Of a DNA stretch of 64,000 bases, positions 1-64,000 are shown in pieces. The position numbers were made by a program, and so were the translations under genes. Positions within the stretch are counted from its first letter, which is position 1. The number at the start of each line of letters is the position of its first letter. This stretch comes from an uncultured Lachnospiraceae bacterium. Lineage in GTDB: Bacteria > Bacillota > Clostridia > Lachnospirales > Lachnospiraceae. Under the pieces are notes generated by a model. The model was not told where the DNA came from. It made no database searches and saw nothing but the letters and a program-made list of their open reading frames with translations. Location of the stretch: the NCBI GenBank assembly GCA_947570615.1, contig CANOVJ010000015.1:1-64000 (forward strand), written 5' to 3'.

Positions 1-123
1 TTTCTTCATATTTTCAGGGATATTGTATGTTGTAGACACACGGTAGACAGTGTGCATTCCTCCTTGATTTTATAGGCTTTTGGGAACCGAATAAAGTCCG
101 ATTCCCGTCAGCAGCTTTGTTTG

Positions 124-166
124 AAAGAGCGGAAAATCTGTGAAAATCAGGGTTTCCGCTCTTTTT
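124..166. terminator. Rho-independent terminator hairpin
   Basis: Perfect 12-bp inverted repeat, AAAGAGCGGAAA at 124-135 and TTTCCGCTCTTT at 153-164, with a 17-nt loop. A run of five T follows on the plus strand, so it best fits termination of a plus-strand gene that ends before or at the start of the window. Read from the other strand it could also end the sensor-kinase transcript, although only three T follow there. I see no gene in bases 1-122. Confidence 0.75.
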
Positions 167-332
167 ACGTATCTGCAATTTTGCAGGCCTTATTGATGTA
201 TCTGCCGTTATGGTTCCGTTTCAGAACGCCCTTTTTCACATTCTGTACAGGATTGTTCAGGATCCGCCTTTTCACCCGCGGGATTCTCAGCGCACAGAGC
301 CTGTCATCATCGATAATCAAAATCCTGTTCAT
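165..332 (-). CDS. Truncated response-regulator remnant
   Basis: Fifty-five codons that start on the ATGA overlapping the stop of the hybrid kinase. The first ten residues, MNRILIIDDD, are the usual start of a receiver domain: the first beta strand and the acidic pocket. After that the sequence no longer looks like a receiver. There is no DxxMP phosphoacceptor strand and no conserved Lys. I read it as the stump of a response regulator that was translationally coupled to the kinase and lost most of its body. The stop lies in the terminator hairpin. It could also be a short expressed peptide; nothing in the sequence decides this. Confidence 0.4.
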   Translation of the reverse strand: MNRILIIDDDRLCALRIPRVKRRILNNPVQNVKKGVLKRNHNGRYINKACKIADT

Positions 333-2893
333 CGCATATACTTCCCCAGCAGCCGCGTCACCTCCCGGATATCCACCGGCTTTGCCAGATGGGCGTTCAT
401 CCCGCACTCCAGACAGTTCTTTACGTCCTCCGCGAAAGCGTCCGCGGTCATGGCCAGGATCGGAATGGTGCGCGCATCCTCCCTGCCAAGAGAGCGGATG
501 GCCCTTGTGGCTTCGTAGCCGTTCATCACCGGCATGCGCACATCCATCAGAATGGCGTCATAAAAGCCCACCTCGGAGCGGCTGAACTGATCCAGGCAGA
601 TCTTTCCGTTCTCCGCCCGTTCCAGCTCCATTCCCAGGCTGGAGAGCAGCTCCCTGGCGATCTCCCAATTTAAGTCGTTATCCTCGGCCAGCAGTATGTG
701 TCTGCCGGTAAAGTCAGTCTCCGGCTCCGCGCTCTCCACCCTGATCTCCTCCGCGTCCTGCTGTGCCCCTGTCTCATCCAGGACAAAGGGCTTAAGGCCG
801 TAAAACAGCGTGGACTTAAACAGGGGCTTGGAGAGATAACCGCTCACCCCCGCCGCTCTGGCCTCCTGTCTGATCTCGCTCCACTCATAGGCCGAGATGA
901 GAAGAACCGGAATTTCCTCCCCGAGGCTTCGGCGGATTTCTTTTGTAAGGGCAATCCCATCCATGCCCGGCAGTCTCCAGTCGGTGAGAACAAGCTGATA
1001 ACCCTCCCCTCTGTCATCCTGCTGTCTGATCCTGCGAAGAGCGCTCTCGCCGTCCATCTCCCAGTCCGCACAAAGGCCCATGGCCTTAAGGAATGATGCG
1101 GTGCTCTCGCAGATATGCGGATCGTCGTCCACCACCAGCACCTTTCTCTGCGGAAGGATCATATCCACCTCCTGTACCCTGGCCTTTTCCAGATCCAGAA
1201 TCACATGAAAGCAGCTCCCCTTATTCAGCTGGCTCTCCACCGTGATGGTCCCTCCCATGGCGTCCACAATATATTTGGTGATGGCCATGCCAAGTCCGCT
1301 TCCCTCCGTCTTCTGTACCCGCTTCACATCCTCCCTGGCAAAGGCTTCAAAAATCTTTTCCATAAATTCAGGGGTCATGCCGATGCCGTTATCCTCCACC
1401 ATCAGATGGAGACGGACACAGCTCTCCCCTTTCGGGGAAGCCTCCTCATATACGGTCAGCAGAATACTGCCGCCCTCCGGCGTAAACTTCACGGCATTGC
1501 CCAGCAGATTCAGAAGCACCTGATTAAGACGCACACTGTCGCAGCACACGTCCTCCGTGGTGATATCCCGGATCAGCACATCGAATTTCTGTTTTCTGAT
1601 GTTGACCTGCGGCTGGATAATGCTCACAATACCGTCCATCACCTCCCGCAGGGAAATCTGGTCCATGGAAAGTGAAAGTCGGCCGCTCTCGATCCTGGAC
1701 ATGTCCAGCACGTCGTTGATCAGTCCCAGAAGATGTCTGCTGGACATGGAAATCTTTTTCAGGCAGCTTCGCACCTGCTCCTTATCATCGATGTTGGCCG
1801 TGGCGATAGCAGTCATCCCCACCACCGCGTTCATGGGCGTACGGATGTCGTGGCTCATGTTGGAGAGGAATTCGCTCTTGGCTCTGCTGGCATCCACCGC
1901 CTCCTGTCTGACCTTATCGAGCTGCTCCATCTGACAGCGCAGCTCTCTGAAATAGGAACGGAAAGCCCACAGAAGCGCCGCCAGCACAACGGCAAAGCCC
2001 GCGAAGGATATGAAAAGAAGCCCTCTGCCCAGCCCGGAGATCTCCAGATCCAGGGAGCCATATGGCATGACCACGATCAGAAACCACTCCGTATTGCTTA
2101 ATTTTGTGCAGTGAAGATGGCGGCGTTCCCCATCCACCATCAGGACTCTGGAGAAATGCAGGGTCGCCTCCATATCCCTTTTCAGCTCCTCCACATACTG
2201 ATCCCCGTTATCGGAAATTTCTCTCCGAAGCCGGTCGAAATAATTCTCCTGCTCTGCATCCCCGCTCTGAATCACGGAGTTGCCCTCCCCGTCTATAATA
2301 TAGAAAGTAACCAGGGTGTCAGAGGTATTTAAGGACAGCGTTTCACTGAGCTCCTCCTCCCGGATCCCGCCCACCAGCGCGATGTAATTCCCGTCCAGCT
2401 CCTTCAGAACCTTCCCCGGTCTGCCCACCAGCACCATCTTCTCCCCTGAGCTTCCCGTCCCCAGGGTGAGCGTCCATTCCCCCTTCTCCAGATCGCCAAG
2501 AAAGCGCTCCGGATCCTGGGCGGTCGCCCCGCTGCCGTAGAGAACCCGCTCCTCCCCCCTGGCAGAACACAGCGCCAGATAATCAAAATCCCGCAGCCGC
2601 ATATCCTCTGCCAGCTCCTCCTCAAGCCTGTTCCGGTCATAGCGCCCCTCCTCGATGTCCTCCATAACCGCCTCAAGCTGTCTCAGATACAGATTGACAG
2701 TGGTCGCCACGTGAAAGGCGATCTCCTCGCTCATACTGTGCATATAAATATCGCCCACAGCCTCTATTGTCCTGGCACTTCTTCTGTTGGCAAGAAAGGC
2801 TGAAATGCCAAAAATACCGGCGCACAGTACCAGTATCATCAGAAGCCTCAGAATCAGCTTTCGGGTTATTCTGCTCTTTTCATGTTCATGCAT
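329..2893 (-). CDS. Hybrid sensor histidine kinase with two receiver domains
   Basis: Membrane hybrid kinase of 854 residues. The ATG at 2893 follows a GGCGGGGG ribosome site; the reading frame stays open for 223 codons further upstream, but that part is antisense to the permease gene and reads as shadow. TM1 lies at about 13-36, an extracytoplasmic sensor region of about 250 residues at 37-289, and TM2 at 290-311. The HisKA motif SNMSHDIRTPMN places the phosphorylated His near 348. The ATPase shows NAVKF, DNGIGM and GSGLGMA boxes. Receiver 1 begins around 584 (Asp near 638 in LTDWRLPG) and receiver 2 around 731 (Asp near 784 in LMDVRMP). No HPt or DNA-binding output domain is present, so a separate partner must carry the output. 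The signal is unknown. Confidence 0.93.
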   Translation of the reverse strand: MHEHEKSRITRKLILRLLMILVLCAGIFGISAFLANRRSARTIEAVGDIYMHSMSEEIAFHVATTVNLYLRQLEAVMEDIEEGRYDRNRLEEELAEDMRLRDFDYLALCSARGEERVLYGSGATAQDPERFLGDLEKGEWTLTLGTGSSGEKMVLVGRPGKVLKELDGNYIALVGGIREEELSETLSLNTSDTLVTFYIIDGEGNSVIQSGDAEQENYFDRLRREISDNGDQYVEELKRDMEATLHFSRVLMVDGERRHLHCTKLSNTEWFLIVVMPYGSLDLEISGLGRGLLFISFAGFAVVLAALLWAFRSYFRELRCQMEQLDKVRQEAVDASRAKSEFLSNMSHDIRTPMNAVVGMTAIATANIDDKEQVRSCLKKISMSSRHLLGLINDVLDMSRIESGRLSLSMDQISLREVMDGIVSIIQPQVNIRKQKFDVLIRDITTEDVCCDSVRLNQVLLNLLGNAVKFTPEGGSILLTVYEEASPKGESCVRLHLMVEDNGIGMTPEFMEKIFEAFAREDVKRVQKTEGSGLGMAITKYIVDAMGGTITVESQLNKGSCFHVILDLEKARVQEVDMILPQRKVLVVDDDPHICESTASFLKAMGLCADWEMDGESALRRIRQQDDRGEGYQLVLTDWRLPGMDGIALTKEIRRSLGEEIPVLLISAYEWSEIRQEARAAGVSGYLSKPLFKSTLFYGLKPFVLDETGAQQDAEEIRVESAEPETDFTGRHILLAEDNDLNWEIARELLSSLGMELERAENGKICLDQFSRSEVGFYDAILMDVRMPVMNGYEATRAIRSLGREDARTIPILAMTADAFAEDVKNCLECGMNAHLAKPVDIREVTRLLGKYMR

Positions 2894-2912
2894 ATTTCTA
2901 CCCCCGCCTATT

Positions 2913-2941
2913 ATCATAAACCATTTCAGAGTCGGATTCAA
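2913..2941 (-). promoter_or_regulatory. Sigma-A-type promoter of the hybrid kinase
   Basis: On the minus strand, TTGAAT (2936-2941) and TATGAT (2913-2918) are separated by 17 bp, about 20 bp ahead of the kinase start. It lies back to back with the permease promoter. Confidence 0.55.
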
Positions 2942-2976
2942 GCTAAATGGGAAACCGGAAACGGCGGTGAAAAAAA

Positions 2977-3005
2977 TTGCGGCGTCCCGGCCTGTATGAT
3001 AAGAT
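2977..3005 (+). promoter_or_regulatory. Promoter of the metal-chelate ABC genes
   Basis: TTGCGG (2977-2982) and TAAGAT (3000-3005) with 17-bp spacing. A TATGAT at 2995-3000 overlaps it but would leave only 12 bp to the -35 box. Predicted transcription start is near 3012, ahead of the 3026-3047 hairpin. Confidence 0.45.
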
Positions 3006-3025
3006 ACAGAGTGGATTGATTTGCG

Positions 3026-3047
3026 CCTGCGACCCGGATGTCGCAGG
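3026..3047 (+). promoter_or_regulatory. Leader hairpin ahead of the permease
   Basis: Perfect 8-bp stem, CCTGCGAC and GTCGCAGG, with loop CCGGAT, placed between the promoter and the ribosome site GAGAAAGG (3051-3058). No T run follows, so it is not a standard terminator. It could stabilise the mRNA or modulate initiation. Confidence 0.5.
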
Positions 3048-3071
3048 CAGCGAGAAAGGCATGGTTGGTTT

Positions 3072-4070
3072 TTGAAAAAGAAGAAGCTGCTGTTAATCAT
3101 ATTTCTATTTCTTTTACTGATTTTTTCCGCCGGGCTGGGGATTTTTTTCGGAAGCGTTCCGTTAGGGCCGGGGGAGGTGGTGCGGGCGTTTGCAGACAGG
3201 GAAGGGAACCCCACGGCCTTCACGCTGCTCACGGCGGTGCGTCTTCCCAGAGTGATGGGCGGGATTTTTGCGGGGATCGGCCTTTCCTGTGCCGGGGTGA
3301 TTTTACAGGGAGTGATGAATAATTCCCTGGCCAGCCCCAATACCATCGGGGTGAATTCCGGCTCGGGCTTCGCCGTCATGATCGCCCTGATGCTCGCCCC
3401 CGGAAAGGTGTGGGCGGTTCCGCTTTTTGCCTTTTTGGGCGCCTTTCTCACCACTCTGACTGTTTTTGGTCTTGCGTTTCTGGCGGACAGCTCCCGCACC
3501 ACCATCGTGCTGGCGGGGGTGACCATCTCCAGCTTTCTGAATGCGGGAATCAATACCGTCAAGCTCCTGGACGCGGAGATCTATATGAATCTGTCCTCCT
3601 TTATGGCGGGTTCCCTCTCCGGGCTGACCGTGAGAAAGCTGACTCTGCCCTGCGCCCTTATTCTGGCCGCATTCCTGGCCTGTCTGTGTCTGGGCAGAGC
3701 CCTGAATGTGCTGGGGCTGGGGGACGACGTGGCCCGTTCTCTGGGGATGCGGGTTTCCTTAACCCGGCTGGTCTTCCTGATCCTCTCCAGCGTCATGGCC
3801 GGCTGCGTGGTGAGCTATGCGGGACTTCTGGGCTTTGTGGGACTGATCGTCCCCCACATCTGTCGTCAGCTCTTCGGCAACGACGCGCGCCTTCTCCTTC
3901 CCTGCTCCGCTCTGCTGGGGGGAAGCTTTGTGCTGGTCTGCGATCTTCTGGGGCGGGTACTCTTCGCCCCATACGAGCTGCCTGCAGGGATCCTGATGGC
4001 CTTTATCGGAGGGCCCTTTTTCCTGTATCTTCTGCTGAAAAAGAAAGGAGGCCGCCGTGTCAGTGCCTGA
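3072..4070 (+). CDS. FecCD-family metal-chelate ABC transporter permease
   Basis: Inner-membrane permease for siderophore, haem or cobalamin-type uptake, 332 residues, the usual length of BtuC/FecD/FhuB-half proteins. It begins with a KKKK-rich segment, then about ten hydrophobic helices. Family landmarks visible are RLPRVMGGIFAGIGLSCAG, NTIGVNSGSGFAV, and the ATPase-coupling region GLIVPHICRQLFGND near residue 265-280. I chose the TTG at 3072 because the protein family starts just before the first membrane helix; a TTG at 3021 in frame would add 17 polar residues and would lie on top of the leader hairpin. The ATPase gene overlaps its 3' end by 14 bp. A single permease implies a homodimer. 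No binding-protein gene is adjacent; the FecB-type lipoprotein near 14 kb is a candidate partner. Substrate unknown. Confidence 0.9.
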   Translation: MKKKKLLLIIFLFLLLIFSAGLGIFFGSVPLGPGEVVRAFADREGNPTAFTLLTAVRLPRVMGGIFAGIGLSCAGVILQGVMNNSLASPNTIGVNSGSGFAVMIALMLAPGKVWAVPLFAFLGAFLTTLTVFGLAFLADSSRTTIVLAGVTISSFLNAGINTVKLLDAEIYMNLSSFMAGSLSGLTVRKLTLPCALILAAFLACLCLGRALNVLGLGDDVARSLGMRVSLTRLVFLILSSVMAGCVVSYAGLLGFVGLIVPHICRQLFGNDARLLLPCSALLGGSFVLVCDLLGRVLFAPYELPAGILMAFIGGPFFLYLLLKKKGGRRVSA

Positions 4071-4884
4071 ATACCGCCGGGTGTCCGTCTCCTGCCAGCG
4101 CACGCCCATTCTCAGGGATATTTCCTTAACCTTTCCCGACGGAAAGATCACAGCCCTCCTGGGGCCCAACGGCTGCGGAAAGACCACGCTTCTGCAATGT
4201 CTGAACGGAGTATCCCGGGTTACGAAGGGCCAGATTCTCCTGGACGGGGAGGACTTCCTTAGCCTGCCTCCCAGGGAGCGGGCCAGACGTCTCTCCTTCC
4301 TGCCCCAGGTCCGCACCGTCATTCCCTCCCTTCCCGTCCGGACGCTGGTGGAGCACGGCCGCTTTCCCTGGCTCGGGTTTGCCCGGAAAAAGACACAGAA
4401 AGATCTCCGTATCGTGAAGAACGCCATGGAGTTCGCCCAGGTGATCGAATATGCCGACCAGTCCGTGGACACCCTCTCCGGCGGTGTGCGCCAGCGGGTG
4501 TTTCTGGCCATGGTGCTGGCCCAGGACTGCCCTGTGCTGATCCTGGACGAGCCCACCACCTATCTGGATTTTCAGGGCCAGAGGCAGTTCTGCGCCCTGC
4601 TGCGAAAGCTGAAGGACCAGGGCAAAACCATCATCCTGACTCTCCACGACTTAAATCAGGCCCTGCGGCTGGCGGATCATATCGTAGTGATGAGATGGCT
4701 TTCTCCGGCGGAACCGGAGCCTGTCCCCAGACTCCATTCCCACGGATCCTTCCTCCCAAAAGGGGAGATCGCCGCCTGCGGCTCTGCGTCCGAAATCCTC
4801 AGTTCCCATATTCTGGAGGAGGTTTTCAACGCCAGGCTAAAACGCTTCGAGGACAAAGACGGCGTCTGCTATTTCTTTGAATAG
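4057..4884 (+). CDS. Metal-chelate ABC transporter ATPase (FecE/FhuC type)
   Basis: Cytoplasmic ATP-binding subunit, 275 residues. Start is the GTG at 4057 behind a strong AAAGGAGG site inside the end of the permease gene. Walker A is GPNGCGKTT (about 36-44), the signature is LSGGVRQR, Walker B is VLILDEP, followed by a switch His in TLHDLNQA. It has a C-terminal extension relative to the shortest family members, including a stretch of Pro/Glu around residue 215-225. It forms a two-gene unit with the permease. Confidence 0.93.
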   Translation: MSVPEYRRVSVSCQRTPILRDISLTFPDGKITALLGPNGCGKTTLLQCLNGVSRVTKGQILLDGEDFLSLPPRERARRLSFLPQVRTVIPSLPVRTLVEHGRFPWLGFARKKTQKDLRIVKNAMEFAQVIEYADQSVDTLSGGVRQRVFLAMVLAQDCPVLILDEPTTYLDFQGQRQFCALLRKLKDQGKTIILTLHDLNQALRLADHIVVMRWLSPAEPEPVPRLHSHGSFLPKGEIAACGSASEILSSHILEEVFNARLKRFEDKDGVCYFFE

Positions 4885-4892
4885 CAGACGCC
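4861..4892. terminator. Hairpin over the ATPase stop codon, between converging genes
   Basis: Perfect 12-bp stem GGCGTCTGCTAT / ATAGCAGACGCC with an 8-nt loop, overlapping the last codons and stop of the ATPase. It sits between two converging transcripts. There is no strong T run on either side, so it may act as a bidirectional 3' stabiliser or a weak terminator. Confidence 0.6.
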
Positions 4893-4913
4893 TGCGCTTT
4901 GTCTGTGTGTCCG

Positions 4914-6926
4914 TCAGCGTTGTTTTTTCTTAAGCAGCGGCATGAACAGCCCGCCCTGGACCGTCCGGTTCTGGAACCCGATCTGCTTTGCGCTGACCGT
5001 GTCGTACCAGTCTGAAAAAGGTACTCTGTCCGGGCTCTCCTCCAGGAATTTCAGGATCCTCTCCGCCATGGCCTCCACTGTCTTGCCGCCGTCCTGGGTC
5101 TCTTCTGCCATGGCGGCGCACCACATCAGCCAGTCGCTCTTGGTGTAGGTGTTGCGGGAATCCAGAGGCGCTCCGTAGTCGTTGCTCTTTTCCTCATAGT
5201 AAGCCAGCTCCCGGTCATAGAACTCACGGGGCCAGAGCCCGGATCCCAGGAGCAGATCCCAGACTGCGTTGTATTTCAGGCTCCAGCTCTCCTTCGGCCC
5301 GTCAAAGGTCAGTCCGGTGTGATCCTCCCGCCTGGCTCTCCCGTACACATCCGCGGCCATATCCACCGCCTTCTGATGATACTCCCTGGCCTCGGCTTCT
5401 CTTCCCGCCGCATCCAGCAGGACAGAGTAGGACTCCACGCCCATGATGGCCTTGATGGCCAGGTTCACATTGTGGGCCAGATGCCCGGCAAAGTCGTCGG
5501 TGCAGAGCTGCTCTCCCGGATCGCTCCCGTATTCCAGCAGATACTTCACCCACTTTTCATAGAGATCCATGCTCTCCAGAGTGACGTCCTTTCCTTTTTC
5601 GGGCTCCAGCTTAACCAGCTCCGCCGCAAGGATGAGCATGTTTCCGCTCTCCTCCACCGGCATCTGATTCCGCTCTGTGTACGGCTCAGTCTCCCGGGGC
5701 ATCAGATAAAACATGGGATATACGGTACCCTGTTCCGACCCCAGATCTCTGAAAGCCGGCCTGACACCCTCGAGGCCATAGACCTGGCCGGAAGCGTACG
5801 GATAACGGCCCACATCGTGGGGAGCGAAATCATACTTCCACACAGGCATCCGGGCAAACTTGAGAACCGGACGCATCATCCCCCTCACCAGCTCCGGCTG
5901 GTAGCAGAAATACAGAGGCGTGGAGGGGTAAGTCACATCCACCGTGCCGATACAGCCATTGGAAAAGCATTCCTTGGACAGGAACACCGCCCTGCCCTCC
6001 TCATCCGCAATCAGCTTGTGGGCGGCGATGGACTGACGGTAAGCGGCATTGCAGATCCTTGCATAGGAGGGCCCGAAGCTCTCCGCCCTGGCCTGCAGCT
6101 CCCGGTCGAAATCACAGCATCTCTTCCACAGCTCCTCCCGGCCCTTTACAGCCTCTGAGATGGCGGTGAGGATGGTCTTTCCGTTTCTGGCCCAGTACCC
6201 CGGCATGATCCTGCCAAAGTAAAAGATGGACGCCACATCGTCGTAAGCAACTGCCAGCTCCGCCCTGCCTTCCTTTCCCTCCTCCACAGAAAAGGTAAAC
6301 TCTGCCGTGAGAGCGGGGCTCTCCTGCCGATAAGCCACGGCTGCCTGCCCGTTATTTCTGACTGCAAGGTACAGATACCCCCAGTCCATTGTGACGCTGT
6401 CCCCGCTGTGTCCCAGGGGCGTCTGCTTCTTCTGTCCCATCCAGGCGATGCATCTGTCTTCATGAGGATAGCTGCCGCCTGTCATGGGTCTGGGTTCCTT
6501 TCCATCGAAGCAGAACCCGCCGTCGAAAAGCCAGTGTACCTGTATCTGGTGGGCTTTCCCGTCCAGGGATACAACCTCCACGTCCACATAGGAGCAGGGC
6601 CTGGAGACAAGCTCCGGATCCTCCAGAAGCAACGGCGTCCAGAAGTTCGCCTTCAGCCCAATCCCCGCCCCCTCAAAGGTATAGCAGGTTCTGGTGGCCG
6701 ATACCGCGAGATCTGTCTGCAAAAGCGCCTCCTGGGGGCCGGCTCCCGCGAAGCGATACTCCTTTCCGTCTATTTTCACGGTTCCCGACATCCTTTTGAC
6801 GGCTCCCGCCCAGTGCATGGTGTCCGTATCATACAGGCAGTCGCTCCCCGACCAGAGACTGAAATAAGGGTCGCAGGTGATCAGAGGAACGGCGGGAAGC
6901 CGCTCCATTTTATGCATATCGCTCAT
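4914..6926 (-). CDS. Glutaminase-A-like six-hairpin protein (DUF4964/DUF4965/DUF1793)
   Basis: A 670-residue protein with the domain order of the GtaA-like family: an N-terminal DUF4964 segment (VPLITCDPYFSLWSG), a beta-rich middle part, the DUF4965 signature CFSNGCIGTVDVTYPSTP, and a C-terminal six-helical-hairpin DUF1793 domain (CTDDFAGHLAHNVNLA). I see no signal peptide, so it probably acts in the cytoplasm. Fungal members are annotated as glutaminases, but many bacterial relatives lie in carbohydrate loci and the helical-hairpin fold is shared with glycosidases. Its downstream position to a GH2 gene (38 bp apart, own AAGGAGG site) favours a role in glycoside breakdown. The reaction is not established. 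Confidence 0.8.
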   Translation of the reverse strand: MSDMHKMERLPAVPLITCDPYFSLWSGSDCLYDTDTMHWAGAVKRMSGTVKIDGKEYRFAGAGPQEALLQTDLAVSATRTCYTFEGAGIGLKANFWTPLLLEDPELVSRPCSYVDVEVVSLDGKAHQIQVHWLFDGGFCFDGKEPRPMTGGSYPHEDRCIAWMGQKKQTPLGHSGDSVTMDWGYLYLAVRNNGQAAVAYRQESPALTAEFTFSVEEGKEGRAELAVAYDDVASIFYFGRIMPGYWARNGKTILTAISEAVKGREELWKRCCDFDRELQARAESFGPSYARICNAAYRQSIAAHKLIADEEGRAVFLSKECFSNGCIGTVDVTYPSTPLYFCYQPELVRGMMRPVLKFARMPVWKYDFAPHDVGRYPYASGQVYGLEGVRPAFRDLGSEQGTVYPMFYLMPRETEPYTERNQMPVEESGNMLILAAELVKLEPEKGKDVTLESMDLYEKWVKYLLEYGSDPGEQLCTDDFAGHLAHNVNLAIKAIMGVESYSVLLDAAGREAEAREYHQKAVDMAADVYGRARREDHTGLTFDGPKESWSLKYNAVWDLLLGSGLWPREFYDRELAYYEEKSNDYGAPLDSRNTYTKSDWLMWCAAMAEETQDGGKTVEAMAERILKFLEESPDRVPFSDWYDTVSAKQIGFQNRTVQGGLFMPLLKKKQR

Positions 6927-6964
6927 TTTTAACTTTCTCCTCCTTTCCGGTTTTGCAGTGTTCC

Positions 6965-8680
6965 TCAGTCCTCAATGGCCGCTTTCCGTCCATTGATTTT
7001 CTGAAAGATTTCCATATCGAATTTGGGCTTCCGCTCATAGGTGTAAAGGCCGTTTGTCTCCTGCTCCACGTCGTAGAGCTGTGTGTAGCAGAACCCGAAC
7101 ATGTGGGGGTTGTCCAGCAGGGCGTCCGTAAGCCCCTTGTATCTCTCGATAAAGGCCGCCTCCGTCTCCGGTCCCTGTCCGTAGCCCCAGCTCTGCTCGT
7201 TGGCGCCCTCCACATCCCACTTGATGCCGCCATACTCGCTGATGAATACTGGAACACCCTTCACGGGGGTCTGTCTGTGGGGATGGGTGTCCCGAAGCTC
7301 CCCGCCGTCTGCAAAGCTTTGGTAGTGGGAGGCAAACGCCTCCGGCTCCTGCTCATAGTCGTGGAGGTCGTAGATATCCGTCCTCACATGGAAGTTTCCG
7401 CTGGTATCGATGCAGGGCCTGGTGGTATCGTAGAGCTTTGTCATCCGGTAGACGATCTCCAGCAGATCATCGTCCTGCTTGCGGCCATCGTAATCCCAGG
7501 TCTCATTGAACGGGCACCAGCCCACAATGGCGGGATGATTGAAATCCCGCTCCACCGCCTCCATCCACTCCGGCAGGAAATTCTTAAGCGCGTCCGGCGC
7601 GCTGGGATCCAGCCCCCAGTTGGCCTGCTCGCCCCACACCAGATAACCCAGCTTATCGCAGTGGTAGAGGAATCTGGGCTCAAACACCTTTTCATGGAGC
7701 CGCGCGCCGTTGAATCCCGCGGCCATGGAGAGCTCGATATCCCGTATAAGCGCCTCCTCGCAGGGTGCGGTGTAGATGCCGTCCGGATAAAAGCCCTGAT
7801 CCAGCACCAGCCTCTGGAAAACGGACTTCCCGTTGATCAGTACCTTTTCCCCCTCAATGTCAATCTCCCTCATGCCGAAATAGCTCTTTACCCGGTCCTC
7901 CCCGAAGGTAAGCGCAAGGTCGTAGATCCTCCCCGCTCCGGCCTCCCAGAGATGCAGCTCGGACAGGGAGAGAACCAGCATGGCCACTCCGGCACTCACT
8001 CCGGCCGATGCGCAGGCGCACTCTCTTCCCTCGTAAAAGGCTCTGGCCGTCAGCTCGCCCCGGCCCCTGACCTGCGCCTTTATTGTCAGCGTCTTCTGGG
8101 CAATGTTGGGATAATACTGTACCTTCTCGATATGGCACAGGGGCACAAACTCCAGCCACACGCTCTGCCAGATGCCGGTGGTGCGGGTGTAATCACAGCC
8201 GTGGGAATAATACAGCCCGCTCTGCTTTCCCTTTGGCTGTCTGCCGCTTCTGGTCTCGTCCCCGGCATAGACGCTGAGATGATTCTCCCCCTCCCGCGCC
8301 AGTTCGGTGATATCGAAGACGAAGGAGGTGTAGCCGCCCTTATGACTCCCGGCCTCCCTGCCGTTCACCCACAGGCGGCACTCATAATCCACCGCGCCGA
8401 AATGCAGAAGAACCCTGCCCTTTAACTGCTCCCCGGTAAGCGTCACGCTCCGGTGATACCACACCGCCCTCATAAAGTCCTTATGGCCGATTCCGCTTAA
8501 GTCGCTCTCCGGGCAGAACGGTACCGTGATCTTCTGATCCAGCTCTGTCCTGTCATAAAATTTCCGGTCGATTCCGCTGTTTCCAAAGTCGAACGCAAAG
8601 TCCCATTCTCCGTTCAGATTCATCCAGCTCTCCCGCTCCATCTGGGGCTGGGGATGCTCCGGTCTTGGAATTGTTCCCAT
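6965..8680 (-). CDS. Glycoside hydrolase family 2 enzyme
   Basis: Cytoplasmic exo-glycosidase of 571 residues, on the short side for GH2. Order: jelly-roll sugar-binding domain (about 1-180, with SWMNLNGEWDF and DYECRLWVNG), immunoglobulin-like domain (about 181-275), TIM barrel (about 276-571). The acid/base Glu is E393 in CPFNETWD and the nucleophile is E482 in VFISEYGG, both present. Ribosome site AGGAGGG ahead of the ATG at 8680. Specificity (beta-galactosidase, beta-glucuronidase, other) cannot be read from the motifs. It is the first gene of a two-gene operon with the glutaminase-like protein. Confidence 0.92.
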   Translation of the reverse strand: MGTIPRPEHPQPQMERESWMNLNGEWDFAFDFGNSGIDRKFYDRTELDQKITVPFCPESDLSGIGHKDFMRAVWYHRSVTLTGEQLKGRVLLHFGAVDYECRLWVNGREAGSHKGGYTSFVFDITELAREGENHLSVYAGDETRSGRQPKGKQSGLYYSHGCDYTRTTGIWQSVWLEFVPLCHIEKVQYYPNIAQKTLTIKAQVRGRGELTARAFYEGRECACASAGVSAGVAMLVLSLSELHLWEAGAGRIYDLALTFGEDRVKSYFGMREIDIEGEKVLINGKSVFQRLVLDQGFYPDGIYTAPCEEALIRDIELSMAAGFNGARLHEKVFEPRFLYHCDKLGYLVWGEQANWGLDPSAPDALKNFLPEWMEAVERDFNHPAIVGWCPFNETWDYDGRKQDDDLLEIVYRMTKLYDTTRPCIDTSGNFHVRTDIYDLHDYEQEPEAFASHYQSFADGGELRDTHPHRQTPVKGVPVFISEYGGIKWDVEGANEQSWGYGQGPETEAAFIERYKGLTDALLDNPHMFGFCYTQLYDVEQETNGLYTYERKPKFDMEIFQKINGRKAAIED

Positions 8681-8819
8681 TATGTAACCCTCCTGTCAAA
8701 AAATCCGCAGATGCGCCCTTGCCCGCCGCGGACAGCTCCGCCGGCAGACACATCCGCTGTATCTGGTTTTCTGTTTACATTATAGTATCACATTTGCGGA
8801 AATACCATGGAAATTATGC

Positions 8820-8847
8820 TTGTAAATGTATAAAATAGTGCTATACT
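8820..8847 (+). promoter_or_regulatory. Promoter of the S41 lipoprotein gene, apparently leaderless
   Basis: TTGTAA (8820-8825) and TATACT (8842-8847) with 16-bp spacing. The predicted start of transcription falls at about 8854, on the ATG at 8855, and no ribosome site precedes that ATG. On the other strand a TATAAT box near 8778-8783 could serve the GH2 gene, without a convincing -35. Confidence 0.5.
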
Positions 8848-8854
8848 TGTGTGT

Positions 8855-10108
8855 ATGAAAAGAAGGCCTTTTTATCAGAACATGTGCAGACTTATGCTGT
8901 GTATATGGCTCCTTTGGCTGGCGGGCTGCGCTGGCCCGGCCAGCGATGAAGGAGCGAAGCTGACATTTACCAGAGAGGAATTTCTTGCGGATTATGATTA
9001 CATGTGGGAGGTTCTGGAGGAAAACTATTACTATTTTCCCATATTGGAACGCCGGGGAATCGACATCGAAGCGTTGAAGGAATCTGTCCGGCGGCAGCTG
9101 GAAGAGCGGATCACCACCGTAGACGGGTTTTATTTTCTGCTGAATTATCTCTTTGGACGGATGGAGTATTTCGCCCATCTTGGCATACTTGATCCCTCTG
9201 GCTATGCCATTTACCAGAAATACTATAATGTGGAAAACACAGGCTGCGGCGTCTGGCAGAAATCCCTGCAAAATCCCCAGACACAGGCGATCTATGCGTA
9301 TCTGGAAAACTCCTCCGTCCTGCAGGCCGGGACCGGACAGGGAAAGAGCGATCCCCGTGAGATCGACGCCGTATACGATTCCCGGCGCCGGGCCGTCGTC
9401 TTCCGCATTTCCACCTTTGACGACCAGGTCTGCGAGCGGGATAAGAACTTTATAAGCGAATTTCTCTCTTCCCTGGCAGATCCGGAAACAGACCATATTA
9501 TTTTTGATCTCTCCGGCAATACCGGCGGGAATGACCGCTACTGGATGGACAACATCGTCGCGCCCTTTGGTGGAAACCACGAGTGGATCACCTGGTGGTA
9601 TCTGCGCGACACGGAGCTGATCAGAAGCTATTTCTTCCAGGATTTCGATCCGGAGCCGGTCGCCGGCTCAGATTGCCCTCTTCCGGCTCTGGCCCGGGAG
9701 CTGGGTCTGACCCATTCTGTCAGGATCAGCCGGCAGCTTTCCTCCGATGCCGTCCTTCCGGAAAAAATACTCTGCGCCAGACGATGGGTGATCGTGGATG
9801 ACCGGGTCTATTCCTCCGCCGACAATTTCAGCGCCTTTTGCAGGGCTTCCGGATGGGCCACCCTGGTGGGACAGCCTACACGGGGGGACGGCGGGCCCAC
9901 TCCCATTCTGGTATCGCTGCCTCACACAGGGCTCCTGGTGAGATTCAGCGGCGTTGCCGTAAAAACCCAGGACGACACTCTGAGCGCAGTCACCGGGACG
10001 ATTCCGGATATCCCGGCAGACCCTTCCCTGGAAAACCCGCTCGATCTGATCAGCCGGCTGATCGATGAAGAAAACTGCGCCCCCACAGACAGGAGATACA
10101 CACCATGA
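8855..10108 (+). CDS. S41-family peptidase-like lipoprotein
   Basis: About 417 residues from the ATG at 8855 (a GTG at 8849 would add two). N-terminal signal with lipobox LAGC near residue 24, so membrane anchored on the outer face. The C-terminal half has the S41 (tail-specific protease / tricorn core) fold: IIFDLSGNTGGN, then VDDRVYSSADNFSAFC, where the second Ser of YSSAD is at the position of the catalytic Ser, then VGQPTRGDGG. No PDZ domain is apparent. The stop codon overlaps the start of an AraC regulator (ATGA), so the two are translationally coupled. A surface hydrolase or sensor coupled to a regulator is my inference; a substrate cannot be named. Confidence 0.75.
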   Translation: MKRRPFYQNMCRLMLCIWLLWLAGCAGPASDEGAKLTFTREEFLADYDYMWEVLEENYYYFPILERRGIDIEALKESVRRQLEERITTVDGFYFLLNYLFGRMEYFAHLGILDPSGYAIYQKYYNVENTGCGVWQKSLQNPQTQAIYAYLENSSVLQAGTGQGKSDPREIDAVYDSRRRAVVFRISTFDDQVCERDKNFISEFLSSLADPETDHIIFDLSGNTGGNDRYWMDNIVAPFGGNHEWITWWYLRDTELIRSYFFQDFDPEPVAGSDCPLPALARELGLTHSVRISRQLSSDAVLPEKILCARRWVIVDDRVYSSADNFSAFCRASGWATLVGQPTRGDGGPTPILVSLPHTGLLVRFSGVAVKTQDDTLSAVTGTIPDIPADPSLENPLDLISRLIDEENCAPTDRRYTP

Positions 10109-10935
10109 CAGAGACATCCGCTTCTTATCCCGCTTTATCCCGGCAGTTTCCCCCGGAGGAGTTCGCCCTCTACACAGGACCCTCCACTCCCCGCTTTTGC
10201 CCGGTTCTCTCCGGCATCACCTGGCCGGATCCCTCCTACGAGATCCGGCGCAGCCAGGGGGACTGCTATGTTTTTGAATATGTGCTGGAGGGCAGAGGAA
10301 TCGTCCATCATGGGGAGGAATCCTTTTGTGTGGAAAAGGGGGACGCCTACATCCTTCACGAGGAAGAAAATCATCACTATTATTCCGACAGACAGGATCC
10401 CTTCAAAAAAATATGGTTCAATGTAAGCGGAAGCCTGGTGCGCCATCTGCTCTCCGACTACGGGCTGGGCGCCTGTGTCAGGATTCCGTCCTACGGCGAC
10501 TGCCGTCATCTGGACGCCATATATCACACCATGAAAAAAGAACCGGTTCACTGCGCGGAGGAACTGGCTCTTTTGCTGCATCAGTATATTCAGGCCCTTT
10601 CCCGCTTCGTGGGATTTAAGGAGGCTGTCCCTTCCCAGGCGCTGGCCATCAGAAATTACATTGAGCGGAATCTGACTCTTCCCCTCTCCATCGAAAGCAT
10701 GGCCGGACACGTACACTTATCCCGCTCCCGGGCCATCCATCTCTTTAAGGAAACCTACGGCGTCACGCCCTATCACTACTATCTGAATCAGAAGGCGGAG
10801 CTGGCCCGGACGCTGCTCAAATGCACCACCCTGTCCGTCCAGGAGATCTCCGAGCGGCTGGGGTTTTCCGATTACCATCACTTTTCGGGATTTTTCAGGA
10901 AATGGTGCGGGACTGCGCCGTCCAGGTATCGGTGA
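10105..10935 (+). CDS. AraC-family transcriptional regulator with cupin sensor
   Basis: 276 residues. N-terminal AraC-type cupin (about 40-95: YEIRRSQGDCYVFEYVLEG, ILHEEENHHYY) that normally binds a sugar, and two C-terminal helix-turn-helix motifs (about 180-276: SIESMAGHVHLSRSRAIHLFKE and SVQEISERLGFSDYHHFSGFF). The start is the ATG in the ATGA overlap with the S41 lipoprotein. Placed divergently from the GH2 operon, it is the likely regulator of that locus. The 3' end is 21 bp from the converging Rpn gene. Confidence 0.9.
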   Translation: MTETSASYPALSRQFPPEEFALYTGPSTPRFCPVLSGITWPDPSYEIRRSQGDCYVFEYVLEGRGIVHHGEESFCVEKGDAYILHEEENHHYYSDRQDPFKKIWFNVSGSLVRHLLSDYGLGACVRIPSYGDCRHLDAIYHTMKKEPVHCAEELALLLHQYIQALSRFVGFKEAVPSQALAIRNYIERNLTLPLSIESMAGHVHLSRSRAIHLFKETYGVTPYHYYLNQKAELARTLLKCTTLSVQEISERLGFSDYHHFSGFFRKWCGTAPSRYR

Positions 10936-10956
10936 AAGACTGACCGGTTTTTTCGA

Positions 10957-11988
10957 TTACTGTTCCCCCGAGCTTCTTTCCCGCGCTCTTATATAATCCT
11001 CCATGGTGATATCCAGTAATTCGCAGGCCTTCTCCACAGAGCCCAGCTTGGCCGCCGCCGCTTCCACAGAACGGGTCAGCCTTCTGGCATCCCCCTTTTC
11101 CAGCCCCTCCTCCAGACCTTTCTCCAGACCTCTCTCCAGACCCTCCTCCAGACCTCTTTCCAGACCTCTTTCCAGACCTTCCTCCAGAATACTCTGTCCA
11201 AGTCCACTCATACCTGACACCTCCTGTCGCAATTCATCATTATCCTTAAAGTCAATGAATTTCGTGATCCGCGTCATAAAATCCTTCCTGTGGGGATAAA
11301 ACAATATATTTAAGAAGTCAAGAAGCTCGTTGTCACTCTTACATTCTTCGTCTCCAAGTCTTATAACTACAAGACTGGTCAGATCGTAGTCCTCCTTCTT
11401 CGGGGATACTGATCCAATATTGGCAGTGTTCGCCATCTCATAAAAGGAGATACTGTACTGCTCCCTGCGGGGGATATTGTCCCGGCAGATCCAGATGCTG
11501 TAGCATTTCTCAATGTCCGAATAATCCGTACTCTCCAACGCCACCGAAAGCTGAGAGGATATGCTCCTTGCAAGATAATAAATCCCTCTCTTTTCAATGG
11601 GATAACCGGGTCTGTATTCCTTCTGCGGCTCTATATCCACATGAAGATTTACCATCACATCCCCTGACAGTATGGGATTTTTCGTTCTGAAACAGATATC
11701 AAAATTGGAGGTCTTTTCGTTCAGGGTCTGAAACTCTGTATGCTCGCCTGTTATGACAGAATTTGTTCTGCCCGGGGATACCTCCTTCGAGGTAATGGAA
11801 TCCGACTCGATAAACTCCATGATTTCTTCTTTTGTATACTTTTCATATTCCCTGACAACACCCTTTAAAATGTTGGCCAGCACCTCTTTGTGCCGCAGCA
11901 GCGCCTTACTCTGGTCGTCAAGACCCTGCATATCCTCAGTAAGCTGCAAAGAGCTTAATATTTCAGCGCTTCCTTTTATTTTCTCCAT
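10957..11988 (-). CDS. Rpn/YhgA-type PD-(D/E)XK nuclease family protein
   Basis: 343 residues from the ATG at 11988, which follows AAGGAG at 5 nt; the longer open frame upstream has no ribosome site and overlaps the next gene. The core (about 85-200) matches the PDDEXK family of recombination-promoting nucleases and transposase-like proteins: SNFDICFRTKNP, VNLHVDIEPQKEY, then a helix RGIYYLARSISSQL. The family acts on DNA and is spread by lateral transfer and internal repeats. The C-terminal part has seven tandem four-residue units of GLE(E/R/K), then an amphipathic tail. It lies between converging genes with no mobile element visible. Confidence 0.82.
   Translation of the reverse strand: MEKIKGSAEILSSLQLTEDMQGLDDQSKALLRHKEVLANILKGVVREYEKYTKEEIMEFIESDSITSKEVSPGRTNSVITGEHTEFQTLNEKTSNFDICFRTKNPILSGDVMVNLHVDIEPQKEYRPGYPIEKRGIYYLARSISSQLSVALESTDYSDIEKCYSIWICRDNIPRREQYSISFYEMANTANIGSVSPKKEDYDLTSLVVIRLGDEECKSDNELLDFLNILFYPHRKDFMTRITKFIDFKDNDELRQEVSGMSGLGQSILEEGLERGLERGLEEGLERGLEKGLEEGLEKGDARRLTRSVEAAAAKLGSVEKACELLDITMEDYIRARERSSGEQ
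11095..11188 (-). repeat. 12-bp tandem repeat coding for GLEx units
   Basis: Seven near-identical 12-bp units based on CTCCAGACCTCT inside the Rpn-type gene. They encode GLE followed by E, R or K, an amphipathic helical linker typical of this family, and could change copy number by slippage without shifting the frame. Confidence 0.85.
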
Positions 11989-12116
11989 TGCACTCCTTAT
12001 CTTCCGTTTTCCTGATTCTATTATATTCAATTTCAGGACATATTGCAAGATTTCTGTCATATCGTATCCGGGATGCCGGGGAATCGCTGCTTTCCAATGA
12101 CGCCCATTTTCCGGCC

Positions 12117-13712
12117 TCACATGGACTCCAGCAGGCCGGAAAGCCCCTGCTCCTTAAAAATCTCCTTATAATATCCGATCTCATCCCGGATGATCCCGTC
12201 GATGACCCGCATGCCCAGAAGCTCCACCGGCGCTTTATCGTCGGTGAGGATGTGGTCTCCCTTCTCACAGCTCTCCAGATTCTGCCCCACCCGCTCCATC
12301 ATGGCTTTCAGCTGCGGGTCGGCAATCTCCTTCGTATTTTCCGCCAGAATCTCCTCAATCCGGCTGCTCTGCGAGGCGAACAGCTCCCGGTTGGTGGAGC
12401 CCGCCACATCCACCGTGAAGACCGTGTCGAACACGCTGGCGATGGTATCCGTCAGATACTGGTTGATGCTACCCTCCTCCCCGGACTGCATGTTCATGTT
12501 CACCACCATCACGCCGTCCTGCTTAAGGTGCTCCCGCACCATGGAAAAAAACTCTGTCGACGACATCTGAAAGGGGATGGTGATATCCTGATAGGCGTCC
12601 ACCATAATCACGTCATATTTCTGATCCACTGCCTGGAGAAAGGCCCGGCCATCGTAGGTGGTCACCTTTACCTCCTGTGGGAGTTCAAAATAGCGGTGGG
12701 CCAGATCCGTGATCTTCGCGTCGATCTCCACGCCCTCCACCGAAATCCCGTCAAAGTAGTTCCTGCACTGCCTGGCATAGGTTCCCGTGCCCATTCCAAG
12801 GATGAGAACCTCCTTCTCCCGCTCCTGCCCCTGCGTCATCAGCGGCGCGGCCAGCGCGTAGTCATAATACATTCCCGTCAGGGAATCGTCCTTTTTCAGG
12901 ATGGACTGCACGCCAAAGAGCACGTTGGTAGACAAAATGACACTGTTATCGTTTTCCTTCACCTGTAAATAGTTATAGATGGATTCCCCCTCATAGGCCA
13001 GATCCTTTTCCCAGAAGGCGAAGCTGTCCGAATGGCCGAACAGACTGCAAAGCACAGACATAACTACAGCCGCGGCCGCTTTCGCCCGGTTTTTCCTCCG
13101 GTTCACAAAATAAACCAGCGCCAGCGCCAGCAGCACCGCGGAAAAAATCAGGAAGGTCACCGAGGTCCCCACCTGCGGAATGGTCACAAAGGTGGGAAGA
13201 AAGGTACCGAGAATGCTGCCGATGGTGTTAAAGGCCCCCAGGGTTCCCACGATCTTGCCGCTCTCGTCAAGGCTCCCCACCGTGTACTTTGCCAGGGAGG
13301 GCGTTACGGTTCCCAGCAGAAACAGGGGAAACACAAAGATCACCATACAGGCGATAAACGCGGCCAGCACCAGAAAATTGTTGCTCACCGTCAGGATCAG
13401 CAGTCCCGACACGCCCAGAATCACATATTTTCCCACCACCGGAATGGCGGCGATCCACACCGCCGCGATCAGGATCCTGCCATAGAGCCGATCCGGGTTG
13501 GGATCTTTGTCCGCGCTGCGGCCGCCCCACACGTTCCCGAGAGCCATGGCGATCATGATGGTGCCGATCACAATGGTGTACACGATCTGGGAGGAGCTGA
13601 AATAGGGGGCGAGAAGCCTGCTGGCCCCCATCTCCACCGCCATCACGCTCATCCCAGCAAAAAACTCCGTCAGATACAGATAAAATTTATTTTTCAGAAT
13701 ACTGTTTTCCAT
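12117..13712 (-). CDS. Membrane-anchored spermidine synthase-like protein (MFS/SpdSyn fusion)
   Basis: 531 residues from the ATG at 13712 (GAGG 9 nt upstream). A GTG at 13757 would add 15 residues but sits 6 bp from the previous stop. The N-terminal half has about six to seven membrane helices related to MFS transporters (FAGMSVMAVEMGASRLLAPYF). The C-terminal half is a Rossmann domain of the spermidine-synthase type: VLILGMGTGTYA (nucleotide loop), VEGVEIDAKI, YDVIMVDAYQ. Family members are often called polyamine aminopropyltransferases, but few have been tested and the substrate-binding Asp pairs are not obvious here. It follows a FecB-type lipoprotein gene by 50 bp and is probably cotranscribed with it. 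Confidence 0.8.
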   Translation of the reverse strand: MENSILKNKFYLYLTEFFAGMSVMAVEMGASRLLAPYFSSSQIVYTIVIGTIMIAMALGNVWGGRSADKDPNPDRLYGRILIAAVWIAAIPVVGKYVILGVSGLLILTVSNNFLVLAAFIACMVIFVFPLFLLGTVTPSLAKYTVGSLDESGKIVGTLGAFNTIGSILGTFLPTFVTIPQVGTSVTFLIFSAVLLALALVYFVNRRKNRAKAAAAVVMSVLCSLFGHSDSFAFWEKDLAYEGESIYNYLQVKENDNSVILSTNVLFGVQSILKKDDSLTGMYYDYALAAPLMTQGQEREKEVLILGMGTGTYARQCRNYFDGISVEGVEIDAKITDLAHRYFELPQEVKVTTYDGRAFLQAVDQKYDVIMVDAYQDITIPFQMSSTEFFSMVREHLKQDGVMVVNMNMQSGEEGSINQYLTDTIASVFDTVFTVDVAGSTNRELFASQSSRIEEILAENTKEIADPQLKAMMERVGQNLESCEKGDHILTDDKAPVELLGMRVIDGIIRDEIGYYKEIFKEQGLSGLLESM

Positions 13713-13762
13713 CCTGCAATACCTCGATTTGATTTCTCCGCAAATGCTTTTCGCCACATCCC

Positions 13763-14704
13763 CTACTCTTCAGGATAAAGAATATCCGCAAGCTGTTCAT
13801 AAGCCTCTCCCCACCGGGCGTTGGGCTTTAAAAAGAAAAGATTCCTGTCCAGGAAATAATACCTCTCATTCTGAACCGCCGAGAGGCTCTTCCAGGCGGG
13901 ATTGGACAGGAGCTGCTCCTGTACGCATGCGCGGGCCGCATCCTCCTTTCCCTGGGCGGTGATAAAAATATATTCCGGATCAGCGGTAATGATCGCTTCC
14001 ATACTCAGATCCTCTAAAAGACTCTCATCCTGATCCGCCAGGTTGACGCACCCCAGGTCTGCAAGGATCTCTCCGCCGACGCTGTCTGCGCTTCCCTTTG
14101 CCTTTATATTGGTTGAGGAAGCCCGCAGAAACAGCGTCACCGGCTCGCTTCCATCCGCCCGGCTTACGGCGCTCCTGATCTGCTCCTGCACCGCCAGGCC
14201 GTTGCTTTCATACAGTTCCTGCCGCCCGGTGAGCCGGGTACAGATCTTTAGCATGTGTAGGTACTGCTCAAAGCTCGACACATCAAAATAAGCCACCGGG
14301 ATTCCCGCCTGAGTCAGCGCATCCTCCAGGGCGAGATGAGCGTCCATGTTGGCGCTTGCCAGCACCAGATCCGGCGCTGAGGCGATGAGCTGTTCCACAT
14401 CCGGCTCCAGAATGCTCCCCAGATTTACCGTGTCCTCACTCAGTCCAAGATCAAGGCTCTCCCAGGCGTCGCCCACCGCCGCGCCCACTTCCCCGCCTGC
14501 AAGCTGCCACACGTCGGCAAAGCTGCCGATCAGAGCCGCCGCTTTTTCCACATTTCCCAGCGTAATTTCCCTTCCTCTGTCGTCCGAAAAGGTAACCGCT
14601 CCCTGCGCATTCTCCGCCGCCTTATTTCCACATCCGCTTAACAGAAGAAGCAGGGATACCGCCCCTGCCATCCACGCGCCGACAACTTTCTTACTCTTAC
14701 GCAT
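13763..14704 (-). CDS. FecB-type ABC transporter binding lipoprotein
   Basis: 313 residues, AGGAGG ribosome site, signal peptide with lipobox LLSGC (Cys near residue 25). Two-lobed periplasmic-binding fold of the FecB/BtuF class: DDRGREITL at the start, ASAPDLVLASANMDA in lobe 1, long linking helix, EAIITADPEYIFITAQG in lobe 2. These proteins capture ferric siderophores, haem or corrinoids outside the membrane. No permease or ATPase is adjacent. The orphan FecCD/FecE pair at 3-4.9 kb lacks exactly this component, so a shared system is possible. Confidence 0.87.
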   Translation of the reverse strand: MRKSKKVVGAWMAGAVSLLLLLSGCGNKAAENAQGAVTFSDDRGREITLGNVEKAAALIGSFADVWQLAGGEVGAAVGDAWESLDLGLSEDTVNLGSILEPDVEQLIASAPDLVLASANMDAHLALEDALTQAGIPVAYFDVSSFEQYLHMLKICTRLTGRQELYESNGLAVQEQIRSAVSRADGSEPVTLFLRASSTNIKAKGSADSVGGEILADLGCVNLADQDESLLEDLSMEAIITADPEYIFITAQGKEDAARACVQEQLLSNPAWKSLSAVQNERYYFLDRNLFFLKPNARWGEAYEQLADILYPEE

Positions 14705-14798
14705 CCTTGTCCTCCTGGAAACATATTTAAAAAATTCTGTTACAAATCATAACCTCCCCGCGGCGAAATGTCAAACATTCCCCACACGTCAGATCCGG

Positions 14799-15413
14799 TC
14801 AGAAAGCCTCCCCGATCAGCAGAAGCGTCCCCCTTCTCACCGAAACGCGGCTCTCCCTGCCGCAGAATTCATTGCTCACTCCCACCGGATACTCCTTCGT
14901 GAGCACCGCGTCCGAAAGCGCATACTTAAGTCCCTGCTCGTATACCCCCTCCGCCCGGTCCCCGAGACAGAACACGGAAAGAAAGCCTCTCTCGGCGGCG
15001 GAGAAGGTGATTTCCTCATCGCGGATTACCCGGTACCAGGAACCCTTTCCCACCATAATCCCATGGCCGCCCCGGGCCGCAAGATCAGCCAGAAGCTGGA
15101 CATTGGCGATGGTGTGGGAGATCCTTCCGCCGCTTCCCCCGTAGATCACAAAATCCCTGTATCCCCTTCTCCAGCCCTCCTGCACCGCCCAGCCGGTGTC
15201 TGTGTCATCCTTTTCCGGTTTAAGCCTGCTCACCTGCGGATGCTCCGGCAGATATCCCAGGGAATCGAAATCCCCGGCCACCAGATCCATCCTTATTCCT
15301 CTCTCCATGCAATGGGCATACCCACCGTCACAGGCGATCACCAGATCCTCCTCACGGGGGCAGAGCGTCCCGTCGCCAAAATCCCCGGCCCCCACAATGT
15401 AACACGTTTTCAT
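14799..15413 (-). CDS. thiN: Thiamine pyrophosphokinase
   Basis: 204 residues. Transfers pyrophosphate from ATP to thiamine to make thiamine diphosphate in the cytoplasm. Landmarks: CYIVGAGDFG, VIACDGGYAH, DLVAGDFDSLG (metal-binding Asp residues), PEKDDTDTGWAV, and YGGSGGRISHTIANVQLL. The beta-sandwich C-terminal part is present. Ribosome site AAGGAG upstream; the gene starts 19 bp after the TetR gene and may be cotranscribed with the RND-TetR unit. No thiamine salvage genes or TPP riboswitch are nearby. Confidence 0.92.
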   Translation of the reverse strand: MKTCYIVGAGDFGDGTLCPREEDLVIACDGGYAHCMERGIRMDLVAGDFDSLGYLPEHPQVSRLKPEKDDTDTGWAVQEGWRRGYRDFVIYGGSGGRISHTIANVQLLADLAARGGHGIMVGKGSWYRVIRDEEITFSAAERGFLSVFCLGDRAEGVYEQGLKYALSDAVLTKEYPVGVSNEFCGRESRVSVRRGTLLLIGEAF

Positions 15414-15431
15414 CTCTCTGACCTTACTCCT

Positions 15432-16109
15432 TTAAAGCCCTTTTATACTGTCCACATCCCGGCATATATCCATACAGATCCTCTCCCGCATGGTTTCTTC
15501 GTCGAGCCCCAGGCCGCCCCGGCCGCCAAACCGGTAAACGGCGTAGCAGATGATCCTTGAAAGAACCGTCAGAATCAGATAGTCTGTGTCCTTCCCGTTC
15601 AGCTCTTTTACGGGTTTCACCTCGTCCTCGATCAGGCGGCGCATCAGTTCCATCACCGGCGCCTCCTCCTCGCCTCTGTCCTTCCAGAGCTCCCTGAGCC
15701 TGCCGCTCACGGTGGAATTGTCCATCATCACAGGCAGAGCACGGATAAAAAAGCTGATCTCCGTCCTCTCCTTGTCCATATTCAGAAGGATTTTATTCAT
15801 CCTGTCGTAGAGACTTTTTTCCCGGGCAAGCTGCGCATAAACATTTTCACAGCACTCCTTCATCTGGTAAAAAAGAGCTCCCGCGATCATCTGCTCCTTG
15901 TTCTTGAAATACTCATAGACCGTTCCCTTTCCGATTCCCGCTTTCCCTGCAATCTCCGCAACGGTCAGGCTGTTTAAGTCCGCGCCCTCCACAAACAGCG
16001 CGATCACCGCCCGATAGACCGCCTTCACCTTGGGCGGCATCTTTGCGCATTCCATCATTGTTATAACCATACCCCTTTCATAGTCCGGATTGAAAGTTTT
16101 AATTTTCAA
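15432..16109 (-). CDS. TetR-family transcriptional regulator of the RND operon
   Basis: 225 residues. I chose the TTG at 16109, which overlaps the RND stop (TTGA) and follows GGGGGAGGA; an ATG 14 codons in is the alternative. The N-terminal helix-turn-helix (about 28-75: LTVAEIAGKAGIGKGTVYEYFKNKE) is a classic TetR DNA-binding domain; the C-terminal ligand domain is not assignable. It is the second gene of the RND operon and therefore probably autoregulates it through the 20-bp operator at 20460-20479. Confidence 0.9.
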   Translation of the reverse strand: MKIKTFNPDYERGMVITMMECAKMPPKVKAVYRAVIALFVEGADLNSLTVAEIAGKAGIGKGTVYEYFKNKEQMIAGALFYQMKECCENVYAQLAREKSLYDRMNKILLNMDKERTEISFFIRALPVMMDNSTVSGRLRELWKDRGEEEAPVMELMRRLIEDEVKPVKELNGKDTDYLILTVLSRIICYAVYRFGGRGGLGLDEETMRERICMDICRDVDSIKGL

Positions 16110-19100
16110 TCTTCCTCCCCCTGCCCGGTCTGTATCCCGTCCGCCTGAATTTCTCCGGAACGTTTTTCCCTGGTAAATATATCGTAAATACAGGGGATCA
16201 CGATCAGGGTAAGCAGTGTGCCGTAGGTCAGTCCGCCGATGGTGACGATGGCCATGGGGCGTCCCATCTCGGAGCCCATATCATGGCTGAACACCATGGT
16301 ACACAGGGCCAGAATCGTAGTCAGGGCAGTCATAAGCACCGGCCGCATTCTGGTCTTTCCCGCGGTGAGAAGAGCCTGTCTCTTCCCCATCCCTTCGCTG
16401 CGGAGCTGATTGGTGTAATCCACCAGCACAATACCATTGTTGACAATAATTCCCGAAAGCATAACAAAACCGATCAGCGCGATGACGCTGAGCTCGCTCC
16501 CGCTCACCACCAGTCCCAGAAAGCCTCCGGTAAAGGCAAGAGGGATGGTGAACATGATGATAAAGGGCGATAACAGCGACTGGAACTGGGCCACCATGAT
16601 CAGGTACATGAAGATCAGCGCCAGAATCAGCATCAGGTAAAGCTGTTCCATTGCATCGGTGATCATCTCGTTTTCGCCGCTCATCACAAGGCTGTAGCCT
16701 GTGGGCGTCCGGTAGCCCTTCAGCTCCCGCTCCAGCGCATCGGACACCAGCCCCACGTTGTAGCCGTCCGCAATCTCCGCCGACACCGCAATGTAGCGGT
16801 TCTGATCCACCCGGTTCACGGAGTTGGGGGAAATGGTGTTCTCAAAATCCGCCACCTGGTTCAGAGGGATCTTTTCCTTTGTTCCGTCCTGCCTGGTCCT
16901 CTCCAGAACCACATCCTTCACCAGCTCCCTGGTAAGGGCGATGTCCGTGCCGTGCTTTACAAAAACCCCGAACTCGTTGTCCGCCGTCTCCAGGGTGGTG
17001 GCGCTGGCGCTCTCCGCCAGCTTTTCGGAAACCTGCGCGAAGATCTCCGCCACCGTCATACCGTGCTCGATGGCTTTGTCCCTGTCCACCACCACCCGCA
17101 GCTCTCCGGTGGATTCCTCCAAGCCGTCCGAGACGTTCTCGGTCCCCTCCACGCTCTCCACGATGGCGGCCACATCCAGAGCGATCTCCTGCATCCGGTC
17201 GAGATCCCGTCCCCTGACCTGCACGGTGATGCCGCTTCCTCCCATGGCGCTCATGTCCATGGAGGAGGTATCGATGACTATCTCCGCCTGATTTTCCTCG
17301 CAGATATCCGCAAGGTTCTCCATGATCTCATCGGCGATCGCTTCGTTGGATTTCTCCTTATCCTCCCGCATGGCCAGATAAAGGGTGGTGGCGTTGGTGG
17401 CCGTATTTCCGCCGCCCGTGAGCATGGACATGGAGGAGGAAGTGGTCATGGCTCCCACATCGGAGACATCCTCTCTGGCCATAAGCCGCTCCACCACCTG
17501 ATCCGTGACCTGCGCAGTCTTCTGCAGAGGCGTGTCCTTCGGCAGAGTGATGGACATATTAAACTGGGTGCTGTCCATATCCGGCATGAAGGCCGTCCCT
17601 TTGGAATAGGAAGCCCAGGCGCTGAGCCCTAAAAGCGCCACCACCAGAAGAAGTACCAGCGGCTTCCACTTAAGGGCCAGCTCCAGTCCCTTAGCGTAAA
17701 TTCCCGTGAGCTTTGTAAAAAATCTGCTCTCGGAGCTCTCCCTGGTCTTCACCAGCGCTCCGGCGGCCATGGCCGGAACCACGGTAAGGGCGATCACCAG
17801 GCTGGCCAGCAGAGAATAGGCGATGGTCAGCCCCATATCCACAAAGAGCTGTCTGGTGATCCCCTCCGTAAACACGATGGGCAGAAATACGCACACTGTG
17901 GTGAGGGTGGAGGCCATGATGGCTCCCGCCACCTCCCCGGCTCCATGGATGGCCGCCTCTCTGGCCGTGTATCCTTCCTTGCGGAGCCGGTAGATATTCT
18001 CGATCACCACAATGGAGTTGTCAACCAGCATCCCGATTCCCAGCGCCAGGCCGGATAAGGAGATCACGTTCAGAGTCACTCCCGAGAAATACATGCACAC
18101 GATGGCCGTCACAAGGCTGATGGGGATGGAAAAGGCGATCACAGCCGTGGGGCGCAGATCCTTCAGGAAGACGATCAGGATAAGGATCGCCAGCACCGCC
18201 CCGAACAGGATGTTATTCAGAATGGAATCCATCACCAGGTCGATGTAGATTCCCTGATCCATCAGGGTGATCAGCATCAGATCCTCGTTTTCCTCCCGAA
18301 GCTCGTCGAATTTTTCCAGGATCCGGTCCGACACATCCCCGGTGGAATACCCGGTCTGCTTCTGCAGCGTCACCATGATACCGGGGGCGCCGTTTACGTT
18401 GGCGTAGATATCCGCGGAGTTGTCGGTCATGAACACGTCCGCCACATCCCCCAGGGTGATCACATCCACGCCGTCCATCTCCAGATTCATCAGAGGCATT
18501 TTCTTCAGCTCCTCGATGCTCTCCGGCTTATCCCCCACGCGGATCAGGTATGAGATGCCGTTCTCCGTCACATAGCCCGCGGGCATGGAAAAATTCTGGG
18601 CCATCAGAAGCTTTTCCACCGTCTCCACGGTGAGGATGCTGTGCATGTCCGCCTTGTCGTAGGCGTCCAGGCGGCTCTCCTCGAGCTGCTCCTCCCCGTC
18701 CATAATCTGCTGGAGGGCGTCCGCGAGCTGCTCCGCCGTCTCGTTCAACTGCTTTTCGCCGTCTTTAATCTGATCCTCCCCGGCGTCAAGCTGCTCCGCT
18801 CCGGTTCTGAGCTGCTCCTCGGCGGCCTCGAGCTGCTCCTTGGCCGCGTCCAGCTGAGACCTGCCCGCGTCGATCTGAGTCTCCGCAAGATTGAGCTGCA
18901 GCTCTCCCAGGCTGACGGTGGTCTGGGCGTTGGAAAGCTCCGTGGCCGCCGTGATATTGCCCTGGTAGAGCTGGTTTAAGCCCTCGTCCAGCTGGGAAAT
19001 CTGGCCGTCCAGCTCGGAGAGCCTGCTCTCCATCTGGGCGATGGAGGCTTTGTACTGGGCGATGGTGGGCTGGAGGGCGGCAATGAGTTGCTGTTGCTGT

Positions 19101-20413
19101 TGCAGCAGAGCCTCCAGTCTCTCCTGCTGCTGCCTGTCATACTCTTCTTTTTCCTGAGCCAGCCTGTCTCTTTCTGTCTGGATACTTCTTTTGACCGTAT
19201 CCCGTGTAGCATCTGCATCTGGTGTACTCCCAAGAAATGCGATGACTCTCCCCTGGAGTTCGGCCTCCCAGTTCCGAAACTCCAGAGCAGAATCCAGTGA
19301 ATCCAATTCCGTAATCAAAGCATTTGCTTCGTCAAGTCTTTCCTGCTGGGGATATTCCGGAATCGATAGATTTCCCCCCAATCCGCCCTCCAGCTGCTTC
19401 TCCGCCTCGCTGAGCATCATCTTCATCTGCTCGATCTCCAGCGTGATATGTATCTTTGCCGCCTCCGCGTCCGCCTTGGCGGTCAGAAGCTTTGTCTCCG
19501 TCTCCGCCAGCGTTCTGGTCGCCTCGTCCCTTTTGCTGGCGAGCTCGCTTTTCCCCTCCTCCAGCTTCGCCTTATTCTCGGCGATCTGTGCCTGCTTATC
19601 GTCCAGCTCCTTTTTGCCGTCCTCGATCTCCTTCTTTCCGTCCTCAATCTCTACCCTGGAATCCTCCAGCTCCTGCCGCTTCTCGGCCAGCTCTTTTTTG
19701 GAGTCCTCCAGCTCCTTTCGGGCGTCGTTTATCTCCGCCTGCCCGTCGTAGACCTCCTCTCTGCTCTCGTCCAACTCCTCCCGGGCCTCGTCGATCTCCA
19801 CATCGATGGAACCGAAAACCTGTTTATTGATCAGATCCACCTTTTCCTGCCGGATGATCACATTGACGCTCTCCTCCAGAAGACCGGTGGCGCTGGCGCT
19901 GGCCACGCCCTCGATGCTCTCCAGCTCCGGGATGATGGTGTTTTCCGTCATGAGGGTGATCTGGGAGGAGTCCATATTATTGCCGCCCACCGCCGCAATC
20001 ATGACCGGGAGCATGTCGGGATTCAGCTTCATGATGATGGGATTGCTTATGGAATCGTCCCAGTAGCTCTTAATCTGATCCAGATTTTCCCGGATCTCCA
20101 GAGACACCGCGTTCATGTCCGCGGACTGGGAAAACTCCAGCACCACCATGGAATAGTTTTCGCTGGAAACAGAGCTGATGCTCTCGATGTTGCTCACCGT
20201 CGCCATGGAGGCTTCCACCGGCTTGGTAACCACCGCCTCCACCGTCTCCGGGCTGGCCCCAGGATACCCGGTCATGACGATCACATAGGGCAGACTGATG
20301 CCGGGCAGAAGGTCTGTGGTCATTTTCATAAAGGAGACCACCCCCAGCACAATCACAAGCACCACCGCCACCAGCACGGTATATGGCTTCTTCACGCTGA
20401 ATTTTGATAACAT
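16106..20413 (-). CDS. RND-family efflux transporter with a long coiled-coil insert
   Basis: 1435 residues, several hundred more than the usual 1020-1060. The architecture is RND: TM1 at about 12-30, porter subdomain with GYPGASPETVEAVVTKPVE, a central helix bundle (GALAIL-type helices near 730-900 with LALGIGMLVDNSIVVIENIYR), second porter half, and a C-terminal bundle (VMLSGIIVNNGIVLVDYTNQLR). The extra material is at about 205-585: a Glu/Lys/Asp-rich heptad-like region (205-340), a short Pro/Gly-containing stretch (341-400), and a Gln-rich second coil (401-585), suggesting an antiparallel hairpin pointing outward. No membrane-fusion protein or outer-membrane factor is adjacent, as expected for a Gram-positive. 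First gene of an operon with a TetR regulator. Confidence 0.9.
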   Translation of the reverse strand: MLSKFSVKKPYTVLVAVVLVIVLGVVSFMKMTTDLLPGISLPYVIVMTGYPGASPETVEAVVTKPVEASMATVSNIESISSVSSENYSMVVLEFSQSADMNAVSLEIRENLDQIKSYWDDSISNPIIMKLNPDMLPVMIAAVGGNNMDSSQITLMTENTIIPELESIEGVASASATGLLEESVNVIIRQEKVDLINKQVFGSIDVEIDEAREELDESREEVYDGQAEINDARKELEDSKKELAEKRQELEDSRVEIEDGKKEIEDGKKELDDKQAQIAENKAKLEEGKSELASKRDEATRTLAETETKLLTAKADAEAAKIHITLEIEQMKMMLSEAEKQLEGGLGGNLSIPEYPQQERLDEANALITELDSLDSALEFRNWEAELQGRVIAFLGSTPDADATRDTVKRSIQTERDRLAQEKEEYDRQQQERLEALLQQQQQLIAALQPTIAQYKASIAQMESRLSELDGQISQLDEGLNQLYQGNITAATELSNAQTTVSLGELQLNLAETQIDAGRSQLDAAKEQLEAAEEQLRTGAEQLDAGEDQIKDGEKQLNETAEQLADALQQIMDGEEQLEESRLDAYDKADMHSILTVETVEKLLMAQNFSMPAGYVTENGISYLIRVGDKPESIEELKKMPLMNLEMDGVDVITLGDVADVFMTDNSADIYANVNGAPGIMVTLQKQTGYSTGDVSDRILEKFDELREENEDLMLITLMDQGIYIDLVMDSILNNILFGAVLAILILIVFLKDLRPTAVIAFSIPISLVTAIVCMYFSGVTLNVISLSGLALGIGMLVDNSIVVIENIYRLRKEGYTAREAAIHGAGEVAGAIMASTLTTVCVFLPIVFTEGITRQLFVDMGLTIAYSLLASLVIALTVVPAMAAGALVKTRESSESRFFTKLTGIYAKGLELALKWKPLVLLLVVALLGLSAWASYSKGTAFMPDMDSTQFNMSITLPKDTPLQKTAQVTDQVVERLMAREDVSDVGAMTTSSSMSMLTGGGNTATNATTLYLAMREDKEKSNEAIADEIMENLADICEENQAEIVIDTSSMDMSAMGGSGITVQVRGRDLDRMQEIALDVAAIVESVEGTENVSDGLEESTGELRVVVDRDKAIEHGMTVAEIFAQVSEKLAESASATTLETADNEFGVFVKHGTDIALTRELVKDVVLERTRQDGTKEKIPLNQVADFENTISPNSVNRVDQNRYIAVSAEIADGYNVGLVSDALERELKGYRTPTGYSLVMSGENEMITDAMEQLYLMLILALIFMYLIMVAQFQSLLSPFIIMFTIPLAFTGGFLGLVVSGSELSVIALIGFVMLSGIIVNNGIVLVDYTNQLRSEGMGKRQALLTAGKTRMRPVLMTALTTILALCTMVFSHDMGSEMGRPMAIVTIGGLTYGTLLTLIVIPCIYDIFTREKRSGEIQADGIQTGQGEED

Positions 20414-20459
20414 ATGTATTTACATCCTCTCTTTTTGTGATTTTCCATCCGTCGTTTCC

Positions 20460-20479
20460 GGCCGACCAGTCGGTCGGCC
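20460..20479 (-). promoter_or_regulatory. TetR-type operator ahead of the RND operon
   Basis: Perfect 8-bp arms GGCCGACC and GGTCGGCC around a 4-bp centre, GACT on the RND strand. The core resembles the CGACTGGTCG type of site bound by many Gram-positive TetR proteins. It begins about 6 bp after the predicted transcription start of the RND operon, so a bound repressor would block the polymerase. Confidence 0.75.
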
Positions 20480-20491
20480 AGGGTCAAAAAA

Positions 20492-20526
20492 AGTATATTG
20501 ACAATCTTACAGCCTGTCAATATACT
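20492..20526. promoter_or_regulatory. Symmetrical promoter of the RND operon, also a terminator-like hairpin
   Basis: Perfect 12-bp inverted repeat (AGTATATTGACA / TGTCAATATACT, 11-nt centre). On the minus strand it gives TTGACA (20515-20520), 17 bp, TATACT (20492-20497): a near-consensus promoter for the RND gene. By symmetry the plus strand also has TTGACA (20498-20503), 17 bp, TATACT (20521-20526), directed against the end of sigH. For RNA coming from sigH the same repeat folds as a hairpin followed by six to seven U, a plausible terminator. Confidence 0.8.
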
Positions 20527-20566
20527 CCAAAAATATTTAACTTTATTTTTATACTTTTTTCAAATT

Positions 20567-21199
20567 TCAACTCTGTCCGGGAATCGCCCGTTTCAGCTTG
20601 GCCTTGATTCGCTGCAGGGCGTTGTCGGTGGACTTGTCGTCCCTCCCCAGCACCCTGGCGATCTGGCTGTAGGTCATTCCCGTGAGATGAAGGTCCAGCA
20701 CCTGCTTCTCAAAGCTGCTCAGCTCCCTCTCGATCACCTTCTCCAGAAGCTCCACGTTTTCCCGGTCGATGAGAAGCTCCTCGGGATTTTTTTCAAACTG
20801 AGAGGCCACGCTGTCAATCAGCTCCCATTCCTCCCCCCGGTCACTGCCGTCGTTCTCCGCGCTCCCCGCATAAAGCGATATATACGTGTTCAGGGGGGCG
20901 TGCTTCTGCCGGCCCGCCGCCTGAACCGCCGTGTACATCTGCCTTGAGACGCACAGATCCGCAAAGGTAAAAAAGCTGGCGTCCCGTCCCGTATCATAAT
21001 CCCGGATCGCCTTAAAAAGTCCGATCATCCCCTCCTGGATCAGATCCTCCCGGTCGGCCCCCAGGATATACATGCTCCTGGCCTTGCTGCGCACCAGATT
21101 TTTGTACTTCTCCATAATATAATCCGTGATGGCGCTCTCCCCGTCCCGCAGGCGGACAATCAGCTCCTCGTCATCGTATCTCTCATAGTCCCTGCTCAT
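20567..21199 (-). CDS. sigH: RNA polymerase sporulation sigma factor SigH
   Basis: 210 residues from the ATG at 21199 behind AGAAAGG; the frame extends 13 codons further without a better start. Region 2 contains DREDLIQEGMIGLFKAIRDYD and the -10 recognition helix FTFADLCVSRQMYTAVQ; region 4 has MTYSQIARVLGRDDKSTDNALQRIK. This is the Spo0H class, which directs the first sporulation and stationary-phase transcription. In Clostridia it normally sits directly behind rlmB; here an SGNH gene and a small divergent gene lie between. Two palindromes lie upstream (21269-21307). Confidence 0.95.
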   Translation of the reverse strand: MSRDYERYDDEELIVRLRDGESAITDYIMEKYKNLVRSKARSMYILGADREDLIQEGMIGLFKAIRDYDTGRDASFFTFADLCVSRQMYTAVQAAGRQKHAPLNTYISLYAGSAENDGSDRGEEWELIDSVASQFEKNPEELLIDRENVELLEKVIERELSSFEKQVLDLHLTGMTYSQIARVLGRDDKSTDNALQRIKAKLKRAIPGQS

Positions 21200-21268
21200 A
21201 AACCATACCTTTCTCTCAGCCTGCAAGCTTTGGGCCAACGCTGAAAGCGTCCCGGCACAATATTTGCA

Positions 21269-21286
21269 AAACGAACAGGTTCGTTT
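21269..21286. promoter_or_regulatory. 18-bp palindrome upstream of sigH
   Basis: AAACGAAC, AG, GTTCGTTT: perfect 8-bp arms with a 2-bp centre, about 70 bp ahead of the sigH start. It looks like a repressor site. The GAAC/GTTC halves are 2 bp apart, not 4 as in the Gram-positive LexA box, so I do not call it an SOS site. Confidence 0.55.
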
Positions 21287-21307
21287 GTGAAAAATAAATT
21301 TTTCACA
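21286..21307. promoter_or_regulatory. 22-bp palindrome between sigH and a divergent gene
   Basis: TGTGAAAAA, TAAA, TTTTTCACA: perfect 9-bp arms directly joined to the previous palindrome. It could be an operator or part of the sigH leader. Confidence 0.5.
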
Positions 21308-21353
21308 GTATCCCCCCTGCTTTTTCCGGTAAAGCGTTATTCCCTGCCCACAG

Positions 21354-21382
21354 TTGCACCCGATCTCCTTCTGTGCTATATT
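21354..21382 (+). promoter_or_regulatory. Promoter of the small secreted protein gene
   Basis: TTGCAC (21354-21359) and TATATT (21377-21382) with exactly 17-bp spacing, 27 bp before the start codon and just ahead of the AAAGGAG site. Confidence 0.6.
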
Positions 21383-21409
21383 ATTTCTATAGAAAGGAGT
21401 ATGATAATC

Positions 21410-21709
21410 ATGCGTATCAGAAGAGCACTTATGGCAGGATGTATGGGCCTGATGTTATCAGGTCTTATGGTCGTTCCGGTTTCCGCCCACGGCCATCACC
21501 GTCAGAGCACGCGCCAGGTGACGCAGGAGGATACCTACTATCCTGTCTGCACAGTGGAGGACTGCGAGGAGACAGGATGCCATCTTCATGACGGCGAGTA
21601 TTACTGCGGTTATGATCACGACGGCGGTTACTGCGACGGCACATGCAGACCCGCTGCCCGTTCCGCCTCCAGAGGCGGCCACCACGGCAGAATACGTGGA
21701 TGCCATTAA
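21410..21709 (+). CDS. Small secreted His/Cys-rich protein
   Basis: 99 residues from the ATG at 21410, ten bases after AAAGGAG. Signal peptide with hydrophobic core LMAGCMGLMLSGLMVV and a probable cut after VSA. The mature part begins HGHHR and then carries seven Cys and many His and Asp in a compact pattern (VCTVEDCEETGC, YYCGYDHDGGYCDGTC). The composition suggests metal binding or a small disulfide fold outside the cell. I recognise no named family. It is divergent from sigH with its own promoter and a strong pair of 3' hairpins. Confidence 0.75.
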   Translation: MRIRRALMAGCMGLMLSGLMVVPVSAHGHHRQSTRQVTQEDTYYPVCTVEDCEETGCHLHDGEYYCGYDHDGGYCDGTCRPAARSASRGGHHGRIRGCH

Positions 21710-21716
21710 GTCACAG

Positions 21717-21773
21717 CATCGGAAAGGTTCCGATGACCGGGGCCGGGCGGGGAATACCCGCCCGGCTCTGTTT
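21717..21773 (+). terminator. Double-hairpin terminator of the small secreted protein gene
   Basis: Two adjacent perfect hairpins: CATCGGAA/TTCCGATG (21717-21735) and GCCGGGCGGG/CCCGCCCGGC (21742-21766), followed by TCTGTTT. The second is a very stable GC stem. Only a weak T run follows. Confidence 0.65.
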
Positions 21774-21825
21774 GCAGCAGGCCCGTCAGGCATGGCAGTT
21801 TGTTCCCCTCTTTTCCAGACGCTCT

Positions 21826-23487
21826 CTACATTTCCGCTTCTTCCTGCGTCCTTCCCTGCCCTTCATACATGCGGATCAGCTCCGCCGCGAAATGCTCTGC
21901 CAGCAGGGTATAACCCTCGGCGTTACAGTGTACCCCGTCGGGCATATAATTGTAGATCACGGCGGCGTCATGGGTATCCAGCAGATTGGAATTATAAAGA
22001 TCGATCACCGGAATCCCGTACTCCGCTGCCAGCTCCTTCATGGCGTTTACAAGGACGCTCTGCGGCAGGAGGTAATCTCTTTCCTTCTTTAAAATATCAT
22101 GGAGCACGTTGGGAAGGGGCGTGACAAGCACCGTCTGCGCCTGCGGATAATTTTCCGACAGCCCCCGCAGCAGCTCGTCCAGATCGCCGATAAAGGTGCG
22201 GGGCTTTCGCTCCTGCATGGAGCCCAGCTCCTCCTGATTCATACAGAACCCGTCGTTGGTGCCGCCCATCACAAGAATCAGATCCGTATCCTGCGGGATT
22301 TCCCTGTATCTGTCCACAAAGGCCTGATCCCAGTAACGCCCGATGGAGGAGCCGCCGATCCCCAGATTGGTGACCTTTTCCGCCCCCAGAAGCTCTCCCA
22401 GCCTGGCAGGGTAGGAATACTGTCTGTAGTTTTCAAGGCTGCTCAGATTCGCCGCTTCCGTGATACTGTCCCCCAGACAGGCGATAGACAGATCCGAAAA
22501 ATCCACCTTGCTTTCGGCTATCACCGCCCGGTCAAGCCGGTTCTGCCTTTGGGTCTCCATATAGGAGCCCCGGATTCTACGCCGCTCTGAGAGGGTCAGC
22601 CCGATTTCATTGTCGGAGACGCTATCCTGCGCCATCCCCTGCGTGGCGTTTCCGGAAGGCGCGTAAAGGCCATTTCCGGAGACGATCTGAAATCCTCCTT
22701 CCGGGAATTCCTCAATCTGATCCGCCGGCATCCACACGCCCCCCGGATAGTTCTCCCGGCCGTTGCCAGGCGTCCAGCTTCCATCCGGGAAAAACCACAC
22801 GCCCCCCGGGAGCCTGACCTCATTGCCGGAGACCTGCGCCTGCTGCCTTTGGTCAGATTCCGCAGAGTTCCCGGAGACCTCCCCCCAGGCATTTCCGGAG
22901 ACGTCACTCCACACATTTCCGGAGACGTCACTCCACACATTCCCGGAGACGTCACTCCACACATTCCCGGAGACGTCACTCCACACATTCCCGGACACAT
23001 CCTTCCACACATTTTCCCCGACGTCCCACCAGTATCCGCCGCCGGAAAGACCGTTTCCGGAAATATCTGCTGCGCCGCCGGAGGCATCCGCTACCGCCGG
23101 AAAGCCGCCGTTCATCCCGTCGCTGGCGCTTCCCTCCCCGGGACTGTCCTCTCCCTCCTGCAGATCAGCGCCGTCCTCCTCCGGAAGAAATTCCGCTGAG
23201 GATTCCCCGTCCCAGGCCTGTCCGTTTTGGATAAAATCCGCCATGTCGTCGAAATATTCTCTGTGCTGCGCCAGATAGTCCTCCAGGGCCTGCGGATCCC
23301 GGGCAAGCTGGCTGATGGTCATCTCAATGCTGGCAACGTCCGCATAAGCCTGCTCATATCTGGCCTGGCGCTGCGCCTCCCATCTCTGATCCTCCAGACG
23401 CTTTATCCCCCTGTCCACCCCCACTGCGGCAAGCATGATCGCTCCCATGGCGATGAACATCAATAAAACCTTATTTACCTTTCCCAT
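21826..23487 (-). CDS. Membrane-anchored SGNH/GDSL hydrolase with VSGN repeats
   Basis: 553 residues from the ATG at 23487 (GGGAG ahead); an ATG four codons upstream lacks a ribosome site. A single N-terminal membrane anchor (about 5-24), a helical stretch (27-90), an acidic Gly/Ser linker, then repeats rich in VSGN (about 140-275) and a C-terminal SGNH esterase domain. Catalytic blocks are clear: CLGDSITEA (Ser), GIGGSSIG, VMGGTNDGF (Asn) and DGVHCNAEGY (Asp/His). Such domains remove acetyl or acyl groups from cell-surface polymers. The gene lies between rlmB and sigH, a junction that is normally tight, so it looks inserted. Substrate unknown. Confidence 0.85.
   Translation of the reverse strand: MGKVNKVLLMFIAMGAIMLAAVGVDRGIKRLEDQRWEAQRQARYEQAYADVASIEMTISQLARDPQALEDYLAQHREYFDDMADFIQNGQAWDGESSAEFLPEEDGADLQEGEDSPGEGSASDGMNGGFPAVADASGGAADISGNGLSGGGYWWDVGENVWKDVSGNVWSDVSGNVWSDVSGNVWSDVSGNVWSDVSGNAWGEVSGNSAESDQRQQAQVSGNEVRLPGGVWFFPDGSWTPGNGRENYPGGVWMPADQIEEFPEGGFQIVSGNGLYAPSGNATQGMAQDSVSDNEIGLTLSERRRIRGSYMETQRQNRLDRAVIAESKVDFSDLSIACLGDSITEAANLSSLENYRQYSYPARLGELLGAEKVTNLGIGGSSIGRYWDQAFVDRYREIPQDTDLILVMGGTNDGFCMNQEELGSMQERKPRTFIGDLDELLRGLSENYPQAQTVLVTPLPNVLHDILKKERDYLLPQSVLVNAMKELAAEYGIPVIDLYNSNLLDTHDAAVIYNYMPDGVHCNAEGYTLLAEHFAAELIRMYEGQGRTQEEAEM
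22867..23013 (-). repeat. 24-bp tandem repeat coding for VWSDVSGN
   Basis: Six 24-bp units in the SGNH gene; the central four are almost identical at the DNA level, the outer ones have diverged (VWKDVSGN, AWGEVSGN). Each encodes an 8-residue VWSDVSGN unit. Near identity suggests recent expansion and variable copy number. Scattered single SGN motifs continue on both sides. Confidence 0.9.
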
Positions 23488-23570
23488 ATCTGCTCCCATT
23501 CACACAGAATACGTTTCCGAAAAATGATCCCTCAAAATTCCCCGCCGCGGACACGCCTTTCCCCAAAGCC

Positions 23571-24362
23571 TCAGATCCCCGTCAGTCTCTGACGGACGAT
23601 CTCATAGGCCAGCACACCGGCAGCCACGGAGGCGTTCAGGGAATCGATGTCCCCCTTCATGGGAATGGCGGCGGTCATATCGCATTTTTCCCTGACCAGA
23701 CGTCCCACACCCTCCCCCTCGCTTCCGATCACCAACCCTATGGGGCCCTTCAGGTTCAGATCATACATCCTGGTTCCGCTCATATCCGCGCACACAAACC
23801 AGAGCCCCTTTTCCTTCAGCTCCTCGATGGTTCTGCCAAGGTTGGTGACCCTGGCCACCGGCGTGTAATTCAGCGCCCCGGCGGAGGCTCTTGCCACCGC
23901 AGCCGTGAGCCCCACCGCACGGTTTCTGGGAATGATCACCCCGTGAGCCCCCGCCAGGTTAGCGGTGCGGATGACAGCCCCCAGATTGTGGGGATCCTCG
24001 ATATTATCCAGAAGAAAAAGAAAGGGGGGCTCTCCCTTTTCCTGCGCCGTCCGCAGCATGTCCTCCACGGATCCATACTCATAAGCTGCCGCCAGGGCGA
24101 TCACTCCCTGATGCCGTCCGGTCGCCGAGAGCTGATCCAGCCGCTGTCTGGACACATATTTAACGACGGCCTCCCGCTTTGCGGCCTCCCGCCTGATGGT
24201 CATCATGGGGCCGTCCTGTACCCCGTCCTGGATATAAAGGCGCTCTATGGGCCTGCCCGAGCGAAGAGCCTCGATGACGGCGTTTCTTCCCTCCACCACA
24301 GATTCAGATTCCGGGATTTCGGAGGACGGTTCCTGCTCCACCTTATACTTTTTTCTGTCCAT
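23571..24362 (-). CDS. rlmB: 23S rRNA (guanosine-2'-O-)-methyltransferase RlmB (TrmH/SpoU family)
   Basis: 263 residues from the ATG at 24362 behind AGGAAAGG, overlapping the end of mrnC by 20 bp. Methylates a conserved guanosine of 23S rRNA using SAM. The N-terminal RNA-binding domain begins VVEGRNAVIEAL; the knotted catalytic domain shows motif 1 DNIEDPHNLGAVIRTA, motif 2 IGSEGEGVGRLV and motif 3 SLNASVAAGVLAYE. Usual neighbour of mrnC, cysS and sigH in Clostridia. Confidence 0.94.
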   Translation of the reverse strand: MDRKKYKVEQEPSSEIPESESVVEGRNAVIEALRSGRPIERLYIQDGVQDGPMMTIRREAAKREAVVKYVSRQRLDQLSATGRHQGVIALAAAYEYGSVEDMLRTAQEKGEPPFLFLLDNIEDPHNLGAVIRTANLAGAHGVIIPRNRAVGLTAAVARASAGALNYTPVARVTNLGRTIEELKEKGLWFVCADMSGTRMYDLNLKGPIGLVIGSEGEGVGRLVREKCDMTAAIPMKGDIDSLNASVAAGVLAYEIVRQRLTGI

Positions 24363-24807
24363 TGTCCTTTCCTTTCTCATCTGTCCGCGCAAGACCTGTC
24401 TGAATCAGCCACAGCGCACGCTCCATCTGATCCGTCAGGTACAGATAACCCACCAGGGCCTCCAGGCCGGTGGCCTTTTCGTACTCTTTCGCAGTCGCGT
24501 TTTTGGCTGTGCTGTAAGACCTGGCATTCCTTCCTCTTTTATACACGGCAAGCTCCTCGTCGGAGAACTCGTCCACCAGCGCCTGCGCAAGAACTGCCTG
24601 GGCGGGCGCTTTTACATAACGGATGGTCTGATGATGCAGCCTGTTTACCGGGCAGTTTCCCCTCTGTACCACCGCCGTGCGGAAGATCAGGTCGTAGACC
24701 GCGTCCCCGATATAGGCAAGGGTAAGAGGTGAATATGTCCTGATATCCACCTCTTTCAATCCAAAGCTCTGTTTAATCTCTGTCAGAAGACTTATGCTCT
24801 TTTCCAT
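24343..24807 (-). CDS. mrnC: Mini-ribonuclease III
   Basis: 154 residues, a catalytic RNase III domain without the double-stranded RNA-binding domain, which matures 23S rRNA in Bacillus. The catalytic strip is LAYIGDAVYDLIFRT; a second acidic helix is in ATGLEALVGYLYLT. The start overlaps the end of cysS by 16 bp and the end overlaps rlmB, so translation of the three genes is tightly linked. Confidence 0.93.
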   Translation of the reverse strand: MEKSISLLTEIKQSFGLKEVDIRTYSPLTLAYIGDAVYDLIFRTAVVQRGNCPVNRLHHQTIRYVKAPAQAVLAQALVDEFSDEELAVYKRGRNARSYSTAKNATAKEYEKATGLEALVGYLYLTDQMERALWLIQTGLARTDEKGKDNGQKKV

Positions 24808-26201
24808 TTGACCCCTTCTCGGGTATCCTCAAGGATAATCCCCTTTTCCAACAGCTCGTTTCTGATCTGGTCGGCCCTGGCGAAATCCTTCGCCTTCCTG
24901 GCCGCCTGCCGCTGTGCGATCAGCGCCTCGATGTCCCCGTCCAGAAGCTCCGGCTTTTTCTCCACGATCAGTCCGCAGATATCGCAGAGGGTGAGAATCT
25001 CTTTTTTAAGCTCCCCCAGGAATTCCCTGCTGCATTCGGTCCGGGCGTGGGTGTTGGAGAATTTTACCAGCTCAAAGATGGCCGCCAGCGCGTCCGCCGT
25101 GTTAAAATCATCCTCCATGGCCTCCTCAAATTTAGCCCGATACCCCCTGGCCTGCGCCAGAAGCTCCCGCTCTTTTTCTACTATTATATCATCCTGTGCA
25201 TTTTCCAGCAAATAATTCAGATTTCCCACGCCGTTGACGATCCGCTCATACCCGTTTCCTGCCGCCTCCATGAGCTCTTCGCTGAAATTTAAGGGGCTTC
25301 TGTAATGGGCGGAGAGCATGAAAAAGCGCAGCACCTGCAAATCATACTTTTCGCTCACGTCCCTCACCGTAAAGAAATTGCCCGCGGACTTGGACATTTT
25401 GTGGTTGTTGATGTTTAGGAAAGCGTTGTGCATCCAGTATCTGGCAAAGGGCTTTCCGTTGGCCGCCTCAGACTGGGCGATCTCATTCTCATGGTGAGGG
25501 AACACCAGATCCTCGCCTCCCGCGTGGATGTCGATCTCATCTCCCAGGTACTTTTTACTCATCACCGAGCACTCGATATGCCAGCCCGGACGCCCCTGGC
25601 ACCATTCGGACTCCCAGTAGGGCTCTCCCTCCTTTTTGGGCTTCCAGAGTACAAAGTCCAGGGGATCCTCCTTCTGATCCTCCCCTGTCACCAAAAGGGA
25701 GCGGTTCCCCCCCTGTAAATCGTCGATATTTTTGTGGGAAAGCTTGCCGTAGCCCTTAAAGCTTCTGGTGCGGAAATACACGGTTCCGTCCTTCGCCCGG
25801 TAGGCATGCCCTTTTTCAATCAGCGTGCCGATCATCTCAAGCATCCCCTCGATCTCCCTGGTCGCCTGGGGATGGGTGGTAGCCGGCCTTACGTTCATGG
25901 CCTCCATGTCCTTTTTGCACTCGGCAATGTATCGCTCGGAGATCACGGAGGAGTCCACTCCCTCCTCCATGGCCTTTTTAATGATCTTATCGTCCACATC
26001 CGTGAAATTGGAAACATAGTTGACCTCATAGCCCTTATATTCCATATAGCGGCGCACCGTGTCAAAGATGATCATGGGTCTGGCGTTTCCGATGTGAATC
26101 AGGTTGTACACGGTGGGGCCGCATACGTACATTCTGACCTTTCCCTCCTGCAAAGGGACAAATTCTTCTTTTCTTCCTGAGAGTGTGTTGTAGATTTTCA
26201 T
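24792..26201 (-). CDS. cysS: Cysteinyl-tRNA synthetase
   Basis: 469 residues from the ATG at 26201 with an ideal AAGGAGG. The frame is open for 48 codons further but these are the palindrome array. Class I synthetase: zinc Cys in [14 protein letters not shown] box as HIGN, second zinc ligands in WHIECSVMS and [20 protein letters not shown] in HKMSKSAGN. The C-terminal anticodon-binding region ends GVKWKRA. Controlled with cysE by the upstream T-box. Confidence 0.97.
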
Positions 26202-26219
26202 GGTAAACCTCCTTCGTTT

Positions 26220-26311
26220 TTCACAAGTGCAATATTCACTTGTGAATTTTTCACCTGTGAAATTTTCATTTATAAGATTTCTCACCTGTGAGAATTTTTC
26301 ATTTATGAAAA
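26220..26311. repeat. Array of six small palindromes with a 15-bp period between cysE and cysS
   Basis: Successive palindromes, each TTCAC or TTCAT, two bases, then the complement: 26220-26231 (imperfect), TTCACTTGTGAA 26235-26246, TTCACCTGTGAA 26250-26261, 26265-26276 (imperfect), TTCTCACCTGTGAGAA 26279-26294, and TTTTCATTTATGAAAA 26296-26311. Their centres are spaced 15, 15, 15, 16 and 17 bp. The array fills the gap between the cysE stop and the cysS ribosome site and overlaps the last four codons of cysE. Confidence 0.85.
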
Positions 26312-27045
26312 TTTTCATGCTCCCTGCGGGTTTCACATTCCTCACTGTGAGGGCACTGCTGACATTTCTGCCTTTTTCCGCAACGGTGCTTCATCTCCCG
26401 CAGCTCCCTGTCCAGATCGATCAGGGTGTTGGTAAGCCTCGTGTTGGCGTGATGGAGAACGCTCAGATCCTCCCTGACAGGATCGGGCAGATTCACCTGA
26501 TCCAGCTCCTCCTGCGGCAGCGCCATGTTGTTGCGCTTTACCACCCGTCCGGGCACGCCCACCACCGTGGAGCCCGGCGGCACCTCCTCGAGCACCACGC
26601 TTCCCGCGCCGATTTTGGAATTATCTCCTATGGTGAAGGAGCCGAGCACCTTGGCCCCGGCGCTGATCATCACGTTGTTTCCAATGGTGGGATGCCTCTT
26701 TCCCTGTTCCTTTCCCGTCCCTCCCAGGGTCACCCCCTGATAGAGCGTCACGTTGTCTCCGATGACGGTGGTCTCCCCGATAATCACGCCATTGCCGTGG
26801 TCGATGAAAAAGCCCTTCCCAATCTGCGCCCCCGGATGAATCTCGATCCCGGTTTTGCGCACCCCTCGCTGGGAAACCCATCTGGCCAGAAAATAATGCC
26901 CCTTCAGGTACAGCTTATGGGCCAGCCGGTAGTGAAGCATGACCCTGAAGCTGGGGTAGAGAAAGACCTCCATAGAGGAATGGATGGCCGGATCCCGCTG
27001 CCGGATGATTGCGATTTCTTCTCTCAGATTTTTAATAATTCCCAC
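26299..27045 (-). CDS. cysE: Serine O-acetyltransferase
   Basis: 248 residues from the GTG at 27045, five bases after AAGGAG. Makes O-acetylserine for cysteine synthesis. An N-terminal helical segment is followed by left-handed beta-helix hexapeptides (GIEIHPGAQIGKGFFIDHGNGVIIGE, split over 60-85, and NVTLYQGVTLGGTGK) with the active-site His residues. The C-terminal tail is unusual: about 30 residues with five Cys (RCGKRQKCQQCPHSEEC), absent from standard CysE, which could bind metal or respond to redox. It is the first gene behind the T-box. Confidence 0.95.
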   Translation of the reverse strand: MGIIKNLREEIAIIRQRDPAIHSSMEVFLYPSFRVMLHYRLAHKLYLKGHYFLARWVSQRGVRKTGIEIHPGAQIGKGFFIDHGNGVIIGETTVIGDNVTLYQGVTLGGTGKEQGKRHPTIGNNVMISAGAKVLGSFTIGDNSKIGAGSVVLEEVPPGSTVVGVPGRVVKRNNMALPQEELDQVNLPDPVREDLSVLHHANTRLTNTLIDLDRELREMKHRCGKRQKCQQCPHSEECETRREHENFHK

Positions 27046-27078
27046 ATCTGCTCCTTAGTCCGATTGAATTTTCCATGC

Positions 27079-27246
27079 ACAATCGAGCAGAGGAGATGTT
27101 CCCTCTGCCCGCCGCGCGGGGCGCACACTGCGTCAGCAGCAATTTCCTTTGTGCGCCCCTACACAATCGAGTAGGGGCTTTTTCCCCTGCTCGCCGCGCG
27201 GGGCGCACACTGCGTCAGCAACAATTTCCTTTGTGCGCCCCTGCGC
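27079..27246. repeat. Two tandem 84-bp copies of a GC-rich double-hairpin element
   Basis: Copies at 27079-27162 and 27163-27246. Each has a first hairpin (GCAGAGG/CCTCTGC in copy A, TAGGGG/CCCCTG in copy B, with compensatory changes) followed by a second with perfect arms GGGGCGCACA and TGTGCGCCCC. A third, more diverged copy lies at 58039-58110. They occupy the cysE leader between the T-box terminator and the gene. Confidence 0.85.
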
Positions 27247-27248
27247 AT

Positions 27249-27672
27249 AAAAAAACTCCGTCTCCCATACAATCCAGAGACGAAGTTATCCGCGGTTCCA
27301 CTCTTTTTGAGGCCGGTTATGGCCTCCCCTTATGAAAAACGGTCATACCGGCAGTCCATCAAACGCTGTCACACTCCGCGAGTCAGCTTATTGATCCGGA
27401 AAAGCACTCACCGCCTCCTGCGGCTTCGACGTTTTCCTGCCTGCGGCATCACCCTTTTCCGCGCGTAACGTGCGCACACGTATCCCGCTACCGGACGCCC
27501 AACAGGAATCCCTTCACAGAATCTGCTCCCGGATGCACTTCCATCGCCCTCTGTACAGGAATGCTCTCAGCCGGTGACACTCCGTCTCTGAGTACAGGCA
27601 GGACAATTTACTCTTTCCGTTCTTTGCATTTAAAATATGGATGGATTAAAAATCAATCGGAAAATCCTTTAT
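27249..27672 (-). promoter_or_regulatory. T-box leader controlling cysE-cysS
   Basis: Minus-strand leader of about 420 nt. The conserved T-box, AGAGTGGAACCGCGG, lies at 27290-27304 (family consensus AGGGTGGNACCGCG). A terminator follows immediately: stem 27256-27265 with 27276-27285 and a run of seven U. The upstream part (27480-27640) has Stem I features including an AGAG-rich segment; UGC (Cys) at 27535-27537 in GAAGUGCAUCC is my candidate specifier codon, consistent with the cysteine genes below. Uncharged tRNA-Cys would stabilise the antiterminator. Confidence 0.88.
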
Positions 27673-27678
27673 AGTATC

Positions 27679-27706
27679 AGTATATTCAAAAATGGGGTTT
27701 TGTCAA
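27679..27706 (-). promoter_or_regulatory. Promoter of the T-box cysE operon
   Basis: TTGACA (27701-27706) and TATACT (27679-27684) on the minus strand with 16-bp spacing. Transcription should start near 27672. Bases 27707-27805 hold no gene I can recognise. Confidence 0.7.
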
Positions 27707-27805
27707 CCGGAAACTGACTTGAGTTTCCGCAGTTCTATCCGCAAAAGCCCAATTATACACGTATCACTATCTACAATTTTTATAAAACCCCTAAAATAAA
27801 AGGAA

Positions 27806-28792
27806 TTAAGGTGAAGTTAGCCATCTTTCCTGCCCTACCGTAACCTTCACCCGGTAAGTCTTCTCCTCCCCCGGCTGTAAAAATTTCAGCATGCCGCTTT
27901 TGCGCATCACGTTGCGCCCGTCCGGATAGCAGTTTCCGCACTCCAGGCCGAGAACGTAATCCCTGACGCCCATCATCTTCCACTCCACGAAACCGTCAAG
28001 CTCCCTGGCGTCAAAGGCGATCGTAAGCCGCACATCCTGTTTGGGCTGCCAGATTTCCGCACGGCCCGCTTCGTCCGCAAATTTATGGTAATAGCATCTT
28101 TCCTGATAGCCCGCCGTGGGCTTTTCCATATGCATCCAGTTTTCCATATCCTGCGCGGCATGATCGTCCCTTGGCAGCACCTCCGCGGAGGGGATGGTGA
28201 CTATGCTGTCCTCGTCCAGCAGCGGATAGCCCATATTCATATGGTAAAGGATCTCAAAGGGCTCCTCCCTGTCCCCGGTGTTGGCTATGGTATCCTCGAT
28301 CACAAAGCTGTTTTCCTCTGTGGATACCCGGAGCGTTCTTGACAGCGTAAGCTTGCGCCCAAAGATTGTCTCGTCCTTCGTCACAGTATGTATGACCAGC
28401 GCCCCGTCCTCCTGCGTCCAGTATGCCTGCTCGCAGGGAAGGTTGGCCACAGACCCGTGCAACGGAAGCTCCTCTCCGGCGTCGTTGCACGGGCTTCCCA
28501 CTGCCTGCAGCCCGCATGTGGTGAGAAAGCCTGCCGTGAAGGAAAAGAGCCAGTTGCTCCCGATGCTGTCATAATAAGCCGGAGCCACATAGCCGCAGGG
28601 GGAGAAATAGCTTAAATTGATCCCCCGATACCGGAGCCTGGTGATATCTCCGCCTCGGTCCGGTGAAACCGTCATCATCAGACCTTTTCCGTTATTCACC
28701 TCATACAGGCGCATCCCGTCTCCTTTTCCGCCCACAAGGCGGTGTTCCTCAATCCCATAAAGCTGGGAATCATGTCCAATATATGGATTCAT
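27806..28792 (-). CDS. Aldose 1-epimerase family protein (DUF4432-like)
   Basis: 328 residues from the ATG at 28792, behind GGAGGT; an ATG four codons upstream contains that ribosome site and is less likely. Beta-sandwich mutarotase-like protein: SPDRGGDITRLRYRGINLSY is the typical strand pair carrying the Arg of the DUF4432 group, followed by LPLHGSVANLP with the His, and EILYHMNMGYPLL. Members interconvert sugar anomers or bind sugars in catabolic operons. It is the last gene of the aldolase-isomerase-kinase unit. Confidence 0.82.
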   Translation of the reverse strand: MNPYIGHDSQLYGIEEHRLVGGKGDGMRLYEVNNGKGLMMTVSPDRGGDITRLRYRGINLSYFSPCGYVAPAYYDSIGSNWLFSFTAGFLTTCGLQAVGSPCNDAGEELPLHGSVANLPCEQAYWTQEDGALVIHTVTKDETIFGRKLTLSRTLRVSTEENSFVIEDTIANTGDREEPFEILYHMNMGYPLLDEDSIVTIPSAEVLPRDDHAAQDMENWMHMEKPTAGYQERCYYHKFADEAGRAEIWQPKQDVRLTIAFDARELDGFVEWKMMGVRDYVLGLECGNCYPDGRNVMRKSGMLKFLQPGEEKTYRVKVTVGQERWLTSP

Positions 28793-28909
28793 TTTGACCT
28801 CCATGCCGCGTTCTTCGCGGCAACGCGATGCGAAATACGCGCAGGCGTTTTCGCATCTGCGATCCAATTTGAGCCGCAGGCGGCTCTTAATTCAGGTGTC
28901 CCTCCTGTT

Positions 28910-30406
28910 TCACATCAACGGTCTTACCGCTTCGTACACCCTGCGGTAACGTTCAAACACCCGCATATACTTCTCATGCAGATCCGGCCGCGGCCGGTAG
29001 GTCACCGTCTCCTCCACCATACGCTCCGCGGCCTTCTTTAAATCCCGGAACAGGCCGATGGCTACCCCTGTGAGCATGGCGCTTCCCACAGTTCCGGCGT
29101 CCACCGTCTTCAGTGCGGTAATGGGCAAATTCAGAACATCCGCTTTCATCTGCATCCAGACTGCCGACCGCGCGCCTCCTCCGGTGGCGTTGAGTTTTTC
29201 AAAGCGGATGCCGGAGCCCTGCAGCGCCTGGTAATTCAGGTACATCTCATATGCCACGCCTTCCATACACCCGCGGTAAATTTCCGCCGCCGTAGTTGCG
29301 GTGGTAAGCCCCAGAATCGCTCCCTTCGACCCGGTATCCATATAAGGGGTCGCCGCCCCTGCAAAATGCGGAAGCACCAGCAAACCGCCAGGGCCCCCAT
29401 TCCTGCCTGCATAAGCGCTTTCAAGCAGTTCATTGACGGAGATCCCCCGCGCCTTCGCCTCCTCCCTTTCCTTTTTCGCCAGATTCTCCACGCACCACTG
29501 TATCAGCGCGCCGCCGGTATAGGAAAAGGCGTACGCCACATACGTGCCCGGAATCACATACGGCACCACGGAAAAGTAGCCTTCATACATCCGGTCGATC
29601 TCCGGCATGCTGTCATAGACCGGCGTCAGGCACTCCACCGTGCCCGCGCCGTCCACCGCCACACTCCCGTCAAAGGCCCCTGCGCCCACTGCTGCCGCCA
29701 CCTGGTCATGGCTGATCGAAACCACCTTTGTGCGCTCTGAAAGGCCCGTGGCCTCTGCCGCCTGCGGAAGGATCGTTCCCGCCAGGCTTCCGGTGGGGAC
29801 GCAGTCAGAAAAAAGCCCCCGGCTGACCCCGGCCGCGTCCAGCACCTCTCTGCTCCAGTCCAGCCCGTGGATATCAAAGGCCATGGTCCTGGCGGCAAGG
29901 GAATAATCGATCTGCGCCCGTCCCGTCAGATGGAAGACCACATAATCCTCCATCAGAAACACATGCTCCGCCGCCCTGTAAAGATCCGGCTGATGGTTTC
30001 TGATCCACATGATCTTGGAAATGCTGTACATCTCATGGGGGCGCAGCCCGGTGATACGGGCAATTTTCCTCCCGCCAAGCCGATCTGTAAGCACCCGGCA
30101 TTCTTCCTTCCCTCTTGGATCCGTATACAGCATGGCCGGATGCAGCGGTATCCCGTCCCCATCCGTCATGACAAAGGTCTCCCCAAAGCTGGTAACGCCA
30201 AGCCCTGCAATATCCGGATATCTGGCGGTCATTTCGCGGACAGCCGCATACACCCCGTCCATCACCGCCGAGATATCAATCTCATGGCCGCCCACCGCCC
30301 TGCGCACCGGATAGTCCCGGTAAGCCTTATCCAGATACCTGCCCTGCCCGTCAAACACCGTACACTTACAGCCCGTCGTGCCGATATCAAGCCCTGCTAC
30401 CTTCAT
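28910..30406 (-). CDS. FGGY-family carbohydrate kinase
   Basis: 498 residues from the ATG at 30406 with GGGAGGT. Two actin-like domains: AGLDIGTTGCKCTVFDG begins the first and binds ATP phosphate; GLGVTSFGET and the catalytic region VAVDGAGTVECLT follow; the second domain has LNATGGGARSAVWMQMKADVL and VDAGTVGSAMLTG. It phosphorylates a ketose or polyol released by the upstream isomerase. The exact sugar (fuculose, xylulose, rhamnulose or other) cannot be decided from sequence. Confidence 0.88.
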   Translation of the reverse strand: MKVAGLDIGTTGCKCTVFDGQGRYLDKAYRDYPVRRAVGGHEIDISAVMDGVYAAVREMTARYPDIAGLGVTSFGETFVMTDGDGIPLHPAMLYTDPRGKEECRVLTDRLGGRKIARITGLRPHEMYSISKIMWIRNHQPDLYRAAEHVFLMEDYVVFHLTGRAQIDYSLAARTMAFDIHGLDWSREVLDAAGVSRGLFSDCVPTGSLAGTILPQAAEATGLSERTKVVSISHDQVAAAVGAGAFDGSVAVDGAGTVECLTPVYDSMPEIDRMYEGYFSVVPYVIPGTYVAYAFSYTGGALIQWCVENLAKKEREEAKARGISVNELLESAYAGRNGGPGGLLVLPHFAGAATPYMDTGSKGAILGLTTATTAAEIYRGCMEGVAYEMYLNYQALQGSGIRFEKLNATGGGARSAVWMQMKADVLNLPITALKTVDAGTVGSAMLTGVAIGLFRDLKKAAERMVEETVTYRPRPDLHEKYMRVFERYRRVYEAVRPLM

Positions 30407-30481
30407 GCCAACCTCCCTGATTCCTCTTGAGCCAAACCGCAAATCCCTGCGGAAATTCCCGCATTGGGGCATTCTTCTCCC

Positions 30482-31885
30482 CTAATCAATCTCGACCCAT
30501 TCGTATCCCAGATAAACGGTGAACGCTTCCTTTAAAACCTCTTTCATGTGTCCCGCTCCCACCGATGTGTGGTGCTTGAATCCGCCCCTTGCAAGCTTAA
30601 TCATCTTTTCCTGCAGATCCGGTATCTCGCAGACGCCGCCGCACCCGAAGAAGGCCTCCTCGACAGGGTCGTCCGTAAACGCCGCCTCGCTGGCATACAC
30701 AAGGATCTTTCCGTCCTTCGTCTGGCAGTTGGACAGCGTGACGTTCCCCGGACGGATCCTTCCCTCGCAGGTGCCGCAGCCGCTTCCCGCATCCGTCTTG
30801 TCAAACATCTTGTGGCTGGTCACATGACCTTTATCCGTCATCAGAGAGACGGGAACCGGCCCGCAGTGGAACAGGATCACTTTATTTTCCTCTTCTCCGT
30901 AATTATTGTTCCAGTCCAGTACCGTGGTCGGGATCTCGCTGGCAAGCGCCATGGCCCGCATGGTGATGGCGGAACACATATCGATCTCGCAGGAAGCCGT
31001 GATTCCCCTGTCATTTAATTCCGACAGCAGCACGCAGGGGCACACCCGCAGGATCTCCTCCATCTCGTTCCAGCAGCGCAGGGCAAGGGCGTCCAGATGA
31101 TAGGTCTCTATGTATTCGTCGATGACCACCGAAATTTTGGACAGGGTATTCTTTTTTTCCTCCGGTACCGCCGTAAAATCAGAGTAGGCCTCCAGCGCCG
31201 CCTTCCTGGCCAGCACCCTTTCCTCCGTGTCGGAGAACTTCCCCACCTTAAACACAAGCTCGCTCAAGTCGAAGGACTCCACGTTGATCCCGTGCTTCTG
31301 CATGGCGATCTCGTCAAACCGTACCGTCTTAAACGCGGTGGTCCTTGCCCCGATACAGCCGATGTTGCAGCGCTTCATCCCGTTTACCACACGGCAGACG
31401 GCGGCAAAGTCGCGCAGATTCCGTGCAAAGGCTTCCGATAAGGGATGTACCACGTGGGGCTTCATGACGGTAAAGGGAACCTGATACTGGGTAAACACGT
31501 CGGTCACGGAAAACTTCCCGCAGAAGGCGTCCCTCCTGTGGGCAAAATCCATCTTACCGATTTCATCCGGATACGCCTGCATCAGGATCGGAACCCCCGC
31601 ATCCCGCAGCGCCGTGATGGCGCCGTTTTCGTCTGCAAAAATCGGCATGGAAAAAATGACGCCGTCGTATTCCCCCTCATGCTCCTTCAGCCACCTGGCA
31701 TACAGAAGGCCTTCATCCCTGGTCTCGATCCCGCCATATCTGGTCAGCTGCGGATCCATGGCAATATAACCGTATCCCGCATCCGTCACGGCCTTTACCA
31801 TGTCCTGCCTCGCCCCGTAAATCAGCTCCCCCGGCATGAACCCCCTGTTACAGAATGCCAGTGCGAATGTCATTCTTTTTCCCAT
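30482..31885 (-). CDS. L-fucose/L-arabinose isomerase family protein
   Basis: 467 residues from the ATG at 31885, 7 nt after AAGGAGAG. The sequence follows the FucI/AraA-like fold: DGVIFSMPIFADENGA in the first domain, CNIGCIGARTTAFKTVRFDE in the second, metal-ligand region ALRCWNEME and ASCEIDMCSAITMRAM, and C-terminal GGFKHHTSVGAGHM. It would convert an aldose to the matching ketose with a divalent metal. It belongs to the more divergent isomerase-like branch, so the substrate is open. It lies between the aldolase and the kinase. Confidence 0.82.
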   Translation of the reverse strand: MGKRMTFALAFCNRGFMPGELIYGARQDMVKAVTDAGYGYIAMDPQLTRYGGIETRDEGLLYARWLKEHEGEYDGVIFSMPIFADENGAITALRDAGVPILMQAYPDEIGKMDFAHRRDAFCGKFSVTDVFTQYQVPFTVMKPHVVHPLSEAFARNLRDFAAVCRVVNGMKRCNIGCIGARTTAFKTVRFDEIAMQKHGINVESFDLSELVFKVGKFSDTEERVLARKAALEAYSDFTAVPEEKKNTLSKISVVIDEYIETYHLDALALRCWNEMEEILRVCPCVLLSELNDRGITASCEIDMCSAITMRAMALASEIPTTVLDWNNNYGEEENKVILFHCGPVPVSLMTDKGHVTSHKMFDKTDAGSGCGTCEGRIRPGNVTLSNCQTKDGKILVYASEAAFTDDPVEEAFFGCGGVCEIPDLQEKMIKLARGGFKHHTSVGAGHMKEVLKEAFTVYLGYEWVEID

Positions 31886-31938
31886 AATGACTCTCCTTTT
31901 CGTTTTAATTTCCATCTCCCGCAATGCTGTTCCTTCAT

Positions 31939-32880
31939 TCACTCCTCCAGCAGTGCGAACTGTCTCATGGCCGTCTTTACATTTTCTTTCATGGCCTCCT
32001 GAGCCGCCATGGACAGGGAAGAAAAGAAAACCGGATCCCCCTCCCTGCAGCTTTTTAGATAATCCGCCGCGGCGCTGCCGCCGGATTTATCCATATAGGT
32101 AAAATAATTGACCTTCCGCACCCCCGCCTGGATTGCTCTCCGGTAATCCTCCCTGCCGACTCCGGAACCGCCGTGCATCACCACAGGGATCCCGCCCGCA
32201 AGCCTGCGCACGTTTTTCACCACATCAAAATCCAGCTTCGGCTCCGTCAGATAGATGCCATGAGTGGTGCCGAAGGAACAGGCCAGCGCGTCGATCCCGG
32301 TCTCCCTCACGAACCGGGCGGCCAGCTCCGGGTCGGTATAGATCTTCGTCTCATCCTTATACTCCTGCATATCGCGGGCCTGGTCCGTGGTAGCGCACCA
32401 TTGAGAGTCTGGAGGTTTGCTTCCGGACTTTTCCCCGCAGTCATCTCCTGTGCCGGATTCCCGCCTGCCCATGCTGCCAAGCTCCGCCTCCACCGACGCT
32501 CCGGTCCTGGCCGCCATCTCCACCGCTTTTCTGGTATTTGCAAGATTTTCTTCATAGGGCAGCACGGAGCCGTCATACATGACTGCGGTAAACCCCAGAT
32601 CAAGCGCCTGCTGCAGATATTCCGGCGTCTCGCCGTGGTCCAGATGCACGCAGACAGGAACCGACGCCCGCTTCGCCGCCTCCACCATAACCGGCCCGAT
32701 CACCGAAAGCGGGATCCAGGGTTCATGGCACTGGGCAAACTGTATGATGACCGGCAGCCCCAGCTCCTGCGCCGCCCCGGTCACAGCCTGCAGCGACTCC
32801 AGGTTCGGCGTATTAAAAGAACCGACCGCCATCTTCCTTTCTTCCGCAATTTTCATCACATCCTTCAACGTTACTAACAA
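31939..32880 (-). CDS. Class II (zinc) sugar-phosphate aldolase
   Basis: 313 residues. I take the TTG at 32880 as start because the family begins MLVTLK and AGGTGG stands 8 nt upstream; a GTG at 32892 is the alternative. Zinc ligands and catalytic residues are visible: VHLDHGE (His and Asp), EAELGSMG, SFGTTHGIY and VVMHGGSG. Between the EAELG motif and YTDPE there is a polar stretch of about 40 residues with Cys, Gly and Ser, longer than usual for this position. Related enzymes cleave fructose-1,6-, tagatose-1,6- or fuculose-type phosphates. First gene of the sugar operon. Confidence 0.88.
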   Translation of the reverse strand: MLVTLKDVMKIAEERKMAVGSFNTPNLESLQAVTGAAQELGLPVIIQFAQCHEPWIPLSVIGPVMVEAAKRASVPVCVHLDHGETPEYLQQALDLGFTAVMYDGSVLPYEENLANTRKAVEMAARTGASVEAELGSMGRRESGTGDDCGEKSGSKPPDSQWCATTDQARDMQEYKDETKIYTDPELAARFVRETGIDALACSFGTTHGIYLTEPKLDFDVVKNVRRLAGGIPVVMHGGSGVGREDYRRAIQAGVRKVNYFTYMDKSGGSAAADYLKSCREGDPVFFSSLSMAAQEAMKENVKTAMRQFALLEE

Positions 32881-33016
32881 CCTGATTACCACCTTTCCTC
32901 TCTGACTTGCGCCGGGAGCTGTCCGGAAAAATCCTGCGTGCGATTCACAGGTGATTTCCGATTTCCGGGCAGTTCCTGATTTTTATTTTATCTGTTCAAC
33001 AGCCGGCTTTATATAG

Positions 33017-33062
33017 GATTTTGTTCTTTTTACTTTGATTTTGTTCGCCGGTATGATATTAT
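33017..33062 (+). promoter_or_regulatory. Promoter and paired AraC-type half-sites of the PocR-AraC gene
   Basis: GATTTTGTTC occurs twice as a direct repeat, 33017-33026 and 33037-33046, offset by 20 bp, two helical turns, as expected for an AraC-type regulator. The second copy overlaps TTGATT (33035-33040), which with TATTAT (33057-33062) and 16-bp spacing forms the regulator's own promoter. A palindrome CTGTTCAACAG lies at 32992-33002. The region is shared with the divergent aldolase operon. Confidence 0.6.
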
Positions 33063-33148
33063 TTTATAAAATTGGGAAAAGGGCAGCACAGCGGATTTCC
33101 TTCCCTGCCCGCCCCGCGACCCGCGCCATACGGAAAGGATCGGCCCTT

Positions 33149-34012
33149 ATGATTTCCAGCTTCAATTTGGTCAAACTCAACTCCCTGCTGAAGGATTTTC
33201 ATAATATGTCCGGAATCCGTATCACGGTCTTTGACGACACGTTCCATGAGCTTGCCGCCTGCCCGGAGCGGATCGCGGACTGCTGCCGGATCATCCGCTC
33301 CGATCCGGATGCCGCGGCAAGATGCCATCTCTGCGACGACCATGCCTGCGAAATCGCCGCAAGGCGCAGGACCCTGTACACCTATCAGTGCCACGCGGGA
33401 CTGACGGAAAGCATCACGCCGATCATCGTCGGGAATATCGTCATTGGATATCTGTTCTTCGGACATGTTTTTTCCTATCCTTCCCGGGAGGAGGGATGGG
33501 ATCGGATACGGCAGTGCTGTAAGGATTATCAGGTGGACAGGCAGGCTCTGAAAGCCTCCGTCATGAGCCAGCCGCTTGTCACCAGAAACCATCTTTCTTC
33601 CGCTTCCCATATCATGCAGGCCGTCGCCGCCTACCTGTGCATGGAACGGATGGTTTCCCTGCATCAGCAGGAGCTCCCGGTACAGATCGACGCATATATC
33701 CAGTCGCATTTTACGGAAGATTTAGATGCCACAGGGCTCGCAAAGCACTTCGGGATCGGCAGGACGCGGCTCTACGAAATCGCGCGGCAAAATTACGGCA
33801 TGGGGATCGCCGAACATATAAGAAATCTCCGCATAGACAAAGCCAGGCGTCTGCTGTCAGAACAGACCGGGCTTTCCCTTGCGGAGATTGCGTCCGATTG
33901 CGGATTCAGTGACTATAACTATTTTATTACGGTTTTTAAGCGGGTGGTCGGCATTTCGCCCAGAGCATATGCGAAAGGGGGCCGGATGACAAAGGGTTCG
34001 ATATCCTCATAG
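33149..34012 (+). CDS. AraC-family regulator with PocR ligand-binding domain
   Basis: 287 residues from the ATG at 33149 (AAAGGA about 11 nt upstream). The N-terminal PocR domain (about 10-170) includes the typical Cys-containing segments CCRIIRSDPDAAARCHLCD and YTYQCHAGLTESITPIIVG. Two helix-turn-helix motifs follow (about 190-280: LDATGLAKHFGIGRTRLYEIA, SLAEIASDCGFSDYNYFITVF). PocR domains sense small metabolites such as propanediol or sugar-derived hydrocarbons. It is divergent from the sugar operon and probably activates it. Confidence 0.9.
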   Translation: MISSFNLVKLNSLLKDFHNMSGIRITVFDDTFHELAACPERIADCCRIIRSDPDAAARCHLCDDHACEIAARRRTLYTYQCHAGLTESITPIIVGNIVIGYLFFGHVFSYPSREEGWDRIRQCCKDYQVDRQALKASVMSQPLVTRNHLSSASHIMQAVAAYLCMERMVSLHQQELPVQIDAYIQSHFTEDLDATGLAKHFGIGRTRLYEIARQNYGMGIAEHIRNLRIDKARRLLSEQTGLSLAEIASDCGFSDYNYFITVFKRVVGISPRAYAKGGRMTKGSISS

Positions 34013-34013
34013 C

Positions 34014-34058
34014 ATGTTATTCCATAACATGTTATTCCATAACTTGTTATTTTATAAT
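34014..34058. repeat. Three tandem 15-bp units with palindromic cores
   Basis: ATGTTATTCCATAAC at 34014-34028 and again at 34029-34043, then TTGTTATTTTATAAT at 34044-34058. The core GTTAT-TCC-ATAAC is a palindrome. The array begins right after the PocR-AraC stop and overlaps the last codons of the converging small winged-helix gene. Confidence 0.85.
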
Positions 34059-34247
34059 GGTATAGTAAGTGTTTCTTGCCTTTCCATTACATTTCAGTAA
34101 ATTTCTTTTTATAAGTTTTCTGATCAGTCCTGAAGCGGTTGATGGACTTACCTGAAGCAGATTGGCCACATCATTTCTGGTAAAGGAATTATGATCCTGC
34201 GCATATTCCAGGATCTGTTCTTCCCTGTCATCCGGCGTCTTTTTCAT
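34047..34247 (-). CDS. Small winged-helix DNA-binding protein
   Basis: 66 residues, consisting of a single winged helix: EEQILEYAQDHNSFTRNDVA, the recognition helix VSPSTASGLIRKLIKRNLL, and the wing KARNTYYTI. It resembles the C-terminal domain of AlbA_2/ATP-binding regulators, so it may be a detached fragment of such a gene. No clear ribosome site precedes the ATG at 34247, which raises doubt that it is expressed. A strong inverted repeat directly upstream (34256-34301) would suit autoregulation. Confidence 0.55.
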   Translation of the reverse strand: MKKTPDDREEQILEYAQDHNSFTRNDVANLLQVSPSTASGLIRKLIKRNLLKCNGKARNTYYTIIK

Positions 34248-34255
34248 TTATAATA

Positions 34256-34301
34256 AATCGCGTCAATCGCGTCAATCATATCTGACACGATTGACGCGAT
34301 T
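34256..34301. promoter_or_regulatory. Large inverted repeat upstream of the winged-helix gene
   Basis: Perfect 13-bp arms AATCGCGTCAATC (34256-34268) and GATTGACGCGATT (34289-34301), 20-bp centre. The 9-mer AATCGCGTC is also repeated in tandem within the left side. It lies 9 bp before the start of the small winged-helix gene and could be its operator or a hairpin. Bases 34302-34405 show nothing further. Confidence 0.65.
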
Positions 34302-34405
34302 CCAGGCCATTTTTAACAGATATTTTCATGATTCCTGAAAAAACACGAGAAAAGGCGCATTTTCATTGTAAAAATCACATCATATTTATAACCAGTCTTT
34401 TCTCT

Positions 34406-35405
34406 TCAACTTAAACGAATCACAGCTTCGCACATATCCATAACCCTTTTATCATGGATGACAATGATCGTATCGCTGTCCTTAACCGCCCTGAGATTGC
34501 GCATGATCTCACTGATCTTTTCCTCATCAATCCCGGCAAACGCTTCATCTAAAAAGATCAGCCGCTTTTTCAATAAAAGAGCTCCCGCAATCCCCAACAT
34601 CTGCCTCTGTCCTCCGGACAACGACATTCCGCCTTCCGAAAGCCGATGATCCAGCAGGCCTTCCTTACGGCTTACCCACTCGTCCGCACAAACCGCTTTG
34701 AGGACCATATTGATTTCCTCCCCGGTGATGTCCGTGCGCCTGTTCCCCGCAAGCAGATTCTCCTTTATACTTCCCTTAAAAATCGTATCTGACTGGGTCA
34801 CATACGCAATATTTTCTCTCAGCGAGCCTGTCCTGCTCTTCCTCCTCCAGCTCCAATACCCTGAAGATCCTGTCGATACCTGCAAGGGATCTCTGCAGAT
34901 TCGTCAGGGACCCGGAAACAGAAGTGATCATGGTCACGATCGGTATCCCCACCCAGGAAGCCATCACCATGTCCGCAACGGACATGCCATTACCTGACAG
35001 GTTATTCCCTGTAAGAAAAATACCGCTGAATACGCCTCTCACATACATGGACAGGCTTTCTGTTTTGATCAGTGCGCTGTCGGAGACCGACTGCATATAT
35101 ACCGATAAAGCGGAGGTGGTTGCCTCGCGTGTCTGTACGTACAGCTCTCTGCTGATTTTTGAAAGAACCATATTGATTACCAGCGCAATCATGCCCACGA
35201 GATATATGGCAAGGCACAGCATCATACTACAGGACGCAAGGATGAGTGTTGCCCCGATTCCTGAAATCACATACATAAGCGGCGTGAGGATTCCCAGGCT
35301 CAGCAGAGAGGATGCCGTATCCACATCTGCATGGATCCGTCCGATCACCTCGCTGCGCTGCCTCACATCCTCGATAATCTCCATCCATTCCGGTAACTGC
35401 TCCAT
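34406..35405 (-). pseudogene. Broken ABC exporter (membrane part and ATPase part, Walker A lost)
   Basis: Two overlapping frames of one former gene. 35405 to 34776 codes for the second half of an exporter membrane domain (VIGRIHADVDTASSLL, then several hydrophobic helices up to RIFRVLELEEE). 34885 to 34406 codes for the distal half of an ATPase domain: ENIAYVTQSDTIFKGSIKENL (Q-loop), GGMSLSGGQRQMLGIAGALLL (signature), LIFLDEAFAGID (Walker B), and the His in VIHDKR. The stretch between, which should contain Walker A, is deleted and the frame shifts there; the first half of the membrane domain is also missing. It cannot encode a working transporter. Confidence 0.85.
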
Positions 35406-35630
35406 ATTCCCATCTCCGTTTTTATTTCCATGTATAACGGATAAAGGAGTCTTTTGTTCACATTTTATTTACTCATGCGTTTGTCGTGTCAAAGATTCCT
35501 TTTCCCTCACGTGTTGATAAATCATACTTCCGACAGTTTTATCAGTCCGTTTCTTGCGTCACACTGACTGATATGATATGATTTAATTCGATATTCATTA
35601 TTAATAAACCGAAATATACAGGAGCAGCTT

Positions 35631-36275
35631 ATGGATAAAATGATAATTAACGATGCCATCGAATTCGTCAGAAATACTTTTCAGGACGATTATAGCGGTC
35701 ATGATTATTTCCATACTCTGAGAGTATACAAACTGGCAATGAGAATTGCAGAACAGGAGAACGCAGATTTACTGACAGTCCAGTTAGCCGCGCTGCTGCA
35801 TGATGTTGACGACATCAAATTATCGCCTGAAACATATGCGAATAAGGACAAAGCGACTGGCTTTTTGAGAAAGTATGATATACCGGAAACAATGATAAAA
35901 ATGATATGCAATATTATTGGTGAAGTGTCCTTCAGGGGAACGGATTCCGCTACGCCCGAAACGATCGAGGGCAAGTGTGTGCAAGACGCTGACAGATTAG
36001 ACGCTATGGGAGCGATCGGTATTGCCAGGGCCTTTGCGTATGGCGGAAACCATAATCGAATCATCCATGATCCCGAGATTCAACCGGCTGTAAACATGAA
36101 TGCGGATCAATACCGAAGTCATGTTTCTACAACGATTAACCATTTTTATGAAAAGCTGTTCCAGCTTAAAGACAGGATGAATACAGACACAGCGGCCAGG
36201 ATTGCCGAACAAAGAGAGGATTATATGAAAATCTTTGTTTCGGAATTTTTAGAGGAATGGGACGGAATCAGGTAA
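35631..36275 (+). CDS. HD-domain phosphohydrolase
   Basis: 214 residues, AGGAGC ribosome site. Metal-dependent phosphohydrolase of the YpgQ/YedJ type: GHDYFHTLRVYKLA supplies the first His, LAALLHDVDDIK the HD pair, and QDADRLDAMGAIGIARAFAYGG the final Asp. Soluble and cytoplasmic. Relatives hydrolyse nucleotides such as dNTPs or act in nucleotide clean-up; the substrate here is not known. A stand-alone gene between a pseudogene and the sigma-factor gene. Confidence 0.9.
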   Translation: MDKMIINDAIEFVRNTFQDDYSGHDYFHTLRVYKLAMRIAEQENADLLTVQLAALLHDVDDIKLSPETYANKDKATGFLRKYDIPETMIKMICNIIGEVSFRGTDSATPETIEGKCVQDADRLDAMGAIGIARAFAYGGNHNRIIHDPEIQPAVNMNADQYRSHVSTTINHFYEKLFQLKDRMNTDTAARIAEQREDYMKIFVSEFLEEWDGIR

Positions 36276-36296
36276 ATTTGTTATCCTTCACAGATC

Positions 36297-36315
36297 GCCG
36301 CCCGCAGGCGGCTTT
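36297..36315 (+). terminator. Short hairpin after the HD-domain gene
   Basis: GCCGCC, CGCA, GGCGGC, then TTT. The stem is six GC pairs but the T run is short, so this is a weak terminator candidate. Confidence 0.4.
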
Positions 36316-36356
36316 CAAAGATACAAAAGGCAACATTTCCCCCTGTTTTCCCCCGG

Positions 36357-37628
36357 TCAGAGGATATAATCCGTAATACAGTCATACCACTGTACATAGA
36401 GCTCGCCGTTGATAATCAGCCGGTCATTGTCCGCAAGGGCCTCGCTCCACCTCTTTTTGTAATGGTCGATGGCCCAGTCGTCACGGTTGAACCGCCGCCA
36501 GAGGATGGTTCTGCCGCTGCGGTCCAGAAAATGCTCTGATACCACTCCGCACCGGCGGTTCTCGATACACATGACGCAGACCGTGTCATAGCTTTTTCCC
36601 CCCAGAGTGATCTGGTATCTTCCCACAATGTCAAGCAGATACTTTCTGTCCACGCTGGTGATCACATCCCCATCTCTGCGAATGTCCCCCCTGGGGAAAA
36701 GATTGGTCTCATTTCCGCAGTTGTCCTCCCCAAAACCCCAGACAGACATAAACGCATCCCCGTCCAGAAAGGTAATATAGTTCCTGACGTCCCCCTCGTC
36801 GCGGAAGGCCGCCAGATAACGGCAGTGGGTATCCGTAAGCTGGGCTATAAACCTGCGGTGGATCACCTCTTTCCGGTCAGAATAAGAAGCCTCGCTGGCG
36901 CTTATCTCCACCCCTTCGATCCCATGCATCTTCGCCCTGCCGGTCACCTCCAGCTCATACACATGGCTGCGTACACGGGAGGGCATCTCGTACGTCCCCC
37001 ACGAGATCCTTTCCCCCATCCGTGGGATCAGAAACCACCCCATCAGTTCCTCCCATTTCACGGAAAAAGGCGTCCTGGCATCCGGCCGGATTCGGTATTC
37101 GGGCATCATTTCAGGCAATTTTTTCATGGCGCGTCCTCCTTTCGATCTTCCGGCGGGATAAGGATATCTGCTTTTGAAACTCAGCTTCGCCGTGTGGAGC
37201 CTGCTTTTCACTGTTCCCAGGGGAATATCCAGCCTTACGGCAATTTCCGCCTGCGGCATTTCCTTCCAGTAATACAGATAAAGGATCTGCTTCTCCTTAT
37301 TCCCCAACAGCTCCAGAGTCTCCCTCACGATACTGATCTGCTCGATTCCGTACCTGCTGTCGCAGAAAACCGTCTCCTCCAGCTCGTCGATGGGAAGCTC
37401 ATACCGGGACGCCTTCCTGCGAAAATAGTCGTTGCATTTGCTTCTGGCGATGCTGATGATCCATGCCCTGAAGGAATCTCTGTTTTTCAGCTGCGGAAAT
37501 TTCAGGCACGCCGTCAGATATACCTCCTGCAAAACATCGTCCGCATCCGCCGGGATCCCAATCCGAAACCTCACATAGCGCTCCAGAGAGCCTCTGTGTA
37601 CATTCAGCAGCTTCTCAAGCTCATCCAT
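36357..37628 (-). CDS. ECF-type sigma factor fused in frame to a domain of unknown function
   Basis: 423 residues from the ATG at 37628 (GGTGAGG ahead). Residues 1-167 are an ECF sigma factor: DADDVLQEVYLTACLKF (region 2), FRAWIISIARSKCNDYFRR (-10 recognition), and EMPQAEIAVRLDIPLGTVKSRLH (region 4). The frame continues without a stop through RSKGGRA, which is a translated AAAGGAGG ribosome site, into MKKLPEMM and a 256-residue part that I do not recognise (SVKWEELMGWFLIPRMGERISWG, then several Trp- and Tyr-rich strands). The second part could be made both as a fusion and alone from the ATG at 37127. No anti-sigma gene is evident; the C-terminal part could serve that purpose or be the target product. 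Confidence 0.75.
   Translation of the reverse strand: MDELEKLLNVHRGSLERYVRFRIGIPADADDVLQEVYLTACLKFPQLKNRDSFRAWIISIARSKCNDYFRRKASRYELPIDELEETVFCDSRYGIEQISIVRETLELLGNKEKQILYLYYWKEMPQAEIAVRLDIPLGTVKSRLHTAKLSFKSRYPYPAGRSKGGRAMKKLPEMMPEYRIRPDARTPFSVKWEELMGWFLIPRMGERISWGTYEMPSRVRSHVYELEVTGRAKMHGIEGVEISASEASYSDRKEVIHRRFIAQLTDTHCRYLAAFRDEGDVRNYITFLDGDAFMSVWGFGEDNCGNETNLFPRGDIRRDGDVITSVDRKYLLDIVGRYQITLGGKSYDTVCVMCIENRRCGVVSEHFLDRSGRTILWRRFNRDDWAIDHYKKRWSEALADNDRLIINGELYVQWYDCITDYIL
37125..37142 (-). promoter_or_regulatory. Internal ribosome site and start within the sigma-factor fusion
   Basis: AAAGGAGG (37135-37142) seven bases before an in-frame ATG (37125-37127). This is stronger than the ribosome site of the sigma factor itself. 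It predicts a separate 256-residue product covering 37127 down to 36357. Confidence 0.7.
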
Positions 37629-37766
37629 ATCCTCACCCCGTCCTGCTTTTGAAACCATTCTCAGCTGCTTTGAACGGCAAAATCTGAATTTTCGTCGTTC
37701 ACTTATATAGACGGTTCCCGGCGTCAAAAGGTTCATCCTGTGAAATAATTTTCCGCTCGCATTCCT

Positions 37767-37899
37767 TTATTTTTCTCCCGTGAGGGCGTTTTCAACCGCT
37801 TTCTTAATGACGATGCCGGAATTCGTCGCGCCCGAGACGGCGTCCACGTCTGTGGTCTGTTGTTCTGTCATGCTCTCAATGATAGCCTCCGTATCATTT
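37767..37899 (-). pseudogene. Remnant of an FMN-binding domain protein
   Basis: An open stretch of 44 codons ending in a stop codes for DTEAIIESMTEQQTTDVDAV then SGATNSGIVIKKAVENAL. The DAVSGATNS motif, including the Thr that carries FMN in flavinylated proteins, and the following helix are the C-terminal signature of FMN_bind domains. A stop codon cuts the frame upstream and nothing else of the domain remains. Confidence 0.75.
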
Positions 37900-38047
37900 C
37901 ATGAGACTATGAGGTGAAAATCAGGCATTTTTCTATTTCAGACCTTCTTGCAAAAGGGTGCCTCCGGAAATTTGTTTTGGGAATTTCTCTGCTAAACCAG
38001 ACCTCGCTCAGTCCGTTCGCAACCAGGTTATTGGAATCGGCTCCCTC

Positions 38048-38353
38048 TCAGGCTGATATGAAAAGGCTTTTTCCCACACGGGCCCTGCGAAAAATCTCTT
38101 TTTCAGCAAGGGTCTGACTGAACAGTTTTGCGGAGACTGACGGACGGCTGAGTTGTTCATCCGATCGCAGGGTAATCAGGAGATGATCTGATCTAAGACT
38201 GATCTCAATAAACTTCCAGTTCATTCTTTTTGCTTCGTAAAAGTGGTTAAATACATCCCGTGCATCGATAATAATCTGGCCATATCGCAGAAAGTCTGTG
38301 GTTTTACGATATTTTTCATTTTTTAATATAAATACAAATTTATATTCGAACAT
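38048..38353 (-). CDS. Hypothetical protein, second gene of a small operon
   Basis: 101 residues, strong AAGGAG site 8 nt before the ATG. Begins FEYKFVFILKNEKYRK and includes GQIIIDARDVFNHFYEAKRMNWKFIEISL; mixed alpha/beta, basic, soluble, no membrane segment. I do not recognise a family. It follows the 151-residue gene by 28 bp. The size and pairing resemble toxin-antitoxin or small accessory operons, but this is inference from layout only. Confidence 0.6.
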   Translation of the reverse strand: MFEYKFVFILKNEKYRKTTDFLRYGQIIIDARDVFNHFYEAKRMNWKFIEISLRSDHLLITLRSDEQLSRPSVSAKLFSQTLAEKEIFRRARVGKSLFISA

Positions 38354-38381
38354 ACGCTGTCTCCTTCCTTATGATAAAATT

Positions 38382-38837
38382 TTATTTCTCAATTTCATAC
38401 AGCGCCGCATTGTATCTTCTTCTCTGCTTTCCATCTACCGTAAGAGCAGGCCGTACATGAGGAATGGCTTTCTGATCCACCAGTCCTCGAAACGCCTTAC
38501 CCAGCTTGGGCTTCATCGCAGTCAGCCGGCCACTTTCATCAGCCATAGAAATCCTGGCGAAGGTCGGCGATACCTGAAGCGTAAATTCCTGAGCGCATGA
38601 GCTGCTATCTGCCATCCAATTTCTGACATATTCTTCCACGTCCTTTCTGATCCCATCTAAAATCGCGGAAAATGCTTTTACATCCTCTGAATCATCCTCC
38701 GATGATGATATAATCCCATAGGCTTTCTCCAATCGCTCCATGATGACAGCGCTCATAGAGAACCCTTTACTTTTGGCCTCTTTTTCTATTTCATGGAAGA
38801 GCTGTGAATTCTGATCAATATAAAATTGTAGTTTCAT
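38382..38837 (-). CDS. Hypothetical protein, possibly ribbon-helix-helix at the N-terminus
   Basis: 151 residues behind AGGAGG. The first 40 residues (MKLQFYIDQNSQLFHEIEKE, then SKGFSMSAVIMERLEKAYG) have a strand-helix-helix pattern like ribbon-helix-helix DNA-binding proteins. An acidic linker (SSSEDDSED) follows, and a C-terminal part with ISMADESGRLTAMKPKLG and DGKQRRRYNAALYE. No family recognised. First gene of a two-gene operon with a 16-bp palindrome 52 bp upstream, which could be its own binding site. Confidence 0.6.
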   Translation of the reverse strand: MKLQFYIDQNSQLFHEIEKEAKSKGFSMSAVIMERLEKAYGIISSSEDDSEDVKAFSAILDGIRKDVEEYVRNWMADSSSCAQEFTLQVSPTFARISMADESGRLTAMKPKLGKAFRGLVDQKAIPHVRPALTVDGKQRRRYNAALYEIEK

Positions 38838-38888
38838 TTTTTACCTCCTGAAGTAATATTATATTTGACAAGTTTGGCGGGTAAGTTG

Positions 38889-38904
38889 TTAGGGTCGACC
38901 CTAA
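38889..38904. promoter_or_regulatory. 16-bp palindrome upstream of the two-gene operon
   Basis: TTAGGGTCGACCCTAA, perfect, with no spacer. It lies just after a TATAGT box on the minus strand (38906-38911), where a bound protein would block transcription of the operon. Confidence 0.6.
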
Positions 38905-38924
38905 TACTATACCTGGATTATGCA

Positions 38925-38954
38925 CAAAAAAAGTGTCGCCGTCAACACACTTTT
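38925..38954 (-). terminator. Terminator after the PIN toxin operon
   Basis: Stem AAAAGTGT / ACACTTTT (38929-38936 and 38947-38954) with a 10-nt loop; on the minus strand it runs into a row of seven to eight U. It separates the toxin-antitoxin pair from the next operon. Confidence 0.75.
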
Positions 38955-39042
38955 AAGAAATAGCTTTATAAAAAAAGCAGAATACCTTACTTAACCAAGA
39001 TATCCCGCTTTCCGGATTTGTTATTGATTTTTCCTTTTATTC

Positions 39043-39462
39043 TTAATTTCCCTGCAACAGATTTAAGAATTCTTCAGGTTCGACTGCTTTTACTCTTGAA
39101 CTTCTGTAATCGTCAGTATTTCTCGTAACAATGTAATCTGCCATTGCTTCCACAGCACATTCCTCCTGAAGGCAATCTTCGAAATCAGTAAATTCCTCAT
39201 TTTCTATTGCCGATATGACCTTCTTTGCACTCAGGTCTGAAATATAAAAAATATCACACAGATTTTTTATCAGTCTGCGTCTCTCACTTTGGGAATAATT
39301 TTTTCTCAGTATATAGAACAGATTGGGAATGCTGTGGGCGGCCAGGTAACCGACAAACTCCCGCTCTGCGCACTTTGTCATAATCTCCTGGGCCTCGCCT
39401 GCATAAGGTTCCCTTTGCAGAAAAAGATCCAGAATGATATTCGTATCAACTAAGATTATCAT
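39043..39462 (-). CDS. PIN-domain ribonuclease toxin (VapC-like)
   Basis: 139 residues from the ATG at 39462. PIN fold: ILVDTNIILDLFLQREPY has the first catalytic Asp residues, ISAIENEEFTDFEDCLQEECA the central acidic residues, and DYIVTRNTDDYRSSRVKAVEPEEFL the last Asp and the closing motif of this toxin branch. It overlaps the antitoxin gene by 17 bp. It would cleave RNA in the cytoplasm when not bound by the antitoxin. Confidence 0.88.
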   Translation of the reverse strand: MIILVDTNIILDLFLQREPYAGEAQEIMTKCAEREFVGYLAAHSIPNLFYILRKNYSQSERRRLIKNLCDIFYISDLSAKKVISAIENEEFTDFEDCLQEECAVEAMADYIVTRNTDDYRSSRVKAVEPEEFLNLLQGN

Positions 39463-39688
39463 ACTTTTCCATCCTCGCTTCGTGGAGCTCTTTCCGGGGA
39501 TCAAAATCTTCCGGCAGTCTTTTTTCCATATTAAGAATATCCGCAAGTGCCGCCTTTGCCTTCCGTCTTTCTTTTTCTTTATCTGCGGTCATCGCCTCCA
39601 GGCTTTGCAGGATATTGAGTACATACAGCATATGCTCCTCCGGAATACGACGTATCATTTCAACTGCTCTTTCCTTTATCTGTGTCAT
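39446..39688 (-). CDS. Antitoxin of the PIN-domain pair
   Basis: 80 residues from the ATG at 39688 (GGGAGGG ahead; a GTG two codons upstream is possible). All-helical and charged: QIKERAVEMIRRIPEEHMLYVLNILQSLEA, continuing to EDFDPRKELHEARMEKYDN, a C-terminal segment typical of antitoxins that wrap a PIN toxin. No clear DNA-binding domain is evident, so autoregulation is uncertain. Confidence 0.8.
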   Translation of the reverse strand: MTQIKERAVEMIRRIPEEHMLYVLNILQSLEAMTADKEKERRKAKAALADILNMEKRLPEDFDPRKELHEARMEKYDNLS

Positions 39689-39839
39689 ATCCACCCTCCC
39701 TGTTTCTCCGGATAGTCAGGATCTGTTCCCCTTTATGAATATTATACCCTGCCAGATTCAGATTCACAACCGGTTTTCCCTGCAATTGATCCGGCCTGCC
39801 CGAATCAGATATACGATATCCGACCCGGACTGCCGCCGC

Positions 39840-40382
39840 TTATTTCCCCGCCGGACATCCTCCGCACCCTTCGCACCGCCGCTGCAGCACGTCCTCGCTT
39901 CCCAGATTCACCGGGCTGGTGAGCAGGCAGATGGCCTGGGCTGAAATCCCCTCCCCGGTTCCGGTAAAGCCCAGGCCCTCCTCGGTGGTGGCCTTTACGT
40001 TCACCTGTTCTGAGGTAATCCCAAGGGACGCCGCGATATTCTCCCGCATGGCGTCGATGTGGGGCCGCATCTTCGGCGCCTGGGCGATGATGGTGGCGTC
40101 GATATTCTCGATCAGAAACAGATTTTCCTCCAGCAAAGCCCCCACCCGCTCAAGCAACTTCAGAGAGGAGATCCCTTTATAAGCCAGATCCGTGTCCGGA
40201 AAATGTTTCCCGATGTCCCCCAAGGCCGCCGCTCCCAGAAGCGCGTCCATGATGGCGTGGAGAAGCACATCCGCGTCCGAGTGGCCCAGAAGGCCTTTTT
40301 CGTAAGGGATCTCCACCCCGCCCATAATCAGTTTTCTTCCTTCCGTCAGCCTGTGTACGTCATAACCCATTCCGATTCTCAT
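39840..40382 (-). CDS. ispF: 2-C-methyl-D-erythritol 2,4-cyclodiphosphate synthase
   Basis: 180 residues from the second ATG of a tandem pair (40382), five bases after AGGAGGTT. Makes the cyclic diphosphate of the MEP isoprenoid pathway. Metal ligands and active site are clear: GMGYDVHRL (Asp, His), [28 protein letters not shown], and [19 protein letters not shown]. The family is about 155-160 residues; here about 20 extra residues follow, ending with four Cys ([10 protein letters not shown]). The start lies within the end of the kinase gene upstream. Confidence 0.95.
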
Positions 40383-41814
40383 CATAACCTCCTGTTTTAA
40401 GTTGTTCCACGCTTCCCACAGCCGCCCCGCAGGCGGCCTCCTCCTGATAGGCCGCAGGACTGAGCCGCGCGCCAAACATCTGCGAAAAAATCTTTTGCAA
40501 AGCCGCGTTTTTGCGCAGGCCGTTGCCCGCGGCGACAAGGCGCTGCGCGCGGATTCCCGTTCCCGTCAGAATCGTCTGATACAGATCGTACAGCTCCCGG
40601 GCCATCCCCTCCAGAACGCCGCAGGCCAGACCCCGGGGAGTGAAATTGTCCTCGCTGATTCCGGTGACGCTTCCCCGCAACCCCGGATCCGTGCGGGTTC
40701 CGCTGAAGGCAGTGACCACCTTCATCGGAGCGGCCCGCCCTGCCTCCCGCTGTGCAAGCTCCGCCAGGGCAAGCCTTTCCATAATCTCGTACTGGGGCGC
40801 GTCCGCCCCGCCGGCTTCTCTCACATAGCTGCGCAGAAACCCTTCCAGAATGGCCCAGGCCCTGCCGCCGCACAGGGAGGATCCGGTGAGCAGATATTTT
40901 CCTTTCACAAAGGGCCGCGCCTCGATGCCCGGGGCTTCGAAGTATTCCTCCGACAGAAGACTGATCTGCCCTCCTGTCCCCATGTTCACAAGCAGGGTAT
41001 TTTCCTGCATTCCCACGGAGCCCAGAAAGCTGGCCTGGGAATCCCCCAGAGAGACGCTCACCGGGATTCCACGGTAAGTTCCCAGAGATGCAAAATCCTG
41101 CGTGATCTCCGGCAAAAGCGCAGAATCCATCCCCAGGCTTTTCAGGATATCCTCGCGAAAACAGCCCTCTCTCACCTCAAAAAATCCAAGCGAAGCCCCG
41201 TTGCCTGCATGCATCAGCGGCCGCTTTCGTCCGGTCAGAAGCATCCCCAGACAGTCGGCAATGGTACAGATCCCGGCGGCCCCCTGCGGGATCGTTCCTC
41301 TGATCTGATGGGAGAGGTGGGTTACCAGCCCGTAACCGGAAAAGACGCTGACCCCCGTCTGCTCCCTGAGCCGTTCTGCCAGCGTCTTCTCCCCCGGTTT
41401 TTCGTTTGCGGGAAGGTCTCCCCGTCCGTCCTGCCAGGTATAGAGAGGGCTGATACACCTCCCCTCCCTGTCCAGATAGACGATTCCGTGCATCTGCCCG
41501 GTGAGCCCGATGGAGGCTGTCTGCGGGTAGCGCTCCAGCAGCTGATCCAGCAGACGCAACGCCTGATTCATCATTTTCGCCGGATCCTGAATCCGCTCCC
41601 ACTGGTGGGGCGTCCTGATAAAGCCATTGTGTGGGAGCGTCAGCGCCTCCCGCAGGATTCCAGGACAGGGAGTTTCCCAACAGAAGTCCCTGCTCTGCCC
41701 GCAGCCGCTTCCTGCGCCTTTGCAGACGCCTGCGCCGCGCTCCGGCCCCTCTTTTGTTTCAAACGCCACCGCGCTGATGGTGGTGGTTCCCATATCGATT
41801 CCGATGGAGATCAT
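40360..41814 (-). CDS. Sedoheptulokinase-like FGGY-family kinase
   Basis: 484 residues. [18 protein letters not shown] opens the ATP-binding domain, [14 protein letters not shown] and YTWQDGRG are the sugar-binding part shared with sedoheptulokinases, [10 protein letters not shown] the phosphate loop and [14 protein letters not shown] the second domain signature. The QMHG motif points to a ketose substrate; sedoheptulose is my best guess. The ispF gene starts inside its 3' end, so the two are coupled although metabolically unrelated. A Cys/Gly-rich insert (about 28-52) between the first strands is unusual. Confidence 0.8.
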
Positions 41815-41890
41815 CTTTTCCCCCGTTTCTGTACATTTTTTACTTATACCGGTGATTGCCGTACCGAATGATCAGGTACTGCATTTTAAA

Positions 41891-42865
41891 TCAGGTACTG
41901 CATTTTATGATCAGCATCTCAACCCCCATCGTCTCGTTCATTCTGCCCGTTTTCACCGCTTCTTCCGTCTCCACGCATCGCTCCAGGGCTCCCCGCAGCT
42001 CCTCCCGCTTAAACCGGGCGGCCTGGGCCACGTACTTTCCCGCCACGAATCCCGGCAGCCCCACCTTCTCGCCGATGGTTTTGTTTGAGTAACCCTTTCC
42101 CTCCAGCTCCTTTACCTGTAAAAGCAGGTTATACTGCCTTGCAATCAGAAAGATGATCCGCATGGGCGGCTCCTTCTGGGCCAGAAGCTCATAGTAAAGC
42201 TCCAGGGCCTTTTTCTGCCGCCTGTCCGCAATGGCTCCCACCATATCAAAAATATGGCTGCTGAGCCGTCTGGTACAGATGGCGTCCACGTCGGCCTCAG
42301 TGATCACTTCCTTTTCCAGACAGTAACAAAACAGCTTCTCCACCTCCCGGCGGATGTTCTCCATATCTGTTCCCGTCTTTTCCAGAAAAAATTCCAGAGC
42401 CGCCTCGGAAATCTTCTTGTTTTCCCTTTTCACCATGCCCAGTACCCAGCGCTTTAAGGTATTCTCATCCTGGGCCCCGAACTCCACCGCCGTTCCCCCG
42501 GAGGAGACGGTTCTGTAAAGACGGCTTCTTTTGTCCACCTCCGTCTCCACAAACACGAAATATGCGGCGGGCGCAGGTTCCTTCAGGTAATCCGCCAGCG
42601 CTTCCCCTCCGCTTTTGAAAAGACCGCTGTTTTCCACCACGATCAGACGCTTTTCTGCAAAAAAGGGCAGCGTCTCCGACTGGTCGATCACCTCTCCGAT
42701 GGAGATATTTTTCCCCTCATAGTAATGATAATTCATGCTGTCGTCGCCGATGATGGCCGTCTTAAGCCTGTCCCGGTACTGCCTGCGCAGATAGGCTTCC
42801 TCCCCGTATAAAAGGTAAATATGATTAAAATTTCCTGTTTTGATATCCTGAATTAAACGCTGCAT
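41891..42865 (-). CDS. holA: DNA polymerase III subunit delta
   Basis: 324 residues. Clamp-loader subunit that opens the sliding clamp. N-terminal AAA-like domain: FNHIYLLYGEEAYLRRQYRDRL and FFAEKRLIVVENSG; middle helical domain KISEAALEFFLEKTGTDMENIRREVEKL; C-terminal collar with ARQYNLLLQVKELEGKGYS and KYVAQAARFKREEL. It has no Walker A, as is normal for this subunit. It lies 114 bp behind comEC, the usual order in Clostridia. Confidence 0.95.
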   Translation of the reverse strand: MQRLIQDIKTGNFNHIYLLYGEEAYLRRQYRDRLKTAIIGDDSMNYHYYEGKNISIGEVIDQSETLPFFAEKRLIVVENSGLFKSGGEALADYLKEPAPAAYFVFVETEVDKRSRLYRTVSSGGTAVEFGAQDENTLKRWVLGMVKRENKKISEAALEFFLEKTGTDMENIRREVEKLFCYCLEKEVITEADVDAICTRRLSSHIFDMVGAIADRRQKKALELYYELLAQKEPPMRIIFLIARQYNLLLQVKELEGKGYSNKTIGEKVGLPGFVAGKYVAQAARFKREELRGALERCVETEEAVKTGRMNETMGVEMLIIKCST

Positions 42866-42979
42866 AGACCCTCACATGATTTTGCCGCCCCGGTCCGTCC
42901 GAAAAGCCAAAATTCGCGGCGATTGATTCTTCTATTGTAGCAAACGGCGTATGAGGTGTAAAGTCTCCTGTCAATGCAG

Positions 42980-45325
42980 TTATTGATACACATCCTCAAA
43001 CCTTCTCACCTGCACCCTCCTTCCATCGGTCCAGAAATCCACCTCCCCGGTCTCATATGTGATCAGCGTCCTTGTCCCGCACTGCGAAAGCCGCTTAAGG
43101 AGCTCCTCGTGAGGATGCCCATAGGAATTGCGCTCCCCGCAGGAAATCACCGTATAAACCGGCCTGACGCTCTCGAGAAATTCTGCGGGCGTGGAGCCTC
43201 TCGATCCATGGTGGGCGGCTTTGAGAACCGTAACTCTTCCTCCGCTTTCCTCCCCCTCCAGCGTCCGCAAAAGCTCCCTCTCCCCGCCTCCTTCAATATC
43301 CCCGGTGAGCAGGGCGCTGAAATCCCCATAATCTGCCCGCAGCACGATGGAATACTCGTTTGGCTCCCTGCCGGATTCGTCTCTCCCGGGATGCAGACAG
43401 GCGAGCGTGAGCCTGCCGCTTTGGATTTTCTGCCCCCGGCTGATATACGAGACGGGGATCCCCGCCGCATGGGCCTGCTCCTCCAGCGTCAGATAGCCTT
43501 CTGTTCTGGCGTCCCCGGCCACCTGTGGCAGAACCAGATTTTCCACCCGGATCCCCTGCTCCTCTCCCTGCTCCAGAAGCTCCCGGATCCCGTTACAGTG
43601 ATCCTCATCCGGATGGGTGACAAAAACCGCCGTAAGCCGAAAGGCGCCCCGGGACTTCAAAAAGGGAATGATGCGGTATTGGCCCGTCTTACTCACCGAG
43701 GAGCTCCCCCCGTCCACCAGATAACGGCCGCCGCCTGCATTTTCCAGATAGATACAGTCCCCCTGCCCTACGTCCAGAAAGGCGAGGGTAAGACCCCGGC
43801 CGGGCCGGACAATCAGGACCATAAGGGCCATGAGGACGATCCCCCGGCGCAGCGGGCGCTTTATTCTCTTTCCGGCCAGAACAACCGTCAGTAACAGCAA
43901 AAGATACGCCGCCACCTGCCAGCCCTGCGGCTGTCCCAGGGTCAGCAGATTTCCGGGAAGGCGCTGACAGCATTCACAGGCCCTGTCGTAGATCCCCAGG
44001 ATCCCACGGATCATCAGAGCAAAGGGCGTACCCGGAAAAGGACAGAAAATCTCACAGACCAGCAGAATAAGCCCCGCTCCCATGAGAAAGCTCATCAGAG
44101 GGATCACCAGCAGATTGAGAAAAACAGAATAAGGGGGAAACTGATAATAAAACCAGAGATAAACAGGAAGAGTGACCGCCTCCATGGCCAGTGCGCCGGA
44201 GAGGCTCTTTACAGCCTGCCCCGTCACTTTTTCCACCTTCTCCGGGAGCCGGGAGGCTCCGCCCCTCCCCACCGGGAAGCGAAACAGCACGCCGCCTTCC
44301 GAATCCTCCTGTACGGTAAGCAGCGGAACCAGAAGCCCAATCCCGGCCACACACCCGAAGGAAAAGAGAAATCCGCTGTGGTAGAAATAGAGCGGCTGTC
44401 CCAGCAGGATCCCGGCCGCCGCCACCGACGCTGCCGTCAGCATATCGTAGGTGCGCTCCGCCAGAATACTTCCCATGCGCAGACAAAACATCAGGATCGC
44501 CCGCAGGGCGGACACGGAAAAGCCCGTCATCACGCCGTAGAGAAGGATAAGCACAAAGGAAGCCGCCGCCGAAATCTTCATGGGCACGCCGCATTTGCGC
44601 AGCAGACGGCACAGACCCATTCCCAGCATGGAAATATGCAGCCCGGAGATGGCCAGAATATGGGCGATGCCGTTTCGCTGATAGAGCGCCTTCAGCTCCT
44701 GATCCATCCCGCTCTTTTCCCCCAGCAGCATGGTCTGCATGACAGAGGCCTCCCGCTGCGGCAGCGCCTGCGAGAGTTTTTCCGATAAAAACCTCCTGAG
44801 CTGGTAAAGATTTTCTGATACTATGTGGTACTTTCCGGTTTTCGATGAAATTTCCGCCTGACTTAAGCGGTATGAAATTCCGAGAATCTGATAATAAGAA
44901 CGGGCATCGAACTGCCCCTGATTGGTCGCTTTTTCAAAAACAGCGAGCTTTCCCTTAATCCTTACGACGCTGCCCAGCTCCGGCTCCTTCTGTCCGGCGG
45001 CCAGATAGCACAGCGCCTTTTCCCCGGGCGGGCCGCAGCATATGCCTGATTCATCCCGCGGTGATGTCCTCGCGCCGTCGACGCCTGCACCGGCGACCCT
45101 CTCTGACCGATCCTGCGCGTCATACCCCGACAGCTTCAGATACACCACCTGCACCGGTCCCTGCTCTCTCTGCGCCGTCTCCTTCGCGTATACCCTGCCT
45201 GTGACGGCTACCGTCTTTCCCTGATATGCCCCATAGTCTTCAAAGGGGGCAGGCCTGATCCTGACCAGGAAAAACAAGACCGCCATCACCCCCAGACAGC
45301 TCCATCCAAGCGGACGTTTTCTCAT
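42980..45325 (-). CDS. comEC: ComEC/Rec2 DNA-uptake channel protein
   Basis: 781 residues with a perfect AGGAGG. N-terminal membrane helices, an OB-like extracellular domain (VAVTGRVYA; RIKGKLAVFEKATNQGQFDA), the competence domain with GIAHILAISGLHISMLGMGL and further helices, and a C-terminal metallo-beta-lactamase domain: FLDVGQGDCIYLE, VFVTHPDEDHCNGI (zinc site), LKAAHHGSRGSTPAEFL. It forms the channel for single-stranded DNA in transformation. Complete length for the family. With comEA close by, DNA uptake is possible, though no comG or comF genes are in the window. Confidence 0.94.
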   Translation of the reverse strand: MRKRPLGWSCLGVMAVLFFLVRIRPAPFEDYGAYQGKTVAVTGRVYAKETAQREQGPVQVVYLKLSGYDAQDRSERVAGAGVDGARTSPRDESGICCGPPGEKALCYLAAGQKEPELGSVVRIKGKLAVFEKATNQGQFDARSYYQILGISYRLSQAEISSKTGKYHIVSENLYQLRRFLSEKLSQALPQREASVMQTMLLGEKSGMDQELKALYQRNGIAHILAISGLHISMLGMGLCRLLRKCGVPMKISAAASFVLILLYGVMTGFSVSALRAILMFCLRMGSILAERTYDMLTAASVAAAGILLGQPLYFYHSGFLFSFGCVAGIGLLVPLLTVQEDSEGGVLFRFPVGRGGASRLPEKVEKVTGQAVKSLSGALAMEAVTLPVYLWFYYQFPPYSVFLNLLVIPLMSFLMGAGLILLVCEIFCPFPGTPFALMIRGILGIYDRACECCQRLPGNLLTLGQPQGWQVAAYLLLLLTVVLAGKRIKRPLRRGIVLMALMVLIVRPGRGLTLAFLDVGQGDCIYLENAGGGRYLVDGGSSSVSKTGQYRIIPFLKSRGAFRLTAVFVTHPDEDHCNGIRELLEQGEEQGIRVENLVLPQVAGDARTEGYLTLEEQAHAAGIPVSYISRGQKIQSGRLTLACLHPGRDESGREPNEYSIVLRADYGDFSALLTGDIEGGGERELLRTLEGEESGGRVTVLKAAHHGSRGSTPAEFLESVRPVYTVISCGERNSYGHPHEELLKRLSQCGTRTLITYETGEVDFWTDGRRVQVRRFEDVYQ

Positions 45326-45355
45326 AAACCTCCTCCGTTTTTATACCCCTGAAAC

Positions 45356-46282
45356 TTATGTCTCCACCAGTCCCAGATTCCTCTCGAACACGGTGGAAAG
45401 ACTGACATTCTCCTTATAATTTACGTTGGTATCCCCGTTTACGGAGATCTGGACCTTATTCACATTGGACAGCTCCGCCAGGGAATTGGTGATGGAATAA
45501 ATGGTCACATCCGCGGTCACGTTGTAGATCTGGGTCAGGAACATACTGTCGAAGTCCACATAGCAGACCCCGTCCTTCACGTTCACGCTCAACAGCTTCG
45601 CGGCCGGATTGACGGTGGGAAAGGCCTTCTCGTTCTCCGTGGGCCCCGCAAGAAGCTGTTCCATCACCAGTCTTTCCATGGAAATATTGCTGTTGTAAAC
45701 CACCGAACGGCTCACCGTTTTCAACCCGTCCCCCGCCTCGTTGGCCAGATAAAGCGTCAGTTTTACCCTCTCATAGGTGTTGATCTCGTCCCCCGCGTTT
45801 TCGATGAACATATCCGCATTCATCATCCCGATCACGCTGCCGTAAACGTCTGTGAGGGTCTCCGACCTGACCTGAAAGGAAACGTACTGTATCCCCTCGA
45901 TCTGCGTAAGCGTGCGCACAATGGCCGCCCGCGTCAGAACCTCGGTGGTGGGCTCCTGCTGCCTGTAGCTCTCGTCAAAGCTCAGCACCAGCTGATCCTG
46001 GGTCACCGTATAGCCCAGCAACGGAACATTCTCTGTCAGCGGCGGCTTATACTCCAGCCGCTCCGAAACCTTCCCAAGCTGGCCCAGCAGCTCCTGCAAA
46101 AGCTCTCCCTGATCCGTGGTTCGAGTCACATATTCTGTAGAAAAAACAGCGGTCTCCGTATTGTTCAGATAATAAATATTGTAGGACTTTCCCGAAGGCT
46201 CCTGCCCGTCCTGTCCGCAGCCGAAAAAGACCAGCGCCACGAAAAGAAGCAAAAGACTGCCGCCTGCTTTTTTGAAATTCAT
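45356..46282 (-). CDS. GerMN-domain lipoprotein
   Basis: 308 residues from the ATG at 46282 (AAAGGGG seven bases ahead; another ATG two codons upstream is too close). Signal with lipobox VFFGC, then two GerMN repeats: residues about 35-150 (SYNIYYLNNTETAVFSTEY) and about 180-300 (VKLTLYLANEAGDGL, MERLVMEQLLAGPTENE, KDGVCYVDFDS). GerM-like proteins act in spore germination or envelope functions. Directly behind the histidine kinase gene, probably in one transcript; in this lineage it is a standard member of this block. Confidence 0.88.
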   Translation of the reverse strand: MNFKKAGGSLLLLFVALVFFGCGQDGQEPSGKSYNIYYLNNTETAVFSTEYVTRTTDQGELLQELLGQLGKVSERLEYKPPLTENVPLLGYTVTQDQLVLSFDESYRQQEPTTEVLTRAAIVRTLTQIEGIQYVSFQVRSETLTDVYGSVIGMMNADMFIENAGDEINTYERVKLTLYLANEAGDGLKTVSRSVVYNSNISMERLVMEQLLAGPTENEKAFPTVNPAAKLLSVNVKDGVCYVDFDSMFLTQIYNVTADVTIYSITNSLAELSNVNKVQISVNGDTNVNYKENVSLSTVFERNLGLVET

Positions 46283-46295
46283 ATCCATGCCCCTT

Positions 46296-47777
46296 TCAGA
46301 CCAGCGTTCTGGTCAGAGGAATCTTCACGGTAAAGGTGGTTCCTTCTCCCTCCACGCTCTCCGCCCTGATGGAGCCCCGGTGGAGCAGCACGGCGCTCCT
46401 GGTGATGGCAAGGCCAAGGCCGGTGCCGCCAATCTCCCTGGAGTGGGATTTGTCCACCCGGTAAAAGCGTTCAAAAATCTGCCCGATATTTTCCTGCGGG
46501 ATCCCGATTCCCGTATCCTTCACCTGCACGGTAAAAAACTGGTGATCCGCGTCCAGGGAAACCTCAACCTTTCCCTGCTCCCGGTTGTACTTGATGGCGT
46601 TCTCCACCAGATTAGTCAGGATCAGGGACATCTTCACCTCGTCCACCTCCGCCGTCACCTGGCGTCTGCTGATGAGAGTCACCTCCACGTTATTTTTCCT
46701 GGCAATAGGGCGGAGTCTCTTTAAAATAATCTCTGTGAGCGTGTTCAGGTTCACCACACTGACGTTCATCTCCGCCACGGATTTGTCCTGCTTCACCAGA
46801 GCCAGAAGGTCGTTGATAATCTTGTCCTCCCGCTCGATCTCCTCGGCGATATCCGCCATAAACTCCTTATAAAGCTCCGCAGGGGCGTCCGGCTGGGCCA
46901 GCAGGGAATCCGCCAGCACCTTCACAGAGGTGATCGGGGTTTTCAGCTCATGGGACACATTGGCCACAAACTCCTGCCTGGAGTCGTCAAGCGCCTTCAT
47001 CCTTGCGAGAAGGCTGTTAAAGGCGTCCACGATATGCTCTGTCTCCAGGTAATCCGGAACGGAAATGGGATCGTCCCGATACCCCTCCTTCATCTCGTTG
47101 ATCGCCGTGGTCACCCGGTCAAAGGGCCGTACCATCACCCTGACCAGCAAAAGGGCAAGGGCAAAGATACAGATCAGCATGATGCTTTCCATAATCAGCG
47201 CCTTGCGGTTGAGTACATCCATGGTGTTCACAATGCTGTCCGTGGAAACGCTGGTGAGCATCACCCCCCGCACCACCTCTTTCGTGTCGGTGCCATCCTC
47301 CGACGGTTCAGGCAGCGTCAGCGTCTCCACGATGGGAACCGTGATCTCGATAAAGCGGTTCACCGGATCGTAGCTGACAGTGCCGCCTCCCTTCATGCAC
47401 CGGATCACCTCCTCGGAGATGATGGTCTTCCCCTCGCTGATTCCATAGGTATCCTTCACCACCTTAAGGCCCGCGTTGATGACCAGCACCCTCCCGTTAT
47501 AAAGATTGGAAAGCTGCTCAAGCTCCGCTCCGATCCCCTCCGAGGAGGTATCCTGTAAATAGTTGTATGTAATCAGGTGATTGGCAATGATCCGAAGCTG
47601 CGTCTGGACGTCCTGCGTGCGCACGTCCACGGCCCGGCTTTCGTAATTTTCCAGAATGCCCGCCCGCATAAAAACCGCGGGCGCCATCCCCATCAGAAAC
47701 ATGATGATAAACAGACGAACCTTAAGGCTGCGCCATATCCTGGAATTTTTCAGAAAAAGTATGATTCTTTTAGCCAT
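46296..47777 (-). CDS. Sensor histidine kinase (WalK/PhoR-like)
   Basis: 493 residues from the ATG at 47777. TM1 at about 19-38, extracytoplasmic domain with NGRVLVINAGLKVVKDTYG (a PAS/Cache-like strand pattern), TM2 at about 193-216, HAMP about 213-265, HisKA with the phosphorylated His near 276 (VSHELKTPITSVKVLADS), and an ATPase domain with NLVENAIKYN, DTGIGIPQ and GGTGLGLAI. The response regulator ends 29 bp upstream. The closeness to cell-wall and competence genes is typical of this block; the signal is unknown. Confidence 0.93.
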   Translation of the reverse strand: MAKRIILFLKNSRIWRSLKVRLFIIMFLMGMAPAVFMRAGILENYESRAVDVRTQDVQTQLRIIANHLITYNYLQDTSSEGIGAELEQLSNLYNGRVLVINAGLKVVKDTYGISEGKTIISEEVIRCMKGGGTVSYDPVNRFIEITVPIVETLTLPEPSEDGTDTKEVVRGVMLTSVSTDSIVNTMDVLNRKALIMESIMLICIFALALLLVRVMVRPFDRVTTAINEMKEGYRDDPISVPDYLETEHIVDAFNSLLARMKALDDSRQEFVANVSHELKTPITSVKVLADSLLAQPDAPAELYKEFMADIAEEIEREDKIINDLLALVKQDKSVAEMNVSVVNLNTLTEIILKRLRPIARKNNVEVTLISRRQVTAEVDEVKMSLILTNLVENAIKYNREQGKVEVSLDADHQFFTVQVKDTGIGIPQENIGQIFERFYRVDKSHSREIGGTGLGLAITRSAVLLHRGSIRAESVEGEGTTFTVKIPLTRTLV

Positions 47778-47806
47778 AAAGCGGCACTGCCTTTCGAATC
47801 CGGGTA

Positions 47807-48487
47807 TCAGGCAAAGTAGTAGCCTACGCCCCATTTGGTGTGTACATATTTCGGCTCAGAGGGATTCACCTCGATCTTTTCCCGCAGTCTTCTGATATGC
47901 ACATCCACCGTGCGCACATCTCCGGGGTAATCGGCGCCCCACACCAGCTTCAGCAGATTTTCCCGGCTGTAAACCTTATTGGCGTTCACCACCAGGAGCT
48001 CTAACAGCTCAAATTCCTTGGCGGTTAAATTGATTTCTCTTCCTCCGGCATAGGCTCTCCTTCCCTGCCGGTCCAGCTTCATATCGCCGCTCTCTATAAT
48101 CTGGGAGGCCTCCTTACTTTTGGGACTGGTGCGCCGGATGATGGCCCTGATCCTGGCCTTTACCTCCAGAATATTAAAGGGCTTGATGATGTAATCGTCC
48201 GCGCCGTACTCCAGGCCCAGGATCTTATCCATATCCTCTCCCTTGGCCGTGAGCATCACGATGGGGACGGAGGAAAATTCTCTCACCTGCTGGCAGACCT
48301 CAAAGCCGGTCAGCTTCGGAAGCATCACATCCAGCAGGATAATATCGTATTCCCTGCTCCTGATCTTTTCCAGCGCCTCTTCGCCGTCGTAGGCGCAGTC
48401 CACCTCCATCCCGTCCTGCTCCAGGCTGAACCGGATGCCCTTAACGATCAGCTTCTCATCATCCACCACCAGAACTCTCTTAGCCAT
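47807..48487 (-). CDS. OmpR/PhoB-family response regulator
   Basis: 226 residues from the ATG at 48487, nine bases after GGGG. Receiver: KRVLVVDDEKLIVKGI, phosphoacceptor Asp near 53 in IILLDVMLPKLTG, Thr in VPIVMLTAKG, Lys in IIKPFNI. C-terminal winged helix: AGGREINLTAKEFELLELL and DVRTVDVHIRRLREKIE. Partner of the downstream kinase. Confidence 0.95.
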   Translation of the reverse strand: MAKRVLVVDDEKLIVKGIRFSLEQDGMEVDCAYDGEEALEKIRSREYDIILLDVMLPKLTGFEVCQQVREFSSVPIVMLTAKGEDMDKILGLEYGADDYIIKPFNILEVKARIRAIIRRTSPKSKEASQIIESGDMKLDRQGRRAYAGGREINLTAKEFELLELLVVNANKVYSRENLLKLVWGADYPGDVRTVDVHIRRLREKIEVNPSEPKYVHTKWGVGYYFA

Positions 48488-48635
48488 ATGAAAACCCCAT
48501 CCATTTCTGTTTACTTTTTCAGTGATGCCGGACATCCTCTTTCCCGGTTCTTCCGGAAAATCCCTCCCGGGCCGCAGGAGGAAAGCCTGCCGCGCACCTG
48601 CGCAGCGCCAGGCTGGCCCGCGACAGTCTCCTTTT

Positions 48636-49457
48636 TTATACCGTAATACTGTCCTTTATCTTCTCGAACACGCCCTCCTTGATCCCCTCGACGTTCATGA
48701 TCTCCTCGATGGACCGGTACGCGCCGTTTTTCTCCCGCCAGGCGATGATACTTTTCGCCTTGCTGCTGCCCACGCCAGGCAGGGTGCAGAGCTGCTCCTC
48801 CCCCGCCGTGTTGATATTGATCAGGGAAGAGGGCTCCTCCTTGGCATCTGTCTTTTTATTTTCTTCCACACCGGAGGATTTCCAGACAAAATCCCCCTGG
48901 GCCTGTTCGATCTCCTCATCGGTGGGGACGTAAACCTTCATCCCGTCCAGGAGCAGATCCGCCTGATTGAGATAATCCTGCCGGGCGTCCTCCCGGAACC
49001 CGCCGGCCTGGTCGATGGCCTGATAAATCCGGCTTCCCTCCTCCAGGGTATAGACGCCGGGCCGCTCTACTGCCCCGCAGATATGTACCACGCAGACGCT
49101 CTTTTCCGTGAAATCGCCGCTTCCCTGCCCGGCTTTCGCCGTGGAAACCGCGCCGCTGTCCGATCCGGAAGAGGCTCCTTCCACAGAGACGCCCTGCCCC
49201 TGCGTATTCTGCCCCGGAACGCTCTCCCCTGCAGAGGATCCTCCGCCCCCGGAGACGGACTCTTTCAGCTCCTGCGAACTTCCATCCGATCCCCGGACAT
49301 CCGAAAAGGCTTCCCCCTGTCCGGAAAAGGATTCCTCCGCTCCCTCCTGGGAATACAGAAGAAAGCTCTCCGATCCTGCCTCTTTCCTCCCGCAGCCCGC
49401 GAGAATACAGAAAGCCACCGTCAAAAAGCCTGCCAGCGTTTTACTTTTCTTATTCAT
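48636..49457 (-). CDS. comEA: ComEA-like DNA-binding lipoprotein
   Basis: 273 residues, AAGGAG ribosome site. Signal with lipobox CILAGC, so a lipid anchor replaces the usual ComEA membrane helix. A long Ser/Gly/Glu-rich linker (about 25-115), an SLBB domain (about 119-180: VVHICGAVERPGVYTLEEGSR), and two helix-hairpin-helix motifs at the C-terminus (ININTAGEEQLCTLPGVGSSKA and IEEIMNVEGIKEG). It binds incoming DNA at the membrane for transfer to ComEC. The linker is longer than in most homologues. Confidence 0.9.
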   Translation of the reverse strand: MNKKSKTLAGFLTVAFCILAGCGRKEAGSESFLLYSQEGAEESFSGQGEAFSDVRGSDGSSQELKESVSGGGGSSAGESVPGQNTQGQGVSVEGASSGSDSGAVSTAKAGQGSGDFTEKSVCVVHICGAVERPGVYTLEEGSRIYQAIDQAGGFREDARQDYLNQADLLLDGMKVYVPTDEEIEQAQGDFVWKSSGVEENKKTDAKEEPSSLININTAGEEQLCTLPGVGSSKAKSIIAWREKNGAYRSIEEIMNVEGIKEGVFEKIKDSITV

Positions 49458-49655
49458 CGTTATCTCCTTCCTGTCAGACAGAAAGCCCCATATAACGATA
49501 CCATTTCATTGTAAAGTAAATTCTGAAAGTTGACAAGTTAATCTTCCATAAAATTACCGCACAGTCGTGCTCCTGGTTGCTTTTTGCAGCAGCGCCGGAA
49601 GGACGCAGGGAGAGCTCACCAAATGACACTTCCCTTTTATTATAAACAAGGTCAA

Positions 49656-49778
49656 TTATTTTCCTGTATTGATTTCACTTTCGGCAGATGAATATCGCTC
49701 CAACGGAACCGTCAGCCTGAATATATCTCCTTCTTCCAGGTCCGGTTCTCCTCCGGAATAAATCTTTGTGTATTTCAT
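49656..49778 (-). pseudogene. C-terminal remnant of an AlbA_2-type ATP-binding regulator
   Basis: Forty codons with a start and stop: MKYTKIYSGGEPDLEEGDIF then RLTVPLERYSSAESE. The SGGEP...EGDIFR...VPL pattern is the closing part of the GHKL-like ATP-binding domain of AlbA_2 regulators. Too short to function. Bases 49458-49655 hold nothing else I can recognise. Confidence 0.6.
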
Positions 49779-49826
49779 CAAATTGCCTGATCACTGTTTA
49801 TGCACTTCGTTTTTTGAAATACTATT

Positions 49827-50992
49827 TTAGTCTTCTTCTGACAAATTCGTAGCAATACGATAAACTATATTATTGGTACTCCCTTTTGCCACTATATATC
49901 CTGTACCTGTAAGCATTTTAAAATATCTTCGCACTGTCGCGGCAGACTTACCCGTAACCGCTTCTGCTTCTTTAGGAGTGATTTCTCCATGTTCTTCTAT
50001 AAAACTAACCATTGCACTTACTTTATTATATTCTTTTTGCGCCAAAACTCCGCTCATAACTTCGCTTAAACTTCGCTCATTTTTTTGAGCGAAGTTTTCA
50101 TTCTCAATCTCAAACCTCTTATGAATTCTTATTGTAGTAATCATATAAGTTCTGTCCGCATCTGTTTCAAACTCCGGCATGGGCGAACCGTTCCTTTTCA
50201 GTTCGCGCAAAATTTTCGATATGCCCGTTGACTTTTTCTCAGACAAATCAATCTCCTTGAAAAATTCTCCAATCTTGGGATTTCTGTATCTTCCCGCCCT
50301 GATTTTCCCCGCCGCAAACTTCTCCATATCAATATAATGATCCGGTCCCGGAAAATTGATAATCTGAATCTGATCCAAATAAATCCGAATCTCTACCGGC
50401 ACATCCTCTTTGTAGTTTTATCAGAAAATCCTCAAGATATCCCCTGCGTATATGCTCCATAGATGCCCGTTTATTAATACGGTCAACAAATGGTACGGCA
50501 ACAAATTTCTCAAAAAGTTCCGCTATCTCGCTCTGTTTGGCTTCTACCGTAAGTGATGCCGGACGAATCCAATATTTCATTGTGCGGTCTTGCCCTTTCC
50601 CTGCCTCCTTTTTAGAATAAACATCCACAGGTGCCCGATATGGTCCCGCATCGCCCGCTGCACATTTCAGATACACCAGGCTTTTCCCCTGATATTCCAC
50701 AATCTCAATCCTTGGAATATAACGCGGCTCAATTTTGTTGCAGTATTTGGAATATTTTCAGTTGAATATCATCAAGCAATTCGTTCGGTACGCCTACAGG
50801 CGGCAGAATGGGAAGCCCATTTTCTGTCTTTACGCCAATCACAAGATATCCGCCATCTACCCCTGCAATATCGTTTGCATAGCCGCATATGGTGTGCACA
50901 ATTTCTGACGGATTAAAGCCTTCCTTGTATTCTATCCGGTTTTGCTCTACTTTGCGTCCTTTTAACAGAGTATCTATTTTTATTGGAATCAT
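49827..50992 (-). pseudogene. AlbA_2/ATP-binding transcriptional regulator, frameshifted
   Basis: Three frames together rebuild one protein. 50992-50729: AlbA_2 domain (RIEYKEGFNPSEIVHTICGY, GGYLVIGVKTENG). 50700-50329: central part (VYLKCAAGDAGPYRAP, SEIAELFEKFVAVPFVDR). 50402-49827: ATP-binding end (IQIINFPGPDHYI, RNPKIGEFF, KKSTGISKILRELKRNGSP) and a winged helix (GEITPKEAEAVTGKSAATVRRYF). At least two breaks in frame, so probably inactive. Such regulators are frequent in gut Firmicutes and often decay. A separate small piece of a similar gene lies at 49656-49778. Confidence 0.85.
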
Positions 50993-51043
50993 ATAGTCAT
51001 CTCCATTATTGGTATTATGGCAATTGAATTAGGGAAACGGCAT

Positions 51044-51330
51044 TTAAGCCATTGTAAACAATTCCGGATGCTTATGTATATACTCCTGCAGCACATTCCA
51101 CATTGTCTGCCTGTCCTTCGTTTTAAGTGCTTCTTCTATCTTGTGCGATTTTATTTTAGATTGGGCGGCTCATTAATATATACTAAATTTTGTGCATATT
51201 GTTCCACAGGTTTTTCTTTTCCTGAAAGCGAAATCACCTATGCAGACTTTCGTAACCGTCTGCCGGTCAGGAATTGGAATATCTTTTTTTAAGAGATTGC
51301 AGATTGTGCTTTTCTCAACATCCGCAATTT
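51044..51330 (-). pseudogene. Decayed helix-turn-helix protein remnant
   Basis: Minus-strand pieces in different frames that read as one former protein: IADVEKSTICNLLKKDIPIP then DRQTVTKVCIGDF, next ISLSGKEKPVEQYAQNLVYI, and finally HKIEEALKTKDRQTMWNVLQ ending KHPELFTMA. The first piece looks like an XRE-type helix-turn-helix. Two frame breaks are needed. The upstream end merges into the ISL3 fragment. Confidence 0.5.
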
Positions 51331-51605
51331 TCCTTTTGGCGCCAGGAAGCTGAAAGGCTCTGCAAAAGCAGTATGCTGCAATCCGGATTCCGGCAGAACA
51401 TTTTTCTGTTCCTGAGGATAATTTTTGCTTTCTTTCCCATCATTGGGAGATCCTGAGAATTCCATTCATACACACTGTGACGCCTGGAAGACAAATGGCC
51501 GCAATAAGGGCATTTTTCCTCCAGGCGTTCTGATTCTACATATATGAGCAGTTCTTTGTCTGTAATTTCATGTCGGAGATAATGCAAATCAGGATCAGGC
51601 AGGAG
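51315..51605 (-). pseudogene. Truncated ISL3-family transposase, N-terminal zinc-finger part
   Basis: Reads DLHYLRHEITDKELLIYVES, CPYCGHLSSRRHSVYEW, DLPMMGKKAKIILRNRKMFC and RNPDC: the N-terminal Cys4 zinc finger and following strands of ISL3 transposases. The DDE catalytic domain is absent; the frame runs into unrelated sequence and stops at 51315. No terminal inverted repeats could be found. It marks an old insertion sequence in this decayed stretch. Confidence 0.8.
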
Positions 51606-51646
51606 TTAGAATCGCTGTTGACTGTTCAAAAAATCAAAGTTCGACT

Positions 51647-51853
51647 TCATGACTCCGCCTCCTTGCCGGTGGGCTTTGGGAATGAATTTTCGTTTTCAAC
51701 TTCATGCTTGCTAAATCTCTTATCAGAGGGCCCTTTAGAATCTGCCGGAATAAGCCAGGTCTTTCCTTTCTTGATTGCACCCTCTATTCGGCCATCCGCA
51801 CATAAAACTCCTATTCTGCGTGGTGTAACATTCCATACTCGCCCTCCTTGCAA
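51647..51853 (-). pseudogene. Fragment of a small helix-turn-helix protein
   Basis: VWNVTPRRIGVLCADGRIEG, then AIKKGKTWLIPADSKGPSDK, is the recognition region of small excisionase/MerR-like DNA-binding proteins. The expected first residues (xxISTKEAAEKW) are missing and the frame begins inside an AAGGAGG-like run. A functional short gene starting elsewhere cannot be excluded. Confidence 0.5.
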
Positions 51854-51964
51854 CCTGTAAACAGAAGCACATCCAACATTTATTCTTCATAATACATCAT
51901 GTATCGGAATAAAACAACATAAAGACTCTCTTTCATCCGTCAATTTTTCTATACTGGCTAAAAT

Positions 51965-51993
51965 CAAAAAACAGCGGCGGGCAACAATCGCTG
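51965..51993 (-). terminator. Possible terminator downstream of the DMT transporter
   Basis: Minus-strand stem CAGCG / CGCTG (51989-51993 with 51972-51976) followed by six to seven U. The stem is only five pairs with a 12-nt loop, so moderate support. The remaining bases of 51854-52125 show no other feature. Confidence 0.4.
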
Positions 51994-52125
51994 CAAACTG
52001 ACAAAACAATACATCAACCCGAAACACCTTACCTCCAGAATTGTGGAAATACTGACTGCCAGGGGCTCCTGTAAAATGGCTCTCCTGCCTGCCCGTCCTG
52101 CTTTCGTTTTTCCGAAAAACGATTC

Positions 52126-52557
52126 TCACTCCCACTTGAAAATAACGATCCCCACGACAGCCACCGCCATCCCGATCGCCTTGCGCCACTCAAAGGGCTG
52201 TTTTTCTACCCCGAACCAGCCCAGCAGCTCGATCACATAGGCCACCGCCAGCTGGGCCACCACGATGAGCATCACCGCCCTTGCAGGCCCCAGCAGATCC
52301 ATGCTCCTGATCACCGTATAGGTGATGAAAGCCCCGATTGCGCCGCCCAGGAGCATGTACTTTGGCTCCACCTTGAAGACCGCGCCCAGAGAGGAGCGGT
52401 CCGTGATCAGCCAGGCGCCCAGACAGACCAGCAGGGCCGTGAACTGAACGAACGCGTTCGCCACCCATATGGTGGAGGATTTGGTGACCTGTGTATTGAA
52501 TACTCCCTGCACGCTCATCAGCGCGCCGGAAATCAGCGCAATAAAAAAACCAATCAT
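52126..52557 (-). CDS. DMT-family transporter (YdcZ/DUF606 type)
   Basis: 143 residues with four to five membrane helices (MIGFFIALISGALMSVQGVF, WVANAFVQFTALLVCLGAWLI, YMLLGGAIGAFITYTVI, AVMLIVVAQLAVAYVIELLG, KAIGMAVAVVGIVIF). The VQGVFNT and GPARAVM motifs match the YdcZ-type drug/metabolite transporters, which usually work as dimers or pairs. The start codon at 52557 lies in the closing helix of a structured leader (52555-52680), suggesting translation control by a ligand or by temperature. Substrate unknown. Confidence 0.87.
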   Translation of the reverse strand: MIGFFIALISGALMSVQGVFNTQVTKSSTIWVANAFVQFTALLVCLGAWLITDRSSLGAVFKVEPKYMLLGGAIGAFITYTVIRSMDLLGPARAVMLIVVAQLAVAYVIELLGWFGVEKQPFEWRKAIGMAVAVVGIVIFKWE

Positions 52558-52680
52558 ATGAATACCATAACCTTTCTACAGCCCGCACTCTGAGGACACG
52601 GGCTGCCCGTTTTCCCACATGAGGACTTTTCCCGCACAACGTGGGCGGGGATTGTCTTCTGCGTTTATGGTATCCATATG
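52555..52680 (-). ncRNA. Structured leader RNA with a 16-bp closing helix over the start codon
   Basis: On the minus strand the leader begins CATATGGATACCATAA (52665-52680) and ends TTATGGTATTCATATG (52555-52570); these pair over 16 positions with one G-U. The 3' strand contains the ATG of the DMT gene. Inside are two hairpins, CCCGC/GCGGG around 52628-52650 and CAGCCCG/CGGGCTG around 52577-52607, and the heptamer GTCCTCA occurs twice. The AAAGG ribosome site lies next to the closing helix. It fits no riboswitch class I can recall. Confidence 0.65.
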
Positions 52681-52754
52681 ACTGGAATAATATTCGCAAC
52701 TGCTGATTCTACAGGGTTGACGCCGCTTCCCATGCGCAGATTCCGGCGGAATCG

Positions 52755-54440
52755 TTACCCTTGCGGCATCTCCCCGTCTGACGCCTCATCGTCTTCCTGC
52801 GCGTCGTCGTCCGTCTCCTCGGATTCCTCCTCCACAGGCTCCTCCAGATACTCCTCCTCAAAAGCCTCCCCCGTCACCTGTTCCATGATCTGCTCGGAGA
52901 GCTCCTTCAGCTTTTCGTTGGCGTCGGCTCCGTTCCAGATCTGGGAGAACACCACCTCCAGCTTTACCCAGAAATTGCTGGTTTCCAGCATCTTGGGCAT
53001 GGAGATGGATCTCTCATACTCCTGCGCAAACTGCCCCAGGGCCTCGTATCCGTAATCCACCCCCCTGGCCGCGGAAACCTTCCCTGTCCTGCCAAAAAGG
53101 ATATCGTTATACTCGGATGTGAGGAAGCAGGCAAAGTCGTTGGCCGCCCGCTTATGCTCCGAATAACCGTTTACCGCCACACAGCCCGTCATGGACAGGG
53201 AACGGCTCTTTTTCTCCGGATCGATATCCGGCGTCAGGGCGATCCCGTAATCATAGGCGAACAGGCCGTCGTCCCCGGCGTGCTCCAGCCTGAACACCGC
53301 GTCCGTGGTGGCGATGGTGAACACCAGCTTTCCCTCCATAAACTCGTTTAAAATGGCGTCGTAGTCGCTCTGGCTGGTCTCAATGGAAAAGAACTGGTTC
53401 AGGGCCTGATACACCCGCATATTTCCGATGGCGTCCAGGTTGTAGATATCGATCCGACCGGTGTCCCACCCGGCGTCGCCGCCCATGTCGATGGCGTCCC
53501 CTACAAAAAAGTAATTGTAAAAAATATCGGTGACGTCCCACTTGAACACGCCCTCCACCTGCTCGGGCGCATCGTAGTTATCCGCAAAGGTCTGAATGTC
53601 CTGGATGGTGGCCGGAAGGATCTCCTGGATCCTGGCCTCGATCTCCTCCTCGGAGAAACGGCTCTGCGGATCCGCCGCCTCTGCAGATTCATCGGACGAA
53701 TCCGCTCCCTCCACGGAAGCGGTGCCCTCGCCGGAGGGATTCTGGCTGGCGGTCTCTGCGCCTGTCCCGTCCTCTGAACCGGAGGGATTCTCTCTCCCGG
53801 CCTGCGCCGCTCCGGAAGAGGAATCGCTCTCCTGCACCGGCTCCGGCGTCTGTCCCGCCTCCAGGTTCGCGTCGTGCTCCTGCTGGGCGGCTTCTCCCTC
53901 CGCCAGATCCGCCTCGGCCTCCAGCTGGTCGGTGGCAATATCCCTTAAATAAGTCTTATTGTACAGAAGCGCGCTGGTCTCAAAATAGAAGGGATAGCCG
54001 ATGATCTTATCCCTGTATGTGGCGGCCTGCAGTCCGGTTCCCATATAGAGCTCGTCCATCACTGCCCCCGCGGGAGGATGAACCTCGTCGGCCAGTCCCG
54101 CCAGAGAAGCCTTTTCCAGGGAATCATGGCTGATCACGTACAGATCCGGCGCATTGCTCTCCAGGGACGCCTGATTGATCTTCTCCAGATACTCCGCCCC
54201 CGACTCAAGCACCGGCACAATCCTCACGTCATGATCCTCGCTGTAGACAACCGCCGCGCTGCTCAAATAAGAAGTAAGCGCTTCATCCGTGTACCACAGA
54301 TAAAGCGTTTCCTTTCCGCCGGCAAAGATACCGCTCTCCTTTTTTTCACTCATCTGCCTGCCGGTTCTGGCAATCCCCACGGTAAACACCGCCGCCAGGG
54401 CGACAAGCCCCACCGCTGTCAGTCGTTTTTTCAGCGTCAT
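52755..54440 (-). CDS. Extracellular sugar-type solute-binding protein with disordered insert
   Basis: 561 residues. An N-terminal hydrophobic segment (LTAVGLVALAAVFTVGIA) lacks a lipobox Cys, so it is probably membrane anchored or cut by ordinary signal peptidase. The body is a MalE-type binding fold: KETLYLWYTDEALTSYLSSA, NAPDLYVISHDSL, IIGYPFYFETSALLYNKTYL, and MEGKLVFTIATTDAVFRLEH. An acidic Ser/Gly/Glu segment of about 90 residues (about 182-272) splits the first lobe, and the last 40 residues are almost purely acidic. No permease or ATPase gene is near. Ligand unknown. Confidence 0.85.
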   Translation of the reverse strand: MTLKKRLTAVGLVALAAVFTVGIARTGRQMSEKKESGIFAGGKETLYLWYTDEALTSYLSSAAVVYSEDHDVRIVPVLESGAEYLEKINQASLESNAPDLYVISHDSLEKASLAGLADEVHPPAGAVMDELYMGTGLQAATYRDKIIGYPFYFETSALLYNKTYLRDIATDQLEAEADLAEGEAAQQEHDANLEAGQTPEPVQESDSSSGAAQAGRENPSGSEDGTGAETASQNPSGEGTASVEGADSSDESAEAADPQSRFSEEEIEARIQEILPATIQDIQTFADNYDAPEQVEGVFKWDVTDIFYNYFFVGDAIDMGGDAGWDTGRIDIYNLDAIGNMRVYQALNQFFSIETSQSDYDAILNEFMEGKLVFTIATTDAVFRLEHAGDDGLFAYDYGIALTPDIDPEKKSRSLSMTGCVAVNGYSEHKRAANDFACFLTSEYNDILFGRTGKVSAARGVDYGYEALGQFAQEYERSISMPKMLETSNFWVKLEVVFSQIWNGADANEKLKELSEQIMEQVTGEAFEEEYLEEPVEEESEETDDDAQEDDEASDGEMPQG

Positions 54441-54513
54441 TCTTTATACCCCCTGCATATCGCAGGCTGTGCCTGTGATACTGCGCCAATATGTCCGCGT
54501 TATCCGCGCATAT

Positions 54514-54831
54514 TTACCCGTTCCCTTTCCAGTTTCCATTTTCGTCTCTGTTTATGGGAACAGCTTTAAGACGGAACATGATACTTCTGCAGGGACACGG
54601 CATATCCATTTCATATTTTTCTTTTGCGCCTCTGTAAGTAAAGTCGCCGCCGCATCGGACAACTTCACACCAGGTAAACAGCTCCGTCATTACTCTGGGA
54701 CAGATCCCCGAAGGGCATTCATAGGAAAAAACGAATCTGTCTCCCTCTTCAATACCGAGTCTGCAGTTCTCCGCTCTTCCATCCGTAACGGTCAGTTCAA
54801 ATTTCCAATCCTCTGCCACCCATTTTTTCAT
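54514..54831 (-). CDS. TIGR04076 family protein
   Basis: 105 residues from the ATG at 54831, nine bases after GAGGAG. Recognised by the conserved pattern EGDRFVFSYECPSGICP, RVMTELFTWCEVVRCGGDF and MDMPCPCRSIMFRLK. The Cys residues are conserved in this small family and might bind metal or a cofactor. Function unknown. It lies between argD and the solute-binding protein. Confidence 0.8.
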   Translation of the reverse strand: MKKWVAEDWKFELTVTDGRAENCRLGIEEGDRFVFSYECPSGICPRVMTELFTWCEVVRCGGDFTYRGAKEKYEMDMPCPCRSIMFRLKAVPINRDENGNWKGNG

Positions 54832-54936
54832 AATCCGGACTCCTCTGTTATGGAAACAACCTCTTTCCGGATTCACTTAGTCGGTACAATTACAGTCTGT
54901 TTTTAACTGGTATACAGTTCCGAAAAGGAAGTTTAT

Positions 54937-56136
54937 CTATTGCAGCTCCAGAAGACACTCCCGCAGGATCTGCGTCATTTCATCCACATTCTCTTTCCCG
55001 ATCACAAGAGGCGGGATAAAACGGATAATATTGGCTCCCGCATTGATCAGGATCAGCCCCTTTTCCAGGGCGGCGTTAATCACATTGTTTACCGGACTCT
55101 CAAAGACCAGCCCCTGCATCAGGCCCAGCCCTCTTCTTTCTGTGATACAGTCAAACTCCGCCGCAAGGCTCTCCAGCTTTTCCTCCAGATATGCGCCTGT
55201 CTCTTTTACATTATCTATTATATGGTTCTGCTCGAATAAATCAAGCACAATATTGACCGCCGCCGCCGCAAGGGGATTGCCGCCATAGGTGGTGCCGTGG
55301 TCGCCGCTGGTAAGGGAGGCCGCTCCCACCCGCTCCGTCAGCACAAAGGCTCCCACGGGCACACCGCATCCCAGCGCCTTGGCGCAGGTCATGATATCCG
55401 GCTTCACGCCATAGCGCTGCCAGGCGAACATTTCCCCCGTGCGCCCCATACCGCACTGGATCTCGTCCAGGATCAGCAGGATATCTTTTTCCTCGCACAG
55501 GGCCTTTACCTGCCGCAGGAAATCCTCTCTGGCGGGGATAATGCCCCCTTCCCCCTGCACGGTTTCCAGGATAATGGCGCAGGTTTTCTCCGTCACGTTC
55601 GCCAGCACGCTGTCAAAGTCGTTGAGCCGGGCAAAGCGGATGTGGCCGATCATGGGCTCGAAGGCCTCCCGATATTTGGGATTTCCCGTCACGGAGAGGG
55701 CTCCCATGGTGCGCCCGTGAAAGGAATGCTCCATGGCGATGATCTCATGGTCGGTGCAGCTGTCCTTTAAATACGCGTACTTGCGGGCGGCCTTGATGGC
55801 TCCTTCCACCGCCTCGGCCCCGCTGTTGGTGAAAAAGACCCGATCCAGACCGGAGACCTCTTTGATCTTTTTTGCCGCCTCAATGGCAGGCACGTTATAA
55901 TAGTAGTTGGAGGTATGGATCACCTTATCGATCTGGGCCTTCAGGGCGTCGTTGTAGCTCTTATTATTATACCCCAGCGCAAACACGGCGATACCCGCGC
56001 AGAAATCCAGATATTTTTTGCCTTCAATGTCGTAGAGATACACCCCGTCGCCTTTGTCCAGAACCACCTGGTAGCGGTTGTAGGTGTGAAGCAGGGCCTT
56101 CTCAGCCTCCTTGATGTATGCTTTCATTGTTTCCAT
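54937..56136 (-). CDS. argD: Acetylornithine aminotransferase
   Basis: 399 residues. PLP enzyme that converts N-acetylglutamate semialdehyde to N-acetylornithine. Landmarks: FCAGIAVFALGYNN, FFTNSGAEAVEGAIKAARK, EHSFHGRTMGALSVTG, LILDEIQCGMGRTGEMFAW, and the PLP Lys in CAKALGCGVPVGAF. Start with GAGAGG upstream. It follows argB by about 110 bp on the same strand, and is part of the arginine cluster whose first gene is argC. Confidence 0.96.
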   Translation of the reverse strand: METMKAYIKEAEKALLHTYNRYQVVLDKGDGVYLYDIEGKKYLDFCAGIAVFALGYNNKSYNDALKAQIDKVIHTSNYYYNVPAIEAAKKIKEVSGLDRVFFTNSGAEAVEGAIKAARKYAYLKDSCTDHEIIAMEHSFHGRTMGALSVTGNPKYREAFEPMIGHIRFARLNDFDSVLANVTEKTCAIILETVQGEGGIIPAREDFLRQVKALCEEKDILLILDEIQCGMGRTGEMFAWQRYGVKPDIMTCAKALGCGVPVGAFVLTERVGAASLTSGDHGTTYGGNPLAAAAVNIVLDLFEQNHIIDNVKETGAYLEEKLESLAAEFDCITERRGLGLMQGLVFESPVNNVINAALEKGLILINAGANIIRFIPPLVIGKENVDEMTQILRECLLELQ

Positions 56137-56245
56137 GTCAGTATCCTCTCTGCCGCCGTCCCTGCGATCCCGTCCGGGTCATCTGCGGCGTAAAAACTGC
56201 CGGTCACAAAACAGATATCCGGCCATTTTTCGATCTGTGTGTTTT

Positions 56246-57130
56246 TTAGTTGCTTTCCCCGTCCCGGAAAATCATGGTACCCACACCCTCGTTGGTGAAC
56301 ACCTCCAAAAGCAGGCAGTGGGGAATGCGTCCGTCCAGGATATGCACCCGGTTGACCCCGTTTTTTACCGCCTCCGTGCAGTTGCCAAGCTTGGGCAGCA
56401 TCCCGCCTCCGATCATTCCGCCTTCGATCAGCGCCTCCGCCTCCGACGCGGTGATCCGTGGGATAAAGGAGCTCTTATCGTTGATATCCCCGTAGAGCCC
56501 CTCGATATCCGTCAGAAACACCAGCTTGTCCGCCCCCACGGCCCTGGCGATGGCGCAGGCCGCGTCGTCCGCGTTGATGTTGTAGGTCTCGAACCCATCG
56601 TCCAGACCGATGGGAGAGACGATGGGAAGGAAGTCCTTCTCCAGCAGGTCGTAGAGGATCTTGGGATTCACCTGGTTGATCTCCCCCACGAAGCCGATAT
56701 CCTTTCCGTCGGAGAACTTCTTTTCCACCTGGATCAGTCCGCCGTCCTTACCGCTGATTCCCACGGCCTTCACTCCCAGCTCCTGCACCATGGTCACAAG
56801 CTGCTTGTTCACTCTGCCAAGCACCATCTCAGCGATCTCCATGGTCTCCGCGTCTGTGACCCGAAGGCCGTTCACAAACTCGGCCTGTTTCCCGACCTTG
56901 CCCACCCAGCGGCTGATCTCCTTACCGCCGCCATGGACGATGATGGGCTTAAAGCCCACCAGCTTAAGCAGCGTCACGTCCTTGATCACGTTCCTCTGCA
57001 GCTCCTCGTTGCTCATGGCGGAGCCGCCGTACTTTACCACGATGATCTTGCGGTTGAATTTCTGTATGTAGGGGAGGGCTTCGATAAGCACCTCCGCCTT
57101 TTTCAGAACCTCCTGAATATCCTTGTCCAT
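56246..57130 (-). CDS. argB: Acetylglutamate kinase
   Basis: 294 residues from the ATG at 57130, five bases after GGAGGT; an ATG four codons upstream contains that site. Phosphorylates N-acetylglutamate. Key motifs: [13 protein letters not shown] (ATP phosphate), [36 protein letters not shown], and [15 protein letters not shown]. The N-terminal helix of about 20 residues is the type found in arginine-sensitive hexameric enzymes, so feedback inhibition is likely. Confidence 0.96.
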
Positions 57131-57216
57131 TCTGACCTCCATTCTGCGTATTTTTGCGCATATCAGATCTGTAGATGCCGTGCAGGCGCAAACCTGTATG
57201 CTTCTATTCCTGCTTC

Positions 57217-57998
57217 CTATTTTAAAAATTCCACGTCCGCCATGACTCCATAGTGATCGCCGGGACAGAGATGATTCACCGGACTTACCTCCGTTCCAAA
57301 GTGTTCCACCCGATCGAATCGGTAACCGTTTCTCACATCCATGACGTAGATCCTGTCAAAATTCTCGGGAGCATAAGTGGCCTCCCTCCCTTTCCAACGG
57401 GGATTGTTAATACAATCCAGAGTGGGCGGCAGCTTCGTCCCCTTCACAGCGGCGTAAACCTCTGACACCTCGTACCAGTACGGCCTTGCCTCATTCCCAT
57501 CTATGGTCTGTTCCCCGTCATGAACCGGTGTACGCTGGAGTTCAGGCCGCAGTTGAAATCGCCGAGAACCACAAAGTAGTCCACCTCATTTTTCTGTTCA
57601 TGGCAGAACCGGTCGATGGCAACGATCTGCTCCTCCTTTGCCTTAATGGAGTCCCATGGAAGATGCACATCGGTGAGGGAAATCCGTCTGCCATCAGACT
57701 CAAACAGTACATTCAACGCACAGCTCCTGGCATATTTTCCGTCCGTGTGAAGAAAGGTGCCCGCCGTAAACGGAAGCCTGCTCAGGATCGCCAGACCTTC
57801 CTCCTCCCTGGTATATTTCCCGAATTCAGTATAGGGATACTCCGGCATCCCGGATAAACAATTCTCATAAAACTGCGGGGTGATCTCCTGCAGGGCGATC
57901 ACGTCGGCGCTGACCCTGCGGATTTCATCCAGAATCTGTCCGGTGCGGTCCCCGATGCCTTTATTTTCGTTCCATACGTTATAGGTTGCGATTCTCAT
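57217..57998 (-). pseudogene. Endonuclease/exonuclease/phosphatase family protein, single frameshift
   Basis: The first part, from the ATG at 57998 (AGAGGT ahead) to 57501, has MRIATYNVWNENKGIGDR, ADVIALQEITPQFYE, LTDVHLPWDS and FVVLGDFNCGLNSS. The second part continues in another frame from about 57510 to 57217 with [39 protein letters not shown] and the final catalytic [20 protein letters not shown]. One extra C in the CCCC run at 57513-57516 would join both into a complete protein of about 260 residues. It may be a true mutation, an assembly error or a switchable gene. Confidence 0.85.
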
Positions 57999-58038
57999 GG
58001 TAACCTCTGTTCCGCCGCCAGGCTGATTATTCGTCCAA

Positions 58039-58110
58039 CCTCCCTGCTCGCCGCGCGGGACACACATTGCATAAACAACACATTCCGTTGTGCGCCCCTG
58101 CGCATAAAAA
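58039..58110. repeat. Third copy of the GC-rich hairpin element
   Basis: Related to 27179-27253: shared blocks CTCGCCGCGCGGG, then a diverged centre, then TTGTGCGCCCCTGCGCATAA followed by A residues. The perfect arms of the cysE copies are degraded here (GGGACACACA against TGTGCGCCCC), pointing to an older copy. It lies upstream of the frameshifted phosphatase gene. Confidence 0.75.
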
Positions 58111-58250
58111 AGCCAGGCATTTATCCGGCAGGTGTGCCCCTTCCTGCATTTCTTCTGACCCAAAGGGTGCGTAGCAGCACAATCTCTACTTCAAATAAAT
58201 TCCCAGCTTTATGATTATATGTAATTTATAAACATATTATAGCGTGCTTT

Positions 58251-58625
58251 TTATTTGTTGTAAAGTATTTTGTGATTGACAGCCAGTTTCTTCAGATTCC
58301 TGTCCCTGATCCGATAAAATGTCATAACTGAATTCTTAAGATTATTATCTTCCCCCTGTAAAGCCAATCGCAGAATCACATTTATATTTGTATCTCTTAG
58401 CCTTTTTATCATGAATACCGTTTTTTCGTGCTTTGAATCCTGAAGGATGAGATCAGGATCCTCCACACACATTTTTCCATACAGGAAGAGTAATTCGAAA
58501 TCCTGTGGGTGTTTCGTTAAAATATGTCTGAGTCTTTCCAGTGTTACAACAACCTCATCCGTAATAAGCTTTCCAAAACACTCGCGTAATATTATATCAT
58601 TTACTTTTCCCAATGAATAGTACAT
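58251..58625 (-). CDS. PBECR-like small protein (phage-type nuclease fold)
   Basis: 124 residues from the ATG at 58625 (GGAG nine bases ahead; a GTG six codons upstream has no ribosome site). The pattern VVVTLERLRHILTKHPQD, then PDLILQDSKHEKTVFMIKRL, INVILRLALQ and NSVMTFYRIRDRNLKKL matches the PBECR group (barnase/EndoU/colicin/RelE-like nucleases of phages and toxins), with His, Arg and a Thr/Tyr/Arg cluster. No immunity gene is beside it. Assignment is by motif only. Confidence 0.55.
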   Translation of the reverse strand: MYYSLGKVNDIILRECFGKLITDEVVVTLERLRHILTKHPQDFELLFLYGKMCVEDPDLILQDSKHEKTVFMIKRLRDTNINVILRLALQGEDNNLKNSVMTFYRIRDRNLKKLAVNHKILYNK

Positions 58626-58865
58626 ATATGGCTGTTTCTCCACGATGTGACAAAGGACAGAGACAACGCTTTACGTGTTGTTTTCTGTATAGAAAAATAT
58701 TGAATGCCATAACCCCACTGTTCTTACAATAAAAAGAATTTATTATTGGTACAGCATATCACACCATATGAAAAATTGCTATAACTATTCTCGTTTTTCG
58801 GAAAAGTTTTGCCGTTACATACAATTTCCAGCTTAAAAGAAGTCAACCATTTTGCCGCACGCCCC

Positions 58866-60095
58866 TCAGCTACGGTAATCCGCATTGATCTTCACGTAAT
58901 CATACGTCAGATCGCATCCCCAGGCTGTAGCGGTCTGCTCTCCGGCGTGCATGTCCACCAGCACGCTCACCTCGTCGGCGGAGAGAATCCTTCCGGCCAG
59001 CTCCTCACTGTAATCCGTCGCCATACCGTCTTTACACACCTGCACCGTCCCTTCCCCGCTCACAAAGGCTACGTCCACCTTCTCCGGGTCAAAGGAAACG
59101 CCGCTGTAGCCCAGGGCGCAGAGGATCCGTCCCCAGTTGGCGTCGTGTCCGTAGACTGCCGCCTTCACCAGATTAGAGCTCACCACGCTGCGGCTCAGCG
59201 TCCGGGCCTGCTCCTTCGTCTGCGCGCCGGATACCGTCACCTCCAGAAGGGCCTTCGCCCCCTCCCCGTCCCCTGCCATCATCCTTGCAAGGGTGGCGTT
59301 TACATAGTGGAGCGCCTCCAGAAAAGCCTCATACTCCGGCGTCCCGTCCAGAATTTCCGGATTTTGGGCCATTCCATTGGCCATCACCAGCAGGGTATCG
59401 TTGGTGGAGGTATCGCCGTCCACAGAAATCATGTTGAAGGTATCCTTTACATCCTCCTTCACCGCCTTTGTGAGAAGCTCCTTCGAGATCACCGCGTCGG
59501 TAGTCACAAAGGCAAGCATGGTACACATATTGGGGTGGATCATCCCCGAGCCCTTACTCATGCCGCCGATGGTGACGGGAACGCCGCCCACCTCGATCTG
59601 TGCCGCGGCCTGCTTGGAGACGGTGTCCGTGGTCATGATGGCCCGGGCCGCGCTGTCTCCGGCCTCCAGGGTATCCGCCTTCTGTGCCGCCAGCTTTTCC
59701 ACCCCTGCCTCGATCTTTTCCATGGGAAGCTGCATCCCGATCACGCCGGTGGAGGCCACCAGCACCGCGTTTTCCGGAATCCCCAGAGCCTGCGCAGCCC
59801 GCGCTGCCGTCCTTTTACAGTAGTTCATCCCTTCCTGTCCCGTACAGGCGTTGGCGATCCCCGCGTTGACGATCACAGCCTGTCCAGAAGAGGACAACTG
59901 CACAATCTGCTGATCCCACAAAACCGGCGCGGCCTTTACCTGATTGCTGGTAAAGGTTCCCGCCAGAACGCAGGGGGCCTTACTGTACACCAGCGCCATA
60001 TCCATCCTGTCCTGATACTTGATGCCGGCCGAAACGCCCGCCGCCTCAAATCCCTTCGCGGCCGTCACGCCGCCCGTTATTTTTTTTATCATCAT
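58866..60095 (-). CDS. argJ: Bifunctional glutamate N-acetyltransferase / ornithine acetyltransferase
   Basis: 409 residues from the first of two ATG at 60095 (AAAGGAAAGG ahead). Transfers acetyl from N-acetylornithine to glutamate, and may use acetyl-CoA. The autocleavage site is in MIHPNMCTMLAFVTTD, where the Thr becomes the nucleophile of the beta chain; MSKGSGM and VSVDGDTSTNDT are also conserved. The recycling enzyme explains why no argA or argE gene is needed. It lies within the arginine cluster on the minus strand. Confidence 0.96.
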   Translation of the reverse strand: MMIKKITGGVTAAKGFEAAGVSAGIKYQDRMDMALVYSKAPCVLAGTFTSNQVKAAPVLWDQQIVQLSSSGQAVIVNAGIANACTGQEGMNYCKRTAARAAQALGIPENAVLVASTGVIGMQLPMEKIEAGVEKLAAQKADTLEAGDSAARAIMTTDTVSKQAAAQIEVGGVPVTIGGMSKGSGMIHPNMCTMLAFVTTDAVISKELLTKAVKEDVKDTFNMISVDGDTSTNDTLLVMANGMAQNPEILDGTPEYEAFLEALHYVNATLARMMAGDGEGAKALLEVTVSGAQTKEQARTLSRSVVSSNLVKAAVYGHDANWGRILCALGYSGVSFDPEKVDVAFVSGEGTVQVCKDGMATDYSEELAGRILSADEVSVLVDMHAGEQTATAWGCDLTYDYVKINADYRS

Positions 60096-60233
60096 ATCCT
60101 TTCCTTTCCGCAGCCTGCAGGCTTTCGTACATGTCGGATTCGAAGTCCCGCAGATGCAAACAAATCTGAGAAGAACTCCCTTTTCAAAAAAGTGTTCCCA
60201 CTTCATAAAACCTGAATTTACTTTAACGATACC

Positions 60234-60686
60234 CTATATTGTCTTGCGGAACCAAAACGATAATTTCTGATAGCCCAAATGCTCATAAAACTCGTGAGCG
60301 TCCGTACGCCGGAACCCCGATGCAAGTCCGATCAGTGAAATCTCCCGCTCTCCTGCCAGCCTCTCAACGCGCTCCATCAGCATTTTTCCTATACCGCGGT
60401 GCTGAAATTCAGGCAAAACGGCAAGCCCATTCACTTTCATGTATCCATTTGGCTGACCCATCGCCAGGGTTTCAACAGTGGTGACAAGACCGACGACTTT
60501 ATCGTTCACGGCAGCGACAAATGTACAGTAACGAGGGTCGCCCTTCATCTTTTCACAGGTTTTGGCAACCGTTTCCTCCGTTTCTGACAAATACCCCAGC
60601 ACATCGCGCCAGATTGCCGCTATGGGGCCGTAATCTTTCCTCTCCATTTCTCTTATGACAACGTCCATGTCGATGATTATAACCAT
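60234..60686 (-). CDS. GNAT-family N-acetyltransferase
   Basis: 150 residues from the ATG at 60686; the ribosome site AAAGG is very close, so the ATG six codons later (60668) is possible. Acetyl-CoA motif PEFQHRGIGKMLMERVE, preceded by GYMKVNGLAVL and followed by LIGLASGFRRTDAHEFYEHLGYQ, which places it near the aminoglycoside/small-molecule acetyltransferase type. Substrate unknown. Lies between argJ and another GNAT gene. Confidence 0.88.
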   Translation of the reverse strand: MVIIIDMDVVIREMERKDYGPIAAIWRDVLGYLSETEETVAKTCEKMKGDPRYCTFVAAVNDKVVGLVTTVETLAMGQPNGYMKVNGLAVLPEFQHRGIGKMLMERVERLAGEREISLIGLASGFRRTDAHEFYEHLGYQKLSFWFRKTI

Positions 60687-60711
60687 GCCCTTTCCAAAGT
60701 TCCGCCTTCCG

Positions 60712-61161
60712 TTACTGGTTAAACCGCTCGATATTCCCATGATTGAGCACGAAATCGTAATAATTCAGATCCTCCCGCCGCTTCCAGCCGATCTCCTTCC
60801 AGAAGGCGTTCCCGATATCGTTTCTGGTAAAGGCGATCAGGGAAACCTTGCTGATCTGCTCCTTCTCCAGCGCTTCCATACAGTGTACCACCATGGCCTT
60901 TCCGATGCCCCGCATCCGGTAGTCCTCGTGGACACACACATGATAAAGACAGCCTCTCCTGCCGTCATGGCCGCAGAGAATGCTCCCCACCACCCTCTCA
61001 TCCTCCAGCGCCACCACGCTGCATCCGGGATTCCTTTTCAGGAAACGCTCCACTCCCTCCCTGGAGTCGTCCAGACTGCGCATGGCAAAGCCCCGGATGC
61101 TTTTCCAGAGAGCGTACACCTCGTCGTAATCCGCTATGGTCATTGTTCTGATCGTCATATT
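60712..61161 (-). CDS. GNAT-family N-acetyltransferase
   Basis: 149 residues from the ATG at 61161 behind GAGAGG. Motifs: TIRTMTIADYDEVYALWKSI at the start, LYHVCVHEDYRMRGIGKAMV for acetyl-CoA binding, and VSLIAFTRNDIGNAFWKEIGW. The MTIADYDEVYALWK start is shared by a group of YpeA-like acetyltransferases. Its presence in an arginine operon made me consider N-acetylglutamate synthase, but it lacks the kinase-like domain and the fold is the short single GNAT; activity on glutamate remains open. Confidence 0.88.
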   Translation of the reverse strand, partial: NMTIRTMTIADYDEVYALWKSIRGFAMRSLDDSREGVERFLKRNPGCSVVALEDERVVGSILCGHDGRRGCLYHVCVHEDYRMRGIGKAMVVHCMEALEKEQISKVSLIAFTRNDIGNAFWKEIGWKRREDLNYYDFVLNHGNIERFNQ

Positions 61162-61239
61162 TCCTCTCATTCCGCCGCCCTGCAGCACCTTACAGCATAA
61201 GGATGCTCCGCATCCGTCGTCACCATAAGCCATCTCATT

Positions 61240-61812
61240 TCATCCTCCGTCATTTTCGCCCGTCAGATGCACCGCCCGGTATGTATGTCCCGTGAAGGGC
61301 AGAAATTTTTCGACTATATCCGCGGTTCTTATCTTAAGGCTGGCCGTATTCACGCAGGGGTGGCATCCCAGGAACTCCTCCTCCAGCACCTCCCCGTCGA
61401 TCAGCAGATTCACATGCTTTCCGGTATCGTTCATCAGCCCCATGACGCTCACCGCTCCCGGCGAAATATGAAGATACTCCTCCATAAATTCCTCCGGAGC
61501 AAAGGAGAGTCTGGCGCTTCCGATCTGCGCGGACAGCTCCCTGGTCTTAAACTTTTTCTCCCCCGGCATCAACAGCAGATAAAACTTCGTCTTCTGCGCG
61601 TTGCACAGAAACAGATTCTTGCACATATGGATTCCCAGAATCGTATCCACTCCCTTACAGGCCTCCAGGGTGGCCATGGGCTCGTGATCCATCCTTTTAT
61701 AAGGGATACCCAGCTCAGCAAGCAGCCGGTAAACCGCCATCTCCCGATGTGGACGTCCCTGCCCCTGCGGGATATCGTCGTACAGGTTGGTGTCATGGAT
61801 CAGCGGATTCAC
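61240..61812 (-). CDS. Prolyl-tRNA editing protein ProX/YbaK family
   Basis: 190 residues from the GTG at 61812, which overlaps the argC stop (GTGA) and follows GGGGG at nine bases. YbaK fold: EMAVYRLLAELGIPYKRMDH, CKNLFLCNAQKTKFYLLLMPG, ELSAQIGSARLSFAPEEFM, SPGAVSVMGLMND. Free-standing enzymes of this type hydrolyse mischarged Ala- or Cys-tRNA-Pro. Translational coupling with argC is unexpected for a tRNA-proofreading enzyme and could be simple operon packing. Confidence 0.9.
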   Translation of the reverse strand: MNPLIHDTNLYDDIPQGQGRPHREMAVYRLLAELGIPYKRMDHEPMATLEACKGVDTILGIHMCKNLFLCNAQKTKFYLLLMPGEKKFKTRELSAQIGSARLSFAPEEFMEEYLHISPGAVSVMGLMNDTGKHVNLLIDGEVLEEEFLGCHPCVNTASLKIRTADIVEKFLPFTGHTYRAVHLTGENDGG

Positions 61813-62759
61813 AGGTTCAACCCCCTGTCCTCCTCGCAGCCCAGCATGATGTTCAGACACTGGATGGCCGCCCCGGAGGCCCCCTTTCCCAGATTGTCGA
61901 ACTGGGCGGAGAGAAGGATCCTTTCCTCATTGCCGGTCACATAGATCTTAAGTCCGTCCCAGCCACTAAGTCCGTTGCCTGCCAGCATCCCGCCGCAGAG
62001 CCGCTCCTGGGCTCCCCAGGGCATGGCCTGCACCAGCCGCTGTCCCTGATAAAACTCCCCGAAAAAAACGCACAGCTCCCGGGGCGTCATCTTTCTTTTA
62101 AGCAGGTCTCTATATAATGGAAGGGACACCGTCATACCGCTGTAATAGTCCGCCACAATGGGGGAAAACAACGGCTCCCGGGAAAGGCCGGTGATTCTCT
62201 GCATCTCCCGCAAATGCTTGTGGTTCTGGGAAAGGGCGTACTGCCTGGGCGCGTCCAGATCCCCATGCCTCTCCTGGCCCTCATACTCCGCGATCATTTT
62301 CTTACCGCCGCCGCTGTAGCCGGTCAGGGAAAAGGAGCTTACCGGATAGTCCGCGGGAAGAATCCCCTCCGCCACCAGCGGATATACCAGGGAGATGAAG
62401 CCCGTGGCGTGACAGCCCGGCACCGCAACCCGTCTGCCCTCCCGGATCCCGCGCCTGTGGCTTTCGGACAGCTCCGCAAACCCGTAGGCCCATCCCTCCT
62501 GCGTCCGGTGGGCGGTGGAGGTGTCGATGATCCTCACGTTTTCGTTTTCCACCAGCCCCACAGATTCCCTGGCCGCCTCGTCCGGCAGGCACAGAAAAGT
62601 AATATCCGACTGATTGATCAGGCGCTTTCTCTCATTTAAATCCTTGCGTTTTTCCCCGTCTATGGAGAGCAGCTCCACGTCGTCTCTCCCCGCAAACCGC
62701 TCGTTGATCCGAAGGCCCGTGGTTCCTTCCCTTCCATCTATAAAAATTTTCGTTTTCAT
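61809..62759 (-). CDS. argC: N-acetyl-gamma-glutamyl-phosphate reductase
   Basis: 316 residues, the short type 2 form. Reduces N-acetylglutamyl phosphate with NADPH. Visible: KIFIDGREGTTGLRINERF (nucleotide binding), ITFLCLPDEAARES, IDTSTAHRT, catalytic Cys in VAVPGCHATGFI, and GYSGGGKKMI. First gene of the minus-strand arginine operon, with a promoter at 62935-62963 that contains a palindrome likely to bind the arginine repressor. Confidence 0.95.
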   Translation of the reverse strand: MKTKIFIDGREGTTGLRINERFAGRDDVELLSIDGEKRKDLNERKRLINQSDITFLCLPDEAARESVGLVENENVRIIDTSTAHRTQEGWAYGFAELSESHRRGIREGRRVAVPGCHATGFISLVYPLVAEGILPADYPVSSFSLTGYSGGGKKMIAEYEGQERHGDLDAPRQYALSQNHKHLREMQRITGLSREPLFSPIVADYYSGMTVSLPLYRDLLKRKMTPRELCVFFGEFYQGQRLVQAMPWGAQERLCGGMLAGNGLSGWDGLKIYVTGNEERILLSAQFDNLGKGASGAAIQCLNIMLGCEEDRGLNL

Positions 62760-62927
62760 CTCCGCGTCCTTTCTGCCGCCGGCTCCCGCGCTGCGCGCCG
62801 GCGCTTATTTCTAACAATCTTACTCTAACCGCCGTAAAATCTCAACCATAAAATCACTTTTCTGCCTTTCCCACGCGTCCTCTGGCATATGTAAAAAATG
62901 ACGCCGCAATGCCTTCCGCTCCTTACG

Positions 62928-62963
62928 TTGCATGATTATACATCCAAAATGTATATTATGCAA
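62928..62963 (-). promoter_or_regulatory. argC promoter with an operator in its spacer
   Basis: Minus strand: TTGCAT (62958-62963), 17 bp, TATAAT (62935-62940). A perfect palindrome TATACAT-CCAAA-ATGTATA (62937-62955) fills the spacer and overlaps the -10, and it extends imperfectly to TTGCAT on both ends (62928-62963). The AT-rich TGCATA/TGTATA halves resemble ArgR boxes. A repressor here would directly block the polymerase. Confidence 0.65.
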
Positions 62964-62979
62964 TATTTTTTTATTTTTC

Positions 62980-63053
62980 TGCATAAAAATAAAAATATTT
63001 TTTTAATTATGCAAAATCAGGGTATTGCATTTCCCTGATTTTTGTTGTATAGT
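62980..63053 (+). promoter_or_regulatory. argG promoter and upstream half-sites
   Basis: TTGCAT (63025-63030), 17 bp, TATAGT (63048-63053). Upstream, TGCATAA (62980-62986) and TTATGCA (63007-63013) form an inverted pair, and a further TTATGCA lies at 62956-62962. The shared intergenic region (62760-63097) therefore carries two promoters back to back, with several candidate ArgR half-sites between. Confidence 0.65.
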
Positions 63054-63097
63054 GTCATATGCAGCAAACAGCATACCAATCCGGAGGAGTTTATCTT

Positions 63098-64000
63098 ATG
63101 AAAGAAAAAGTCGTTTTAGCCTATTCCGGGGGACTCGATACCACTGCCATCATCCCCTGGCTGAAAGAAAATTTTGATTATGAAGTGATCTGCGTCTGCA
63201 TCGACTGTGGACAGGGCGAGGAGTTGGACGGTCTTGAGGAGCGCGCGAAGTTCTGCGGCGCGGAAAAATTATACATACTGGACGTGACCGACGAGTTCTG
63301 CGACGAGTTCATCATGCCCTGCGTACAGGCCCACGCCGTATATGAGAACAAGTATCTTCTTGGAACCTCCATGGCAAGGCCCCTGATCGCCAGGAAGCTG
63401 GTGGAGATCGCCCGCAAAGAGGGCGCGGCCGCCATCTGCCACGGAGCCACCGGAAAAGGCAACGACCAGATCCGTTTCGAGCTTGGCATCAAGGCTCTCG
63501 CCCCCGACCTGAAAATCATCGCCGCATGGCGGAATGAAAAATGGACCATGGATTCCCGCGAATCCGAAATCGCCTACTGCAAGGCCCATGGCATCGACCT
63601 TCCCTTCTCCGCCGATTCCAGCTACAGCCGCGACCGCAATCTCTGGCACATCAGCCACGAGGGACTTGAGCTGGAGGATCCGGCCAACGAGCCGAATTTC
63701 GAGCATCTTCTGGTGCTGGGAACCACGCCCGAGAAGGCTCCCGATGAGGGCGAGTATGTGACCATGACCTTTAAGGAAGGGATTCCCACCTCCGTAAACG
63801 GCCAGGAGATGAAGGTTTCCGATATCATCCGGGAGCTGAACCGCCTGGGCGGAAAGCACGGCATCGGTATCGTTGACATTGTGGAAAACAGGGTAGTGGG
63901 CATGAAATCCAGGGGCGTCTACGAGACGCCGGGCGGAACCATTCTCTATGAGGCCCACCAGCAGCTCGAGGAGCTGATCCTTGACCGGGATACTTATGCC
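63098..64000 (+). CDS. argG: Argininosuccinate synthase (3' end outside the window)
   Basis: The first 301 codons, running off the window end. Start ATG at 63098 behind CGGAGGAG. Joins citrulline and aspartate using ATP. The ATP pyrophosphatase loop [14 protein letters not shown] is at residues 5-18; [20 protein letters not shown] and [13 protein letters not shown] follow, with [17 protein letters not shown] in the synthetase domain. Divergent from argC. argH probably follows outside the window. Confidence 0.96.

Follow-up and report, generated by a model that had tools for sequence, protein, structure and literature searches.

The leader of ydcZ in the window (the whole 64,000-nucleotide stretch of Lachnospiraceae DNA that was analysed) is most likely not a riboswitch. 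Comparison of its sequence with those of its relatives points instead to a forespore promoter nested in a silencer of read-through RNA, an arrangement that we consider probable. In this model, RNA running in from the argC-J-B-D cluster, which here is followed by an SBP gene, would hold both arms of a long helix and fold into a hairpin; with the ydcZ start codon buried in it, the read-through RNA would remain untranslated. In the developing spore, polymerase carrying sigma-F and/or sigma-G would start inside the hairpin, downstream of its 5′ arm, and would produce an mRNA with a short leader that lacks the anti-start arm and has a more open start codon. Without silencing, read-through from the arg genes would lead to production of the transporter in vegetative cells. 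ydcZ, as a transporter gene of the spore stage, would be shielded from read-through of the arg operon.

A conserved helix encloses the ydcZ start codon

ydcZ (52126..52557, minus strand) encodes a 143-aa transporter that is of the YdcZ type, as the initial annotation had proposed (DMT_YdcZ, PF04657, E 4e-30). That annotation described a riboswitch-like leader closed by a helix of 16 positions with one G-U pair, with the start codon in its 3′ strand and the SD sequence adjoining, and the fold bears the description out: within the 126 nt at 52555-52680 (-), CAUAUGGAUACCAUAA pairs with UUAUGGUAUUCAUAUG over 16 positions, one of them G-U, and the MFE of -52.3 kcal/mol (z -5.49) was equalled by none of 200 shuffles. 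A further 5 bp, CCAGU/AUUGG, extend the helix outward to 21 bp, with positions 52685-52665 paired to 52570-52550; this longer helix reaches into codon 3 of ydcZ and has a z of -6.44 when the flanks are folded too. The 5′ arm, CCAGTCATATGGATACCATAA (52665..52685, -), is the anti-start arm, and the 3′ arm, TTATGGTATTCATATGATTGG (52550..52570, -), holds the start codon (52557-52555) together with codons 2-3. The SD-like AAAGG (52571..52575, -) adjoins the helix on its loop side, and a T7 tract in codons 3-5 (52543..52549, -) lies immediately 3′ of the stem. Both GC hairpins and both GTCCTCA copies of the initial annotation are present in the inner region (52571..52664, -).

Comparison with known riboswitch classes by eye had given no fit, and covariance searches agree with this: no Rfam family scored above its gathering score on the window's leader, where the best sub-threshold match at a relaxed threshold was sucA (E 0.65), and no family fits the leaders of four relatives. 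At another locus, L092:6008-6183 (+), there is a sub-threshold match to Clostridiales-1 RNA (27.3 bits, E 0.037).

YdcZ orthologues were taken from congeners, 80 genome contigs and further regions, mostly labelled Lachnospiraceae, with some labelled just bacterium, Bacillota or Clostridiales. Extraction gave 116 leaders, 99 of them distinct (80 from L034-L113, the window's own and 18 from other genomes); the leaders of L033, L121 and L122 lay outside the scripted extraction and were inspected separately. Of the 99 distinct leaders, 91 were assigned a 5′ arm able to pair with the AUG and codons 2-3, with arm positions set by hand in ten (the window, L011, L013, L024, L041, L047, L053, L082, L099 and L114), and the other eight were counted as without the element. 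All eight lower pairs are present in 75 of the 99 and at least seven in 88, with L024 retaining just five. Among the 91 leaders with an arm, the third base of codon 2 forms AU in 69, GC in 13 and GU in seven, with two mismatches, and the wobble base of the Gly codon forms UA in 44, AU in 31, GU in eight and GC in two, with six mismatches.

The arms also change together. When changes were placed by the Fitch method on a FastTree tree of ydcZ codons 12-140, with ties broken arbitrarily, nine of ten changes at gene position 5 coincided on a branch with an arm change that preserved a standard pair, as did 6/11 at position 8 (the Gly codon wobble base), 2/3 at position 3 and the single change at position 4; positions that are not partners shared at most five branches. 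Paired cells make up 99.3% of alignment A1, which comprises 35 of 41 listed leaders (L039, L044, L057, L071, L087 and L101 were omitted), compared with 91.1% after shuffling and no more than 42.5% after sliding. Its covariation score and its number of cells changed on both sides exceed those of all 500 shuffles. Shuffles reach A1's count of pairs with both sides changed in 17/500 cases and its number of pair types in 463/500, and these two measures therefore add little. In the upper helix, which lies outside the gene, the mean duplex energy in 75 leaders is -10.25 with their own arms and -6.37 with swapped arms, and none of 5000 permutations was as good. The helix is thus conserved in orthologous leaders and has compensatory changes, the two properties that the initial annotation had suggested looking for, and we are close to certain that it is a conserved RNA element.

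A covariance model of the element, R1, matches 51 of 299 family genomes. Its best 30 matches sit at the ydcZ start, 29 directly and one (L152) by coordinates. Three of the matched genomes have no YdcZ, in G278 the match is on a different contig from its YdcZ, and R1 fails on the window's own leader with its long insert.

A candidate forespore promoter is nested in the leader

Sequence conservation among the leaders begins sharply at G(A/C)ATAA ahead of the arm (no position farther upstream exceeds 0.22 bits) and resumes as GG..A...T in the upper arm. These blocks beside the 5′ arm resemble the promoters of forespore sigma-F/G. Of the 99 leaders, 86 match the pattern GHATA-N13-16-GGNNANNNT, which mostly begins 10 nt ahead of the arm; the controls gave a mean of 1.5 and a maximum of four in 20 shuffles, two on the reverse strand and one in the region 180 nt farther upstream. 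Among the eight leaders that lack the helix, L103, L112, L113 and L119 keep the pattern. Outside the leaders, the 80 L034-L113 loci contain 85 same-strand matches, a background of 0.024 per 180 nt, and the upstream regions of the SBP genes contain none (0/78).

In the window, the putative -35 element is GAATA (52691..52695, -) and the putative -10 element, after a 15-nt spacer, is GGATACCATA (52666..52675, -). By the convention of 8 nt past the last T of the -10, transcription would be expected to start at 52659 (-). The window's own motif is a weak match. The sigma-F consensus is GYATA / GGNNANANTR, and its strict form GYATA-GGNNANANTR is met by just 13/99 leaders; GAATA as a -35 would therefore be a family variant. 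The leaders of spoIIR, a sigma-F gene, provide a positive control: six of 12 from the family match a slightly looser pattern, four of these with GAATA, and the other six lack the expected motif. Among published forespore promoters, csfB is given with GTATA and GGGGAGGCTA (PMC4383634). For C. difficile, a conserved G before the -10 is described for sigma-F and an A after the -10 for sigma-G (PMC3789822), and for B. subtilis a spacer of 14 nt is reported for sigG and of 15 nt for most sigma-F promoters (PMC5942855). The motif stands at a near-fixed position, and the promoter that it would form is presumably used, from about the expected start.

Two other explanations of the conserved blocks were considered and rejected. 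A housekeeping promoter would require a -35 element, and there is none, with nothing conserved upstream of the GAATAA block. An upstream mini-ORF starting from (A/T)TGAAT, as read in the genus, does not keep its start codon, with T at -11 in 38 of 94 aligned leaders.

YdcZ tracks forespore-type sigma factors

PF04657 is present in 177 of the 299 family genomes. Matches to the sigF model, which catches sigG too, fall into strong (E < 1e-70, 200 genomes) and weak (99 genomes) groups; this threshold is our own, taken from the bimodal list, and the curated sigF cut-off is passed by 61/299 genomes. A strong match to a forespore-type sigma factor is found in 172 of the 177 genomes with YdcZ and 28 of the 122 without (Fisher 3e-45, kinship ignored). 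The five exceptions comprise weak PF04657 matches in G045, G215 and G238 and a YdcZ in a frame of ~300 aa in G084 and G109. YdcZ therefore tracks forespore-type sigma factors when kinship is ignored, and a sporulation role of the transporter would be consistent with this.

The window's own genome has two sigF/G-like matches (E 4e-94 and 4.5e-93), one of them a SigG (L197) above the curated NF006071 cut-off, and a SASP. SpoIIR (PF09551), found in 147/299 family genomes, was rejected as a spore marker for its weak link to the element (31 of the 51 R1-matched genomes), the sigF/G search being clearer. No PF09551 match was found in the own genome (G000) or in G264, though both have sigF/sigG-like sigmas; divergent SpoIIR, an assembly gap or decaying sporulation could each account for this.

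The anti-start arm lies upstream of the expected transcription start

The genes upstream of ydcZ are co-directional with it. The nearest, an SBP_bac_8 gene encoding 561 aa (52755..54440, -), stops 69 nt before the 5′ arm and is one possible source of read-through; the scan of the window called no terminator-like site between it and the hairpin. Beyond it lies argD (54937..56136, -; TIGR00707 above cut-off), the end of the argC-J-B-D cluster and the conserved upstream neighbour. The window's argD, argB, argJ and argC each score above the curated NCBIfam cut-off. SBP and argD are both found upstream of ydcZ in 78 of the 80 L034-L113 loci. Among the 57 loci of a second set, duplicates included, argB and argD were found without SBP in 22 and SBP alone in 21, where flanks of 1.5 kb may stop short of argD.

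Elsewhere in the window, a skipping-rope RNA (RF02924, 55.5 bits) is located between argB and argJ (58120-58199, -), and a T-box leader (RF00230) at 27273-27633 (-) barely exceeds its threshold of 93 with 94.4 bits. Behind ydcZ, at 49830-51587 (-), short ORFs contain an ISL3-type Zn ribbon (PF14690), AlbA_2 (PF04326) and HATPase_c_4 (PF13749), which are mobile or accessory domains.

Because the anti-start arm is contained in the promoter spacer and -10, a transcript begun ~8 nt past the -10, as assumed here, would lack it. If the conserved blocks are a forespore promoter, which they fit, the 5′ arm lies upstream of the expected start, and the helix would then be a silencer of read-through RNA rather than a switch. 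Openness of the start codon was predicted for the 80 leaders with both helix and motif (four more had no helix, and 15 of the 99 were excluded). The predicted median openness of the AUG rises from 0.001 in read-through RNA to 0.66 in promoter RNA, and the promoter-RNA median stays between 0.66 and 0.68 across start offsets of 6-11. The AUG is predicted to be more open in promoter RNA in 77/80 leaders, and to go from below 0.2 to above 0.5 in 53/80; in the window, the predicted promoter transcript opens it to 0.33 only. The SD region is not opened, with predicted medians of 0.43 in read-through RNA and 0.40 in promoter RNA. The leader of the predicted promoter mRNA has a median length of 25 nt in the 80 leaders and is 102 nt long in the window. 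In vivo, read-through RNA would reach ydcZ and be silenced.

Of the second set, 51 leaders are distinct; the set includes five pairs of duplicates, and one of its leaders also occurs in the first set. A still looser pattern matches 40 of the 51 (the first match was taken, and some are evident decoys), and 28 of those 40 have an RBS region in which 8 nt or more pair with sequence lying 5′ to the expected start. In L156, L158 and L174 the arm covers the SD. Six of seven leaders picked by eye have a terminator-like hairpin instead of the helix (L103, L112, L113, L119, L161 and L166), and in these six, the expected start leaves 5-12 nt of the hairpin's 5′ arm upstream of it. In L121, which belongs to a different family of the order (61% protein identity), a GTATA-led arm complements, by eye, the stretch that precedes the start codon.

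Alternative explanations of the helix

The long stem, preceded by an A-rich stretch and directly followed by a U tract, could also be read as an intrinsic terminator or attenuator that serves the upstream genes and overlaps with the start of ydcZ. GGWTTTTT follows the stem in nearly all of the 94 leaders with an MFE arm, and some relatives have terminator-like hairpins at the same place. However, the loops are large, the stem is A/U-rich and the scan called no terminator-like site in the window. The T tract also occurs in each of the eight leaders that lack the hairpin; it may therefore stem from the GFFI/GFLI codons, and for this reason we rejected termination as the only function. Overall we regard a terminator as an unlikely explanation of the element, and termination could act alongside translational silencing.

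A start-codon helix is a usual expression platform of a riboswitch, in which binding of a ligand or protein to the inner domain opens or closes the helix. The GG and A..T positions of the upper arm are conserved, and the lack of an Rfam match leaves room for a new class. However, the inner region is conserved neither in length, nor in sequence, nor in its hairpins: the relatives have inner sequences other than the two hairpins of the window, and no conserved ligand-binding (aptamer) domain was seen in the inner region of the aligned leaders. Furthermore, the conserved nucleotides of the upper arm coincide with the -10 at a near-fixed distance from GHATA, and the -10/GHATA block persists in the same four of the eight helix-less leaders. 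We therefore judge a gated translational switch highly improbable. Temperature sensing, which the initial annotation offered beside ligand binding, would sit poorly with helices of 18-21 bp, as the 21-bp helix is predicted to be very stable and is probably too stable for an RNA thermometer. What stands of that proposal is the conserved start-codon helix, which matches no Rfam family and shows no sign of mobility; the switching by ligand or temperature is not supported.

Translational coupling, in which ribosomes finishing the upstream gene would melt the helix and ydcZ would be translated in step with SBP or argD, has very little probability. The upstream stop is 4 nt from the arm in L012, L084, L085, L087, L095, L098 and L107, and, with corrected arms, in L011, L013 and L099. 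However, the distance from stop to arm ranges from 4 to >100 nt, and is 69 nt in the window, mostly beyond the probable reach of a terminating ribosome, and GAATAA is kept even where it is not the stop; coupling was rejected for these too variable distances. Near-perfect terminal inverted repeats in one genome could reflect chance or a mobile (MITE-like) repeat, the latter a possibility that the initial annotation had raised, but the probability of either is negligible, as the element is single-copy in its own genome, blastn against 299 family genomes found only that genome and one 26-bp partial match, and the element keeps an orthologous position with co-varying arms across leaders.

Relation to known systems

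A nested promoter with a read-through silencer is known in kind. B. subtilis sigG (spoIIIG) likewise has a forespore promoter behind another operon and a proposed hairpin of 20+ bp, which is said to block translation of read-through RNA and cannot form in the promoter RNA (PMC5942855). There, the gene encodes a sigma factor and follows the spoIIGA-sigE operon, whereas the gene here is that of a transporter behind arg genes, and its AUG and codons 2-3 are the partners of the lower arm. In phage T4, the RBS of I-TevI and other late genes is described as hidden in early or middle read-through RNA, with the late promoter positioned such that its transcripts are unable to fold in this way (PMC2988022); these are phage late promoters without sporulation, and the structure hides an RBS rather than coding codons. 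Translational riboswitches share with the ydcZ leader a start codon in a switchable-looking helix, but the leader has no conserved aptamer that we could see and no Rfam match.

The sigG leaders of the family (L197-L211) extend the B. subtilis proposal in part. By eye, the promoter spacer or -10 pairs with the RBS in 6/12 MFE folds (L199, L202, L204, L207, L208 and L211); the remaining six lack the expected pairing, which the own genome's L197 has at most partly. SigG identity was confirmed for six of the 12 (L197, L199, L202, L204, L207 and L211), and the genes of the other leaders are taken to be SigG from their N-terminal motif. Unlike the ydcZ leaders, to which they are unrelated in sequence, these Lachnospiraceae sigG leaders pair the SD and not codons 1-3.

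What would be new here is the gene, the arm made of coding codons, and the exchange among start-codon, SD and terminator forms. Among the open-access titles searched we found neither the ydcZ case, nor a coding-codon arm, nor such an exchange, and no link between YdcZ and a riboswitch. Searches there for DUF606 with a leader returned nothing beyond a transporter-classification paper, and for YdcZ with sporulation nothing beyond an Exiguobacterium annotation paper.

The analysis carries a caution, as covarying start-codon helices may silence read-through RNA, hide a promoter and pass as riboswitches. What looked like an orphan riboswitch becomes a developmental circuit that can be tested, and the leader offers a second, widely conserved candidate for the logic of sigG. 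More tentatively, and with somewhat less than even confidence, we suggest that YdcZ is an unrecognised forespore transporter of Lachnospiraceae that ends an arginine cluster and is kept silent outside the spore by whichever hairpin is at hand: one with its arm in the promoter spacer, co-evolving with coding codons, one shifted to the SD, or a terminator interrupted by the start site. Conservation would then apply to the constraint, a developmental insulation from read-through, and not to the structure, and the transporter might be tied to movement of arginine or ornithine in sporulation. A transporter of unassigned substrate would thereby be linked to sporulation in a major gut family.
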